Source: Trachythela sp. YZ-2020
Lineage: Eukaryota > Cnidaria > Anthozoa > Malacalcyonacea > Clavulariidae
Assembly: GCA_016169945.1 (NCBI GenBank)
Contig: JADLSH010000195.1
Location: 265,158-329,157 of the forward strand
Length of the DNA: 64,000 nucleotides
Direction of reading: 5' to 3'
Positions 1 to 64,000 of the stretch are shown one piece after another; within the stretch, counting starts at the first letter, position 1; each line of letters begins with the position of its first letter. Position numbers and translations under genes: made by a program. The notes beneath the pieces were generated by a model. The model did not search any database. It worked only from the letters and a program-made list of their open reading frames with translations, and had not been told where the DNA came from.

Positions 1-20
1 TAAATATATATATTATATAG

Positions 21-66
21 CCTAGCGGAATTAGTACTCTCGCCACGGACTTCGTCTTGCTCGGCG
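21..66. repeat. Short GC-rich hairpin repeat, copy A
   Basis: A block in AT-rich flank with a GGAATTAGTACTCTCGC core, near-complementary outer ends (CCTAGC and GCTCGG) and a small inner hairpin (GAC-TTC-GTC). Related blocks lie at 59355-59401 (opposite strand) and 60396-60442. The rest of 1-220 shows no gene. Function unknown; it may be the end of a small mobile element. Confidence 0.5.
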
Positions 67-225
67 ACAATCGCTTTAACTCTTAAGTTCAGCATCTTTG
101 ATGAGTTGGCAGGTAGATACATATCGTCAACTATTAACTTGTTCTAGCAAATAATTTGACGAAATTGTTCAATCCTTGGACCACCCTTGTGGGTCAGTCT
201 ATAGTTTTTTAGGGCAAAGTTTCAC

Positions 226-563
226 TGTAAGCTTCAAATTACTTTGGTTCGTCACAAACTTTATTCACACGTATGTTCAAAGATACACACGAGAGATTCG
301 CTATACAAGTCAACAATTAAAGTGTTAAGTATGCTCCTTAGACGAAATCTAAGTGACTAATCTAATACTTACAAGTTATTGTGACGTCTTTATGTAAATT
401 ACTATCTTTAAAGTTTCTTTTAACTGAGCTTTTAACCAAGATTATTACGGTTCACTTTAACTTACAGAAATATATTGTCCTTCGTTTTCTTTGGCGCCAA
501 AACCACAACTTACGTCTGCGCCCGCAATAAGCAGGAATATTACTTTATGTAGTAGATCTTACA
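226..563 (-). repeat. 3' LTR of the BEL/Pao element
   Basis: 338 bp, matching 6772-7109 without a difference I can find. The left 5-bp target duplication TTCAC is at 221-225. This is the 3' LTR because the coding strand is minus. Confidence 0.95.
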
Positions 564-575
564 CGCTCCCCCCCG
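564..575 (-). other. Polypurine tract next to the 3' LTR
   Basis: Read on the minus strand it is CGGGGGGGAGCG directly against the LTR start TGTAAG. This is the position and composition expected for the plus-strand primer of reverse transcription. Confidence 0.8.
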
Positions 576-643
576 AAAGACGACAAGGGAGTCTTTCTAA
601 ACAACTCAACATTTAAATGTTATCATAAATTGGTCCTTCTAAT

Positions 644-3600
644 TCAGGTTTGTACAACCGTCTCTTGTCCCAACAGGTTTCCTTCTAGCAGACAAATCTT
701 TCGTACATCTCTCTGATACACTCCGTTCGCCGTTCTAACAGTTACTCTGCGGACGATTCCTTCGGCATCTGGGAAGACTTCTTCTATAAGTGCCTTTGGC
801 CATCGACCTCGCTGAACGTCTGCGTCTATCATTAATACTAAATCTCCGACTCTAAAATTAGGTTTCTTTTCCAACCATTTCTGCGTTTCTTGTAAGGTCG
901 GTAGGTATTCCCTTATCCATCTTTCCCAGAACGTACTCGCTAGTGATTGGACGTGCTTCCATCTTGCTTTGTAGCTCTCCACCTTACCGCACTCTTTCGC
1001 CGATGTCGATGGATTCTGGCGCATTAGCAGTATATTGTTCGGTGTAAGCGCTTCCAGGTCTTGAGGGTCGCTCGAAACTGGTGTTATGGGTCGATCGTTC
1101 ATGATTTTCTCCACTTCTACCAAGAATGTTCGTAGACTTTCATCGTTGAGCTCCCGATTTCCGACTAATGATCGCAGAATCTTCTCGGTTGACCGTATCA
1201 GACGTTCCCAAACGCCGCCTTGATGGCTCGCACCTGGGGGATTAAATACCCATTCGATACCTCTGCGTGAGAGTGATCCCTGGATCTTTTCAAGGTTCCA
1301 CGATTTCAGGGCTTCGATAACTTCTGCTTCAGCACCTTTGAAGTTAGTGCCATTGTCGCTATATATAACACGAGGTGGTCCTCTTCGGCCAACGAAACGT
1401 AAGATCGCACTTATGAAACTGTCCGTCGACAAATCTTCAGCTACCTCGAGATGAACAGCTCTGTATCTCAAACACGTAAAGATGCATCCGAACCGTTTAG
1501 CTAATGTAGAGTTCTTCGATCTCGTCCTCGGACCTAATTTCACGTAAAGTGGCCCAAAATAATCAATGCCAACAGCTGCAAACGGGTACACTAAACCGTT
1601 TTCGTCTGACGACGTCCTCACGACTGGTAACGGCGCCATCACTTGCTCTCCAGCCTTCGCATTCTCTCTTCTACAGATCTGACACTTCTTGAGAACCCGT
1701 TTAACATAAGATACTCCATTTGTAATCCAGAAACGTTCTCTGGTTTTTGCCAACGTCTGGTGACTTCCAATGTGACCGTTGAGACCGTGATAGTGTAGTA
1801 TGATCAACTCGGACACGGTGTTGTCTTTCGGAAGGATAAATGGGTGCTTTGAATCGTGATCTAAGCTTGACAGATTCAATCGTCCTCCTAAACGTAACAG
1901 TCCGTCTTCACGAAAGGGTTTCAATCGTGCTAAACTGCCCTTTTTCATCCTCTCCAAATCTTCCGGAAACGATTCTTCTTGAACTCGTCTAATTATCTTT
2001 CTTTCGGCTTCCTCTAATTCTGCTACGGTTAGTGGCCGTATTTTCTTCGCGTCGCTTCGTGGTTGTTTCTCGGAATCTCGCGATTGCTCAGGTCTTCGTC
2101 TGCGAAACACTCTGATTAGCCACGCGACGACTCTTCGCAGTTTTTCCCACGAGGAAAACCGTCTTAACAACTGACTCCAAAACTCTTCTTCCACACTAGC
2201 TCCGCAAACAACGACCTTTTCTTTCTTTACTCCTTCGTCATTTTCGTCTAGACCTTCCGCGAGATGTCTTGGTTGAGCAGGCCACTCTTCTGTTGACTTC
2301 CAGAGGAACTCAGGACCGCGTTTCCAATGCTCTAGCTTGCTTGTCTCGGAGGCCCGAATTCCCCGCGATGCGTGGTCTGCCGGGTTTAACTCAGATTTCA
2401 CGTGCCGCCACTGCTCCGGTGTCGATTCTTGTCGAATTGCGGCCACTCGGTTTGCGACAAAGGTGGTGAATCGCCGTGTCTCGTTAGCGATGTACTTTAA
2501 GACAATCATGGAATCGGTCCAATAGGTGATTGTATCGATCTTAAGTCTTCCTTGCAGTTCTTTCACGATGGTTTTGTTGACGCGTGTAGCTAACGTTGCC
2601 GCTGTCAATTCCAATTTAGGGACGGTGACTGCTTTATTGAGCGGCTTCACTCTGGACTTTCCCATAACAAAGCTGACATGGAACTCTCCTTTCTCGTTTT
2701 TGAAGCGCAAATACGATACAGTTCCGTAACCGTGTTCTTGCGAGGCGTCAGCGAAATGATGTAGGTCTATCTGTTGAATTTGTCCAAATTTCATCGGTTT
2801 AAAGCACCTGGGTATCTCATATACGCGTAGGTTGGCCAAATCTTCTTTCCACCTCTTCCACCGCGTAGACAGTTCACAAGGCAGTTCACTGTTCCAATCC
2901 AATTTCAGGCGGCATAACTCTTGGTTAATTTCCCGAGCTGGTAACATAAGTGGGCTGGCGAATCCAAGAGGGTCGTAGATTGTCGCTATCGATGACAGCA
3001 CGCCTTTGCGATTATTTTGCTCTTTCTTGTCGTCTACGGCTAGTAAAATCGTATCCTTTTCGACATTCCAGTGGACTCCGAGCGCTCTATCTATGGGTAA
3101 GGCTTCTGATTGCAAATCTAAGTTTTTGACTGTCGGTGACCTCCCTTCGACAGGAAATTCTTGTAAGACTTCGCGTGAATTTGAGCACCATTTGGTCAGA
3201 TGGAATCCTCCCTTTGCCAGTATACTTTGCAACTCCTTGCTTACTTTCTTCGCTTCCTCAGGGTCGGAAAATGACTTTAGCAGGTCGTCCACGTAAAAAT
3301 CGCGAGTGACAGCGTCCAAAGTTTCTTGGGAATAATCCTGACCGTTGTCCACGGCTGTTCTTCTGAGAGCATAACCGGCGACACTTGGGGATGACTTAGC
3401 CCCAAATATATGGACAAGCATTTGGTGGGTTTTTGCCGCTTTCGACAGGTCGCCGTCCGGCCACCAGAGATAACATAGTGCGCCTTGGTGTTCGGGTATG
3501 ACTTGGACTTGATGGAACATCCTCTTCACGTCGGCAGTAACAGCTATGCTGTCTACTCTGAATCTCAATATCACGCCTAACAGTGTGCTGGTGTTTTCTG

Positions 3601-4816
3601 GACCTCTTAGTAGCTCGTCGTTCAACGAAACGCCTTGGGTTTTACACGCACAATCGAAAACGACTCTCGGTTCTTCGGGTTTTCTTGGGTGCCAAACCGC
3701 GTGGTGGGGTAGGTACCAAAGGGGTTTTAACTTGACGACCTCATCTTCCGGAACCTCTCGAGCTGCTCCTTCATCTACGTAGTTTTTCATCACTTTGCTG
3801 TACTTCTCGTGAAATTTGGGATTTCTATCCATCTTATCTTTAAGGTATTGTAATCTCTTCTTAGCTGTGGGTAGGTTGTCTGGAAGGTTAGGTGGATTGT
3901 GCTTGAAAGGGAGACCAATTTGGTAATGACCATCTACCAATGTCGTTGTTTCTATCATCATTTCCTTTGCAACTCGATCTTCAATTGACATACTTGCCTC
4001 CGAATCATCCTTGATATCATCAAATTCTGCGTTGAACAAACGTTCGAGTTTATAGTTCAAGACATTGCTCTCCGAGCTGGTGCAACTGACTGAAATGTGA
4101 TCGCTTTCGTCGTTTGCCATTGGGCCGTACACCGTCCATCCCAAGGGTGTTTTGACTGCGCAGGGTTCTCCTTTCCGCCCCTCTCGTCTATCTAGATAAC
4201 TGTCAATTAAATCGGGGCGATCGCTACCAATTAGTATTGTCACTTGTTTATCTCCCGTTTCAGGTAAAACTAAATCCTGTAAATGTGGCCATTCTTTGAG
4301 CTCCTCGTTTGTAGCTATGTGCCTTGGGGTTACTGGCAAACTGTCGGTTGTCAGAACATTCTTTAACTCGAATCTTTCGCCACCCGACACGGATCGTACG
4401 TTGAGCTTCACTTCGTAACCAGTCTTTTGTTGTTGACAATTGACTGTAGTCATCGTGTAATTAACTGGATTGACATCTTCTATCGAAAGCTCTTGGACCA
4501 GACTTTCCAAACAGAGGGTTGCGTCGGACCCACTATCCAAGAATGCGTAGGTGACAACTTCTTGCCTGTCAGGAACGCTTACTCTGACTGGGACAACTTT
4601 AAAACAGACACGGGGTCGACTAGCTTTGACGGCACAAACATTTACTACTGAATCGCCGTGAGGACTTTCCGTTGCATCGTTCTGTGTAACGCCACCTTTC
4701 TGTCCTTGGGTTTGCTCTTTAATTCGGTCGCCTTTGTCGTCATTCGTCCGATCGTCTTTCACAAAGTTCTGATCTCTATGGAGAAGATAGTGATGACCTT
4801 TCCCGCATCCACGCAT
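644..4816 (-). CDS. pol: BEL/Pao Pol polyprotein (protease, RT, RNase H, integrase)
   Basis: An uninterrupted 1390-residue frame. Domains in order: a cysteine/histidine patch at residues 4-13 that in BEL elements closes the Gag zinc region; an aspartic protease with DSG at 94-96; a reverse transcriptase with YVDD at 508-511; RNase H acidic residues near 690 and 768; a Pao-type linker; an integrase zinc site (H1010/H1015 and C1045/C1048); an integrase core with D1085, D1154 and E1204; and a C-terminal domain. All catalytic residues I can place are present. The methionine at 4816 is probably not the true start: the frame stays open upstream and should be fed from gag by a frameshift or as part of one polyprotein. 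It is expected to make cDNA in virus-like particles and integrate it. Confidence 0.95.
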   Translation of the reverse strand: MRGCGKGHHYLLHRDQNFVKDDRTNDDKGDRIKEQTQGQKGGVTQNDATESPHGDSVVNVCAVKASRPRVCFKVVPVRVSVPDRQEVVTYAFLDSGSDATLCLESLVQELSIEDVNPVNYTMTTVNCQQQKTGYEVKLNVRSVSGGERFELKNVLTTDSLPVTPRHIATNEELKEWPHLQDLVLPETGDKQVTILIGSDRPDLIDSYLDRREGRKGEPCAVKTPLGWTVYGPMANDESDHISVSCTSSESNVLNYKLERLFNAEFDDIKDDSEASMSIEDRVAKEMMIETTTLVDGHYQIGLPFKHNPPNLPDNLPTAKKRLQYLKDKMDRNPKFHEKYSKVMKNYVDEGAAREVPEDEVVKLKPLWYLPHHAVWHPRKPEEPRVVFDCACKTQGVSLNDELLRGPENTSTLLGVILRFRVDSIAVTADVKRMFHQVQVIPEHQGALCYLWWPDGDLSKAAKTHQMLVHIFGAKSSPSVAGYALRRTAVDNGQDYSQETLDAVTRDFYVDDLLKSFSDPEEAKKVSKELQSILAKGGFHLTKWCSNSREVLQEFPVEGRSPTVKNLDLQSEALPIDRALGVHWNVEKDTILLAVDDKKEQNNRKGVLSSIATIYDPLGFASPLMLPAREINQELCRLKLDWNSELPCELSTRWKRWKEDLANLRVYEIPRCFKPMKFGQIQQIDLHHFADASQEHGYGTVSYLRFKNEKGEFHVSFVMGKSRVKPLNKAVTVPKLELTAATLATRVNKTIVKELQGRLKIDTITYWTDSMIVLKYIANETRRFTTFVANRVAAIRQESTPEQWRHVKSELNPADHASRGIRASETSKLEHWKRGPEFLWKSTEEWPAQPRHLAEGLDENDEGVKKEKVVVCGASVEEEFWSQLLRRFSSWEKLRRVVAWLIRVFRRRRPEQSRDSEKQPRSDAKKIRPLTVAELEEAERKIIRRVQEESFPEDLERMKKGSLARLKPFREDGLLRLGGRLNLSSLDHDSKHPFILPKDNTVSELIILHYHGLNGHIGSHQTLAKTRERFWITNGVSYVKRVLKKCQICRRENAKAGEQVMAPLPVVRTSSDENGLVYPFAAVGIDYFGPLYVKLGPRTRSKNSTLAKRFGCIFTCLRYRAVHLEVAEDLSTDSFISAILRFVGRRGPPRVIYSDNGTNFKGAEAEVIEALKSWNLEKIQGSLSRRGIEWVFNPPGASHQGGVWERLIRSTEKILRSLVGNRELNDESLRTFLVEVEKIMNDRPITPVSSDPQDLEALTPNNILLMRQNPSTSAKECGKVESYKARWKHVQSLASTFWERWIREYLPTLQETQKWLEKKPNFRVGDLVLMIDADVQRGRWPKALIEEVFPDAEGIVRRVTVRTANGVYQRDVRKICLLEGNLLGQETVVQT

Positions 4817-5073
4817 ACGACAGGTGAACCCGCTTTACAGCACTTTGCAAAATGGCCTTCATCTAAGCATATCATACAAAGCCTGCGTTGCTTCACTATT
4901 TTCCAACGATCTTCCAAGCTTGCTGATTTGAACACTCGACATCTCCATACACCGTGTGGACCGGAACACTGCGGACATTTGCGAGGCAAACGATTCTCCC
5001 TTTCATCGTTTAAATCGTTCTTTGTGGCGCTGGAATAAATTGCTCTCGATTGATCCAATCTTTGCTTAGTCAC
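4759..5073 (-). pseudogene. gag: BEL/Pao Gag zinc-knuckle segment
   Basis: A 104-residue open segment with two cysteine clusters: CPQCSGPHGVWRC near residues 35-47 and CMICLDEGHFAKCC near 67-80, the nucleocapsid-like region that binds RNA. It overlaps the start of pol by about 58 bases in another frame. The natural continuation of the zinc region is in the pol frame, one base out of register around 4820-4830. This is either a programmed shift or a 1-base loss. Its upstream join to the previous gag segment near 5075-5100 is also out of frame. Confidence 0.8.
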
Positions 5074-5925
5074 GGGCGACTTCTTAAACTCGTTAGACAG
5101 TTTGAGCTCCTCCCATATCTATTATTAATACGTCCTGCGATGTGCTTTAGGAAATTTACAAAGTTACTGAACGTAACCAATCCGTTGCCTTTGAGGAGGT
5201 CTCCAGCTTTGTCTGCCCACTTCCTTTTTAGACTTTCTTCAGGAAGCTTCTTCATCAACATTACTATCACGTCCTCGTTATCCAAACGATTGCAGTAGCT
5301 AGGTCCCATTCTTGTTAGCGCCCTTCCGGAATCTTCCAACTGCCGCACAAATTCCATCAATGCGGTCGCATCTGACTTCTTTATCTGAAGTTCTCGTAGC
5401 TTCGTCATGTGAGCTTCCACTATCATGTGGTTGTCCAAAATTTTCAAGAAGCACACTTTTCGCTTCTTTATATCTCTGACTAGCATCTAAGTTGACGCAA
5501 CTACGAATAGCTTCTCTTGCCTTCCCAATACATTGGGCAAGTAGTCGAACAAATCTCTGAGATTCATCCTTCACTTGTGACTCTATATTTTCTTCGAAAT
5601 TTGCTGTGAACTCTACGTACTCTAAAGGGTCACCACCAAATTTCATTAGTTCTATTTTTGGTAGGGAGGGCCCTTCTTTAATGACTTGAGCTATGGAACT
5701 CCAAACATCCATTGGGGGGCTAACTACTTGTTGTACTGGGTTTTGGGTAGGTTGGGGGGTCTGAACATTATTCATCGGAACAAATTCTTGGCATGCAACA
5801 TCTAGGTTAGGACTTCCTTTATCAGCTCTTTTAGTATGGGGTGGGGTCGACACAGTTGGGGGTGTATCATGCTGTGTGTTTGCTGTGTGGGGTACGTCCG
5901 GGCTTGTCTTTATTTGTTGTGACAA
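5070..5925 (-). pseudogene. gag: BEL/Pao Gag central region, frameshifted
   Basis: Two overlapping frames (5299-5925 and 5070-5486) carry successive parts of the BEL Gag domain often annotated DUF1759. The first contains MKFGGDPLEYVEF and QRYKEAKSVLLENFGQPH; the second resumes just after with an alpha-helical region typical of the same domain (for example LRELQIKKSDA and FVRQLEDSG). The switch is near 5420-5430 and needs a 1- or 2-base indel. The first frame is entered by a non-ATG codon and lies beyond a TAG stop, so it is not a separate gene. Confidence 0.75.
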
Positions 5926-5978
5926 TACAGTCTCTTGACATGAGTTAGATATGGTTCTTTGGGTGGGTTGAGTTTGGT

Positions 5979-6743
5979 CTACAGGGAGTGATGTTGGTTA
6001 AGGGTTGGTTGAGGTTGCTGTAGGTTTATAGGACTCTGCCCTAAGGTGGGTTGGGTTTGACTTCCATATTGAATCTTATCAAGGTACTCATTCATACTAT
6101 CAATTCTGTCATCTGGGGTTTGTTCAATTACCAGATCAATTTTTGCTTGCTTGAGTTCTGATTCTACACTTAACAGTTCAAGCTTGCGATTGAGTTCAGT
6201 TTTTCTCTGCTGGACTAACTCTAGCTGGCGTTCTAACTCTTGCTTTTCTTTTAGCGTTTGCATCTTCAACCTAGTTTCCTCTACTGCCCTTCGTCTTTCG
6301 ACCGCACTGCTTCTACTGGATGATCTGCTTTTTCGACTACTCTCACGAGATGTGAAACTAAATTTAGATATTGATGGTGGGTTTTTGAATCTTTCTCTAT
6401 TACTTTTCCACACATCAACCATGCAATCTAGCTGAAGTTTCGCATCTCGTTGGTTGTTGTAATTATCAGTCATTAACTCTCTTCTCTCTGCATCTCTTTC
6501 ATACTTCATGTAATTCTCATGACTGTTTACAAATTTATGAAAGGCTGTTTCGTACCTGTCTTTCGCTTCTTTGGTTTCTTGTGGGCTGCTTTCGAACTCT
6601 TTTAATAACTGTTGCAACTTACTTAGCTCTTCTTGAAGTTCTCTTAAACATTCTGATCTCTCTTGCTTTGCTGCGACTGTTTCTTCAAAGAAAACGTTCG
6701 TCTCTTCTGCCGATTCTTCGCCCTGGATCGACATGGTGTTCAC
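5979..6743 (-). CDS. gag: BEL/Pao Gag N-terminal coiled-coil segment
   Basis: A 254-residue frame starting with ATG 29 bases inside the 5' LTR, so this is the true gag start. It is rich in Glu, Lys, Arg and Gln with long heptad-like helices (residues 20-75 and 150-205), a Ser/Arg-rich patch near 130-148, and a Gln/Pro/Thr tail. It ends at a TAG near 5979. The sequence past this stop stays in character but changes frame before the next segment, so the stop looks like damage within a longer Gag. The coiled coil presumably drives particle assembly. Confidence 0.75.
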   Translation of the reverse strand: MNTMSIQGEESAEETNVFFEETVAAKQERSECLRELQEELSKLQQLLKEFESSPQETKEAKDRYETAFHKFVNSHENYMKYERDAERRELMTDNYNNQRDAKLQLDCMVDVWKSNRERFKNPPSISKFSFTSRESSRKSRSSSRSSAVERRRAVEETRLKMQTLKEKQELERQLELVQQRKTELNRKLELLSVESELKQAKIDLVIEQTPDDRIDSMNEYLDKIQYGSQTQPTLGQSPINLQQPQPTLNQHHSL

Positions 6744-6771
6744 TACTTATCGAGCGAATAACTTCGAATGA

Positions 6772-7109
6772 TGTAAGCTTCAAATTACTTTGGTTCGTCA
6801 CAAACTTTATTCACACGTATGTTCAAAGATACACACGAGAGATTCGCTATACAAGTCAACAATTAAAGTGTTAAGTATGCTCCTTAGACGAAATCTAAGT
6901 GACTAATCTAATACTTACAAGTTATTGTGACGTCTTTATGTAAATTACTATCTTTAAAGTTTCTTTTAACTGAGCTTTTAACCAAGATTATTACGGTTCA
7001 CTTTAACTTACAGAAATATATTGTCCTTCGTTTTCTTTGGCGCCAAAACCACAACTTACGTCTGCGCCCGCAATAAGCAGGAATATTACTTTATGTAGTA
7101 GATCTTACA
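6772..7109 (-). repeat. 5' LTR of the BEL/Pao element
   Basis: 338 bp, identical to 226-563 as far as I can read. The right copy of the TTCAC target duplication follows at 7110-7114. The promoter of the element should lie here, but I could not pick out a convincing TATA box or start site. Confidence 0.95.
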
Positions 7110-7114
7110 TTCAC

Positions 7115-7437
7115 TTTGCAACTAAAGTAATTACTGGGCAACATTCAGATAAGTGACTCAGACATGGATGTATAGAGTAACCAATTTGGGGGGAGTTCGC
7201 CTCTCTACTACGCATGCCAGGGGGGAGCTTCGAATTAGAGTTCTGTATACTGTATTATTAAGATGTAACGTTTGAAGATTATGATTTCAGCGTTTGAATT
7301 TTATAGAGAATAAAATTGTCACATATAACTTGGATATACAGTCATGAACGATATTATACTTTTGCGTATGGCTATTCTCAATTATCTAACAATCCGAGGC
7401 GCGATTTCCGCCACAAATTTCAGTTGTGTGTTTGTTA
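7115..7437. other. Gene-less spacer between BEL element and duplication
   Basis: AT-rich single-copy-looking sequence with a GGGGGGAG tract near 7190. The only open frame (about 60 codons) has no recognisable content. I see nothing functional. Confidence 0.5.
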
Positions 7438-8004
7438 CAAACAGTACAAAGTGAAAGAGGCTGCTCTGTATTTCTTATATTTCCTTGGCGTTTTATATGG
7501 CTGTTAAGCAGTTTATATAATTCCTGCCACCTTTGGCTCTATTCATGCGAATACGACAGAAATTGCTATGAAATAATTCTATTTTTTTAGCAAAACAATA
7601 CACCTACCTGTTTATATAAATAGATGTGTTCTATAATATATATACTGAAAAGTGCTTAACTGCCGCTATTAACAGTCGCTGACAACTTGAATCCGCGCTA
7701 ATTTTGAATTCTTTGAAGGCATATTGTAAACACTGGACTGGACTGAACTTTGGACTTTCAATTTTGTTATTTGTTCTTGTAATTTTGTTATTTGTTCTTG
7801 TAATTTTTCCAATGTCTTTTAATAATCTTTGTGAAGAATTTTGCCATTTTTGCAATGTGGATAAATTCAAAATTGAATGAAAGTTTAGCTTGTTCGCTTG
7901 TAGCTACGCTACAGTATTTCGGCTACTATGTGATTTCGGGGAGCATCGCGTGTACCAATTGTGTAAACAATTACTCGCTTCTTGTTTACAAAATGTTTTA
8001 AATT

Positions 8005-8960
8005 TCAAACTCCCGCATCGCGGTCGTGCGATTTTTTAATCACACGTTTGATTTCAGCATACGTGAGGTGAGAATAAAAAATGAGGCCTAGGTCTTTAGC
8101 TGACAAGACAGGCTTGATGGTTTTTCCCAGCAAATTCAAACGCATGTCATTAGGAATAGTTCGCATAAGTTGCCTCGTGCCAATAAGAAGGAATTTTGTT
8201 TTCTCTGGGTTGACCAGCAAGTGATTCGCGGAACACCATTTTACGACCCTATTGAGATCAGACTCCAAATCGTTAATCGATTGCTCTAGGTCTTTGATGG
8301 AAAACGACAGGAAAACTTTAGAGGCATCCACATAGGAATCTAGGTCACAAGAATTAGTCGTTGATGGTAGATCATTTTTATAAATACAAAATAATAGGGG
8401 CGATAGAATTGCGCCTTGTGGTACCCCATGAGTAATAGGAAGGGAAGAGGACTTTGTTGATCCAATGCGTACAAATTGTGTTCTGCCAGAAAGGTAACTT
8501 TCAAACCATTTCGCTGTATGCCGAGAGGCACCATACACTGGATTGAATGGTTTACACTTTCAAATGCCTTGCATTGATCTAATAACACGAGAGCAGTCAG
8601 CATCGATTTGCCCCTGGCTTCCAGTATGTCATCCCTCACCATAATGTTGATGGTGGAGTGGTATTATTACCACTTTGGTGGGATGTCAGACGATTGTTCT
8701 TGGATAGGTAATCACTGAATTGATTAAGGACAACTCTTTCACAAACTTTAGAGACAACAGCCAGAAGTGAGAGGACGATTATTCGATGCGACTTCATGAT
8801 CACCTTCTTTTAGCAAAGTTATCACTTCTGCTAGTTTCCAGATATCAGGGAAAGTCGATGATGCAAGGGAGCAGTTTATTATTTCGGTGATAGGGGCTAA
8901 AATGACAGGAAGACAACCTTTAATCACTCGTGCGCTGATCTTATCGGGGCCAGGGGCCAT
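8005..8960 (-). pseudogene. LINE reverse transcriptase fragment (copy 1)
   Basis: Three overlapping open segments (8748-8960, 8340-8642, 8005-8538) encode parts of one LINE reverse transcriptase in different frames: GPDKISARVIK near the start of the domain, then the D-containing box, GVPQGAILSPLLF, and the region after the active site. The active-site motif reads YVDAS instead of YVDD or YADD, so a catalytic aspartate is lost. Endonuclease and 3' end are missing. CR1/L2-like clade is the likely source. The same damaged fragment is at 16886-17841, so it died before the duplication. Confidence 0.85.
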
Positions 8961-10319
8961 GTTGGAGGGTATCGAAAGAATAATACGCCGGACCTCGGAA
9001 GTTGGTTAAACAACTCACTTGTCGTTTTAACATTTACAGGGGTAAATGAATTGGGCAGCTCGAAGTTATTGATGTGGCCCCTCACATGCTAATGCGATGC
9101 TCACCGCCATATGCTAATGAGTGCACCGCCTCATACCACCTCATGCGCCGCCTCAAAAACGGGGTTGAAATCTACATATATTACTACTAACATATTCTTA
9201 AGGGGGCTCCAGTCAGTGACGGCTGACACATTCATATTCAAAGCTTACAATTATATCGCGCGCATTTTTTCCAGCATACCCACTAATTTTTCCATGAAGC
9301 TTGACTAATATAGATAATTTTAAGCCATATTTCAGAGAAAGAGCAGGGGCAAAATCTTAAGATATGCCTATTTATATGCCATATCATCACTGACTTTCAC
9401 AAAGCAAGCACGCCTATATTTAAGACTGCTGTAAGACACTCAAGCTCGAACAAATCAATGCAGTGTTTCTTGACACATAACAAACAATAGTTGAACATCT
9501 TCAAGAAAATTTTATAACAAAGCAACATAGGAGCAATTTCATAAGCATGTGACAACATGACATTTTCACTGCATAAGTGCATTTGGCAATTACAACATCT
9601 AGCACATTTTTTCACAGATTAATGGTGCAGGTTTTAATAGAACAAAGTAGGATTTAACTTTCATAAAATACCTTTTGTAGCTAAAGGCCAAGGTCAGATT
9701 TTGCAAATTTAAATATAGACATATTTTAATGGTCAATTTATATAATGTAGCTATAGATCACACTGTAGGGACAGGCGTTGTAGTAACAATAATACAATAT
9801 CATGTAACTTAACTAACTAGCCGGTGCAACTCATTCGTAAGTTCAATTTCAAGTATAAGTTAACTTTATTGAGTATACCTTGCCAATGAAAATACAAATT
9901 TTGTGAAAATTTGTCCGCACTGTAATTACGTATATTATATTTTCAGACATGAACAGAAAGTAGTTGTATAGTCGTATGGCAATAAAACCAACAGTAAACA
10001 AATATCATTGCTATATATAGAAAGCAAAAAATCATAGCTCATGCATGCAATGTATTATGCTGCAGTCTTGAAACTTTGTACTATCCTTGGACTCTCTGCG
10101 TTTTTATGTTGTCACTTTCTATTTGCTGGAATAAATGTGATGCAACATCATAAACAGCATCACTAAACTAATTCTTTTATGCTGTCCATGATTTTGCAAT
10201 TTATAATCAATGTAAAATTTGATCTCAATCAATGGCAATTAGAAAGTAACATTTGGCCTTAAAAAGTAGATCGAGGCATGCCCATGGGCAGTAAAATAAT
10301 TTTTGTCTGTACGTTGCAG
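8961..10319. repeat. Non-coding part of duplicated unit, copy 1
   Basis: No gene. From about 9187 the sequence is a dispersed unit present three times in this window (9187-11078, 18063-25400, 26095-31610). It is AT-rich with short open frames that are not conserved between copies. I cannot assign it to a known transposon superfamily. Confidence 0.6.
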
Positions 10320-10376
10320 AACCTACGACTAGCTTCAAAACATCTACAACGAAGAATGGACAGAAAACTACTTCTG
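10320..10376 (+). other. 57-nt exon-like block, copy 1
   Basis: Preceded by TTGCAG and followed by GTAAGA, so it has the look of an internal exon. Length is exactly 57 nt in all three copies (here, 22182-22238 and 31197-31253), and two frames are open. One frame reads a Thr/Ser/Lys-rich peptide starting PTTSFKTSTT. No protein match recognised. Confidence 0.35.
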
Positions 10377-10484
10377 GTAAGAATATACTAGTAATGCTCA
10401 AGTGCATGTATGGGGCGCCAAATGTAAAAAAATGTTTTATGCTAAAATATGTGAAGTTTTGCATTATTTAGTTATATAATAAAT

Positions 10485-10770
10485 TATTTGCAAACAATAC
10501 CAGTATTATTTGTAAATAATCTACGGATTATTTACAAATAATCTATGGATTGTTTACTGCGACATTAAATAATCCATAGATTATTTATAAACAATCTAGG
10601 AATTGTTACTGCAACATTAAATAATCCATAGATGGTTTATAAATAATCCATAGATAGTTAAAAACAATCCCTAGATTCATCCCTAGATTGTTTAACGTCT
10701 TATTAAACAATGCGCGGATTGTTTATAAACCATCAATGGATTGTTTATAAATAATCTATGGATTATATAC
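10485..10770. repeat. Array of short palindromic repeats (copy 1)
   Basis: About ten degenerate copies of motifs such as AATAATCCATAGATTATT and TTTATAAACAATC in both orientations. The same array is at 22345-22620 and, inverted, at 24776-24985, where it sits just inside the ends of a fold-back element. It is probably the subterminal repeat region of that element, of the kind transposases bind. Confidence 0.7.
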
Positions 10771-10923
10771 CGAGCCACATGTAAAATAAATATGGCGCGC
10801 GGCAAATGTAAAGTAAAGAGCTGACCAAACCGGAAGAGGTCTCTTTATTATCCGGGGGGGAGTTTACACACTTTCAAGGTGGAATTCGCAATTCTAGTGT
10901 TTATTTCCTTCGATTGTTCGAAT

Positions 10924-11056
10924 ATGAATAATTCAACGACAACGTGATAACATTGGAGAGACTAACACTGGAGGCGGCGATGGTTCTTCAACATCAACAA
11001 CAAACCAAAGACAGTCGAATGAACCGAATGGCGACATTAATAGCCCAAGGTCACAG
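10924..11056 (+). pseudogene. First-exon-like block, deleted copy
   Basis: Copy of the 68-codon block at 22787-22990 (starts MNNSTTT, ends at a splice donor CACAG/GTAAGT). Here 71 bases are missing after the eighth codon, so the frame is lost. The donor site itself is a perfect consensus. Confidence 0.6.
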
Positions 11057-11078
11057 GTAAGTATTTTAGTTAAAGACC

Positions 11079-11607
11079 CGCATCTATATATATACATGAA
11101 CTTGTGGTTGACGCTTGGCACCTGGACTCTGTGGCTCGGTGGTCGGAGCGCTGCACCGGAATCGCAGGGCCGCAGATTCAATTCCTGTTGGGGGACTTGG
11201 AGTTGCATTTTTCGCAGCCGTTCCCGTTCAGGTCTAAAATATTGTATATAATATCTCACTCGAAATATCCATCCACTTAAACGTTCTATATCAATTTCAA
11301 TCGAGTGGGATGCAGAAAAAAAAATCTTGTAATTTACCTTATCACAACCCGCAGTATCCGCATCTATATATATACATGAACTTGTGGTTGACGCTTGGCA
11401 GTTGGACTCTGTGGCTCGGTGGTCGGAGCGCTGCACCGGAATCGCAGGGCCGCAGATTCAATTCCTGTCGGAGGACTTGGAGTTGCATTTTTCGCAGCCG
11501 TTCCCGTTCAGGTCTAAAATATTGTATATAATATCTCACTCGAAGTATCCATCCACTTAAACGTTCTATATCAATTTCAATCGAGTGAGATGCAGAAAAA
11601 TATATAT
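11079..11607 (+). repeat. Tandem dimer of a tRNA-derived SINE
   Basis: Two copies about 280 bp apart (near 11079 and 11359). Each has an A-box-like TGGCTCGGTGGTCGGAGC (11130 and 11410 regions) and a B-box-like GATTCAATTCC about 45 bases downstream, the internal RNA polymerase III promoter of a tRNA-like head. An unrelated tail of about 150 bp follows. The dimer lies exactly between the two copies of the segmental duplication. Confidence 0.75.
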
Positions 11608-11829
11608 TATACAGTACAAAGTGAAAGAGGCTGCTCTGTATTTCTTATATTTCCTTGGCGTTTTATATGGCTGTTAAGCAGTTTATATAATTCCTGCCAC
11701 CTTTGGCTCTATTCATGCGAATACGACAGAAATTGCTATGAAATAATTCTATTTTTTTAGCGAAACAATACACCTACGTGTTTATATAAATAGATGTGTT
11801 CTATAATATATATACTGAAAAGTGCTTAA

Positions 11830-12046
11830 AGGGACACTCCACCCCCAGAACAATTGCTGCTCATATAAAAGCCCTGTATGAGCCTACTTTGGAATGAATG
11901 TTCCTTCGTCTCAATTCTTTTTCGTTTGCGAGAAATTTAACTTTGTTTCACTGATTTCCTCGTACATTTTCGCCGCCATGTTTGTTGAATCGCGGGCGAA
12001 TGCGGTCGTTCCTATGAGTGCTGTGACGTAAGTGTGGGATAGCAAC
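11830..12046 (+). repeat. Left terminal inverted repeat of Kolobok element
   Basis: Pairs with 16322-16536 with only a handful of mismatches (for example CCTGTATG against CCTATATG). It contains an ATTTTCGCCGCCATGTTTG segment near 11965. The ballast-gene promoter probably lies between here and 12150. Confidence 0.9.
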
Positions 12047-12149
12047 AGCGACTCACTGCGCAAAACAACAAAACAAACGCTTCGTGATTGATTTCGGTCA
12101 TATAAATTCTGTTGTTGAACGTTTATTCTCCCTTTGATAATTTTTAATA

Positions 12150-12932
12150 ATGTCCCAATCGAGTACTAGCAGCTCTTCTGAAGTAGACGAAGATATAGGA
12201 CGATCTGAGCAGAACATAAAATTTGAAGCGGACGAAGCTAAGTTTTCTCTTCAGCCATATTTGTTCGAACCAACAATAAAGAAAGAATCTAGTACTAGCA
12301 GCGACAGTGAAGCTGAAGGGGATGAAGACTCGGATTCTTCAGCTGATGAAAGCCGGTTAGATAATTTAGAATGGTAAGTTTTGATTTGTGCGATAGAAAT
12401 ACAAATATTTCACTCGGTAGCTACTACGCGAACAATGTTAATATATTTGTCTGTCTTGTTGAAAATAATTGTTCCCTATTTATATAATATATAAAATATC
12501 CTCAGGTGTAAATGTGGTCATTGCCAAATCATGGATAGATCTGACGAATGTGTTTGCTGTCAGGAAATCCCTGAAATGTTATCGCTCAATGACGAAGCCA
12601 TGACCATTGAGAAATTAAAAGAGCCCTTGACTTGTGTCACTGATAATCCAGCCTTTGCTGCTGTGTGTTTGAATTTGTGGGTTCTCCGAACAGCATGGTA
12701 TCAGTACAAGCAGCAGTATAAGAACCCATTTGAAGGACCAGACCACCAAAGGAACAGGCATATTGCTTATCGGCAACTTGCACGATTAGGTTGGGGGGTT
12801 CTAGGAAGACATGTTCGAGTTGTCATGCCATCTTGCAGTGTTAGTTGTATCAGAGCACATTTCCCACCACCAGGGCCTGAGGACGAACACGTTTATGTAG
12901 GGTTTAGGCCAACATCTGATGAAGATGATTAA
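12150..12932 (+). CDS. P2X7-type ballast (ZCD) domain protein of Kolobok element, two exons
   Basis: Exon 1 is 12150-12373, the intron 12374-12505 (GTAAGT to CTCAG, 132 nt), exon 2 12506-12932. The spliced product is 216 residues. Residues 1-74 are acidic and Ser-rich (SSSSEVDEDIG; later DSEAEGDEDSDSS). The rest is the cysteine-rich intracellular domain of the P2X7 receptor: WCKCGHCQIM spans the splice junction, then ECVCC, and a late block with CIRAHFPPPG and YVGF. In P2X7 these cysteines hold a dinuclear zinc site. There are no membrane segments, so this is a free-standing cytosolic or nuclear form. It sits convergent to the transposase gene and is probably an accessory protein of the transposon; its role is unknown. 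Confidence 0.88.
12374..12505 (+). other. Intron of the ballast-domain gene
   Basis: Starts GTAAGTTTTG and ends ATCCTCAG, 132 nt. Splicing joins TG to G to restore the tryptophan of the WCKCG motif, which supports the prediction. Confidence 0.85.
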
Positions 12933-13165
12933 ATAGTAACAAAATGGGTCCTTTGCATAGCACTTAACTTGTACATATTATATGCTTAGTTTGTAGTTTG
13001 TACATTATTATCTTCCCCTATTTAACTTCCAGACGAAGGGCCTTCGCTCGAAACGTCGAAGTTCTTGTTGTATTTTTCAGGTAGTTCTACACAACAGTCA
13101 ACCGCTGTATATCTGCTACACTCTACCCACACTGGTACTGCACGTTTGAAATAAATACAGGTTTG
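12933..13165. other. Convergent intergenic region in Kolobok element
   Basis: 3' ends of the two Kolobok genes meet here. A plus-strand AATAAA lies near 13150 and would serve the ballast gene. A GGGCCTTCGCTCGAAACGTC segment (about 13039-13058) stands out as GC-rich. Confidence 0.5.
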
Positions 13166-16100
13166 TCACTTTGACTGAAATCTGCTTATGTGAGCGTTGA
13201 TAGCCGTTTCCTTGTCTGGTTTTTCTTTTGTTGCAATATTTTTTGCATACTTGGTAGACTTTTTGGCTTTCTTTGATTTCTTAGATTTCTTTGATTTTTT
13301 ATACTCGGGGATATTTTCCATCAACGTAGTAATATAATCAAAGTTTTTGGCCTCCTTAATTGATTTTACAATCCATGTTTTGCGAACCTTTGGGAAAACC
13401 AGATTATATCGTAGATTGCCCACTGTGGAACCTTTCTTGACCACAGCTTGCTTCCTGGAGGAATTGTGATTATTGTCAAGGACAGCAAGCTGTGTTCTAG
13501 CAACCATTCCTTCATGGCTAAAGTGCTGCCTCTTGGGACAGTACTTTAGCATCATGGAATGATAAACTTCAAGGTTCCCGGTATGGTGGAACTCCGTGGC
13601 CAGCTTTAAATCCTTGAGCAGCTTTTTGTTGAACACAATTTCCTCCAGCGCAACAAGAGCAGCAGTACCAGGTTTCAGCCAAGGCTTTTCTTTCTTCTCC
13701 CGTCGGGTTAATTTGTGATGAGCACATTTCTTGAAGTGCTTAGCACCTCTCCATGAATGCTTATTGCTAATATGATTTACAATTGATGTCCATTTCTCAA
13801 TAAGTAACTCATAGTTCCCATCAGAAGTTGCAACACTCCACCAGAAATGAGCAGAAACAGACCGAATCCATTCTGTTAAATCCTGGAACTCCTTCTTTTT
13901 GCTTTTCTTCGATAATTTCTTAACCACCCATTTTGAAAGATGCCAGACATCATATTGGTGTGTAATTTCAGAATGTTTTTTTCTCATTTCTGCAGTGATT
14001 GTTGTATGCCTGTCCGTAGTCAAGCATCTCACTTTAACCCTCTTACTTTTCAAATTTTTGAGTACCCGGTTGCATCCTTCAGCCTCCATAGCATTGGATG
14101 ATGAAACCTCTGTGACTTGGACAACTTCAAAATCAAGTATTTTGCTGCCGTTTTCTTCCATAACAGTGTAGGTGCCATATTTGGCACAGTGCCCTGGGCT
14201 GTCAGACCGTCCATCCCCACAAACGTCTAACTTACTTGATTTTTTCATTTCCTTCAGCAGATTAACTTGGTGGTCTTTCCAAGCCTTGTCAACTACAGGA
14301 AAAAGAACCTCCTTCTGCATCTCATAAAATGTACTTTTACCAATAAAAGCCAAATTCAAGTACTGGGCCAAAGAGTTTACATTTTGGAATGTATTCCCAC
14401 TAAACAATATTGACCCAGCAAGCAACAAATTGCCTGCTATCTTCTCACCAATCATAGGTTGTGACCGCCATTTGTTCTGATGTCCATCAACACATACTGT
14501 TTCAACAACCACCATGCTACCAATACATTTTTTAGACTGCTCAGCTATTGGCTTTGCACAGGTGGAACAAGTGACAAATAGCTGGTCCAGATTTTCTTCA
14601 AATACCACAAATTTTTGCTGTTGTACTGGACTTTTTGGTGATTCTGAATCACTTTCATTCTCGGTTTCTGTTTGGCTTTCAGCAGAAGGCATATATAGAT
14701 CATCATGATCTGTATCTGTATCAGTAACTGTGCATGTATATTCTGAACAAATACTTTTCTGAGGTGATATATTTTCAGGTAGTACAATATTGTCTGGAAA
14801 AGTTCTAGGAGAATGGGTGCTTTCCTTCAAGGAAGGTGCATCTATATACATAGCTTCTTGATCAGATTGTGCAATATCATTTAGACCAAGATCATCATCA
14901 TGAACAGTGGTTGGTACATAAGCTAATTGATTTTCTGTTTGGTTGGTTACAAGAACAGGTGTATGTATATCAAGTGGTTGCATTTCAGTTTGGGTGGCAA
15001 TATATTTTGTCATCGGCTTGAAACTTTGAATGTGATCGACCAACAGTTCACATTGGATGCCAATTTCTTTGTTCACTGTCATGCCATCAATAGGATATTG
15101 GGTTTCAGATACATGACTAATAACTTCTAAATCATTATTTGAAATTGTGCATGGTTGACATTCAGTTTCAGTAACTTCATTGGCTGGAAATAATTGATGT
15201 TCATGGCCAATTGCTGGATGGGGGGGTTTTGATGAGCTCTCTATTTGGGCTGGATCCCCTCCCAATGTTGCGACTCCGTGCATGCTAATACAGCCTTCGA
15301 CCATCTTAAACAAAATAGATATGCAGTGTCTAAATACAGTGCAGGGTGTGAATTTATAACGGGGGGCTCTACATTAATACACAAGTTTTTGGTTTTCCTA
15401 TACTGGGTGATTTTCCGTATTACTAACCCGAAGTAGGACCAAGATGATGGTTGCATTTACAGCTTGTAACTGTTACGTGTAAACTGACCCGAAATCGCTC
15501 ACAACTTGTTTTTATCACCAGCCCACCTCAGTGACAAGCTATGGACTAAGACACTTTGCATGAGGGCTGGTAAGTACTTATGCAGTAGCTAGAATCATGT
15601 AGATAGGGCCCTAGACGCTGGTCCAAATCACAATTTTCCTAGCCCCAATGCCAAATGTACTATATATAAAACACTGTAACCGGTTAGACTCGTATAAACA
15701 TCCCAATATGAAATCAATAAAAATATACACATGTACAACATAAACATCATTGAAGTGTTTATAATGCTTTATTTCTATACTTTTACGTACAAATGTCTAG
15801 AAAGTTAATTCTGCTACAATATGAAAACTACAACATAATTGACATACAGTGTACAACTTTTTAATATACAGCTTGCTTAATACCTCTTGTCTGGCTTGTT
15901 CAGAGCGGATTTGATTTCTTCTTCGCCCTGTGGTTCTTGGTTTCTCTGGCTTAGTCCGCGTAAATATAGATGGCACCGCATCTGGTTTTAGCTTAGCCCT
16001 TTGTCGGTAGCCAGGCACAAGATCTAGCGTCGTTTCGAAGCAGTCAGGTGTAAAATGCGCCGAGCAAACACATGAATTATTTAAATCGCGTGGGTTTACT

Positions 16101-16219
16101 CTGCGGATTTTCGCCAACCACGCTTGTCGCAAACTTTTTTCCTTTGGAACTCTGTGGTAGCTGATTCCCACAGTTTTCCGTGAGTAGTTTGTACACTCTG
16201 GAACCATGCAATGAGGCAT
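13166..16219 (-). CDS. THAP-domain Kolobok transposase, two exons
   Basis: Exon 1 is 16219-15884 (112 codons, phase 0), the intron 15883-15305 (GTATTAAG to TTTAAG), exon 2 15304-13166 (712 codons, phase 0). The product is 824 residues. Exon 1 encodes a THAP zinc finger: C5 and C10 in MPHCMVPEC, a tryptophan near 34, and C-x2-H in CVCSAHF, for sequence-specific DNA binding. Exon 2 has an acidic linker, a cysteine pair CSTC, then a DDE-type core with DVCGDGRSDSPGH, TTDRH, HQYDVWH and a conserved NLEVYH where the last acidic residue probably lies. A Lys-rich tail (KKSKKSKKSKKAKK) is a likely nuclear signal. The open frame of exon 2 alone extends three codons upstream of the acceptor, which is not its start. 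Confidence 0.88.
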
Positions 16220-16321
16220 CTCCAGTTGAAAAATATTTAAAAGAAAACTAAAAAGCTTTTATAAGATTGACTATGCAAATACTCGAAGCAATCTGATATG
16301 ATATTATGATTATGCAAGTTG

Positions 16322-16536
16322 TGCTGTCCCACACTTACGTCACAGCACTCATAGGAACGACCGCATTCGCCCGCGATTCTACAAACATGGCGGCGAAAAG
16401 ATACGAGGCAATCAATGAAACAAAGTTAAATTTCTCGCAAACTAAAACGAATTGAGACGAAGGAACATTCATTCCAAAGTAGGCTCATATAGGGCTTTTA
16501 TATGAGCAGCAATTGTTCTGGGGGTGGAGTGTCCCT
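16322..16536 (-). repeat. Right terminal inverted repeat of Kolobok element
   Basis: Inverse of 11830-12046. The right TTAA target copy is 16537-16540. The transposase promoter should lie between this repeat and the ATG at 16219. Confidence 0.9.
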
Positions 16537-16885
16537 TTAACTGCCGCTATTAACAGTCGCTGACAACTTGAATCCGCGCTAATTTTGAATTCTTTGAAGG
16601 CATATTGTAAACACTGGACTGGACTGAACTTTGGACTTTCAATTTTGTTATTTGTTCTTGTAATTTTGTTATTTGTTCTTGTAATTTTTCCAATGTCTTT
16701 TAATAATCTTTGTGAAGAATTTTGCCATTTTTGCAATGTGGATAAATTCAAAATTGAATGAAAGTTTAGCTTGTTCGCTTGTAGCTACGCTACAGTATTT
16801 CGGCTACTATGTGATTTCGGGGAGCATCGCGTGTACCAATGGTGTAAACAATTACTCGCTTCCTGTTTACAAAACGTTTTAAATT

Positions 16886-17841
16886 TCAAACTCCCGCATC
16901 GCGGTCGTGCGATTTTGTAATCACACGTTTGATTTCAGCATACGTGAGGTGAGAATAAAAAATGAGGCCTAGGTCTTTAGCTGACAAGACAGGCTTGATG
17001 GTTTTTCCAAGCAAATTCAAACGCATGTCATTAGGAAGAGTTCGCATAAGTTGCCTCGTGCCAATAAGAAGGAATTTTGTTTTCTCTGGGTTGACCAGCA
17101 AGTGATTCGCGGAACACCATTTTACGACCCTATTGAGATCAGACTCCAAATCGTTAATCGATTGCTCTAGGTCTTTGATGGAAAACGACAGGAAAACTTT
17201 AGAGGCGTCCACATAGGAATCTAGGTCACAAGAATTAGTCGTTGATGGTAGATCATTTTTATAAATACAAAATAATAGGGGCGATAGAATTGCGCCTTGT
17301 GGTACCCCATGAGTAATAGGAAGGGAAGAGGACTTTTTTGATCCAATGCGTACAAATTGTGTTCTGCCAGAAAGGTAACTTTCAAACCATTTCGCTGTAT
17401 GCCGAGAGGCACCATACACTGGATTGAATGGTTTACACTTTCAAATGCCTTGCATTGATCTAATAACACGAGAGCAGTCAGCATCGATTTGCCCATGGCT
17501 TCCAGTATGTCATCGCTCACCATAATGTTGATGGTGGAGTGGTATTATTACCACTTTGATGGGATGTCAGACGATTGTTCTTGGATAGGTAATCACTGAA
17601 TTGATTAAGGACAACTCTTTCACAAACTTTAGAGACAACAGCCAGAAGTGAGAGGACGATTATTCGATGCGACTTCATGATCACCTTCTTTTAGCAAAGT
17701 TATCACTTCTGCTAGGTTCCAGATATCAGGGAAAGTCGATGATGCAAGGGAGCAGTTTATTATTTCGGTGATAGGGGCTAAAATGACAGGAAGACAACCT
17801 TTAATCACTCGTGCGCTGATCTTATCGGGGCCAGGGGCCAT
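16886..17841 (-). pseudogene. LINE reverse transcriptase fragment (copy 2)
   Basis: Paralogue of 8005-8960 with the same frameshifts and the same YVDAS active-site defect. A few replacements separate the two (IGSTKS against IGSKKS, RTIPND against RTLPND). Not functional. Confidence 0.85.
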
Positions 17842-18556
17842 GTTGGAAGGTATCGAAAGAATAATACGCCGGACCTCGGAAGTTGGTTAAACAACTCACT
17901 TGTCGATTTAAAATTTACAGGGGTAAATGAATTGGGCAGCTCGAAGTTATTGATGTGGCCCCTCACATGCTAATGCGATGCTCACCGCCATATGCTAATG
18001 ATCGAGTGCACCGCCTCATGCGCCGCCTCAAAAAAGGGGGTTGAAATCTACATATATTACTACTAACATATTCTTAAGGGGGCTCCAGTCAGTGACGGCT
18101 GACACATTCATATTCAAAGCTTACAGTTATATCGCGCGCATTTTTTCCAGCATGCCCACTAATTTTTCCATGAAGCTTGACTAATATAGATAATTTTAAG
18201 CCATATTTCAGAGAAAGACCAGGGGCAAAATCTTAAGATATGCCTATTTATATGCCATATCATCACTGACTTTCACAAAGCAAGCACGCCTATATTTAAG
18301 ACTGCTGTAAGACACTCAAACTCGAACAAATCAATGCAGTGTTTCTTGACACATAACAAACAATAGTTGAACATCTTCAAGAAAATTTTATAACAAAGCA
18401 ACATAGGAGCAATTTCATAAGCATGTGACAACATGACATTTTCACTGCATAAGTGCATTTGGCAATTACAACATCTAGCACATTTTTTCACAGATTAATG
18501 GTGCAGGTTTTAATAGAACACAGTAGGATTTAACTTTCATAAAATACCTTAAGTAG
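17842..18556. repeat. Non-coding part of duplicated unit, copy 2
   Basis: Collinear with 8961-9682. No gene. At its end the 28-bp stretch AGTAGGATTTAACTTTCATA plus 8 bases occurs twice in a row (18523-18550 and 18552-18582), once normal and once slightly changed, at the LINE insertion point. This may be a long target duplication. Confidence 0.6.
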
Positions 18557-18605
18557 GATTTAACTTTCATAAAATTCCTTCTGGAATTCTCAAACCTCTA
18601 CTGAC

Positions 18606-19241
18606 ATGTTTAGTATCCCCGGTTATGAACTCTTTCTTAGAGGTCGAAAACAGTCTAATGGCGGTGGAATTGCTATTTATGTTAATCAAGCTTTGAATGT
18701 TAAACGGAAAACTGATTTAGAAGCGAAAAATTTAGAAGCTTTGTGGATTGAATTATCACCATTTAAGTCGCAGAGAAGTCTCCTTTTGAGGGGTATTTAC
18801 CGGCCACCGAATACGAATAAAGATATCGACTTGCAAATAGGAAAGAATATTGAAAATGTTTCTATGCTTGGCAAAGAAACGATTATTCTCGGCGATTTCA
18901 ACATTGATTATCTGGATATCAATTTTAAAGCACACCGTCTTGTCAAACAGTTAAAATCGCTATCTTTTACACAAATTATCGAAATTACCACTCGTCCGTT
19001 AAGTGGCAAGTACTTGGACCATATTTGGACAAATAGACCAACAACTTTGTTCAAAGCTTCGACTGCTGATATTTGCATTTCTGATCATTTGCCAGTATGT
19101 TGTTTACGCCGATTAAAAAATCCGTTTAGAGGTAATTACCAACTGCATAATTATATCACGTTTCGTGATATGAAGAATTTCAATGAGGAAAATTTTCGTC
19201 AGTCTACAAGAAGTCCGTTGGGACACTGCCTTTATCCTTGA
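18606..19241 (+). pseudogene. LINE endonuclease domain, partial
   Basis: 211 residues of an APE-type endonuclease. It begins at the strand preceding GGGIAIYV and includes IYRPPNTN, the catalytic GDFNIDYLD near residue 97 and the terminal SDHLPV near 158. The N-terminal third of the domain is lost. It runs out of frame near 19200, where the next frame takes over. In the intact element it would nick the target DNA. Confidence 0.85.
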
Positions 19242-20496
19242 CGATATTGACGACATCACAAGTACTTGGTATTCTCTTTTTAACGACGTACTTAATCAGC
19301 ATGCACCGATGATCACAAAGCGCGTTAAACACAAAAACAAACCCAAATGGCTCACTGAGGAATTAACATTATTGATGAGAGAAAGAAACGGTCTTCTTAA
19401 AATGGCAAAAGAAACTCGTTCAACCGAAGACTGGAGGAAGGTTAAGATGATTCGTAACAAGATTAACAATTTAATTTTCAGTGCTATACAAGTATACTTT
19501 AAATCATCCCTTATCGAAAATCGAAAGAATCCAAAAAAGTTATGGCAAATTTTGAATTCCCTATCAGGAAATTCAAAAGAGTTAACTCAAATAAAAGAAC
19601 TATTATTTAACCAGACGGTGTTGTTAAATAGCAAGGAAATCGCAGATGCGCTCAACTTGAACTTTGCTAATATGGCAAAGAAACTTCTTGAAGATGAAAT
19701 CGATTTTGATGAACCGGATCTAACAACTATAAATGATTTACAACTTGATATCCCTGAAATGAGCATTTCTGAAGTTATTCAATTAATAATGGTTATTCCC
19801 TTGTCCAAAGCAACTGGCCCAGATAACATCAGTGTCAAAATCCTAAAGGCTGCAGCAACCGCCATCTCCCCATCGTTAACAAGGCTATTCAACCTCTGTA
19901 TTCAAAGAAGTTACTTCCCTCAAAAATGGAAAATTGCTAAAGTTATTCCTTTATACAAAGACGGTAGCAAAGTAGATCCGGACAATTACCGTCCCATATC
20001 AATTCTGCCTATCTTATCAAAAATCATTGAACGACATGTTCACAACTATCTCATGAAAGAATTTCAAGAAAACAATTTATTACATCACCTTCAATCCGGT
20101 TTCAGAGAAGGGTACTCGACTGAGACGGCGCTTATCAAGATCATTGACCAATTGTTCCTTGACCTTGATAAAGATAATATCAGTGGTATGCTATTTGGTG
20201 ATTTTAAGAAAGCTTTTGATATGGTTAACCACAATCTGCTTCTGCTCAAACTCAGATCTTACGGCCTCAATGACAGCGCTATCAAGTGGTTTCGTTCATA
20301 TTTATCGGACAGACATCAGTATGTGGCAGTTAATGGTGTAACTTCATCTCAGACAGGGATCAGCTGTGGTGTACCGCAGGGGTCTGTTTTGGGTCCGTTA
20401 CTTTTTATTGTATTTATCAATGATTTACCCGGATCAATTATCAATTATCAATTATCAATTCATCAACTGATATTTTCGCAGATGATACAACGCTAA
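19183..20496 (+). pseudogene. LINE reverse transcriptase, interrupted before the active site
   Basis: A 437-residue frame with KATGPDNISVKIL, NYRPISILPILSK, the first catalytic box GDFKKAFDMVNH, and CGVPQGSVLGPLLF. Just before the FADD box the frame is displaced by a run of four ATCAATT repeats (about 20430-20460). The active-site text GCAGATGATAC still exists at about 20480 but in another frame. The copy is therefore dead. Confidence 0.88.
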
Positions 20497-20537
20497 TCAA
20501 ATCAAGTCATTATTCCGAAGTATCTCTTCTCCAACAC

Positions 20538-21050
20538 ATGTTACAGGATGATGCAAACAGTTTAAGCTCCTGGGCAAACGACAACTTGATGGTCCTTAGC
20601 TCTACGAAGACAAAAACTATGCTTGTTACTGGCAAAAGGCTTGGGAAAAAAGGTGACATTGATAACACCATAAATGTGTTTATGAATGGTAAACTATTAA
20701 ATCAGGTCCCCCATCATAAACTTTGCCACATTGATAAGCTTTGTTCTAAACTCTCCAGTCGCATTGGTCTTTTGAGGAAAATAAGACCATACCTTCCTCT
20801 GGAAGAACGTATAGCCTATTACAACGCGACAATAAAATCGGTAATGATGTATGGAAGCTGTGTTTGGACGAATACAACTGATGGAATCCTCGATCCAATA
20901 TCGAAACTGCAGAAAAGAGCTGCAAGAACTATTTTGGGCGTTTCAACTCGGGATAGAAGTATTCCACTTTTTACTAAACTTGGGTGGATACCATTTACCA
21001 AAGAAGTTGAAATCAGAAAAGCCATGATATGTCATAATCGTTTCTATTGA
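20538..21050 (+). pseudogene. LINE RT thumb and C-terminal region
   Basis: 170 residues continuing the RT in a shifted frame: SSWANDNLMVLSSTKTKTM, then a C-terminal region with YNATIKSVMMYGSCVWT and KLQKRAARTILGV that marks CR1/jockey-group LINEs. It stops early; similar text goes on for about 240 bases to 21300 with stops. Confidence 0.8.
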
Positions 21051-21548
21051 AATTGTCCATCGTATATAGCAGATCTACTTCCATCCAATTCAAGTCGCCA
21101 TAATAGAAATACCCGCTACAAAGATCTCACAATTTGTCAACCAAGAACAAAAAGGATAAAAGAAGGCGGTAGATCATTTTCCGTGTCGTCTGCTCACATT
21201 TGGAACAATATCCCATTGAACATTCGGAAACTATCTTCACCTAAACTTTTTAAAAAGAAACTTTATGAAGGCATTTTTACAGACATGATATCCTCTTAAT
21301 ATCTTCATAGATATAACTTTTTAACTATTATACCATACTTTTACTAATTTATTATATATATACACATATAAATATAGTCAAATCTGCAGACATGCATGTT
21401 TCGCCGTTCAACGGCTCGTCAGTGCAACTGCTCGTCATATGCATATTCAGATTGTATTTTTTATCCAGTTGAGGGCCACAAGTTTATCACATTAGTTGTG
21501 TTACGTGCCACCCTCGGTAAATAAAGTTTATTCATTCATTTTTTATTC

Positions 21549-22260
21549 AAAGGCCAAGGTCAGATTTTGCAAATTTAAATATAGACATATTTTAATGGTC
21601 AATTTATATAATGTAGCTATAGATCACACTGTAGGGACAGGCGTTGTAATAACAATAATACAATATCATGTAATTTAACTAACTAGCCGGTGCAACTCAT
21701 TCGTAAGTTCAATTTCAAGTATAAGTTAACTTTATTGAGTATACCTTGCCAATGAAAATACAAATTTTGTGAAAATTTGTCCGCACTGTAATTACGTATA
21801 TTATATTTTCAGACATGAACAGAAAGTAGTTGTATAGTCGTATGGCAATAAAACCAACAGTAAACAAATATCATTGCTATATATAGAAAGCAAAAAATCA
21901 TAGTTCATGCATGCAATGTATTATGCTGCAGTCTTGAAACTTTGTACTATCCTTGGACTCTCTGCGTTTTTATGTTGTCACTTTCTATTTGCTGGAATAA
22001 ATGTGATGCAACATCATAAACAGCATCACTAAACTAATTCTTTTATGCTGTCCATGATTTTGCAATTTATAATCAATGTAAAATTTGATCTCAATCAATG
22101 GCAATTAGAAAGTAACATTTGGCCTTAAAAAGTAGATCGAGGCATGCCCATGGGCAGTAAAATAATTTTTGTCTGTTGCAGAACCTACGACTAGCTTCAA
22201 AACATCTACAACGAAGAATGGACAGAAAACTACCTCTGGTAAGAATATACTAGTAATGCT
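21549..22260. repeat. Non-coding part of duplicated unit, copy 2 (continued)
   Basis: Collinear with 9683-10400. It holds the 57-nt exon-like block at 22182-22238, and I see no other gene. Confidence 0.6.
22182..22238 (+). other. 57-nt exon-like block, copy 2
   Basis: Flanked by GTTGCAG and GTAAGAATA. Nearly identical to 10320-10376. Same reading possibilities. Confidence 0.35.
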
Positions 22261-22344
22261 CAAGTGCATGTATGGGGCGCCAAATGTAAAAAAATGTTTT
22301 ATGCTAAAATATGTGAAATTTTGCATTATTTAGTTATATAATAA

Positions 22345-22620
22345 ATTATTTGCAAACAATCCCTGTATTATTTGTAAATAATCTATGGATTGTTGACTGC
22401 GACATTAAATAATCCATAGATTATTTATAAACAATCTAGGAATTGTTTACTGCAACATTAAATAATCCATAGATGGTTTATAAATAATCCATAGATAGTT
22501 AAAAACAATCCCTAAATTGTATATAAGTCATCCCTAGATTGTTTAACGTCTTATTAAACAATGCGCGGATTGTTTATAAACCATCTATGGATTGTTTATA
22601 AATAATCTATGGATTATTTA
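22345..22620. repeat. Subterminal palindromic repeats, left arm
   Basis: About ten degenerate ATAATCCATAGATTAT / TTTATAAACAATC motifs. Inverted equivalent at 24776-24985. Confidence 0.75.
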
Positions 22621-22786
22621 CCGAGCCACATGTAAAATAAATATGGCGCGCGCCAAATGTAAAGTAAAGAGCTGACCAAACCGGAAGAGGTGTCCGTACG
22701 ACTCTTTATTATCCGGGGGGGGGAGTTTACACACTTTCAAGGTGGAATTCGCAATTCTAGTGTTTATTTCCTTCGATTGTTCGAAT

Positions 22787-22990
22787 ATGAATAATTCAAC
22801 GACAACGTCAAGTTCTTTGCCGTCAAGCGTTGCAAACGTACTGAATCGAATTGTACGTCTGCTTGAAAGAATTTCAGGAGATAACATTGGAGAGACTAAC
22901 ACTGGAGGCGGCGATGGTTCTTCAACATCAACAACAAACCAAAGACAGTCGAATGAACCGAATGGCGACATTAATAGCCCAAGGTCACAG
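22787..22990 (+). CDS. First exon of unknown gene in fold-back arm
   Basis: 68 codons from ATG (MNNSTTTSSS) to a donor CACAG/GTCAGT, exactly phase 0. A short helix (VANVLNRIVRLLERI, residues 15-29) is followed by a Gly/Ser/Thr/Asn-rich stretch. I do not recognise it. Upstream is a GC-rich stretch near 22690-22730 with a G-run that could be a promoter. The reverse arm has a frameshifted version at 24403-24610 and copy 1 a deleted one at 10924-11056. If it is real, its 3' exons were lost from this element. Confidence 0.4.
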
Positions 22991-23368
22991 GTCAGTATTT
23001 TAATTAAAGACATTTTTAATCCATTGTTATATTTTGGGGAAATCATGAGAAATATTCAGAATATACGCTGTGTAATATAAATTAATGATGTATAAATATA
23101 TACTTCATGCTAGAAATCTTGTGAAGATTAATTGTTTATAATTTCAGGAGGGGCTTTAATATATGTACAGTTGTGATTTTGCGTTTTGCACACATGTATT
23201 TTTAAAACCTCGTGAAAAATTGATTATTTTTTGGAGTGCAACGTGTTAGCTAATATTTGGTGGGCTTATATTGAATACATTCTGAGGTTTACAGTCTCAA
23301 TCAAATTGTAGCATCCCTAGCAGTAGCCCCTCCCCTCCTATTTTTGCTAATTCCTGGTTGTGGGATGA

Positions 23369-23432
23369 TGCCCTACCCCAAATCCCCTACCCCAAATCCC
23401 CTACCCCAAATCCCCTACCCCAAATCCCCTAC
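23369..23432 (+). repeat. Minisatellite, 14-15-bp unit
   Basis: About five copies of CCCCTACCCCAAAT. The matching place in the other arm (about 24020-24040) has only one, so the expansion is specific to this arm. Confidence 0.85.
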
Positions 23433-24402
23433 CCCAACCTGTGTGTGAGTATACTGTACTATTATAATATTTGACTGTTAATTATAACATGGATTGCCTA
23501 GGGCCTGAATAACAGCTGGTCAACGGACAATGTCCAGGCAAAATACGGTGTTGTCCGGGCCAGACTTTCATCTTCACGGTCATTTTGACTGGTCACATTT
23601 AGGATAGGTTTAATAGGATAACACATTTGACTGGTGGAAAAAGCAGTATGTCAGAGCAAAATTGATTTGGTCGGACGGACATCTTGACCAGGGTACAGTC
23701 CACCGTTATTTCGATGCTTGTTGCCAGTCAAATATGTGCAAAATGTGAAGTCAATTATGTAACTGAATGAGTAGAGGGAGAAAAATATTTATTATATTAT
23801 TATATATTTGATAGTACTGTTCTTAATATGTAGAAAGAAATAATTAGATGCATTGCATTGTAAAACAATATTATTGTAAAGTAAAACATTTAATATGTAA
23901 TATGGCCCGGACAACGGCGTATTCTGCCTGGACATTGTCCGTTGACCAGCTGTTATTTCAGGCCTTAGGCAATCCATGTTATGATGAACAGTCAAATATT
24001 ATAATAGTACAGTATACTCCCAGACAGGTTGGGGTATGGCATCATTCCACCACCAGGAATTAGGAAAAATAGGATGGGGGGGGGTACTGCTAGGGATGCT
24101 ACAATTTGATTGAGACTGTAAACCTCAGAATGTATTCAATATAAGCCCACCAAATATTAGCTAACACGTCAATTTTTCACGAGGTTTTAAAAATACATGT
24201 GTGCAAAACACAAAATCACAACTGTACATATATTAAAGCCCCTCCTGAAATTATAAACAATTAATCTTCACAAGATTTCTAGCATGAAGTATATATTTAT
24301 ACATCATTAATTTTATTACACAGCGTATATTCTGTATATATTTCTCATGATTTTCCCAAAATGTAACAATGGATTAAAAATGTCTTTAATTAAAATACTT
24401 AC

Positions 24403-24610
24403 CTGTGACCTTGGGCTATTAATGTCGCCATTCGGTTCATTCGACTATCTTTGGTTTGTTGTTGATGTTGAAGAACCATCGCCGCCTCCATGCAGTGTTA
24501 GTCTCTCCAATGTTTTCTTCTGAAATTGTTTCAAGAAGACGTACAATTCGATTCAATACGTTTGCAACGCTTGACGGCAAAGAACCTGACGTTGTCGTTG
24601 AATTATTCAT
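24403..24610 (-). pseudogene. First-exon-like block in right fold-back arm
   Basis: Inverted relative of 22787-22990: the same MNNSTTT start and a donor (CACAG/GTAAGT), but 208 instead of 204 nt, so the frame is lost after about 45 codons (GETNTA then out of frame). Not functional. Confidence 0.6.
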
Positions 24611-24775
24611 ATTCGAACAATCGAAGGACATAAACAGTAGAATTGCGAATTGCACTGTGAAAATGTGTAAACTCCCCTCCCCGGAACATAAAGAGTCGTA
24701 CGGAGACCTCTTCCGGTTTGGTCAGCTCTTTATTTTACACTTGCCGCGCGCCATATTTATTTTACATTTTGCTCG

Positions 24776-24985
24776 GTAAATAATCCATAGATTATTTATA
24801 AACAATCCTTAGATGGTTTATAAACAATCCACGGATTGTTTAATAAGACCTTAAACAATCTAGGGATGATTTAGGCTATATACAATCTAGGGATTGTTTA
24901 TAAATAATCTATGGATTATTTAACGTCGCAGTAAACAATCCATAGATTATTTGTAAATAATCCGTAGATTTTTTTTGCATAAAAC
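24776..24985. repeat. Subterminal palindromic repeats, right arm
   Basis: Inverse of 22345-22620; includes AATAATCCATAGATTATTTA and TAAACAATCC variants. Confidence 0.75.
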
Positions 24986-25020
24986 ATTTTTTTACATTTG
25001 GCGCCCCATACAAGTTCAAT

Positions 25021-26094
25021 ATTATTTACCAGGGATTAGAAATATCAGGAAATTGAAACTTGTACTAATCTATAATATACGGTGAAATAACATTTTTAAG
25101 ACTTTTCGTGTTTTCTTGTTGGACGACAGTTCTAATAGCCGAGGACAACTATACCTGTGTATGGTTGAGTTCAATGAAGATTTGATGTCAGTATATAAAG
25201 TTGCTGAGTTGTAAGTTATATGTCATGGCAATTTTTCTTGTCGTCTTGGAATCTATGAAATCACTGAATAGTAGGCCTAGTTTGCTGCCGTTGGAGCTGG
25301 TTTAGAGCGGCGAAGGATGAATAACTGTCACTTCATATTCAGGAGAGCAACAGCCAATATTTAGGTGAAAACTGGTGGCGTGTGAAAGGGTAAAAAAAAT
25401 TAATAGTGACGTTTTTATATACCAAGTGTGTGAAACTTTCTTCAAAAAAACATATTTATCTAAAGGATTTTGCTATATTGTTGTTCAATCTCCCCACTCC
25501 TTAATTCTCGTGACTAGTTATATGGTTGACATACAAGGTAAAAGTATAAAGTAACGCGCATGGCGTCTTTATGAGTTTGTGCCAGGAGAATGCCAGAATT
25601 GTCTTTTTGGCACGGCCATTGCCATAAAATGATAATCGTACAAGTACAGGAATGAATCCCCATTGTAGAGATGAAAAACACATGCACGAGCCGCACTGAC
25701 ACTAACACATCAGATATCATGTAAATATGAGGTCTCTCTGTTTGCTCTCATGCTGTCGATTTATTCTTAAGGCCAGTTTATATGATCTAGAATTACAAGA
25801 ATAATATTCTCTTTATTTTACTTTTCTAACAGACATGATAATATATTAAAAGGAAATTTACTTGCAGTTCGCTGAACTCGTGCGAACAGTCCTTCCAGAA
25901 AGTTGTGTGTAATATCCTACAGGTGGAAAATTGCTGTTGTGGGTATATGCGCTGGACTGGCCTGGAGGACTGGGACCATGTCTCACTCAATTGAGAGCTT
26001 GGCACACCAGGCTGGCTCGGTCCAATGTGAATGAAATCTCGAAAACACATAGAAATACATCAGGCAGGTTTACCAAGCCAAATCAAATTGCTAT
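25021..26094. other. Flank of duplicated unit, then gene-less spacer
   Basis: 25021-25400 matches 31280-31610, the end of the dispersed unit. 25400-26094 is AT-rich spacer. A minus-strand 74-codon frame (25826-26050) has a Pro/Ser/Gln-rich reading and possible splice sites, but nothing recognisable. Confidence 0.5.
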
Positions 26095-26635
26095 AACATA
26101 TTCATAAGGCGGCTGCAGTCAGTGACGGCTGACACACTCATATTCAGAGCTTAAAATTAATATTGCGCGCATTTTTCCCAACAACAGACTAATTTTTCCA
26201 TGAAGCTTGACTAATATAGATAATTTTAAGCCATATTTCAGAGAAAGACCTGGAGCAAAATCTTAAGATATGCCTATTTATATGCCATATCATCACTGAC
26301 ATTCACAAAGCAAGAACGCCTATATTTAAGACTGCTGTAAGACACATAAACTCGAACAAATCATTGCAGTATTTTTTGATACATAACAAACAATAGTTGA
26401 ACATCTTCAAGAAAATTTTATAACAAAGCAACACAGGAGCAATTTCATAAGCATGTGACAACATGACATTTTCATTAATGAGAACATGACAATTTAATTA
26501 ATGGTGCAGGTTTTAATAGAACAAATTAGGATTTAACTTTCATAAAATACCTTTTGTAGCTAAGGCCACGGCCAGATTTTGCAAATTTCTCTATAGACAT
26601 GCATAATTTATTGGACAATTTATATAATGTAGCTA

Positions 26636-26777
26636 TAAATTTAATTTAATTTATTTGTTTCGCCACATAAATTATATTACAGTACAGTACCGTAAAACAT
26701 ATTCATATACAGACGAAAAGACAGCGCAAAGCAGAGTAACCGCAACAGCAAATCAGCCAATTACTGCGGGCCCGAGA
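26636..26777 (-). repeat. LINE 3' tail fragment
   Basis: Extra relative to copies 1 and 2, whose text continues across it. Starts with AATTTAATTTAATTT repeats followed by ATTTGTTTCGCC, the look of a reversed LINE 3' end. Confidence 0.5.
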
Positions 26778-26811
26778 CTGTAGGGACAGTGGTGGTAATA
26801 ACAATAATAAT

Positions 26812-27070
26812 AATAATCTTTATTTATCCATCTTAAGTATAAAAGTACAATGGATTTACAGGTTGATTCAAATTACATTAAAAATATCTTAGAACATTAT
26901 ATACAGATAAGAATCTTAAGTATGTATAGACAAACTAAAAACTATGTGAGTGCACTTGCACGAGCTAAGAAGGAGCTTTTATGTCTTTCAGTTCGCGATA
27001 ATGTGTTTTTACTATTAATTGTTCGTAAATCGTATGGATTATTTGATTTAAAAAGTCTTGTAATTTAAAT
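26812..27070 (-). repeat. LINE 3' tail fragment with (ATT)n end
   Basis: Extra relative to copies 1 and 2. Read on minus it ends GGATAAATAAAGATTATTATT, the simple-repeat tail of CR1/L2-like LINEs. The plus-strand 72-codon frame here is chance. Confidence 0.6.
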
Positions 27071-28790
27071 ATCACAATATCATGTAATATAACTAACTCG
27101 CCGGTGCTACTCGTTCGTAAGTTCAATTTCAGGTATAAATTTACTTTTTTTAGTATACCATATTTGCCACTAAAAATACAATTTTGTGAAAATTTGTCCT
27201 CGCTGAAAGAATGTTATATTTTCAGACATAAACAGAAAATATTTGTATATTCGTATGGCAATAAACTAAAAGTAAACAAATATCATTGAGCAAATATCAG
27301 ATATCAGAAAGCAAAAAATCATAGCTCATGCAATGCATTATGCAGTCTTGAAACTTTGCACTATCCTTGGGATCTCTGAGTTTTTATGTTGTCACTAAAC
27401 TAGTTCTTTTATGCTGTCCATGATTTTGCAATTGATAATCAATGTAAAATTTGATCTCAATCAATAGGCCTATTGCCTAATGCAGATTGGCGCAATGCAT
27501 GCCGGTAGAGTGGTATCAAAATCACTTCTTCGAGAAATTTTGTTGTCATGGCGGCAATTTTGTTTCAAAGAACAAATGATTAATTTTCTATCAAATCTAC
27601 GTCGCGATCGTTGTTATTCTTATCGCTGTGTGTAAAGAGAAGCCTTGGCTAAATTCTGTGCAAATTAAAAGGAATTTGCTTCACGTATTACGGAGAAAAC
27701 AGCCGTGAAAGGACGCCATGAGTGAACACAATTCGAACATATTCATCGTTTTAGAATCGATTTGCTCAACGTTTTCAGGTATTGTAATGTTGTAAGAGAC
27801 CGTCAGTAAACGATTTTGCTCTAGAAATATTCTCATGTTGTCTATCAATGCTGATCATGTATTTTTACCGATTGATCTTATGTTTTATACCCATATTTTG
27901 CGACTTAAAATTGATACAAAAACTGCCCTAGAATGCTGTAAACAATGGCCTTTGTGACGTACAAGAACAGAGCTTCTCTTGTGTTTTGGCGCGAAAATTT
28001 GACTCGCATTTAGGCAAAATTTAATGTATTTTGCAAAAGCATTATTTAAATTTCATATCTGCTAGTTTTTGCACGAGTTAAAGCAGTTTTTGTAAATGTT
28101 TTTCTACTTGGAGTGCCTTGGTTCTTTCATTCTACAAGTAAACAGTAGGTTTTTTAAAATTCTAAGTGATAAAACACACTCTAAATAGGTTTAAAAAGCA
28201 GCAGGATTGTAGTTTTAGCATTTATACATCAGATACATTGAAGTTTTAGCGTTGCAGTCAGGTATTAAGTCATAGTTAAATATATTTCTGTGTATAAACC
28301 TTTTGCACAGTATTAATTCAATATTAAAAGGTAGTCTGTAAATTATTTACTGTACATATTGTGTATTGAAATCAAATTGTAAATAGTACTTTCTGAATAA
28401 GTGTAACTCGAGGTGTAGCTTAGGTTATTGTATTTTTTAAATATTCAAGTGGTATTCAATTTTTCAACTAACTATAAAATATTATTTCAAAGACTAGAAT
28501 AGGATTAAATTATTGTAATGGTGATGAACCAAGCACTTCGATAGGAATCAAACGAACAGCTGCAACAAGGTGAAACTGCTATTTAAAATCACTTGTCAAT
28601 TGTAACCCCCACCCTCCAACATTGAGAAAAGGTGGGAAGATAGATGTTTGTCTTGCGATATAGTACATAATACCTCCATACTAAACAATGACCTGACTCC
28701 CTGCGGAAGACTGAACTGACAAACCCTGGCTAATCTCCTAACAGATGGGGGAACGATTTAAAGACATTTCATTTGATTTATTGACACCTA

Positions 28791-29844
28791 GTCAGGCTTT
28801 AGTAACAGTCAATAGAGGAAAAACGCCCCACAATTCCCTGAGGTGGGGGAGTGGGAGTTACAATTGACAATATATAAGGCTAAGAATACTATTGTATGTA
28901 TCAAGGAGTGGGGGAATTGTGTGCCGCACTGTTAGAATTACAGTTGTTGGGACCCAGAGCTGTCATATGCACTTATTCCACTGAATATATACTCAATTCC
29001 AGTTGTCAATTGTAACCCCCACTCCCCCCACCTTGAGGAATGGTAGGGAAATGTGGGAAGTTTTTCCTCCATTGACTGAACATTGGTTAAGCATGACTAG
29101 GTGGAGGATTTCCCATTAAGTGTCAGTATCCTACCACCGACTATAGGCATAGGAAGTAACTGTTGCTTCAAGGGGGAGGCACCTCTTCTTCAGTAAAGGG
29201 CACTTTGAATTAGCTGGAGAAAGGGGCACTTTGAAGAAAGGTTGGGGGATCATGTGCCCTCCGGTTCCTACGCCACAGTCGCCACTGCCACTAACACTAA
29301 CACTAACAAGTAAGACCCTCTGGCATTAGACAGAGTACTGAAAAATATAAAAGTAGGGTGCATCTGGCAGATAGTTTTGTTAACTCATTAACTGGCAGTA
29401 CCCTACCACTGACGAGAAAAATTGTTGGGCGTTAGACAGAATAAAATACTAAAGTAAGGGCACATCTGGGCGTATTCCAGCTAATGAGTTAATATGGATT
29501 CCCGACCCTTGAATGTGGGGCATATTAAATATGGGGAAACGTTTAGGGGGCTTGGCTATACAGCCTAGTCACAGTCTAAGGTTGGCCTGTTAAGTCTGAT
29601 CTAAACACATGATCTCAAATATTAAGCAAATTATATTATATCTGTTTGTTTTCTTGCATGTTTGTTTTTCTACACAGTGGCAATGAAATTAGTTCCTGGA
29701 TTTGTTTTCTCACAGAATAGCAAAATAATTTGCAATAATTTGAAAGAGAGTGGTTCTGTCCTGCATGTGTACAGCATTGTGTTTCAGTGTTTGAAAATAT
29801 TGAACAAGAATTTATAAATTTTAAAAGATATTCTTTGTTCAATA
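28791..29844. other. Loop of the 3.6-kb fold-back element
   Basis: No gene. It has repeats of AATTGTAACCCCCAC in both orientations (28598, 28855, 29003 regions) and a 108-bp TTAA MITE (29384-29488). The minus-strand 80-codon frame at its right end continues into the arm and has no recognisable content. Confidence 0.55.
29384..29488. mobile_element. Tiny MITE flanked by TTAA
   Basis: TTAA at 29380-29383 and 29489-29492. Inner ends CTCATTAACTGGCAG and its near-inverse. Relatives at 47677-47781 and 47825-48235 (split). The TTAA target fits Kolobok or piggyBac mobilisation. Confidence 0.65.
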
Positions 29845-31196
29845 AATCAATTGAAATGTCTTTAAATCTTTCCCCCATGTGTTGGGAGATTAGCCAGGGT
29901 TAGTCAGTCCAGTCCTTCTCAGGAAGTCAGGCCATTGTTTAGTATGGAGGTATTAACATCTATCTTCCCACCTTTTCTCAATGTTGGAGGGTGGGTGTTA
30001 CAATTGACAAGTGATTTTAAATAGCAGTTTCACCTTGTTGCAGCTGTTCGTTTGATTCCTATCGAAGTGTTTGGCTCATCACCATTACAATAATTTAATC
30101 CTATAGTTAGTTGAAAAATTGAATACCACTTGAATATTTAAAAAATACAATAACCTAAGCTACACCTCAAGTTACACTTATTCAGAAAGTACTATTTACA
30201 ATTTGATTTCAATACACAATATGTACAGTAAATAATTTACAGACTACCTTTTAATATTGAATTAATACTGTGCAAAAGGTTTATACACAGAAATATATTT
30301 AACTATGACTTAATACCTGACTGCAACGCTAAAACTTCAATGTATCTGATGTATAAATGCTAAAACTACAATCCTGCTGCTTTTTAAACCTATTTAGAGT
30401 GTGTTTTATGACTTAGAATTTTAAAAAACCTACTGTTTACTTGTAGAATGAAAAAACCAAGGCACTCCAAGTAGAAAAACATTTACAAAAACTGCTTTAA
30501 CTCGTGCAAAAACTAGCAGATATGCAATTTAAATAATACTTTTGCAAAATACATTAAATTTTGCCTAAATGCGAGTCAAATTTTCGCGCCAAAACACAAG
30601 AGAAGCTCTGTTCTTGTACGTCACAAAGGCCATTGTTTACAGCATTCTAGGGCAGTTTTTGTATCAATTTTAAGTCGCAAAATATGGGTATAAAACATAA
30701 GATCAATTGGTAAAAATACATGATCAGCATTGATAGACAACATGAGAATATTTCTAGAGCAAAATCGTTTACTGACGGTCTCTTACAACATTACAATACC
30801 TGAAAACGTTGAGCAAATCGATTCTAAAACGATGAATATGTTCGAATTGTGTTCACTCATGGCGTCCTTTCACGGCTGTTTTCTCCGTAATACGTGAAGC
30901 AAATTCCTTTTAATTTGCACAGAATTTAGCCAAGGCTTCTCTTTACACACAGCGATAAAAATAACAACGATCACGACGTAGATTTGATAGAATATTAATC
31001 ATTTGTTCTTTGAAACAAAATTGCCGCCTTGACAACAAAATTTCTCGAAGAAGTGATTTTGATACCACTCTACCGGCAAGCATTGCGCCAAACTGCATTA
31101 GGCAATAGGCCTATTGCAATTAGAAAGTAAAATTTGGATTTAAAACGTAGATCGTGGCATGACCATGGGCGGTAAAATAATTTATGTCTGTTGCAG

Positions 31197-31253
31197 AACC
31201 TACGACTAGATTCAAACAATCTACAACGAGGAAGGGACCAAAAACTACTTCTG
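31197..31253 (+). other. 57-nt exon-like block, copy 3
   Basis: Again 57 nt between TTGCAG and GTAATA. Changes relative to copies 1 and 2 are mostly replacement changes in the open frames, so there is no sign of protein-level selection. Confidence 0.35.
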
Positions 31254-31706
31254 GTAATACTAGTAATGCTCAAGTGCAATGTTATTTACCAGGGATTAGA
31301 AATATCAGAAGATTGAAACTTGTATTAATCTAATATACGGTGAAATAACTTTTCGTGTTTTCTTGTTGGACTACAGTTCTAATAGCCGAGAACAACTATG
31401 CCTGTGTATGGTTAAGTTCAATGAAGATTTGATGTCAATATATAAAGTTGCTGAGTTGTAAGTTATATGTCGTGGCAATTTTTCTTGTCGATGGAATCTA
31501 TGAAATCACTGAATTGTAATTTTCGGCCGTTGGAGCTGTTTTAGAGCGGCGAAGGATGAATATAACTGTCACTTAATATTCAGGAGAGAAATAGCCAATA
31601 CTTAGGTAGGGTTTGATAGGATTTGATATTAGGATAACATGTAATAAGGATTTGATATTAGGATAACAAGTAATATTACAGTTGACGGAGATACAAACTC
31701 CACCAC

Positions 31707-31915
31707 CAGTGGCGTAATTTTGTGCTGAATGGCCCCCGGCTTAATTTGAAGAGGGGGCCTTTATCCTGCCTATTCGAACGGGGGGCTACGCCAAGAACAT
31801 ATAAAATTTACTGAAATACTTCTACTTCGCCGCTTTGTCATCCTTGCTCAGGGGCCCCTAATTGACCTGGGCCCCTGGCTGGAGCCAGGCGACGCACAAA
31901 AGAGTTACACCACTG
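31707..31915. mobile_element. hAT-like MITE, 209 bp
   Basis: Begins CAGTGGCGTAATTTTGTGC and ends GCACAAAAGAGTTACACCACTG. 8-bp flanks TCCACCAC (31699-31706) and TCCCCCAC (31916-31923) differ at one base. It sits inside the glycine motif of the LINE endonuclease. Confidence 0.75.
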
Positions 31916-32021
31916 TCCCCCACCAAATGATGATACTCGATTATTTTGTATAAGAAGAAAATTAGGTAAAAATAAAACATCAAATTCAGCACTATAAATG
32001 TCAAGAGTACACTGTTATTTT

Positions 32022-32210
32022 AACTCCAAAAACGGGGGTTAGCAAAAAAGGTTCAAAATAATCCGTTTTTTGGAGTTACAATAACTCTCATTTCGGAGTT
32101 AATACAAATAACTCCATTTCTGGGGTTAAAATTTAACTCCACTTTTGGGGTTAAATTTAACCCTCATTTTGGGGGTTAAAAATGTTTAACTCCGTTTCTG
32201 GAGTTAAGCT
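32022..32210. repeat. CACTA subterminal repeats, left
   Basis: At least eight copies of a degenerate AACTCC(N)nGGAGTTA or GGGGTTA motif in both orientations. Confidence 0.8.
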
Positions 32211-32236
32211 ATAGCGCTCTTCGAAGACGTACCCTC

Positions 32237-32365
32237 GTCTTTTTAACTGTTTCTACACATTTTAATGTTATAAAAAAACTAAATCATTTAAAAATATCAT
32301 TTATGCATAATTTAGTTTTTATAACATTAAACAACCGTCTGTGTAGAAAAGTTAAAAAGACGATG
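32237..32365. repeat. Imperfect hairpin inside CACTA element
   Basis: CGTCTTTTTAACTGTTTCTA at left pairs with its near-inverse at right; inner arms TTAATGTTATAAAAA and TTTTTATAACATTAA are exact. Arms about 55 nt, loop about 20 nt. Confidence 0.75.
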
Positions 32366-32369
32366 ATAA

Positions 32370-33570
32370 TTATGTCTTCCCAGTTCGCTATGATTATTAA
32401 TCCTTTAATGACTTAATGTCACTTACTTGGCAAAATGGCTAAGCATTGAGAATACAAAAGCCTCTCAATTGACAACTATTTAACACTTCAACTCGCTTCA
32501 GTCAAGTCAGTTTTCCATGGAATATGTTCTACATCAATCGCCATGTATAAATATTATAATATGGTTCTACAAATTAATGTGTATTTTGAATCTTGATTCC
32601 AATTCAGTGACACAAAGTTTCCAAGTTTAATTTGATCGATTGAGTTGCCGATTACATCCAACATTAGCTGGTTAATACCCAACACTTTCCTCTTAACAAG
32701 TAAAGCTTCTGGTATGAGACAGAATAAAATAACAAAGTAGGACACATTAGGGTGTATTAATTGGTGTATTAATTGCAGCTTACATGCATGCAGTGTCCTC
32801 TGACTAGCTTTATTGTTTACAAGTTGAAAATATATATATATGAGGTTTCATTTTGCAAGTATAGTTGTTATAACTTTCTCAGTTAAAGTCCTGACACCCA
32901 CCTTAGAAACAGACCTAAGGGTTCAACCTCTGAAGTACTAGCCACTAAGCCCTAGTAGAGCTAAGGTTGTTATTATTGGGTTAGTACTCTTAAGGTCTTG
33001 CAAATCCCAGTTGAGAGTCAGGATGCTTTTGATAAATAATAATGACAAGGACAACTAATTAAACATCAGTAAGACAGAATTTATATTCTACAGCATTAAG
33101 TAAGGCTTTTGTAGTTTTAACTGAATGCAAATAATAACAAATCATTAAATCATTACTGGCAATGTGCCTTATATATTACCAACTGTATGGCAATGTCACT
33201 TGATTGTCCACCAGTACCACCACACAATTTTGTTTATCGAAGAGAGACATTTGTCCAGTACAAATCTGTTGATGGTGACCCTCTCTCCATATAAGCTTCC
33301 TTTGGATTGTTCAAGAGAGTTGCTTAATGAACCCATATACAGTATGATATTTATCTACATCAAGCCAAATAAAAATCCCAGTCTCCAGTTATATGAATGA
33401 ACATGTACAGGCTGTGATTCTTTTCCACACAGCAAGTGTGTTAGTGTGTTAGTACCAATCTACAATTAAAGGTGTAGATTTAATTTAACACCAAGAACCT
33501 TGTTGTAGCTCGAATTAAACAGGGATCTTATTAAACAGTCATGTAGCAGTAGCTTGGCAATGTTAGACTT
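32370..33570. other. Gene-less interior of CACTA element
   Basis: AT-rich with no conserved frame. Near 32705 a segment AGACAGAATAAAATA recalls the TTAA MITE family. The open frames of 60-78 codons look random. Confidence 0.5.
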
Positions 33571-33845
33571 AAGGTACGTTCACACGTTTCGATTTGTCGG
33601 GCCGATTTCAGATGCACGTTAAAGGTACGTTCACACACAGCGATTTGTCGGGCCGAATTTAGGTTTTGCTGAATGTTAATGACGAATATTTTCAGTTGAT
33701 GATGTCGCCAGATGACGTTTGCCACGTATTTTTCAAACATCATTAACGTGCATCTGGTGACATCATCAACTGAAAATATTCGTCATTAACATTCAGCAAA
33801 ACCTAAAATCGGCCCGACAAATCGCTGTGTGTGAACGTACCTTTA
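33571..33845. mobile_element. Palindromic MITE with doubled left end
   Basis: AAGGTACGTTCACAC appears at 33571 and again at 33622; the right end (33828-33843) is its inverse. The 33622-33845 part is almost fully palindromic (arms about 100 bp around 33735). Both left ends are followed by CGATTTGTCGGGCCGA. Confidence 0.7.
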
Positions 33846-34572
33846 CAAAAGCATAGAGAAGGCTGACAATCAAGGCTGTAGGCCTATAATCTATACCTTT
33901 GGTTTTGGGTCCTAAAATTATTAATAACACCAACTAAGTGTATGCTTGACTGAAAATCCATATTAAATCTCAATTCTCATACCTTTTTTCAACTTCAAGG
34001 CATCACCTGACACCAGTTCTGCACCTTTCCTGATAAATGCAGGGAAAAGGAATCAGTGGCAGTGACGAATTTCTTTAATATATAATATACCTATAAATAT
34101 TGTATTTATACTCAACAAAGGTAGCTTTTTCCGTCCGGCACATCAAGAAATACTATTCGAAGGTCCATTTTAATCTTAAAATTCATACAGACCATTTGTA
34201 TCTTGACAAAATATTTCAAATATTGGCAGTCTTCGCGTCAAAATCTATAATTCAGCTTTTTTGAACTAAAAATTGCATAAATATTACACAAAAGCTCATA
34301 AGAAACAACTTTACCTTCAAATACATCTTCTAAGTCCTTACAATATCACTCTTCTAGCATATTTCTACAAAATGAAAACATTTGTATATTTCATGTCGGG
34401 TATTTAAAAAGTTCTAACACTCTGAAGTTCAACATACAAAGCAAGCTAGCTCTTGAAAGTAATTGAACTGAAGTTATGCTGTGATCATATAAAATTTAAT
34501 GGGCTCCACGGCACTGAATGCCACTTAATGTAAGCTTAATAAAACTTGCGTTTATACATAAAACTTGTTTTA

Positions 34573-34953
34573 GGGGCTGTTTATATGGAAACCAGGATGA
34601 CTCACTAACCGGGTCTGCCCGGTAAGCGGGATGAATTTGTGTTGTGTTTTGTGTTGTGTTTATATGAGAAAATTTCATCCCAGTAAGTGGGATAATTTTG
34701 TTGTTTTGACCTTTGACATTGTTTTGACAGTTCTTAAAAATAGTTCGCAGACAAATTGCTGGCAGCGTCTCATTGAACTTTCATCTCGGCAACTGGGCAG
34801 GCCCGGTTATAGCGAGTGTTTATATGGGGAAATTTTTATCCTAGTGAGCAAGAGCCCACTTGTCCATATAAACACACAGTAATTTTTACTATAAAATAAA
34901 TTACATAGCAGATCTTGCTAAGCGAGCCAGCCTGGCATACATATAAACAGCCC
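34573..34953. mobile_element. MITE, about 380 bp
   Basis: Left GGGGCTGTTTATATGG and right CATATAAACAGCCC are inverse. TTTA flanks both ends. Internal inverted pieces include TGTTTATATG repeated with CATATAAACA. No gene. The spacer from 33846 to here also shows none. Confidence 0.6.
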
Positions 34954-34994
34954 TTTACTGTTTTGGGGGAACAAATCCGAGTTAACTATCCCAA

Positions 34995-35400
34995 TATACT
35001 GCATGTGCTGTCCTGCACTGTGTTATGTTGTGCTTTTCTATATTGTGTGGTGGCCTAGCATATTTTACTGACCTGTGATGCTAGATTATACAATAGTATC
35101 TGGTACTCTGAGTTAATGTGCTGTGCCGCACTGTGTCATGTTGTGCTTTTCTGTACTGTGTGGTGTCCTACCATATTTTACTGACCTGTGATGCTACATT
35201 ATACAATAGTATCTGGTACTCTGAGTTAATGTGCTGTGCCGCACTGTGTTATGTTGTGCTTTTCTGTAGTGTGTGGTGTCCTACAATATTTTACTGACCT
35301 GTGATGCTACATTCTACAATAGTATCCGTTCTCTGAGTGTAATGTGCTGTGCCACACTGTGTTATGTTGTGCTTTTCTGTACTGTGTGGTGTCCTACCAT
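34995..35400 (+). repeat. 113-bp satellite array, first part
   Basis: Unit starts CTGTGTTATGTTGTGC at 35018, 35131, 35244 and 35357, spaced exactly 113 bp. The last unit is cut at 35400 by the LINE fragment. Confidence 0.9.
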
Positions 35401-36428
35401 AAAATATATATTTTTTATAATATCATATTTATACAGGTTAAGGACCTGTCGATGTCGATGTCCACTAAACTAACTATTTTAATATTGTTACATTAAGGTA
35501 TAATAATTACATGAAAATGGTATAAAGTATATAAAATATGAATGATGTGTTAAAAGTCAAAGATAAAAGTCAAAGTTAAAACGTTTGCAGCTAGACTTAA
35601 ATCTTAAAAGTGATTGTTCTGTCTTCAAATCACTAGATAGCTTATTAAAAAGAATTGCCCCTTGGTAAGCAAAAGTTTTCTTTCCGGTTTCAGTTCTGAT
35701 CTTCGGAAGGACAATATTCGTGTTATTCGCACGTGTACATTTATCATGTGCAACTCTTTTGAAATAATCTTGAAAGGCTTTTGATATGAATGATGTGTTA
35801 AAAGTCAAAGATAAAAGTCAAAGTTAAAACGTTTGCAGCTAGACAAATCTTAAAAGTGATTGTTCTGTCTTCAAATCACTAGATAGCTTATTAAAAAGAA
35901 TTGCCCCTTGGTATGCAAAAGTTTTCTTTCCGGTTTCAGTTCTGATCTTCGGAAGGACAATATTCGTGTTATTCGCACGTGTACATTTAGCATGTGCAAC
36001 TCTTTTGAAATAATCTTGAAAGGCTTTTGGCGCTATGCCATTTAAACATTTAAAAACCTCAAGAGCACAGGACCTATTTCTAATTTCGTTCACACTTGGC
36101 AGCCTTACGGAACTTCGTTGCCCATTTATTACTCTTAATGCTCGATTCTGGATTCTCTCAAACTTTTCCTGGTTGGTGGTAGATAGCTTCAGGTAAGATT
36201 ACTGGTAAGATCTCATTTTGTAGATTGTTTCTGCTGTCGATGGGCTGACATTCTGTCTTATGCGATACAGAAGTTTAACTCTCGATGTTGCTTTCTTAAT
36301 TGTCTTTTCCAGATGTTCAATATATAATTTAAGTTCTGGTCCATCCTGACACCCAGATATTCATACACTTGCGATTGCACAATGTTGATTCCACCGACTA
36401 ATGTTATTTCCATTGATATTGAGCAGGG
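35401..36428 (-). pseudogene. LINE C-terminal fragment with internal tandem duplication
   Basis: Minus-strand text encodes the tail of a CR1-like LINE: KAFQDYFKRVAHAKC and TRANNTNIVLPKIRTE in an 84-residue frame (35839-36093) preceded by ALEVFKCLNGIAP. The same block is repeated at 35557-35808, about 248 bp apart, so the last part of the fragment was tandemly duplicated. Further upstream (36100-36420) degenerate RT C-terminal text continues. It interrupts the satellite array. Confidence 0.8.
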
Positions 36429-36786
36429 CCGCACTGTGTTATGTTGTGCTTTTCTGTACTGTGTGGTGTCCTACCATATTTTACTGACCTGTGATGCTAC
36501 ATTATACAATAGTATCCAGTACTCTGAGTGTAATGTGCTGTGGCACACTGTGTCATGTTGTGCTTTTCTGTACTGTTTGGTGTCCTACCATATTTTACTG
36601 TCGTGTGATGCTACACTATACAATAGTATCCGGTACTCTGAGTTAATGTGCTGTGCCGCACTGTGTTATGTTGTACTGTGTGGTGTCTTAGCTACCATAT
36701 TTTACTGACCTGTGCTGTACATAGTGTGCTGTAACTGTGATAGGCTGTGCTGTGCTGCTCTTTGCTGTACACTGGCATACTGTGTT
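36429..36786 (+). repeat. 113-bp satellite array, second part
   Basis: Units at 36434, 36548 and 36661, again 113-114 bp apart, decaying into CTGTGCTGTGCTG-rich sequence before the hAT element. The array text resumes after it (38437-38480). Confidence 0.88.
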
Positions 36787-36794
36787 GTAGTGTA

Positions 36795-38428
36795 CAGGGG
36801 CGGATCTAGGGTAAGTCCAATCAGTCGCGTGACTGACGTATTTTTTTGCAAATAAATAATAATTTATTATTTCGAAATTTGAATAATTAATTCCCGAATA
36901 TAATATGAAATTCATTTCATAGTCCAGTTTACGTCTTTACGAGCTCAGTTTTGAATAAATATATGCTTTATCTAGAGCAGCGGTAAAACGCAAGAAACTC
37001 GCAGAATCGGGTGGTCATTATGCTCATTTGATTGGTCGAGAGGTCATTTGGACTTATCTGGACTGATCTGTGGGGTGGTCGGACTGATTTGCACCTTAAG
37101 GGAGTCTTTATCAGTCCATTTCTTTCCTTTGATTGGTCAATTTGAAAATATTGTGGGGTGGTCGGACTGATTTGCACTTTAAGGGAGTCTTTATCAGTCC
37201 ATTTCTTTCCTTTGATTGGTCAATTTGAAAATATTGACAATTCCTATAGGTTCATTTTTTTTGACTGATTCGGACTGATTCGCGGCTGGGGGCATCAGTC
37301 CTGAAAATTGCGAAATTCATGCAAAGCAGTCTTTCTACTTGTAATCTCGTATATTATAACTATACCAAGGTTTTTCATAGTAGGAAAATTGTTTTACGAT
37401 GTCGAGTATTGATATGTACGCGGACGTTCGAAATGCGATTGCACGATACGATTTAACGGCCTTATATTAAATAAACTTCGACTCTCTTTGAATGAGGTTA
37501 TCGTCGGGCAGCGAAGATATCAAGCGAGCAGCTTTTATCTTTGCTATTCAGCAACGAGAAGGCACTCAATAGAGACTTCTCTGCTGAAATCTACGTGCCT
37601 CACAAAGATCGTGGTGGTAATTTGGGTGGTGTAACCAAAGATAAAGTGTGCACTGCTATAACGTATGAAAATATCCAAAATAAAGAGAAATTAATATGCT
37701 GCAATATATCTTGTATGATAAATGATGCGAAGTTGAAATATAACACGCTTTAATACATTTTTATCGAGCAACTTGCATTGCTCTTTCGGGCCTTCCCGCT
37801 TTCCTAATTCCTACTGTATTTATAGTTTATAATAAAGGATCAGAGTAACGCAATTGGCGTGTTAAAACGATGTTATTTTGCTAATTTGCATTGTATGAAA
37901 GATTTGCGATGAATATCATTACAAGTCTATTTATAGTATAAATTGTAATTGTAATTGGATAATGCATTTTACAAAGGATAATTGAAATATAACTCTTTAT
38001 TTTGCTTGAGAATTTTGTTTCACATGCAGCGATTTATATTGGATCAGAGATTAGTATCATTCACTTCAATTTGTGTCTTGTGAAGGATTTTATGTGCTTA
38101 AATTTTAAGTATAAGCCAAATTCATTTTAATTTCAAAGCCTATTGAAACTACATGATGTGTACAATTCAATTGACTTTTCCAAGTCATTTAATTCCGAAG
38201 ATAAATGTATGGGAGAAGGTATGTTTGTGAGATCATAAAAAATCGTGTCTTTGATGTACTTTATTATCCTGGGAATTCTGCAAAATCTCACCCCCAAAAC
38301 GCTTGAAATCGCATTTCAGGGAGTCTAGATTTCAAAATTTTCCGGGGGGGCATGCCCCCGAACCCCCCTAGCATGTCTCACGCCTTCGGCGTTCGACTTA
38401 TGTTTAAAAAATCCTAGATCCGCCCCTG
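36795..38428. mobile_element. hAT element, non-autonomous, 1634 bp
   Basis: Begins CAGGGGCGGATCTAGG and ends CCTAGATCCGCCCCTG, with a perfect 8-bp duplication GTAGTGTA (36787-36794 and 38429-38436). No transposase frame; the 70-codon plus frame at 37541 has no recognised content. An 85-bp block with GGTGGTCGGACTGATTTGCA is tandemly doubled (about 37074 and 37158). Confidence 0.92.
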
Positions 38429-38436
38429 GTAGTGTA

Positions 38437-38914
38437 CTGTGGTGTGCAATGCTGTTCTGTACAGTGCTAAACTGTATTAAACTCTTAATGCCTTGTCTTG
38501 TTTTTTTGTCTTGTCTTGTCTTTTATATCTTAGCTTGAATTGCATTATATATGACAATTATAAGGTACAGTCTAGTTTATAAAAACAAAATCTAGTTATT
38601 CACGCAGTAAATTCAATACAGCACAGTACATAAATATAAAGCATAATAAATTGTTGTACACTGCATTATTGAGTTGGTTTGACAAAAAAATAATACTAAC
38701 TCCTCTCCACTGAATATTGAAAATAAAACAACAAGTAAAGACTATTCCCTTACCTAAACATAATACTGTAGTCCCTTTCTACTTTTTATGCAACTAGGCA
38801 CGTTCTATTCTTGTGTAGGCCTACAAAGCAAAAGAACGCAATCCGAGCGAGTTGAAATTGTCAAAGTCACCAAAATACGACGTCATTTTGCTTTCTTCCA
38901 ACAACAAATAACTC
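38437..38914. other. Satellite remnant and gene-less spacer in CACTA element
   Basis: Starts with decayed TGTACTG-rich satellite, then a TCTTGTCTTGTC microsatellite near 38500-38520, then AT-rich sequence. No gene seen. Confidence 0.5.
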
Positions 38915-39085
38915 CAAAAATGGAGTTAAATTTGACTAACTCTTGCAAAAGAGAGTTAATCGTGCATGCTAATTAGCTCGTCAATACGCGTAACCCCAAT
39001 AAAGGAGTTATTATAACTCGAAATATGGGCTTAAAATTTTAACTCCACCAAAAAGGAGTAATAGGGGAGCTAAAATAACTCCCTG
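38915..39085. repeat. CACTA subterminal repeats, right
   Basis: AACTCCAAAAATGGAGTTA and related copies, facing the left set. Confidence 0.8.
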
Positions 39086-39673
39086 AAAATAACAGTGTAT
39101 ATACCAACATTTTTGACCAGGATTGTAAGTCTCGGTTATACAAATTATGCTAATTTCATTCACACTTGCAACAGCTTCCAACTTGTCTATTTTCAAAATT
39201 AGGGAGCGAACATTAGATAGTAATGGACTAGGCAGATAGAAATTATGGTCAAGTACATCTATTTTTAATATACCGGAGATCTTGTTTGTAGTGGCATTAG
39301 GTGGTGGATACAAGACTGGCTGGATTGGAGGGTAAAACATTGGAAATCGTATCGGCGGAAAATGGTTCGGATCCAGAGGGAAAGGAAATTGATTGATATT
39401 GAGTTGAGGAAAAGGAAGAATACCAATATGGTTTAGTGTAAAAAGTCGCATCTGGAACCTTTCAAACAACAACCTCTCCTTCTCAAAAATGGACACGGGA
39501 AAACTATTATTGACACTTCCTGTAATATCACTCGGTATATTGGGAGTTGGAACATCAGGATTTACTTGGGAACTATCCTGATATACATTAGGCGAATTTC
39601 TTACAGCGGATATACGCTCATTATCAGATACTAATATATTATTCCTGAATATTTGAATTTGCAGGAGAGGCAC

Positions 39674-40089
39674 GATTCACAAGTTGGTTCGTTGGTATAT
39701 AAGTCTCCTTACTAAGCGTAAATTCACCAACTGCACAAATTTCGGTATTGTCGTGGTTTGAATCGGCCATTGAATGAAGAGATTGTCTTCTGGCGTAAAA
39801 TATATATTTATGTTGCCGATTGGTTCTGTTGGAAAAGGTTATGTGAAGGAAACTTGCAGATGAATTAGCTCCTGGAACTGCGAATCTGCGAGTTTACATG
39901 GCATTGATAGATAGCTAGTTTTTAAAAAAATACACATTGTAGCTTAGAAGCTGAATTGCGTGCGAGATTACAATCTAATTATACTAAATATATACAATGT
40001 AAATAAATACAAATTAGGAAGAAGTGTTAACATAATTATAATAGTATAGATCTATTTACAATTTAGATTAAGAAGTTTAACAGACGAAA
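39674..40089. other. Gene-less AT-rich spacer
   Basis: Upstream (5') of the LINE ORF1-like frame on minus; may be its untranslated region. No other signal. Confidence 0.4.
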
Positions 40090-40540
40090 GAATAAAAGTA
40101 TTTAAAAATCTATTTGTGTTCGCGGTGTAATCAGCAAAAGATGAGCCAACTTGTGATCAGGTTTGTTCATTATTTCGCTAAAAAGTTTCTTACACGCTTC
40201 CCCGCGCCTAGTATACTAAGCTTGTCTATATCACTGAGTATTAGACTGTCGTCATAGTTTACGTAAGGGTAAATAAGAGACATAACTCGCTTTTGAACAC
40301 GTTCGATAGCCTTTGAGAGATAGTTGGGTAACCCCTAGTGGTAGACTTGACAACTATATTCCAGGACTTGCCTGATACAAGAGCAATAGAAGGTAACAAT
40401 GTCAGAAGCTGGCACTTTGGCACGTTTGAGTTGAACAAAGAAGTAAAACCGTCTGTTCGCTTTATTGATAATGTTATTAATATGCTCATTCCACTTAAGG
40501 TCGTTGCTTATTAATAGACCCAGTATTCTAGCATGGGTTA
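40090..40540 (-). pseudogene. LINE RT C-terminal fragment
   Basis: Minus-strand reading of 40540-40260 gives NDLKWNEHINNII, RRFYFFVQLKRAKVP and a cysteine-containing helix (TFYCSCIRQVLEYSCQVYH), the region after the RT palm in CR1-like LINEs. It is the same family as the split LINE at 43682-50104. It is abruptly cut at 40541 by the A-rich tail of the next LINE. Confidence 0.7.
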
Positions 40541-40840
40541 CTTTTTTTTTTCTTTTTTTTTAACAAATTTTATTTGGATCAATCTATATACAAACATGCA
40601 AAAAAAAAGCGAATATTTACATAGTACAACGCAGACATTTTAAAGTTGGATCCAAAAAGGCAAGGTACGAACGGGACTCTTCAAAAAGTTCCCATGCAAG
40701 GCACCTGCCGTCCAATTATATCAGTATATGTACAATTATATATACATATAGTAAACATACGCACGCTCACACACAAAATACACACAGACAGGTTACACAC
40801 AAACGCTTAAAGATAGACTATTAAAACACATTTATCTTTG

Positions 40841-41224
40841 CTATTCTTTGTGACAAGGACAGTCACGCACCAAGGACCAAATACAGGATAGTTCAACATC
40901 ATATACTGAGCGTAGAAGTTCTAAATATCTGCGTTTAAGAACGTTTTTGAAAGAGATAGGGCTAGAAAATGTATCTGGATTGACATCTTGACATACACTG
41001 TTCCACGGTTTGACAATACGGTTAAAATAGGAAGATTGAAACGTAGCAGTTCTGCACATGGGAGTTTGAAGCATTACACCAGTGGCTTGGCTGAGTCGAG
41101 TACGTCCATGTTGAATAAAAGATACGTGATTGTTAATGTTAAGATCGACGTAACCATATAACGCCTTGAAGAAAAATACGAGATCTTTCATCTCTCTATC
41201 GTAGGAGAGTGGTAAGAGTTCCAA
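40841..41224 (-). pseudogene. LINE C-terminal domain, frameshifted from RT
   Basis: 127 residues continuing the 740-residue frame in another phase: LPLSYDREMKDLVFFFKALYG is the usual next block in this LINE group, ending CPCHKE. A single indel near 41215-41220 separates it from the RT. Function of the domain unknown. Confidence 0.8.
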
Positions 41225-43418
41225 CTTTAACAGTCGTCCTGGTTCTTAGAATCCATTTCGTGGCTCTTCGTTGAACTCTTTCAATCCTTTCACTGAGTTG
41301 TCTGTTGTGAGTTGGCGACCAAACTTGTGTTGCATAGCTGAGCTTCGACTTCACCAGCGAAAGATATAATGTACGTCTGATGTTGATGTCTGTTAGTGAG
41401 TAGCAAGTCCTCTTAAGCACACCAAGCTGCCTGTTTGCTTTCGATACCATTTCGTTGATATGCAAGTTCCACTGCAGTTTGCTGGAGAAGATTACGCCAA
41501 GGTCTTTCTCGTCATCAACTCTCAACAGCTCTTTCGACCCGAGGTGGTAGGGAAAAGAAACTGGGGTCTTCTTGCGCGTCACCGACAATACTTTACACTT
41601 TGACGCGTTGAATTTAATGTTGTTATTCTGACTCCAAGCATCAAGGTTTGTTATGGTTTGTTGCAACTGGTTGCAGTCACTCACTGATGTTATGTTCTTG
41701 TAAAGCTTAATGTCGTCTGCAAATAGCGCTGGAACTGCTTCGTTGTTGATGACTTCAGGAGCATCGTTGATAAAAATAACGAACAGCATTGGACCCAGGA
41801 TAGTACCTTGCGGCACTCCGGATGTAACTGGGGTCCATTGCGATGCAGCACCGTCCACTACGACTCTCTGACGACGATTATTGAGGTAATCAGCGAACCA
41901 AATTAACAGCTTTCCCGTCACACCGTAGCATTTGAGTTTTTGAAGGAGAATTGAGTGATCTACGGAATCAAAGGCTTTCGCGAAGTCGAGGTATACTATG
42001 TCAGTCTGTTCGTTCTTATCAAGTTTTTGTCCTATAGAATGAAGCACGGAGAGCAACTGTGTAACGCAGGAACGATTTCGTAGAAAACCGTGTTGATGTG
42101 GAGTGATGAGATGAAAGACATGTTCGTAAAATTGGGAATACACGCAACGTTCCAAAACTTTGCTGACTATAGGAAGGAGAGAAATGGGACGATAGTTTTC
42201 TGCTGGTTCTTTCAGTTGCTTCTTATGCAGTGGAGTGATGTTTGCTGATTTCCATTCTAATGGCATTCGACCACATTGCAGTGAATGGTTGAATAAGGTA
42301 CATAGACTTGGTGCTATTTGGTGGGCGCATTCTTTCAATAGCCTAGACGGTAAACCATCGGGACCACTTGCTTTCGATGTATCCAGACCATGCAAACAGT
42401 GAGCAACTTCGTCTACACTGATTGCGATCTCAGATAGATTTAGTTCCGTTCTTATTGGAAGTGAATTGTCGACAGTGTCCTCACCAATGTTTGATCGAGG
42501 AGAGGTAAAAACAGAGGAAAAGAACGCATTGAACAGTTCTGCTTTATGGACGGCAGTTTTCGCCGTTACGCCTTTGTACGATATATCCGACACTTTGCTT
42601 GCACGATGACGGCATGTCGACTTGTGGTAGCTCCAGAATAGTTTGGGATTACCGAGAAATGAATCTTTAATTTTCCCAAGATAGTCACGATGTTTTTGTC
42701 TGATTGCATATTTGATAGTTTGAGTCAGAGTTCGGAGTTTCTGTTTACGGGCGGTAGTTTTGGATTGCCGATACTTTTTCAACGCAGTATATTTCTTTCG
42801 TAATAAATGTCTTACTTCTCTGTTAAACCAGGGTGGCGAGTTTGTGTCTCTAACAACTTTCGTAGGAATGAAATTGTTCACATGCGCGAGAAACCATTCT
42901 TTCCAACGAATCCAGTGCTGGTCAATTTCTTCTGTTAATACGCCATCGCTATTGAACCCTGCTTGCAGTAGAGAAGTCCGAAGGTTTTCGAAATTCCCAC
43001 GTCTGTAGTCAAAGATTGTCCGCTTGATTGGTTTAGCGCCAGAAAACTTTTGTTGGATTTCAAATTCTATGATGTGATGGTCAGTAGGAAAACCAAACTG
43101 TTCAGGGGTGGATGATGTTACATTACTGATTATTTCAGAGTGGTTGCAAAGCAATAGATCAAGTTTGTTGCCATCGCGATGCGTTGAGCCAGATATTAAT
43201 TGTTCAAGAAAGTGGTCACCAACTAAATCGCAGAACTTGTCTTCCAAAAGGCCACCATTATTGTTTGGGTTTGGATGATCTAGTGACCAGTCAATGGCAG
43301 GTAGATTGAAGTCCCCGATGAGAATGATGCAGCTGGACTCAGGAATGTTGTCAAGAGATGAATTGAGTTGTTGTATAGAATCCAAAGTAGAACTAGGAGG
43401 GCGGTAGAAAGTGTACAA
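41196..43418 (-). CDS. LINE endonuclease (part) and reverse transcriptase
   Basis: 740 residues open. Residues 1-120 are the second half of an APE-type endonuclease (GDFNLPAIDW at 35-44, TDHHIIEF at 112-119). The RT follows: KASGPDGLPSRLLK at 349-362, NYRPISLLPIVSK at 408-420, the first catalytic box YLDFAKAFDSVDH at 476-488, SGVPQGTILGPMLF at 533-546 and the active site FADD at 566-569. All RT motifs are intact, and C-terminal text reaches residue 725 before the frame changes. The first half of the endonuclease is missing, so the copy could not move by itself. It is the best-preserved LINE RT in the window. Confidence 0.9.
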   Translation of the reverse strand: MYTFYRPPSSTLDSIQQLNSSLDNIPESSCIILIGDFNLPAIDWSLDHPNPNNNGGLLEDKFCDLVGDHFLEQLISGSTHRDGNKLDLLLCNHSEIISNVTSSTPEQFGFPTDHHIIEFEIQQKFSGAKPIKRTIFDYRRGNFENLRTSLLQAGFNSDGVLTEEIDQHWIRWKEWFLAHVNNFIPTKVVRDTNSPPWFNREVRHLLRKKYTALKKYRQSKTTARKQKLRTLTQTIKYAIRQKHRDYLGKIKDSFLGNPKLFWSYHKSTCRHRASKVSDISYKGVTAKTAVHKAELFNAFFSSVFTSPRSNIGEDTVDNSLPIRTELNLSEIAISVDEVAHCLHGLDTSKASGPDGLPSRLLKECAHQIAPSLCTLFNHSLQCGRMPLEWKSANITPLHKKQLKEPAENYRPISLLPIVSKVLERCVYSQFYEHVFHLITPHQHGFLRNRSCVTQLLSVLHSIGQKLDKNEQTDIVYLDFAKAFDSVDHSILLQKLKCYGVTGKLLIWFADYLNNRRQRVVVDGAASQWTPVTSGVPQGTILGPMLFVIFINDAPEVINNEAVPALFADDIKLYKNITSVSDCNQLQQTITNLDAWSQNNNIKFNASKCKVLSVTRKKTPVSFPYHLGSKELLRVDDEKDLGVIFSSKLQWNLHINEMVSKANRQLGVLKRTCYSLTDINIRRTLYLSLVKSKLSYATQVWSPTHNRQLSERIERVQRRATKWILRTRTTVKVGTLTTLLR

Positions 43419-44001
43419 AATGACTTCAAGTTGATCACTAAAGATAGATTGTTTAGATAGATGGATTGTTCAGATAGATAGATTGTTTAATTGAAAAACC
43501 TTCTTACAGCTATACTCAATTGAATTGAAAAGGATTTTAAATTTACAGTGGATATTATTAAAATATAAAAATCTATGTAAATAGTTATGTACAAGCATAT
43601 AGTACAATTTTAAAACAAAAGTATAAAGTTCGTTTACAAAAGTATGCAACAATTTACAATAACCTAAAGTTCACTTATAAATTAACTGTTGCTGTCGTTA
43701 TGACGGCGAGCACTTGATATTAAAAAGGAGTTCTTACATCGATCTGTTCTACATATTGGAATATCAAACGGTCTTACATGTCTCAGACAAGTTTGTGGAT
43801 TCTCATTGTGTGGAACTAGGTCATATAATCGGTCTCTAGGATTTGTTACTTCTTTATTAAAGAAATCATCACATAGTTGTTGTCTACACTCAGAAAGTTT
43901 GTTAATTCCTGCATGTTCCAGTGCTTGATCGTTCGGAGTATCGTACCCGTGGATAATCTTCTTTGCCCGCTTTTGCTTTTGTTCTAAGGACCTGTTCAAA
44001 T

Positions 44002-45357
44002 CAGGGCGTCTATAAGATAGGGCGGCGAAACGGCAATGTAACCCCTGATCAATGTGTGATGCGCGGGACCCCCCAAATATTCTTCTTATGCATGTGGAGA
44101 CATTTTTATTTGTTAAAGAAAATTACCACAAATTTGTTATATACACAGGCCAGAAATTACTATTGTTCTAGTTCGGGAAAACATTGAATAGAACAAAGGT
44201 TACTAAGCATTATAATTATGTATAAGAGCTATTCACTCATGTACAGGGTGTATCAAAAAAACTGCAAATACCATAATTTGTATGCACGAGATCATACATT
44301 AGAATTTCAATGGCTGTGCAAATAATTACGCTTCTGGGATTTGAAAATACGTTTCCACGTGCAGTACTATCAAAATAAGCACACAAAGTGAATTAAAATT
44401 AGTTCGATTACGAATGGCTCAGCTAACAACAGAGCAAAGAGTATTTCTTGTTTTAAAGTACGCCCAAACTCAACACTCGACAGCAGTCATTCGTAAACTG
44501 AGCCATTCGTAATCGAACTCATAAGTTTAATTCACTTTGTGTGCTTGTTTTGATACCCCTGGGAAACGTATTTTCAAATCCCAGAAGCGTAATTATTTGC
44601 ACAGCCATTGAAATTCTAATGCATGATCTCGTGCATACAAATTATGGTATTTGCAGTTTTTTTGATACACCCTGTACATGAGTGAATAGCTCTTATACAT
44701 AATTATAATGCTTAGTTACTTTTGTTCTATTCAATGTTTTCGCAAACTAGAACAATAGTAACCAGGCATGTGAGTTATCCGAAGTTGTGAATTGGGTAGC
44801 AACGACGTAAACACACTGATGTAAACAGCGTTAGCCAAATTTGTCTATTGCCTGTCATACTTTCCCCATTTAAATGACCCGTTGGTGTGCATTCAATGGC
44901 AGGTAGCAAAAAAAGTTCAAAAAATTACACGACAAAATTGGGCAGGAATAAAGTTTAATTCGTGGCAGTGTTGTCTTAAAAAAAGCTACGTTCTAGCTCG
45001 ATCCTAAGGTACGAAATTAGTAAATTGTTTTGCGAGCGGGGCCAAAATGGACAAGGAAGTCACAAATGTTTCGAGATTTAAAACACAAAATTTTATTTGT
45101 TAGATAGTAAAGAACGCCTTAAAACTTGTTGTATGAACGCTAAAAGGCTTGAATAACATCTTGAAAAAATACAGCAACAATCGACTGAATACTTTTTAAA
45201 ATATTAATCATTTAGTCGATCCACCTGGAGTTTTTTCCACTCCTTGTTTTTTTTTTAAAAATTACACAGGGGCCGCGTCGCCCCAGTCCCAAAGCGCATC
45301 ACACATTGATCACGACATTATCTAGCCGTTTCGCCGCCCTATCTTATAGTCGCCCTG
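44002..45357. mobile_element. hAT element, non-autonomous, 1356 bp
   Basis: Begins CAGGGCGTCTATAAGATAGG and ends CCTATCTTATAGTCGCCCTG, with a perfect 8-bp duplication GTTCAAAT (43994-44001 and 45358-45365). It interrupts a LINE reading frame, so the borders are certain. No hAT transposase. A palindromic element is nested inside. Confidence 0.93.
44152..44766. mobile_element. Palindromic mariner-like MITE nested in hAT
   Basis: Arms of about 300 bp. Inner border ACAGGGTGTATCAAAAAAAC (44244 and inverse near 44680). The centre (44413-44510) contains an ATG frame starting MAQLTTEQRVFLVLKYAQT, which resembles the helix-turn-helix start (DUF4817-like) of some Tc1/mariner transposases. The opposite arm repeats only the start. 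Confidence 0.7.
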
Positions 45358-45699
45358 GTTCAAATACTCTGGGAGATTATAATGGAAAACCTGACATGCG
45401 TAGAGGAGGACTGAACGAATACACGAAATATAAAACTTGATAACATCCTCTGGAGGTACGTAATTGGCACGCTTCAATTGCAACAGAAAGTAAAGTCTTT
45501 TAGAAGCTTTCTTAATTTTAAAGTGGAAGTCAAGTCCGTTCTGCGCATCTGTTCTGCGCATTGTTTACATCCTTTGTTTTGATACACTATAACTGTCTTA
45601 CATGACGCCTTTTGCCTCTTGTTGTTCTCACCTGGATTTTAATGACTTTGTGTGTGGTCCTTTTACAATACTTACAGTATTTTTTTACCTGCTTCGTTC

Positions 45700-47312
45700 A
45701 TGGGAAGTAAAACGAAATGCAACATTTCCTCGCTAAACACAAAAAAGCCATGCCGCATTATACAACAATGGACGAAAGTCGAAGCACAGTATATAGATGA
45801 AATCGAGGACATTGCACAAGTTCCCAATGTGGATATAAACATGGCAGTATGTTCATGTCATGGAATGTGTTTGCGGGAAAAGGGAAGAAATGCTTGTCCT
45901 TGTAAAGAAAAGGGCAGTATTGCTCTTCCGTTTGCCACCCAGACAGAAGTTCGTGTTTGAATCGACGGAATCTACAAGAAAGCGACACCAATTCATTCGA
46001 AACATCTGAAAGTGTCAAATAATGTGAAACGCAGGTACGTATTAAAATGTAAAAAATGTAAGTGTTGCCGAATTTTAGTTGTTAAAAATATTTATATGTA
46101 ATATCTAATAATTGCAGGGTGCAGAACATGATAGTAGTGACGAGATGGATAGCTCAGAACCAAGTGCAAAGCGAGCGAGAGGTCGTTTGCACGCGGTCAA
46201 AGAAAAACTGGCAAAACATCTTCTTGCAACTGTGGAAATGCGACAGAAACAACCAGGGGACGTGGTGGGTCTACTGACCCACGAGCAGCATCTGCAGGTA
46301 GCATATATTTAAAATCATCCATTTGTTTCCCTAATTTAGTAGCTACAGTTTATAAATTGGCAATGTATCTGTACTTGTACATGTGATTAATTTCAATAGA
46401 TGCATATATGTGTTGAAGATAACATAGTATTTTGTTGAGATGGCACTTTTAATAGTTGTATATCATTTTTCCACTACAGTATATAGTTTTGTTTCAAGTG
46501 ATTGTGTCTACTCACTGTGTAAACACACTCTATACCCACTGATCAAATTGATGGTGTACTGACGATTCCCAGTCTGTACATGTATTTTAATGTTTATAGG
46601 GTATGTTGGTGTTCACATCCCTGATTCAATGGTGTGTCAAACTAAAGACTTTTTGCACATCAACAAGTTACATACTATTTCCCCTTTGCTTCAGCTAACT
46701 TGGCAAAGTTGAAGCTACTAAGGCTCCCATTGTGAGACACCAATGGCTATGGTGAGTTAAAGTTAAACTGAAAAAGTATAATTATGTATTTTTGCTAGAA
46801 TTTGGTTGAAAGCATAAATTTGGAGGCTTTGAGAAGGTTGGAACTGGAATTGTTGCGAAGACAGCCAGCAATGTATTCTGACTTGGTGAATTACCGATAA
46901 ATTTGCCACAAGGTCAGGATGAATCATCCCAACCAGACCCTCCATCAGACAAAAGTCCTGAATGGTGTTTTTGTGGCCATTAGCACCAATGCCCACCCAA
47001 GATGAAAACAAACGTTGTTCAAAAGGAGTTATGCCTTGTGTGACAACAAACGCTTTGTTCAACCTGCTTGTCCTGGATGCAAATGTTTTGGACATTGCAA
47101 TGAAGTATAGAGAGGACATTCTAGTTATGGAACACCCCAGAAACAATGAACACTTTAGGCATTCTGCAGATAGACAGTTTGTTCTAGGGCAGCATGGGCG
47201 TTTGGGCAGGGGCAACAGAGTAGTAGTGCCAAGTTGTTGTGTTTTTGCAATAAGAGCAAGGTATCCTTCTCCCAATGGAGTTTATACAGGTTTCCGGCCA
47301 GCTAGACTTTAG
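45700..47312 (+). pseudogene. P2X7-type ballast domain gene with N-terminal cysteine cluster, broken
   Basis: Exon 1 (ATG near 45700 to about 46035, donor CGCAG/GTACGT) encodes MGSKTKCN.., an acidic stretch, and a cysteine cluster CSCHGMCLREKG..CPC; a shift near 45913 is needed to reach the next CSSVCHPD. Exon 2 (46118-46296, TTGCAG to CTGCAG/GTAGC) is DSSDEMDSSE.. followed by a basic helix (GRLHAVKEKLAKHLL). Exon 3 (about 46924-47312) is the ballast domain: PEWCFCGH, a second shift at about 46982, MPTQDENKRC, VMPC, then VVVPSCCVFAIRARYP and VYTGFRP to the stop. Two frameshifts make it nonfunctional as read. It is a different lineage from the gene at 12150-12932. Confidence 0.8.
46300..46920. 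other. Intron-like spacer of the broken ballast gene
   Basis: No open frame of interest. AT-rich. It starts with a GTAGCATAT donor-like sequence and should be an intron between exon 2 and the ballast exon. Confidence 0.5.
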
Positions 47313-47676
47313 TGCTATTGGCAATACACAATAAATGACTTGTATAATGTATTTAGTAAATTCTGGTTCAACGATTTCTTTTTGTTAAAGACAGATTCAT
47401 ATAGATTTTAATTATTACATATAATATATTTACACATAAAAAATTATCAGTTCATTTAGCTATTTGGAACAAATTTGTTTGTATAATTAGATTAGATTAT
47501 AAAAAGCTACATATGCAATCATTCAAATTTTCAAAAGCATACAAAACATACATTTTTGCAACTCTTTCCCCCTCACAAAGCATACATTTAAATGTTGATC
47601 CTCTGCTGTGAAAATTATAGGTTGTTGAATAGTGCTTGACTTTTTACAATTGCAAAACCTCTTCAATGAAATTTAA

Positions 47677-47781
47677 CCCATTAGCTGGCAATGTACCCAG
47701 ATATGCCATACTTTAGTACTTTATTCTGTCTAATGCCAGACGATTTGACTTGCCAGTGCTAGGGTACTGCCAGTTAAAGGG
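47677..47781. mobile_element. Tiny MITE flanked by TTAA, second copy
   Basis: TTAA at 47673-47676 and 47782-47785. Inner ends CCCATTAGCTGGCA and TGCCAGTTAAAGGG. Same family as 29384-29488. Confidence 0.65.
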
Positions 47782-47820
47782 TTAACAAAACTATCTGCCA
47801 GACTGAGTGAGTGTCTCTTG

Positions 47821-48235
47821 TTAACCCATTAGCTGGCAATGCACCCAGGTACGCCCTACTTTAGTATTTTATTCTGTCTAACACCATACAATTTTACTTG
47901 CCAGCAGGGGTGGATCCAGCTTGGTTTGATAAGGGAGTGCTAAGTGGGCTTTGGTCATGAAGCAGGGAGTGACCTTCGACCAGGGAAGGGTGAATCACCA
48001 TTGAGGGCAGGATCAAGGGGGTTATCTTGTCAGAAAATGTTTAAAAAATAAGATGGCCTACATGATCAAAAAGGCCCATGAATTACCTGATATTATATTG
48101 ATAAATGCCCTGTCACATATGGGAATTGGCACCCCCCCTCTTGCCCAAGGCTAGGAGAAGTGTGCACCCCCCCCCCCCCCAGTAAATCCATGTAATCCTG
48201 CTTGTCAGTGCGAGGATACTGCCAGTTAATGAATG
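47821..48235. repeat. Third TTAA MITE, split by an insertion
   Basis: Left part 47821-47908 (TTAACCCATTAGCTGGCA..), right part from about 48198 (CTTGTCAGTGCGAGG..CTGCCAGTTAA). Between them is about 290 bp starting CAGGGGTGGATCCAGC, hAT-like, and a C16 run at 48165-48180. Confidence 0.5.
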
Positions 48236-48239
48236 ATAA

Positions 48240-48917
48240 TAACCCACATTTTCTCTTACAAATTTTGAATGGAGTAAATAGTCCATCAACCCCCCTCCCC
48301 CTCCCACTTTCTCTCGCTTTGGTTACTTTTTAAAATGTTGAAACAGTGTGGATAATCCCTAATTTATTGATTATCTGACCATACATCAAGAACCCCAGAA
48401 TCTGTACAGCACCATAATGCACTAGTCAATTGAAAACCCACCACCACCCACAGGCATATGTGGGGTTTTAACATGATTTTGCAGGGGGGAAATAGAGAGT
48501 TTTAATAAGCGTTGCTATTCTGCTATCCGGGGTTTTAACACGACACAAACGCTAGGCTCAAAGGCTGGGAATTAACTCTTGCATAGCCTGATATTTAATG
48601 TACGACTTTCTTCTGCGTCAGCTTCCAGTAACTTACAGCACATTTTGATATTAATAATGGTTGATCAGAACACTAGATGGAAAGCTAGACTTTGGAAAGC
48701 TGGGTAATTTAACAAATGGACAAAAGTTTAGGCTGGGATTGTTAAAATATCCCTGCATATTCTCGTGGGGTCAGGGTTTCAATTGACTAGTGCACATAGA
48801 AGACAGAAATGTATCAATATGACAATATATCGTTTGATCACTTTGATGGAGCCAACTGGTTGTCAAGACATTATGTAAAACCATAAATCAGTTTGTAAAT
48901 CTTGATTGATGTCTTAC
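48240..48917. other. Gene-less part of second Kolobok-like element
   Basis: C-rich tracts at 48290-48305, otherwise plain sequence. Further exons of the minus-strand gene may lie here, but I cannot identify any. Confidence 0.4.
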
Positions 48918-49395
48918 CAACAGCTCTTCCTTTTAAGGTTTGGGCTCTAGCTATAGAGCAATATTGGTTGCAATCTTTGCAATCCTTCATGGGATCAGCT
49001 GCTGCAAGTTTCAACTTCTGGCCGTTCTGGGTTTCCGCGTCACTACAAAATTATAAGCAGATACTGTAGATCTCTATCAAAACACTGCTTTTATCCATTA
49101 TTACATTATTCGTTAAACTACAATCTATATTTCTTACCTGGTTGTTAGGAGTTGCTTCGTGTTTGAAATATAATTGTCACGAAGCAAGGCTACTATTTGT
49201 TTGTCCGTCTTGACTTTTATCTCGTCTTTTAACTGTCGCCATCGCATAAATTGCTCCTGATAAAGACATATCTTTGTCGCATCCCTTCCCGCTAAATATT
49301 TTTTCGTTTGGCCTTTTTATCTTCGTTGGATACAACACTAATTCCCTCAATTTCGCCGCTAACAACATTTCGGAATGGCTTTCGCCTTCCTCCAT
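48918..49395 (-). CDS. Two exons of an unknown minus-strand gene in the second Kolobok-like element
   Basis: Exon A 49395-49138 starts MEEGESHSEMLLAAKLREL and ends at ACCAG/GTAAGA. Exon B 49042-48918 lies between TTTTGTAG and GTTG/GTAAGA, 125 nt, and reads a basic helix followed by CKDCNQYC. Exon A changes frame about 49210-49180, so the long frame ends at 49177 while the second frame (KTDKQIVALLRDNYISN) fits exon B. The position matches the THAP exon of the first element, and a DNA-binding role is conceivable, but I recognise no domain. Partial and probably damaged. Confidence 0.45.
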
Positions 49396-50104
49396 GTTGT
49401 TTTCTTAATACATAATCACATGCGAAATACACGAAATGCGCATGCGTTATTCAATTAAAATTCCAATGGTGAGGGCCCTCACATAATGCGCAGAAAAGAT
49501 GCGCAGAACGGACTTGACTTCCCCTTTAATATTAATATGAGCATTCCATTTAAATATTTTTGAATTGTTACACCAAGAAGTTTAAGAGAATCGACTGTCT
49601 CGATAATGTTTGTATCGATACGCAGTTTTTCATATTGGGTATAGTTGGTGTTGAAAATGAAATCCTCATCTCCTTGCACTTTTTAGGGTGGAGTTGAAAT
49701 TTATTATCATGCGACCACACCACTACCTCGTACACAAGCGACTGGACGGTACTATGCAAACCCTTCGGGATAATTGGTGTCATCAACGTACTTAACTGTG
49801 CCATTAGATAACGCAATCTGAAGATCTTCAATCATAATTAAAAATAACCACGGGCCGAGTTTTATTACTTGCGGAACACCAGCCTGTACTGATCTCCATT
49901 CTGAGTAACAATTCTCTGCTGACTTGACTCTTTGGGATCTATTACTTAAAAAGTCGCAGATCCAGTTCACGATATGAGGATTAACACCGTAATTTGACAG
50001 TTTGGAAATGAGAATGTTATGGTCTATTAGGTCAAAAGCTTTTTGTAATCAAATACCAGTACGCTCACATCGCTACCAGTGTTGTCAGTGGCCTTTGACA
50101 AGTT

Positions 50105-50585
50105 ATTGAGCAACTATGGAGCTGCAGGGAAAGATCTTCGTTCCACTCTTCCAACTCTGGCGAGGAAGCATGCAATCAAGAAAATCGATGTCATTGAAAA
50201 TCAGCCAACATCAATCGAAGCCGTCATGTCGTCTTATTCCGCATGACAAAAATCCTGATTTCCATCTAATTGGAATTGGTTGTGAATCTGTAGTTCATGC
50301 AATGTCAAGTATCTTTGTCGAGGAAAAATCCGATGCTATTTTACTCGTTGACGCTGGAACGCATTTAACTCTATCAATCGGAAATTATGCTTCACAACAT
50401 GGAAATTATGCTTCAGACCATGGAAACCTACGCGCATAACTGCTACGACACACCATCTTCCCTGTTTTTTCAGCGTGTGGAAGAGATTTTATCTGCTCAA
50501 GGCGCTGCACAAGGAGATCCAATACCATGCATCTTTACGCCATTGCCATTCACTGCACGGTTAGTTTTTGGTGAGGAAAATGGCG
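50105..50585 (+). pseudogene. Fragment of a second reverse-transcriptase class
   Basis: Plus-strand readings in two frames: CRLIPHDKNPDFHLIGIG, then VVHAMSSIFVEEKSDAILLVDA in one frame and YDTPSSLFFQRVEEILSAQG followed by AAQGDP in the next. These fit the RT family with LIPLDKNPG..RPIGVGE and EGTTQGDP motifs that is frequent in cnidarian genomes and differs from the LINEs here. Frameshifted, lacking both ends. I am unsure of its clade (DIRS-like or other). Confidence 0.5.
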
Positions 50586-51308
50586 GGAAATAAAAAAAGA
50601 GAAAAAATATAAAATTTTGAAATTCCAATCTGTTTTTACATCTTTTATTTCTGCATTTAACCGTACAGGTAAAAAAACACACACGAAAGCAGCGAAATCG
50701 CGCTAAATTGCACTGAAAATTGCACTTAAATCGCAGCCTGTTTACATTTGAAATTTCATGTCGCAATCACGTCAGCAGAAAGATATCGCACCTAAAATCG
50801 CAGCAAAAATTGCAAGTGTAAACGAGCGGATAAAAAGCATGAAATCAAACTGGATTCATATCTTAAAAATTTGAATCAAGATAAGGCTATTTCAAATATT
50901 ACACAATTACAGTGTATATATGTTTCTGAATACTTTAATCATTAATAGATTAATAGCTTCCGTATCAGTTTTCAGATAGACACCGTAGAGAAGGAAGCGC
51001 TATCGCAGATGCCCTTGCTTGATACGTAAAGCAAAGTAGCAACGACCACTGTCTGCCAGACGAGCTAGACCAATAATTTCAAGTATTCAGTCTTTGCTAT
51101 CTATTATTAAAAGCGAAACGAACTGCTATTGTGTTCAAGCAATAAAAGCTTCAAATTTGTACCAATCTGACGCACTACAAATCGAGCTATCATGCACTTT
51201 AAAATATTTGAACTTCTGCCAGTTGTGCTTGACAGTAAACCATTATCATTGGAGTAGCTTCAATTATATGCATCAGAAATCCTTTAGCCTAACAAATGTC
51301 ATGATTTT
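50586..51308. other. Gene-less stretch with repeat-like pieces
   Basis: 50680-50830 has repeated AATCGC / AAATTGCA motifs and GCAAGTGTAAACGAGCGG, the look of a MITE end. The rest is AT-rich with no gene. Confidence 0.4.
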
Positions 51309-52398
51309 TAGGTTTTCAAAGTATTCTAAAAACATATAAACTTAGTAATCCGATTTTTCTACTTCCCCCATTTCGAAGCTTAAACTTGATATATTTTTCG
51401 GACAAAATTTTGGCTTGCTTAATATTCTGTAAACACGAATTTTGTTATGTTAGAGGTTGTGCCACCAAATTTTTGCACTTTTAAAATAAATTAAAATAAA
51501 TTACAATAAATTAATAAGGTATTTTCGAGACAGTATTATAGAAGTGTTGGCCTTGTAAAAAATAGAGAAATGTTGGTATTTTGGTTTGAATTTGACCCAG
51601 AAAGAGAAATCAGACCATTTCGAACGCGTTATTCTGCTCTGAATAGCCGATATTTAATAAGTTTACCTTATAAATTTTGTGAAAATTAGAAAGAAATAAA
51701 GTTATAATGCAACTTTGTTTTCGGAAAATCCAAATTTTGTCTTGATTTGTTGCCCTAAACAGCAGTTGCAATTTTGTCATTTCAGAATCGACCACATTGT
51801 TCTGGTTTTGCGTGAAATACACATTATTTTCTTCAGTCCCGCAAAATACACGCGCAGTTTGTGGGAAGTTTTCGCGCATGGTCAAACAATTTTCCTACCT
51901 GTTATATTTCACGCGCAAAACCAAAACAATGTGGTCGATTCTGAAAGACGAATTTGTAGCTGCTGTTTAGGACCACAAATCAAGACAAAATTTGGATTTT
52001 CTGAAAACAATATATTTTGTATTAAAACTTTCTTTCTTTCTAATGTTCACAATATTTATAATGTAAACTATTAAATATCGGTTAGTCAGTACAAAACAAA
52101 ACAGAGCAGAATAACGCGTTCGAAATGGTGTCTGATTTCGCTCCTACCAAACGTCAAATTCAAACCAAAAATACCAACATTTCTCAATTTTTTACAGGTC
52201 CAGGACTTCTACTACAGGCTCGAAAATAACTTGAAACATATTTTAAAAGTGCAAAAATTTGGTGTCACAACTGTAACATAACAAAATCCGTGTTTACAGA
52301 ATATTAAACAACCTAAAATTTTGTCGGAAAAGTACATAAAGTTTAAGCTTCGAAATGAGGGTCGTAGAATCTGTTTTTAGAATACTTTGAAAACCTCA
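51309..52398. mobile_element. Palindromic element, 1.1 kb
   Basis: Left GGTTTTCAAAGTATTCTAAA and right TTTAGAATACTTTGAAAACC are exact inverses. Arms of about 500 bp meet near 51870 at roughly 80-90% identity by eye. The inner ends carry TTTTGCGTGAAATA and its inverse. No transposase. Borders and target duplication not determined. Confidence 0.75.
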
Positions 52399-53441
52399 AT
52401 ATCATTTTTTTAAACTTTCATAGAGAAATAAAAGGCAAAATGTGTATTTTCATGCCCATTTTTTCGGTAACCTTTATCGTACAAATTACACTCGCACATG
52501 AAACCTCCTAAAATTCAGCCTTTCTCGATTTTTTTGGCGAGTTTTCATTATCTTGGTAAAAACGTAAAAGAAAACCACATCTTCTGACTTAATAATGTTT
52601 TCGTGGCAAAACCTGTGTCTAAGAGAAAATTTAGGTCAAACATAAGCAATTCGAAAGACGATCATCGTTCGACCACAATCCTGCTTAAAAACGAAGCATT
52701 TATGCCTTATTCTAGACAATAAACAGATGTATTACACAATTCATCTAATTTTTCGTTAATTCTGCGTTACTGGTCGAGTTTATTTGCCATCAAAAACACA
52801 CACTGATTTGAACGCAAACTTTATTTATGGCATGTTGCAACGATAAATTCTTCGTTGTTATTTTCCCGATTACGACAATTAAGTAATTATGATCTTGGAT
52901 GATTTTTCATCAGCGTTTAAGTCTACCATCCTACTTTTTGTTTTACTCCACAGCAGTGCGAGAGAAGGTTCAGCGAAATAAGTGTTTTGGTTGTTTTCAA
53001 CAAAAATTATTGTCGAACAAGAAAGCGCCCCCGATAGTTTGGTCAGTTAGGACAATTTTCCCACCTGTTGTACTCGCGAATTTTGAAAAAACTGTACAGG
53101 TTTGCATTACATCAGCTCTTTCAGCTTGCCAGTTATTTTCAAAATTTCCATACATTGAAACACACTGAATTTCTCGTGTTCCTGTAAAAGCGAAGCCAGG
53201 GAATGAGACATGCATCAAGTTGACAGATGGAAACCAGTAATTCTGTAATTGTTGTTGTGAATACCATGCATTGGACAACCTATGCTTTAGAGTTTCGACT
53301 TTAATTGCTTTCCTTTTATGATAATCTCTATTTCTCATTCATACTAGATATATAGGTAGGGTTAATATTGTCCGGTATGATCATAGTCGCTAGTAAGGTA
53401 GAAAAATGGCATATTGGTTCATGCGAGTTTTCTTCTTCTAG
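52399..53441. other. Spacer upstream of the candidate last exon
   Basis: No convincing gene. A minus-strand 113-codon frame (52997-53338) and its plus-strand shadow are open. The stretch ATTTTCCCACCTGTTGTA at 53055 resembles the centre of the preceding palindromic element, so the frames are probably repeat-derived. Confidence 0.4.
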
Positions 53442-53593
53442 TTCGACCATGGGTCTGGGCTGTTACAATTGTTGCCTGTATCGTTGTGTTGGTTTTGTGC
53501 ATCTTTGGTGGAAAAATCGCATATACCAGATATACCCGTAACGACATCAGTGGCCAAAGTGGCATTCCGATGGACAACAAAGTAACTGTGTAA
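53442..53593 (+). CDS. Candidate last exon: membrane helix and short cytoplasmic tail
   Basis: An acceptor (TTTTCTTCTTCTAG) is followed by 50 codons to TAA. The reading RPWVWAVTIVACIVVLVLCI is a clean membrane helix, followed by a basic stop-transfer (FGGKIAYTRYTR) and a hydrophilic tail ending in KVTV, which could be a PDZ-type end. This has the layout of the final exon of a single-pass type I receptor or adhesion protein. The upstream exons are not in view, or lie before the palindromic element. It is too short for a simple frame search. I cannot name the protein. It could be a retained exon of a real host gene, unlike everything around it. Confidence 0.5.
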
Positions 53594-54405
53594 ACAGAAC
53601 ACAAACAAAATTCCCTTCGATATCTACACTTTAGCTAGAGAGTCAAGGGAAACTAGCAGGTTGATGACCACAAAATGAAGAAATTAGCATTTACATTGAT
53701 TTTGATCTAATGTGTCTGTCTATATGTGTATGTGTTTATGCGTTTATATGTTTATCTGGCGAAGAGATATGTATCAGTGCTGTAGAACTAAATTCATAAC
53801 TAAGGGGCTCTCTAGACGACATGTTGCCAAGGGTGAAAACATTCGGGGATGGTGACGTCATAAGTAATCTCCCAATCCCATGATCGCATCTTTATACGAT
53901 ATTCATGCCTGAAATAGTCATATAGTGATGCTTGGAGAATGAAAACTATGGAAAAGTTATATATTTTCAAGCATTCGTGCAAAAAAGAAGGGGGACTCAG
54001 CTCCCTATAGCTAGAGGAAGGGAGCCTCCGCCCCCAAGCGCCCCCCTCTTCTACACCACTGATATGTATCACTGTTGTGCTTTGCATTTAATGGCCAGGC
54101 AGGTCAAACCAGAATTTCGTTTTAACTGTGTTGATGGAAAGATCTTGCCTACGTTTTTCGAACAAGGCCTCCTTTTGATTCGACCCAAATTTTCCGGTCA
54201 GACCTGTCCGAAGCTCAAACGCCTTATGTTCCATTTAACAATTTGATCGATCTGACCTGTCTGACTGTGTTAATGGAAAGCACCAAATTTGTTGGGTGTA
54301 AATCTGTTGTCAACTTGCCCGATTGCACATATAGGTAATTGTCCTGAAACAATGTACTATTAAATTATATAAATAAATAAATATTACGTAAATCCTATGA
54401 TTGTA
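53594..54405. other. 3' side of the candidate exon, no further gene
   Basis: Could be its 3' untranslated region; AATAAA-like signals appear only at 54369-54380 (ATAAATAAATAAAT). Near 54025-54055 is CGCCCCCAAGCGCCCCCCTC, like the ends of hAT-type repeats. Confidence 0.4.
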
Positions 54406-55106
54406 CAGGTGTATGTACCACAGAATACCGCAATATTTTGGCTTCTTAATATTTTTTAGTATAGTTTATCAATATATTTTTTCTTCCTGGGGGTTTTGGG
54501 GCTTGATTTCATAGACTTAAATATATTTTTTTTAATAGAACATTCTGCATGTGGAACAAACTCTAATGTACCGCAGAATACCAGTGCAGAGATAAATAAG
54601 CAACGGTTTATCAAATTGTACCAGGATTTGGTGCATGTCATGTTGTGTGATAATACTGTAGGATATTGCTAACTTAATTTAGTGAAAGGTAAATACTAAA
54701 ATCAGTACAGCATACCAGTGGTGTAACCAAAGAATACCAGGTTTATCAATAATTTTGAAAAACTCAGTTTTTAAATGGTAAAATTGATTTTTCGGTGTGA
54801 TTCTTGTATATTAATAATGTTGTGTTGCATAGAAAAAGTGGTGAACAACATAAATTATACTGGTTTGCAAACTTATTTTAAAACTTTCCAATTTTACAGG
54901 TATTATGCGGGGAAAAAGTATAAAAAACATAGAATGAATTTTTATGAAAATATTCATTTTTTGTTTTTTTTATATGTCAATTAAAACTAAAACTAACATA
55001 TATTCACAAAAATAAAGCATATAGTGTGTTTCCTCCAAATTTTATAAGATCAATAAATAAGACTGGTATTCTGTGGTACCGTGGTATTCTGTGGTACATA
55101 CACCTG
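54406..55106. mobile_element. TIR element, 701 bp, flanked by TA
   Basis: CAGGTGTATGTACCACAGAA at the left and its inverse at the right, TA on each side. AGAATACC(A/G) recurs inside (54424, 54575, 54733, 55067 regions). Small target and TIR suggest a Tc1/mariner-type MITE. No gene. Confidence 0.7.
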
Positions 55107-55540
55107 TAGTACGTATAATAATATTTAGTAGGTAGATTATGTATGGAATAAATCAGTCTAGACCAAAATTTATGTGGACTGCTAATTACTTATATACACT
55201 GAACCGTATCTCAATTTTGTGTCGTGCAAGTGTCAGCAGTTGTGACGTTAAATTATGACGTGGCCGTAAGGAATTTACATCATACGATTAATTAACATGC
55301 CCCATGATTTTACGATGGCAATCCGATTGCTACCGAATACTTTGTTGGGCAATTTGCGAATTAGTGAAATTGTTCATGCACTGGTTAAAACACTGAAAAG
55401 CGATGGAAAAATTTGGGAAATAAGTTTATTCCTAAAGGTATGTTGACGTATTCGTTCTGTCTTGTAGTCAATACAATTCAATACGTTGAGAATTTTAGAC
55501 TATTTTATCGTACACAATGCGAAAGTCTGTTCAACTTGCT
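55107..55540. other. Gene-less spacer
   Basis: Nothing recognisable; a 64-codon frame at the end is not supported by any feature. Confidence 0.4.
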
Positions 55541-55694
55541 AATACGCCCTTTCAATAATTACGTCACGAATACCTCCTTGGCCTGCAGCCTCGTTCTCAT
55601 GAATTAAGACGAAAGGCTATTGGCTCATGATTCATGAGAACGAGGCTCCCGGGGTAAGAAAAAATTTGTGACGTAATTATCGAAGGGGTGTATT
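55541..55694. mobile_element. Short palindromic MITE
   Basis: Outer arms AATACGCCCTTTCAATAATTACGTCAC at left and its near-inverse at right. An inner hairpin GCCTCGTTCTCATGAAT..ATTCATGAGAACGAGGC is exact over 17 bp. Confidence 0.75.
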
Positions 55695-56180
55695 GCCTAT
55701 TGTTTTTTGTTTTGAACAATAATGTGAAATATGAAATAAAATCGGTTTATCGAACAGGTTGTAAACAAATTCATGATATTGAATTATGAATCGTACACAA
55801 ATACTTATTTATATTAATTTGAAAATATAATATTCATTAAATGCAAAACCCTTGCTCGAAATTGATAAAATACATCATTCATGGTGCTTGCAAAGTATGC
55901 GAAATATAGCTTGATGTATGTAATATAAGTGTACAGTCTCTGGATCTATATATAATTCTAAATCAAAATCATTCTGTTCAGCTGGTTACTGAAAAAAGTA
56001 AATTTGTTTGAGAGCTCCCATAACCCCCATGGGAAAGCAAGTTCCTGCGGTGCAATTTGTTAGCAAACCATTCGAAAGCAATTTCCTGTGGCGAAATAAC
56101 ATGAATTTGATGGACTGATTAAATATCAAGGGGGAATATAATGAAAAAGCACACACAGCAACTATTTAAGAGGGTGACAA
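55695..56180. other. Gene-less AT-rich spacer
   Basis: No open frame or repeat identified. Confidence 0.4.
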
Positions 56181-58823
56181 CAGCCTCGTACCCAGGCGCT
56201 TTTAAGGAAAAGAAAATTTACGCATTCAGCTAATTTATAGAGATCAGTGGCTGAGCGAGCGCGCGGGGGTGCTTCGGGAGGTCGCGAAACGCGGTGCATT
56301 TTGGGGAGGTCCTGATGAAGCAAAGTAGCGCCTGGCAGAAAATGACCGATTTCTTGACAATCTCGACCGATTTCTTGACAATCGTATATAACTTCTGAAT
56401 TCGTTCATGTTTGACCTATTTTTTGTTTCTGGTAACTTGTACTTGATGCTACCTTGGATAATCTGCAGAAATCTCTCCAAGAATTGTCTTTTGAAGGTAA
56501 AATTTTATAAATTTCGGTACACACCGGCGTGAGTATAAGTATACTATTTAAACAATATATATTTTTATGTTTACTGGTGTTAAAAAATGTTTTCCTGGTT
56601 GAAGGGGTCTGAGTTTCCTTCACAGGAGTGCTGGAAGCTATCTGGTTCTACAAATTTAAATTTTAAACAGGGGACAAATACATTGCATTGCCATTGATGC
56701 TAATTAATCAAAAGTTCAAAACTGACATAGTGACATCTTTATAGTCAGAAATATATTAATATGAACTACAAACATTCAAATATGAACATTTAATTGTCCG
56801 AAAGTCGAAAAATACGTCTAGTTCAGCACTAGAACTTGAGGTAATGAGGTCTATTGACGATGCTAACATGTTGTATTACAATGTTCATCTTAAAGTAAGC
56901 CAAATTAGGGATTGCAAAGTCAAAACAAAGGACAACAATAAAACCAAGAAAACATTGTTTTTATATACATGTTTAAATACATGGGATATTGACTGAAGTA
57001 GCAGTGTTACCAAGAGCATCCGAAAATAACCAGTATATTCATGAGGTAGGGTCACCTAACCTACCAACAGGCTATATTGCTACCAACTTGCCAAAGTGGC
57101 ATGGATATTGTTTAAAATAGTTGTCGGGTTGATATGTATGTATATTAATCATATGACATCTTTGTTGTTTTGACATACAGTCACATTCGTCGTGAATATC
57201 AAGGTTGGATGTCTTTACATGGCCTATGTAGAGAAAAACAATGTCCTTTTGCAAAGGTAACCCTATATCTAGCATCACCCTAACACACAATAGACTATAG
57301 GGTAAATTGAGGGTTGCTTCGCGTGTGCCTAAAGGGGAAATTAGTAGACAGATAAACACATTACATCAGCTTTTATAGCAATGGCTGTCACGTGAACAAA
57401 ATATTAACCAAATATTAACCTTGTGGCTAGGATCACCCTATTGTCATGTAATGAGCCCATGGGTCAAACAGTGTGCTTTGTGTTCTTTTTAGCTTACAAT
57501 CTGTCCAGTTCCCAGTGTGATGAGAGAAGGCATAAGTTGTCAACTGAGCTGGAACATGTTGCTGAGTATTGATAGACTCAAATATTTATGTGAAACAGTC
57601 ATTGTGATGGATTTGCTTGATTTGACATCCAACGAGAAGAACATTCTCACTCGAACAGTTAAGCATGTTTTCCAGGTCCAATAAAACAGAAATAAATTAT
57701 TGAATGTGAACAAATGTGTTGTATTTTTTAAAATTATCCTGTCTACATGCCATAGCAAAAAAATGAAAAGTATATTTCTAGCTAGTATAAATTGTAGCAT
57801 AATGCATTATAATTTTTGAAGAAATTATTATTATGGCTCTGGTCTGCATAATAAGTAGACAGTCAATTAGGGTGTTTTATTTTGCTTTAATATATAGTAT
57901 GAGATTTTGAGGTGATTAATACAATAACAAACCTGAGAAAACTTAATAATGGATATACAGTAAGAGCCCAGCAAATGTCTTGTTTGAATGTTATTTGCTG
58001 AACGTTTGTAGAGCCTGATAAAAATATCTTTCAGGGACCCTGGGGAAAGGGTAGCATGGCCCTGTCGGTCATTGAAATCCGAATGTGAAAGACAGCACAG
58101 AGTCCTGCCCCCCATATAGGAGTAGCCCTAAAATGTTTTAAACAACATGAATTCATTACAATGTGAGTATGAGAAATGATCGATGGTCTAAGGTACACTG
58201 CTGTCAAATCACAGTGTGTGTGTTTTTTAGTATCACCATTTTAATAGGTACTAATCTTTCTGTGAAAATAAATGGCAGAAAGCACATGCATGCATGGAAT
58301 AATTCAGTGAGCATAAAACAGAAATTCTGTTTTTAGAAAGCCAAATTATAAATGATATTCAGATGGGAGTTGAGATTACATTAGCCAGGACACTGGCAGG
58401 AAAGTACAATTTTAACTTATAACAATATTAAATTAAGTTGCAAATTATCAGTGGACACAAAATATTGGTTTTAATGTTTTATTTATTTAATACGTAAAAA
58501 ATATACGAAAGTACACTAAAATGCTTTTTGTTTTCCAGAAAAAACTCTTCGCGGTGCATTCATCATTTGGACACAAAATATTTCCTGAACATACAACACT
58601 GTGTATAAATCTTTCAGTTTGCGACGACAATTGCAATATTTTCTCATTTGCATTCATTGATATTAAAAATCACTGCCGCCACCTTTAGTACATTTTCTGC
58701 CAGGTGCTTCCTTCGTCGCGACCTCCCCAAGCACCCCCGCGCGCTCGCTCAGCCACTGATCTCTATAAATTAGCTTAATGCGCACATTTTATTTTCCTTA
58801 AAATCGCCTGGGTACGAGGCTGG
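56181..58823. mobile_element. hAT-like element, non-autonomous, 2.6 kb
   Basis: Ends CAGCCTCGTACCCAGGCG and its inverse, TIR about 90 bp or more (includes GAGATCAGTGGCTGAGCGAG), and the 8-bp duplication GGTGACAA (56173-56180 and 58824-58831; the right end may be shifted by one G). The interior is AT-rich with no transposase. Confidence 0.85.
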
Positions 58824-59354
58824 GGTGACAACTCAATCAGTTGCTGTTGGCTAGCTGTAGCTGTAACGGCCATGCATTATTTATAGTAACACATATTGTG
58901 GGACTATATTTTCAAATATCTTTATCATTACATGTTAGTACACCCATATTCTGTGTTATAGGTGTTTCCAGGATGCTGAGCATACCAATGTTGTATTACA
59001 ATGTACACGATATATGATGCACATAGTCTTATGGGGCAACATTTGTTACATGTATGGCAACCACCAAAATTTGAAAGATTATTTATATATATACAATCGT
59101 GATACTGAGACAATCAAATACTATGTACAAACTGTACTTAAATAGTCACACTGCTCCAATCTACACTGAGATGAACTACAAGAGATCATGCATTTATAAA
59201 TGTGAACATCAAGTATCTAAGCTACACACCAGCTGTGATAAACCAGCGATCGACCGACTCAGATCCGAAACTTCTTAATATATTGCTTGCGTTAGGAGAA
59301 ATTGAAGTTTCGTCAAGAAGAAAAAACTTGTATTTTGATAAAATTCTATATTAT
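58824..59354. other. Gene-less spacer
   Basis: Nothing found. On minus the 59354-59240 part is open and follows the LINE fragment at 60455 across the TIR element, but I could not match it to an RT motif. Confidence 0.35.
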
Positions 59355-59401
59355 CCCCGAGCCGGCGCGAAGCGCCGTGCGAGGGTACTAATTCCGCTCG
59401 G
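59355..59401 (-). repeat. GC-rich hairpin repeat, copy B
   Basis: Read on minus: CCGAGC at one end and GCTCGG at the other pair perfectly; inner hairpin GGCGC-TTC-GCGCC; core GGAATTAGTACCCTCGC shared with copy A. Confidence 0.6.
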
Positions 59402-60189
59402 ATATTTACACCCGGGTATGTGAAAACACAGTGGAATCCAAAGTCGTCCGCCGCGATGCCATGGACGGTTCAGGGTTTTGTACGTTATACGCATGCGCGA
59501 ATTCAGGTCAAGAGAAACATGCGGATAAACATTTTTAAAAGATTTTAATACGGATAAAGATTTTGTTATTTATCAAAAAAATGATTTTTAGTACTCGGGC
59601 TATTGGAAAAACATACCGATAAACAGAGTCTTCGAAACAAGATAAACGAGAAGGAGTCGAATGGCTGAAAAAAGGACACTTTTGAAGTGTTTTAAACGTG
59701 TAAGTGTCTATTTTTCATATTTTAGTTTGTGGATTTGCAAAAGCGTATGTCACTCTGTGAGGTTATTATAATATCGATTAAACCTGAAAGATATTTTAGC
59801 AAGTTTAAATTTGAGTTTTGAAGAAACAACGTAATGTTAAAAATTTCATTTTAAAAATAAATTTAAAAAAATATACTGTCAAAAAACAGTTGAAGTTTTT
59901 TGAAATTTTTTTGACGTTTTTGTGAAATGTCTAGGGTTAAATTTTACAACAACCAAAGCTAAAAGAGTACGTAATAACATATCTACTTTAAATTTTATAG
60001 TTAAAAGTACAAATATTTATATTACTCTTTTATCATTTTGTACCAAAAGTAAAAAAATTGTGTGTTGCTATGGTTACAATGATTGACCGAATACTTCATG
60101 TTACAATAAATTTTGGGAAGTATAATTCCTGAGTTCGAATAGGCGAGGGGATTCTGCATGAGTGTATTTCTAGTAAAATAATTTGTTCA

Positions 60190-60318
60190 TGATTTGGCGT
60201 GCTCAATCGAGTTATTGAGCACTTGAGAAGTTGGGAGAGCACTCAAGCTCTTACGCTTTTTTCGTGTTCTCCCAACTTCTCGCGTGCTCAATAACTCGAT
60301 TGAGCACGCCAAATCACG
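60190..60318. repeat. Hairpin with about 50-bp arms
   Basis: GATTTGGCGTGCTCAATCGA at the left pairs with its inverse at the right, and TTGGGAGAGCAC with GTGTTCTCCCAA inside. Loop about 25 nt. Confidence 0.8.
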
Positions 60319-60395
60319 GAAAAATTCTTAATTCCAAAATTACATTACATTCGCGCATTCGCATAACGTACGATACCGTCGATTGCATACATTTA

Positions 60396-60442
60396 GCCGG
60401 GAGGAATTGGTACCCTCGCCACGCGGTTCGCGCGTGCTCGGG
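60396..60442 (+). repeat. GC-rich hairpin repeat, copy C
   Basis: Core GGAATTGGTACCCTCGCC, with inner hairpin CACGCG-GTTCG-CGCGTG. The outer stem is less well matched than in copy B. Confidence 0.6.
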
Positions 60443-60454
60443 AATAACTCTCTC

Positions 60455-60628
60455 GAAAACTTTCGCCACAACCGGAATTATAGAAATTGGACGATAGTTA
60501 TTTAGATCGCTACGGCTACGGTTAATGACTTTTGAGCATTTCAATTCGTCACGGAAGATACCAGAGTTGATGGAGCAGTTAAAAATGCTGCTTGTATCTG
60601 CCTTCACAAAGGAGTTGCGCATTTTCAA
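60455..60628 (-). pseudogene. LINE RT fragment
   Basis: Reads TSSIFNCSINSGIFRDELK, then NYRPISIIPVVAKVFERVI, the second conserved box of a LINE RT (CR1/L2-like). It ends exactly where the TIR element begins. No catalytic box preserved here. Confidence 0.7.
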
Positions 60629-62065
60629 AGTTCTGTGGAGAAAGTTTAACGAAAAATCATTGAAATATACTCATTACTACGGCTGGCAGAGCCAAGCCGT
60701 ATGTTTAAGATGCCCGCGTGTGTTTTCTTCGTCGCTTTTTTAGGTGTCACAAACTTGCACTTCCACAGTCACCCGCACAAAACGCATTTTTTGTGTGCAT
60801 CTAGGGATAATTGTGTATTTTGAACTACGCACCTGTGTTTTATTGGGATAGACAATAACATATCAGGGGGCGGATCATTTCAGGATAACTTAGGATAAGT
60901 CGTACGCGTCCCATCAAGTTTTGCCGAAGTTCATACTTCAAGTTCAATAGACGGGCGGTTCGAAAAATAATTATTGTTGAAAATATGAAGAAACAACCGA
61001 TCAAGAAACCGCGAACAGGTACAAACCTTTAATTCTATGTTGTAACTTGTCTATGAAGCGCTCCATGTCACTTTTAAATGCCATTTTCAACCCGAGTTTA
61101 AAAGAGATCTTATGTCATGCCGCCTTTGATTCCCATATATCGAGATTGGATGCCTAATCTAAAGCGTCAGTTGTCCGTTGTATGAAGGTTCCACATTGTA
61201 TAATGGACTGGTTTAGCCTGCGGTGGAGACGCACATTTCCGTTGCGGTTGGTCAGCGACGTAGCCAGATGACCGCCCCCCTCTCCCCCCCGGCGGAGTTA
61301 TCGCCCCCCCCTAGGAAACATTCGAACTAATACAAATCCCTACTTGCAGACCTTGTCGCTTTTGAATTCTCTATCCCTTTGGATATTTAATAATGACATA
61401 CTGACATACCTATGATTGCTCTTCGCATATTAAAATTTGGATTCCTTGTTGCCTATTCAAAACACTCCTGGTTCTGACATGGTCGTTGGTTATCGTATTG
61501 TAATGAATTTATTAATGGTATGCCAATAATGGGTCAAAACGAGGAAATTACATCAAATAACTGCTGGTGCAATATGGTTCTCTATTCTTGAAGAAAAAGC
61601 TATTCAACAGACGAAACTGACATAATGAAATGTGATAAACGCAGATACTGTCTTGCAGTATTACCCAAGCGTTGGTCGCACTACGACCGCAATGCATTAT
61701 TTTTGGAATTTTCTTCAAGATGGCGATTTGGAACACGAAGAGAGGTAAGTTTCGAATTGATTTTCTACTATTAGTCCGCGTACCCTTGCCGATTATCAAT
61801 AGTAGTAACATAGGCGCCGTTTGGGCCTGTTTTTATGGTTACTTCATATAATAACAGACAGAAATATGGCTTTGTTTCAGCAATGTGAGCGTGGTGAAAT
61901 TTTCGATTTATAAACTCCTTTATATTAGTAATAAATGTATTCTCGTACCTAATAAACAGTTATTGCCTTATGCCTAATGCCTAATGCGAAGTGACATCAA
62001 GCGGCTTCTGAGACGACCATTACAGAGAATGCAACGCTTAATTAACCTAATATAAGCCAGTAAAG
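60629..62065. other. Spacer with two possible first exons
   Basis: Mostly unremarkable. At 60986 an ATG opens MKKQPIKKPRT before CAG/GTACAA, and at 61720 an ATG in AAGATGGCG context opens MAIWNTKR before GAG/GTAAGT (donor at 61745). Either could be a 5' exon of a host gene continuing outside this window, but both are too short to test. C-rich tracts near 61265-61310. Confidence 0.3.
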
Positions 62066-63012
62066 CGCCGAGTATTCGACTATGGAAAAGGAAATTTTGA
62101 TGAGCTACGTAACTTTCTGACACGATTTCCCATTAATGTTACTCCAACTGACAGTATTGATGATGACTGGGAACAATGGGAGGACACTTTCTTAACTGCT
62201 GCGAGAAGGTACATCCCAATGAGAACTGTCAAGGACACAAGTAGTCCACCATGGATCGATAAAGAAGTGCGTCGTCTAATCCGTAAGAAGTACAAAGCTC
62301 TAAAGCAGTACCGCAAGAACAAATCTGCTGATGAAAGCGTAAATTACGAAGCGTTACTCAACAAATCAAATACCTAATTGGAAGTAAACACCGAGGCTAT
62401 CTGAATAAAATAGAAAGCTCATTCTATGACAACCCCAAACTATTCTGGAGTTACAATAAATCAATTCTTCACCACCAGACGGGTCAGGGCAATGAAATAA
62501 CATATAATGGTGTCACAGCCAAGACGGCGAAAAAAACACTTACTTTTCTTCAGTATTTCGTCCACCTTCTACCACCTGTAACTACACGCCTCGAACGGAA
62601 AGTGAATGGAACATCTCGGAGATAACACTTGATGTAGACGAAGTTGTGCAATTTTTGCGTGCCCTTGATACCTCGAAAGCATGTGGCCCCGACGGCATTC
62701 CACCTCGCCTCTTACAAGTATCCGCCCTTGAAATCGCACCAAGCATCTGTGAGTTGTTTAACCGTTCTTTGCATACTGGTCATGTTCCATCTGAGTTGAA
62801 ATTTGCGAATGTCACACCAGTCCATAAAAAAGATCTTAAAGAACCGGCGGAACATTACAGGCCAATATCTTTGCTGGCCGTCTTTGGCGAAGTCCTAGAG
62901 CGTTGCGTGTGCATCAGACTACATGATCATGTTAAGCACCTTATCACGAAAGCACAACACGGCTTTCTTAGACGGCGATCTTGTGTTACTCAACTACTAT
63001 CAATGCTGTACG
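62066..63012 (+). pseudogene. CR1-like LINE fragment (linker and N-terminal RT)
   Basis: Plus strand, frameshifted. 62090-62375 reads the endonuclease-RT linker (SSPPWIDKEVRRLIRKKYKAL). 62646-63012 reads LDTSKACGPDGIPPRLL, HYRPISLLAVFGEVLE and QHGFLRRRSCVTQLLS. It is the same family as the LINE at 40541-43440, whose residues 345-460 align throughout. It ends before the first catalytic box, so no activity. Confidence 0.85.
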
Positions 63013-63266
63013 TATCAATATAGTTGATGGATGAAACGGAAGAATAATGGATAAATATAAGGAGAGCACACACGGTAATATAGCTCCGATTCGAGCGAAC
63101 CTATAACCCTAACCCTACTCTAAATCTAACCATCTCTAACTATAACTCGTTCCATTACCCTCTCTCCAACCCTAAACACGCCAGGCACGAGAGCCGTCAA
63201 AATCGGAACGTTCGCCATTTAGTATGATCAGCGGTCGCGCGCATGAATATAGTAGTAAATTTCAAA
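63013..63266. other. Short spacer with CCCTAA-like run
   Basis: 63108-63180 has ATAACCCTAACCCTACTCTAA and weaker repeats. This is too short to call a telomere remnant. Confidence 0.35.
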
Positions 63267-63537
63267 ATGGCGGAAGCTTTGAATGTAGAGCAGGTTATTG
63301 AAGTCATTTTTGAAAGGTCAAACAACGTCAGTGAAGGGGAAAGTATGGAAAATGAGGGAGTCGATGGAAGAGAGGATGAGGGAAGCGATGCGGCAGGGGG
63401 TATCCTGATGAATCCCAGTATAGACGTCATAATATTTTTGAAGACGAAGGCGATCTTTCCGCGGAAGTTATTTATTCGCGAGTCAAGAATTTGGCTGGAA
63501 GCTATCCACCGACGTCTCAGCGGGAAATAGAAAACAG
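63267..63537 (+). pseudogene. Acidic N-terminal fragment of unknown (transposase-like) protein
   Basis: ATG in AAAATGGCG context opens MAEALNVEQVIEVIFERSN, then an acidic Glu/Gly-rich part (to about residue 50). Near 63405 the likely reading passes to another frame (FEDEGDLSAEVIYSRVKNL and on to a stop), so one indel splits it. Short acidic N-termini beginning MAEA..VEEVIE are common in piggyBac- or hAT-type transposases, but nothing downstream confirms that. Confidence 0.4.
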
Positions 63538-63569
63538 ATTTGTTTAATGAATGGGCAAAAATCACACGC

Positions 63570-63990
63570 TAGAGAAATTAGATGTGAATTTACGCAAGGA
63601 TCTAATCTTTCCATTCTATTCCTCTTGTATATAAACGATCGACCTCAAGTGTCCGAAACAACCGAGCTGCTTGTTTTGCTGAGTGACACAAATCTTAGAA
63701 TTCAAATAATGTAGTTTGGATCCCAATGAAATCGAGAATAAACTAAAGAAGATCTTGAGAATGTTTATAGTTGAAATACGAAGGCAACAAACTCACACGT
63801 TAAACAATAGCAAAACGGAATTTGCAATGATAATTGGGTCTAGATATCGTCACCTCGCTAATTTTGGAAGACATCCCAGAGATTTGCATTAGCCATAGGA
63901 GATAATAATATTAAACAATGTCACTAGCAAAAAATCTCTTAGTTTTTATCATCGACGATCAATTAAAGTGGGAATTATGCCACATTGACG
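63570..63990 (+). pseudogene. Decayed LINE RT palm fragment
   Basis: Contains a remnant of the QGS..LGPLLF box read as FTQGSNLSILFLLYIND, then weak text of the following region (NNSKTEFAMIIGSRYRHL) with frameshifts. The active-site aspartates appear as LLSDTN, so the catalytic motif is lost. Confidence 0.55.
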
Positions 63991-64000
63991 CACAATGTAA

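Follow-up and report, generated by a model that had tools for sequence, protein, structure and literature searches.

A KolX gene with a P2X7-type ballast domain in a complete Kolobok transposon of Trachythela sp., and a second family carrying a relic ballast gene

Introduction

Why does a gene for the domain that forms the cytoplasmic tail of the P2X7 receptor lie between the terminal inverted repeats (TIRs) of a DNA transposon, and what might it do there? We addressed this question in a 64-kb window at positions 265158-329157 of its contig, meaning the whole stretch of DNA that was analyzed, and in the 578-Mb genome assembly to which it belongs.

Part of the answer has been published. According to the main text of Kojima & Bao 2022 (PMC9587614), the Kol0 lineage of Kolobok transposons encodes a protein, KolX, whose fold, that of the cytoplasmic ballast, matches residues 476-595 of human P2X7; P2X7 is proposed there to have arisen when KolX became fused to a P2X4-like gene, and Nanor is likely another domesticated KolX. 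The ballast domain was described across Metazoa by Rump et al. 2020 (PMC7016195), whose main text contains no word with the stem “transpos”. In our literature search the word KolX was found only in PMC9587614, and beyond these two papers the pairing of Kolobok or nanor with P2X7 turned up only in a general review that names Kolobok and P2X7 once each. Since KolX and its link to the origin of P2X7 are already in PMC9587614, the core of our finding is a rediscovery. What we add here is the presence of KolX in three families, the family of a second element in the window, and the nearness of P2X7 to a ballast subtype that we call type B.

Results and Discussion

A Kolobok transposon with two convergent genes

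The first element (element 1) is a complete TTAA-flanked Kolobok DNA transposon at 11830-16536 with TIRs of 215 bp, which align together with the flanking TTAA (11826-12044 against 16322-16540; Table 1). Its termini are AG...CT, and AGGG opens both ends, in agreement with the 5'-RR...YY-3' termini that the main texts of PMC9587614 and PMC6004289 give for Kolobok. TTAA was present at both ends of the window copy, at 14 of 14 ends found for its family (family 1, window included) and at 17 of 18 in a related family (family 2). Because the 735-aa and THAP frames are on the minus strand and KolX is on the plus strand, the two genes are convergent. The TIR alignment and the frame strands thus bear out the original prediction of a two-exon gene inside a TTAA-flanked element, convergent to a THAP-transposase.

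Table 1. Features of the two TTAA-flanked elements in the 64-kb window.
Feature	Positions	Strand	Remarks
Left TTAA target-site duplication	11826..11829	no strand	
Left terminal inverted repeat, starts AGGGACACTCC	11830..12044	+	9 mismatches to right TIR over 219 columns incl. TTAA
KolX exon 1, acidic N-terminus and PYLFEP motif	12150..12373	+	
Phase-2 intron, GTAAGT...CTCAG	12374..12505	+	
KolX exon 2, P2X7-type ballast domain of subtype A	12506..12932	+	Pfam P2RX7_C and fold match to P2X7 from residue 476
Main exon of transposase, open frame of 735 aa with DDE core and basic C-terminal tail	13166..15373	-	
THAP-domain open frame, taken as transposase N-terminal exon (putative splice)	15797..16258	-	Pfam THAP E 1.4e-19
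Right terminal inverted repeat	16322..16536	-	
Right TTAA target-site duplication	16537..16540	no strand	
Non-autonomous second element flanked by TTAA, with ends AGTGGAAGTC / AGGGGAAGTC	45522..49525	+	
Type-B ballast relic, N-terminal cysteine cluster	45772..46046	+	tblastn P0271 E 5e-12, P0280 5e-11, P0325 4e-6
Type-B ballast relic with broken frame, covering helical part and ballast domain	46799..47312	+	Pfam P2RX7_C 78.6 bits for 46962-47312
Possible relic of Kolobok-like transposase C-terminal end, suggestive only	48894..49001	-	

The THAP frame contains AVPSIF, an AVPTIF-like box, and in the transposase relatives P0177 and P0185 the THAP and transposase parts occur in one frame. The transposase, for which an RNase H-like fold is predicted, shows the DDD/E and C/DxxH signatures: in our alignment of relatives D141, D208, D229, and H232 are invariant and E356 is nearly so, the catalytic-triad assignment being our own. 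Nearly invariant as well are H288, H293, C304, and H306, in agreement with the zinc finger that Kolobok transposases have between DxxH and the last E, with its extremely conserved cysteine; zinc-binding residues would be found among these four. The protein ends in a Lys-rich C-terminal tail, KKSKKSKKSKKAKK.

Near-identical minus-strand frames flank element 1 at 8005-8663 and 16886-17544, which we label as putative reverse-transcriptase-like, and just to its left (11095-11600) a sequence of about 250 bp is present in two tandem copies with a tRNA-like stretch, perhaps a SINE. An open frame of 1396 aa on the minus strand at 644-4834 has what we take to be the look of a retroelement polyprotein.

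KolX and its product

Joining the two KolX exons in phase 2 gives 216 codons and a stop, with donor GTAAGT and acceptor CTCAG, and the join (TG|G) restores the tryptophan of the motif WCKCG as had been predicted. The splice is backed by relatives that have W before CxC. Among the 120 relatives listed of the 148 that passed, 13 have this W, and 12 of the 13 also have the exon-1 motif PYxFEP; 46 have R instead, which is expected if the reading frame runs on across an unspliced acceptor, and PYxFEP occurs in none of the 46; the other 61 have neither W nor R.

The 216-aa product matched the P2X7 C-terminal profile (Pfam P2RX7_C, E 4.2e-15, 56.6 bits against a cut-off of 23.5), as anticipated. Its predicted fold is that of the P2X7 ballast, from residue 476 onward, and P2X7 chains matched it far above everything else listed, although a structure list in which P2X7 alone is well matched leaves room for other folds and mostly helical models reach middling Z scores through a common arrangement. 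Foldseek with the KolX model gave no match at E 0.001 or better, and a phmmer search of the PDB with this one product gave none at E 0.01. By our own mapping, KolX keeps three of the five GDP-contact positions of the rat receptor (R546, H547, and R578), and the positions of R574 and K583 are V and P, respectively. Some of the rat contact residues are missing in other animals too, according to the main text of Rump et al. 2020 (PMC7016195).

Copies of KolX in the genome

A DNA search with KolX gave 34 matches at 29 loci, and 25 of these have a transposase match within 7 kb; the BLAST match at one locus, L028, is 74 bp long. The transposase search gave at least 71 matches at 47 loci, counts that are lower bounds because 62 of 1,074 candidates were scored. 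Ten of the 47 loci belong to family 1 (KolX in nine) and 37 are more distant (KolX DNA match in 16). The remaining 22 transposase loci had no KolX DNA match, and two of the three that were fetched (L039 and L040) carry KolX convergent to the transposase. They represent a third Kolobok family with other TIRs and the ends AGGGGAACTCCAGCCCC, and their KolX, about 73% identical to P0020, was missed by the DNA search. Fetched locus L038 has no KolX, and its transposase is also truncated. KolX is therefore paired with the transposase in three Kolobok families of this genome, two of which have the same phase-2 intron and the conserved domain. KolX relatives that carry names come from two phyla, Cnidaria and Nemertea.

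Repeated copies at different sites show that KolX and the THAP/DDE transposase gene travel together within the element. On the strength of its anatomy, sequence, and predicted fold, the gene in element 1 is almost certainly KolX, the accessory gene of an autonomous-looking cut-and-paste Kolobok transposon of the Kol0 type. The prediction of a transposon accessory gene therefore stands, being supported by repetition with the transposase and conservation between families, and it had already been published under the name KolX.

The state of the individual copies was mixed. KolX is intact at seven of ten fetched family-2 loci, and in a whole-gene comparison of six family-1 copies it is intact in two (the window copy and C105) and broken in four. 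A comparison of families 1 and 2 gives 48% protein identity for KolX across 211 codons; in the ballast domain dN is 0.34-0.35 and dS is saturated (3.0-4.3), and whole-gene dS was not computable. Near-identical family-2 copies showed no clear synonymous excess, which is expected if copies decay after insertion. The expectation that the gene always lies between the TIRs and is under selection was therefore upheld as conservation between families, but not in every copy: some have lost or damaged the gene, the very observation that was to count against the prediction, although the gene is not confined to the window copy.

The damaged copies are informative about how KolX might act. At L017 the 735-aa transposase frame is open (98% identical) and the middle of KolX is deleted, and therefore KolX is not needed in cis. 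The C105 copy (L002/L009) is the reverse: it has kept KolX and lost part of the transposase. Such independent loss fits a diffusible factor. The spliced 216-aa KolX would then act in trans as a transposition cofactor. Its ballast domain, putatively stabilized by zinc, would serve as a small module for oligomerization or docking, and its acidic N-terminus may contact the Lys-rich tail at the C-terminus of the transposase, or else chromatin. That KolX helps transposition is rather likely; the charge-docking detail is doubtful.

The main rival is that KolX restrains the transposase, as a negative regulator or by titration, and so serves copy-number control rather than helping. The reciprocal losses at L017 and C105 would suit a trans-acting regulator too, but the conservation of KolX over three families, together with its relatives in Cnidaria and Nemertea, fits a helper at least equally well, and we consider the regulator rather unlikely. 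Whichever its role, concrete KolX copies are now at hand for testing it.

A second family carrying a relic ballast gene

The second element, which has AGGGGAAGTCA in common with family 2, is a member of a non-autonomous, Kolobok-like family that carries a relic ballast gene of subtype B. The family has at least 41 DNA matches at 40 or more places (40 of 133 candidates scored), and its TTAA and AG ends are present in the window copy and at L037. In all eight loci read, one of them the window copy, the frame is broken inside the ballast domain between CFCGH and MPTQ, and the ballast gene at L037 is also broken. The original prediction held that this element carries the same domain independently; its coordinates and its P2RX7_C match were upheld, but the domain is of the other subtype and is a broken relic in a non-autonomous family. 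As a second working case the element was rejected on account of these frame breaks.

No intact transposase was seen in the second element, and no transposase relic was found at L037 at E 1e-3. Within the window copy a marginal signal at 48894-49001 is suggestive of a relic of the transposase C-terminus: 56 of 121 transposases match the same place by their last 30 residues, compared to at most 10 in shuffles (n = 60). On the other hand, the best single E value (0.002) was beaten by shuffles (0.0005), and 18 queries reached E ≤0.05 compared to 15 in one shuffle, the queries being related to one another. Pfam searches of the N-terminal and minus-strand pieces of the second element gave nothing above cut-off. 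The minus strand at 49137-49404 has the frames MEEGESHSEMLLAAKLREL... and FMRWRQLKDEIKVKTDKQIVALL, also present at L037 and likewise lacking a Pfam match; perhaps they are the N-terminal end of the lost transposase. Loci L029-L037 and 45522-49525 belong to this high-copy non-autonomous TTAA family, in which the gene for a multi-part ballast protein is broken.

Nearness of the P2X7 tail to type B

An N-terminal cluster of cysteines is present in full-length type-B relatives from octocorals (P0271 and P0280) and from a hemichordate (P0325); the two octocoral proteins also have an RG-rich part. A type-B profile (24 of the 87 type-B hits) found P2X7 at 91-94 bits, compared to 19-26 bits for a type-A profile. 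Conversely, with the human P2X7 domain as the query, all 87 type-B proteins scored (median 82.4, best 93.0 bits), while hits were reported for 117 of the 120 type-A proteins listed, with a best score of 34.7 bits. A tree was built from 46 rows (21 of the 120 type A, 19 of the 87 type B, the window and family-2 copies, element 2, and three P2X7), and in it type A separates from type B and P2X7 with 100/100 support; the tree is unrooted, its bootstrap is not settled, the midpoint root serves for drawing only, the P2X7 branch is long (3.36), and the position of P2X7 among the forks of type B is not fixed by the tree. The type-B profile gave 69 and 39 pattern stretches, respectively, and no relatives in the viral contigs and prokaryote genomes searched.

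Since the P2X7 tail is far nearer to type B, the type-A gene of element 1 is not the best donor model. The similarity itself is observed; from it we infer that the tail probably came from a relative of KolX on the type-B side and not from the type-A branch. The idea that P2X7 gained its tail from such an element, which the main text of PMC9587614 had already proposed, is thus retained in outline, but the source shifts toward the subtype of the second element. A fuller version of this reading, plausible but tentative, is that Kolobok-type elements hold two long-separated ballast subtypes, and that the P2X7 tail, with its zinc/guanine-nucleotide module, derives from type B rather than from type-A KolX. 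Full-length relatives of type B have a cluster of cysteines at the N-terminus, and those of octocorals also an RG-rich part that looks nucleic-acid-binding; what this genome has kept of type B would then be a relic that a non-autonomous family has copied in large numbers. In that case the ballast fold would have begun as a nucleic-acid or transpososome module. If the split between the subtypes holds, the donor of the P2X7 tail is to be sought on another branch of ballast proteins, and type B provides a domain architecture (cysteine cluster, RG-rich part, and ballast) for testing the original function. This split was not found in the main-text literature on KolX and the ballast domain, but the supplement of PMC9587614 aligns KolX with P2X7, and the novelty of the split is not certain.

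Another possibility is that the ballast domain is of host origin and entered Kolobok by one or more captures, and that P2X7 is not transposon-derived. Similarity alone does not give direction, and the tree is unrooted; however, the copies that were read of both subtypes sit in TTAA elements, and Kojima & Bao argue in the main text of PMC9587614 that the transposon is the source. We regard host origin as unlikely, slightly more so than a regulatory KolX. Chance trapping of a host gene between the TIRs of a single copy, which might be suggested by the annotation of ballast-domain genes as host genes in many animals (main text of PMC7016195), is ruled out for practical purposes by the repeated KolX copies: three families, each with its own TIRs, have the gene in convergent orientation to the transposase. 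Taken as a whole, the reading that we prefer, in which KolX of a Kol0-type Kolobok moves with its transposase, would act in trans as a cofactor, and has a type-B relative from which the P2X7 tail may derive, is very likely.

Relation to described systems

Element 1 has as its second gene a KolX with a ballast domain, as the Kol0 lineage does. In the main text of PMC9587614, KolX of Kol0 is, like that of element 1, the second protein of a TTAA-targeting, RR-ended Kolobok beside a DDE transposase, with a ballast fold and a P2X7 match from about residue 476. Compared by description, the two showed no difference; Kol0 KolX is not split into subtypes in that main text. The complete element with open frames is an independent confirmation that the domain of the P2X7 tail is a transposon accessory protein.

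The P2X7 ballast has in common with KolX the fold, the CxC...CC...C cysteines, and the motifs RH and IR, which by our mapping lie at the positions of R546-H547 and R578 in the rat receptor. Unlike P2X7, KolX of element 1 is without the P2X channel part. The Xenopus Kolobok transposases described in the main text of PMC6004289, where the words “KolX”, “ORF2”, and “accessory” do not occur, are like that of element 1 in their TTAA, AG ends, DDE core, and THAP domain with an AVPTIF-like box. Nanor and the other ZCD proteins in the main text of PMC7016195 are, like KolX, short, with a variable N-terminus and a C-terminal ballast domain, but they are treated there as host genes. Two ancestral-synteny markers of ballast genes in the legend of figure 6 of that paper could be further genes carried by the transposons that bear the ballast genes.
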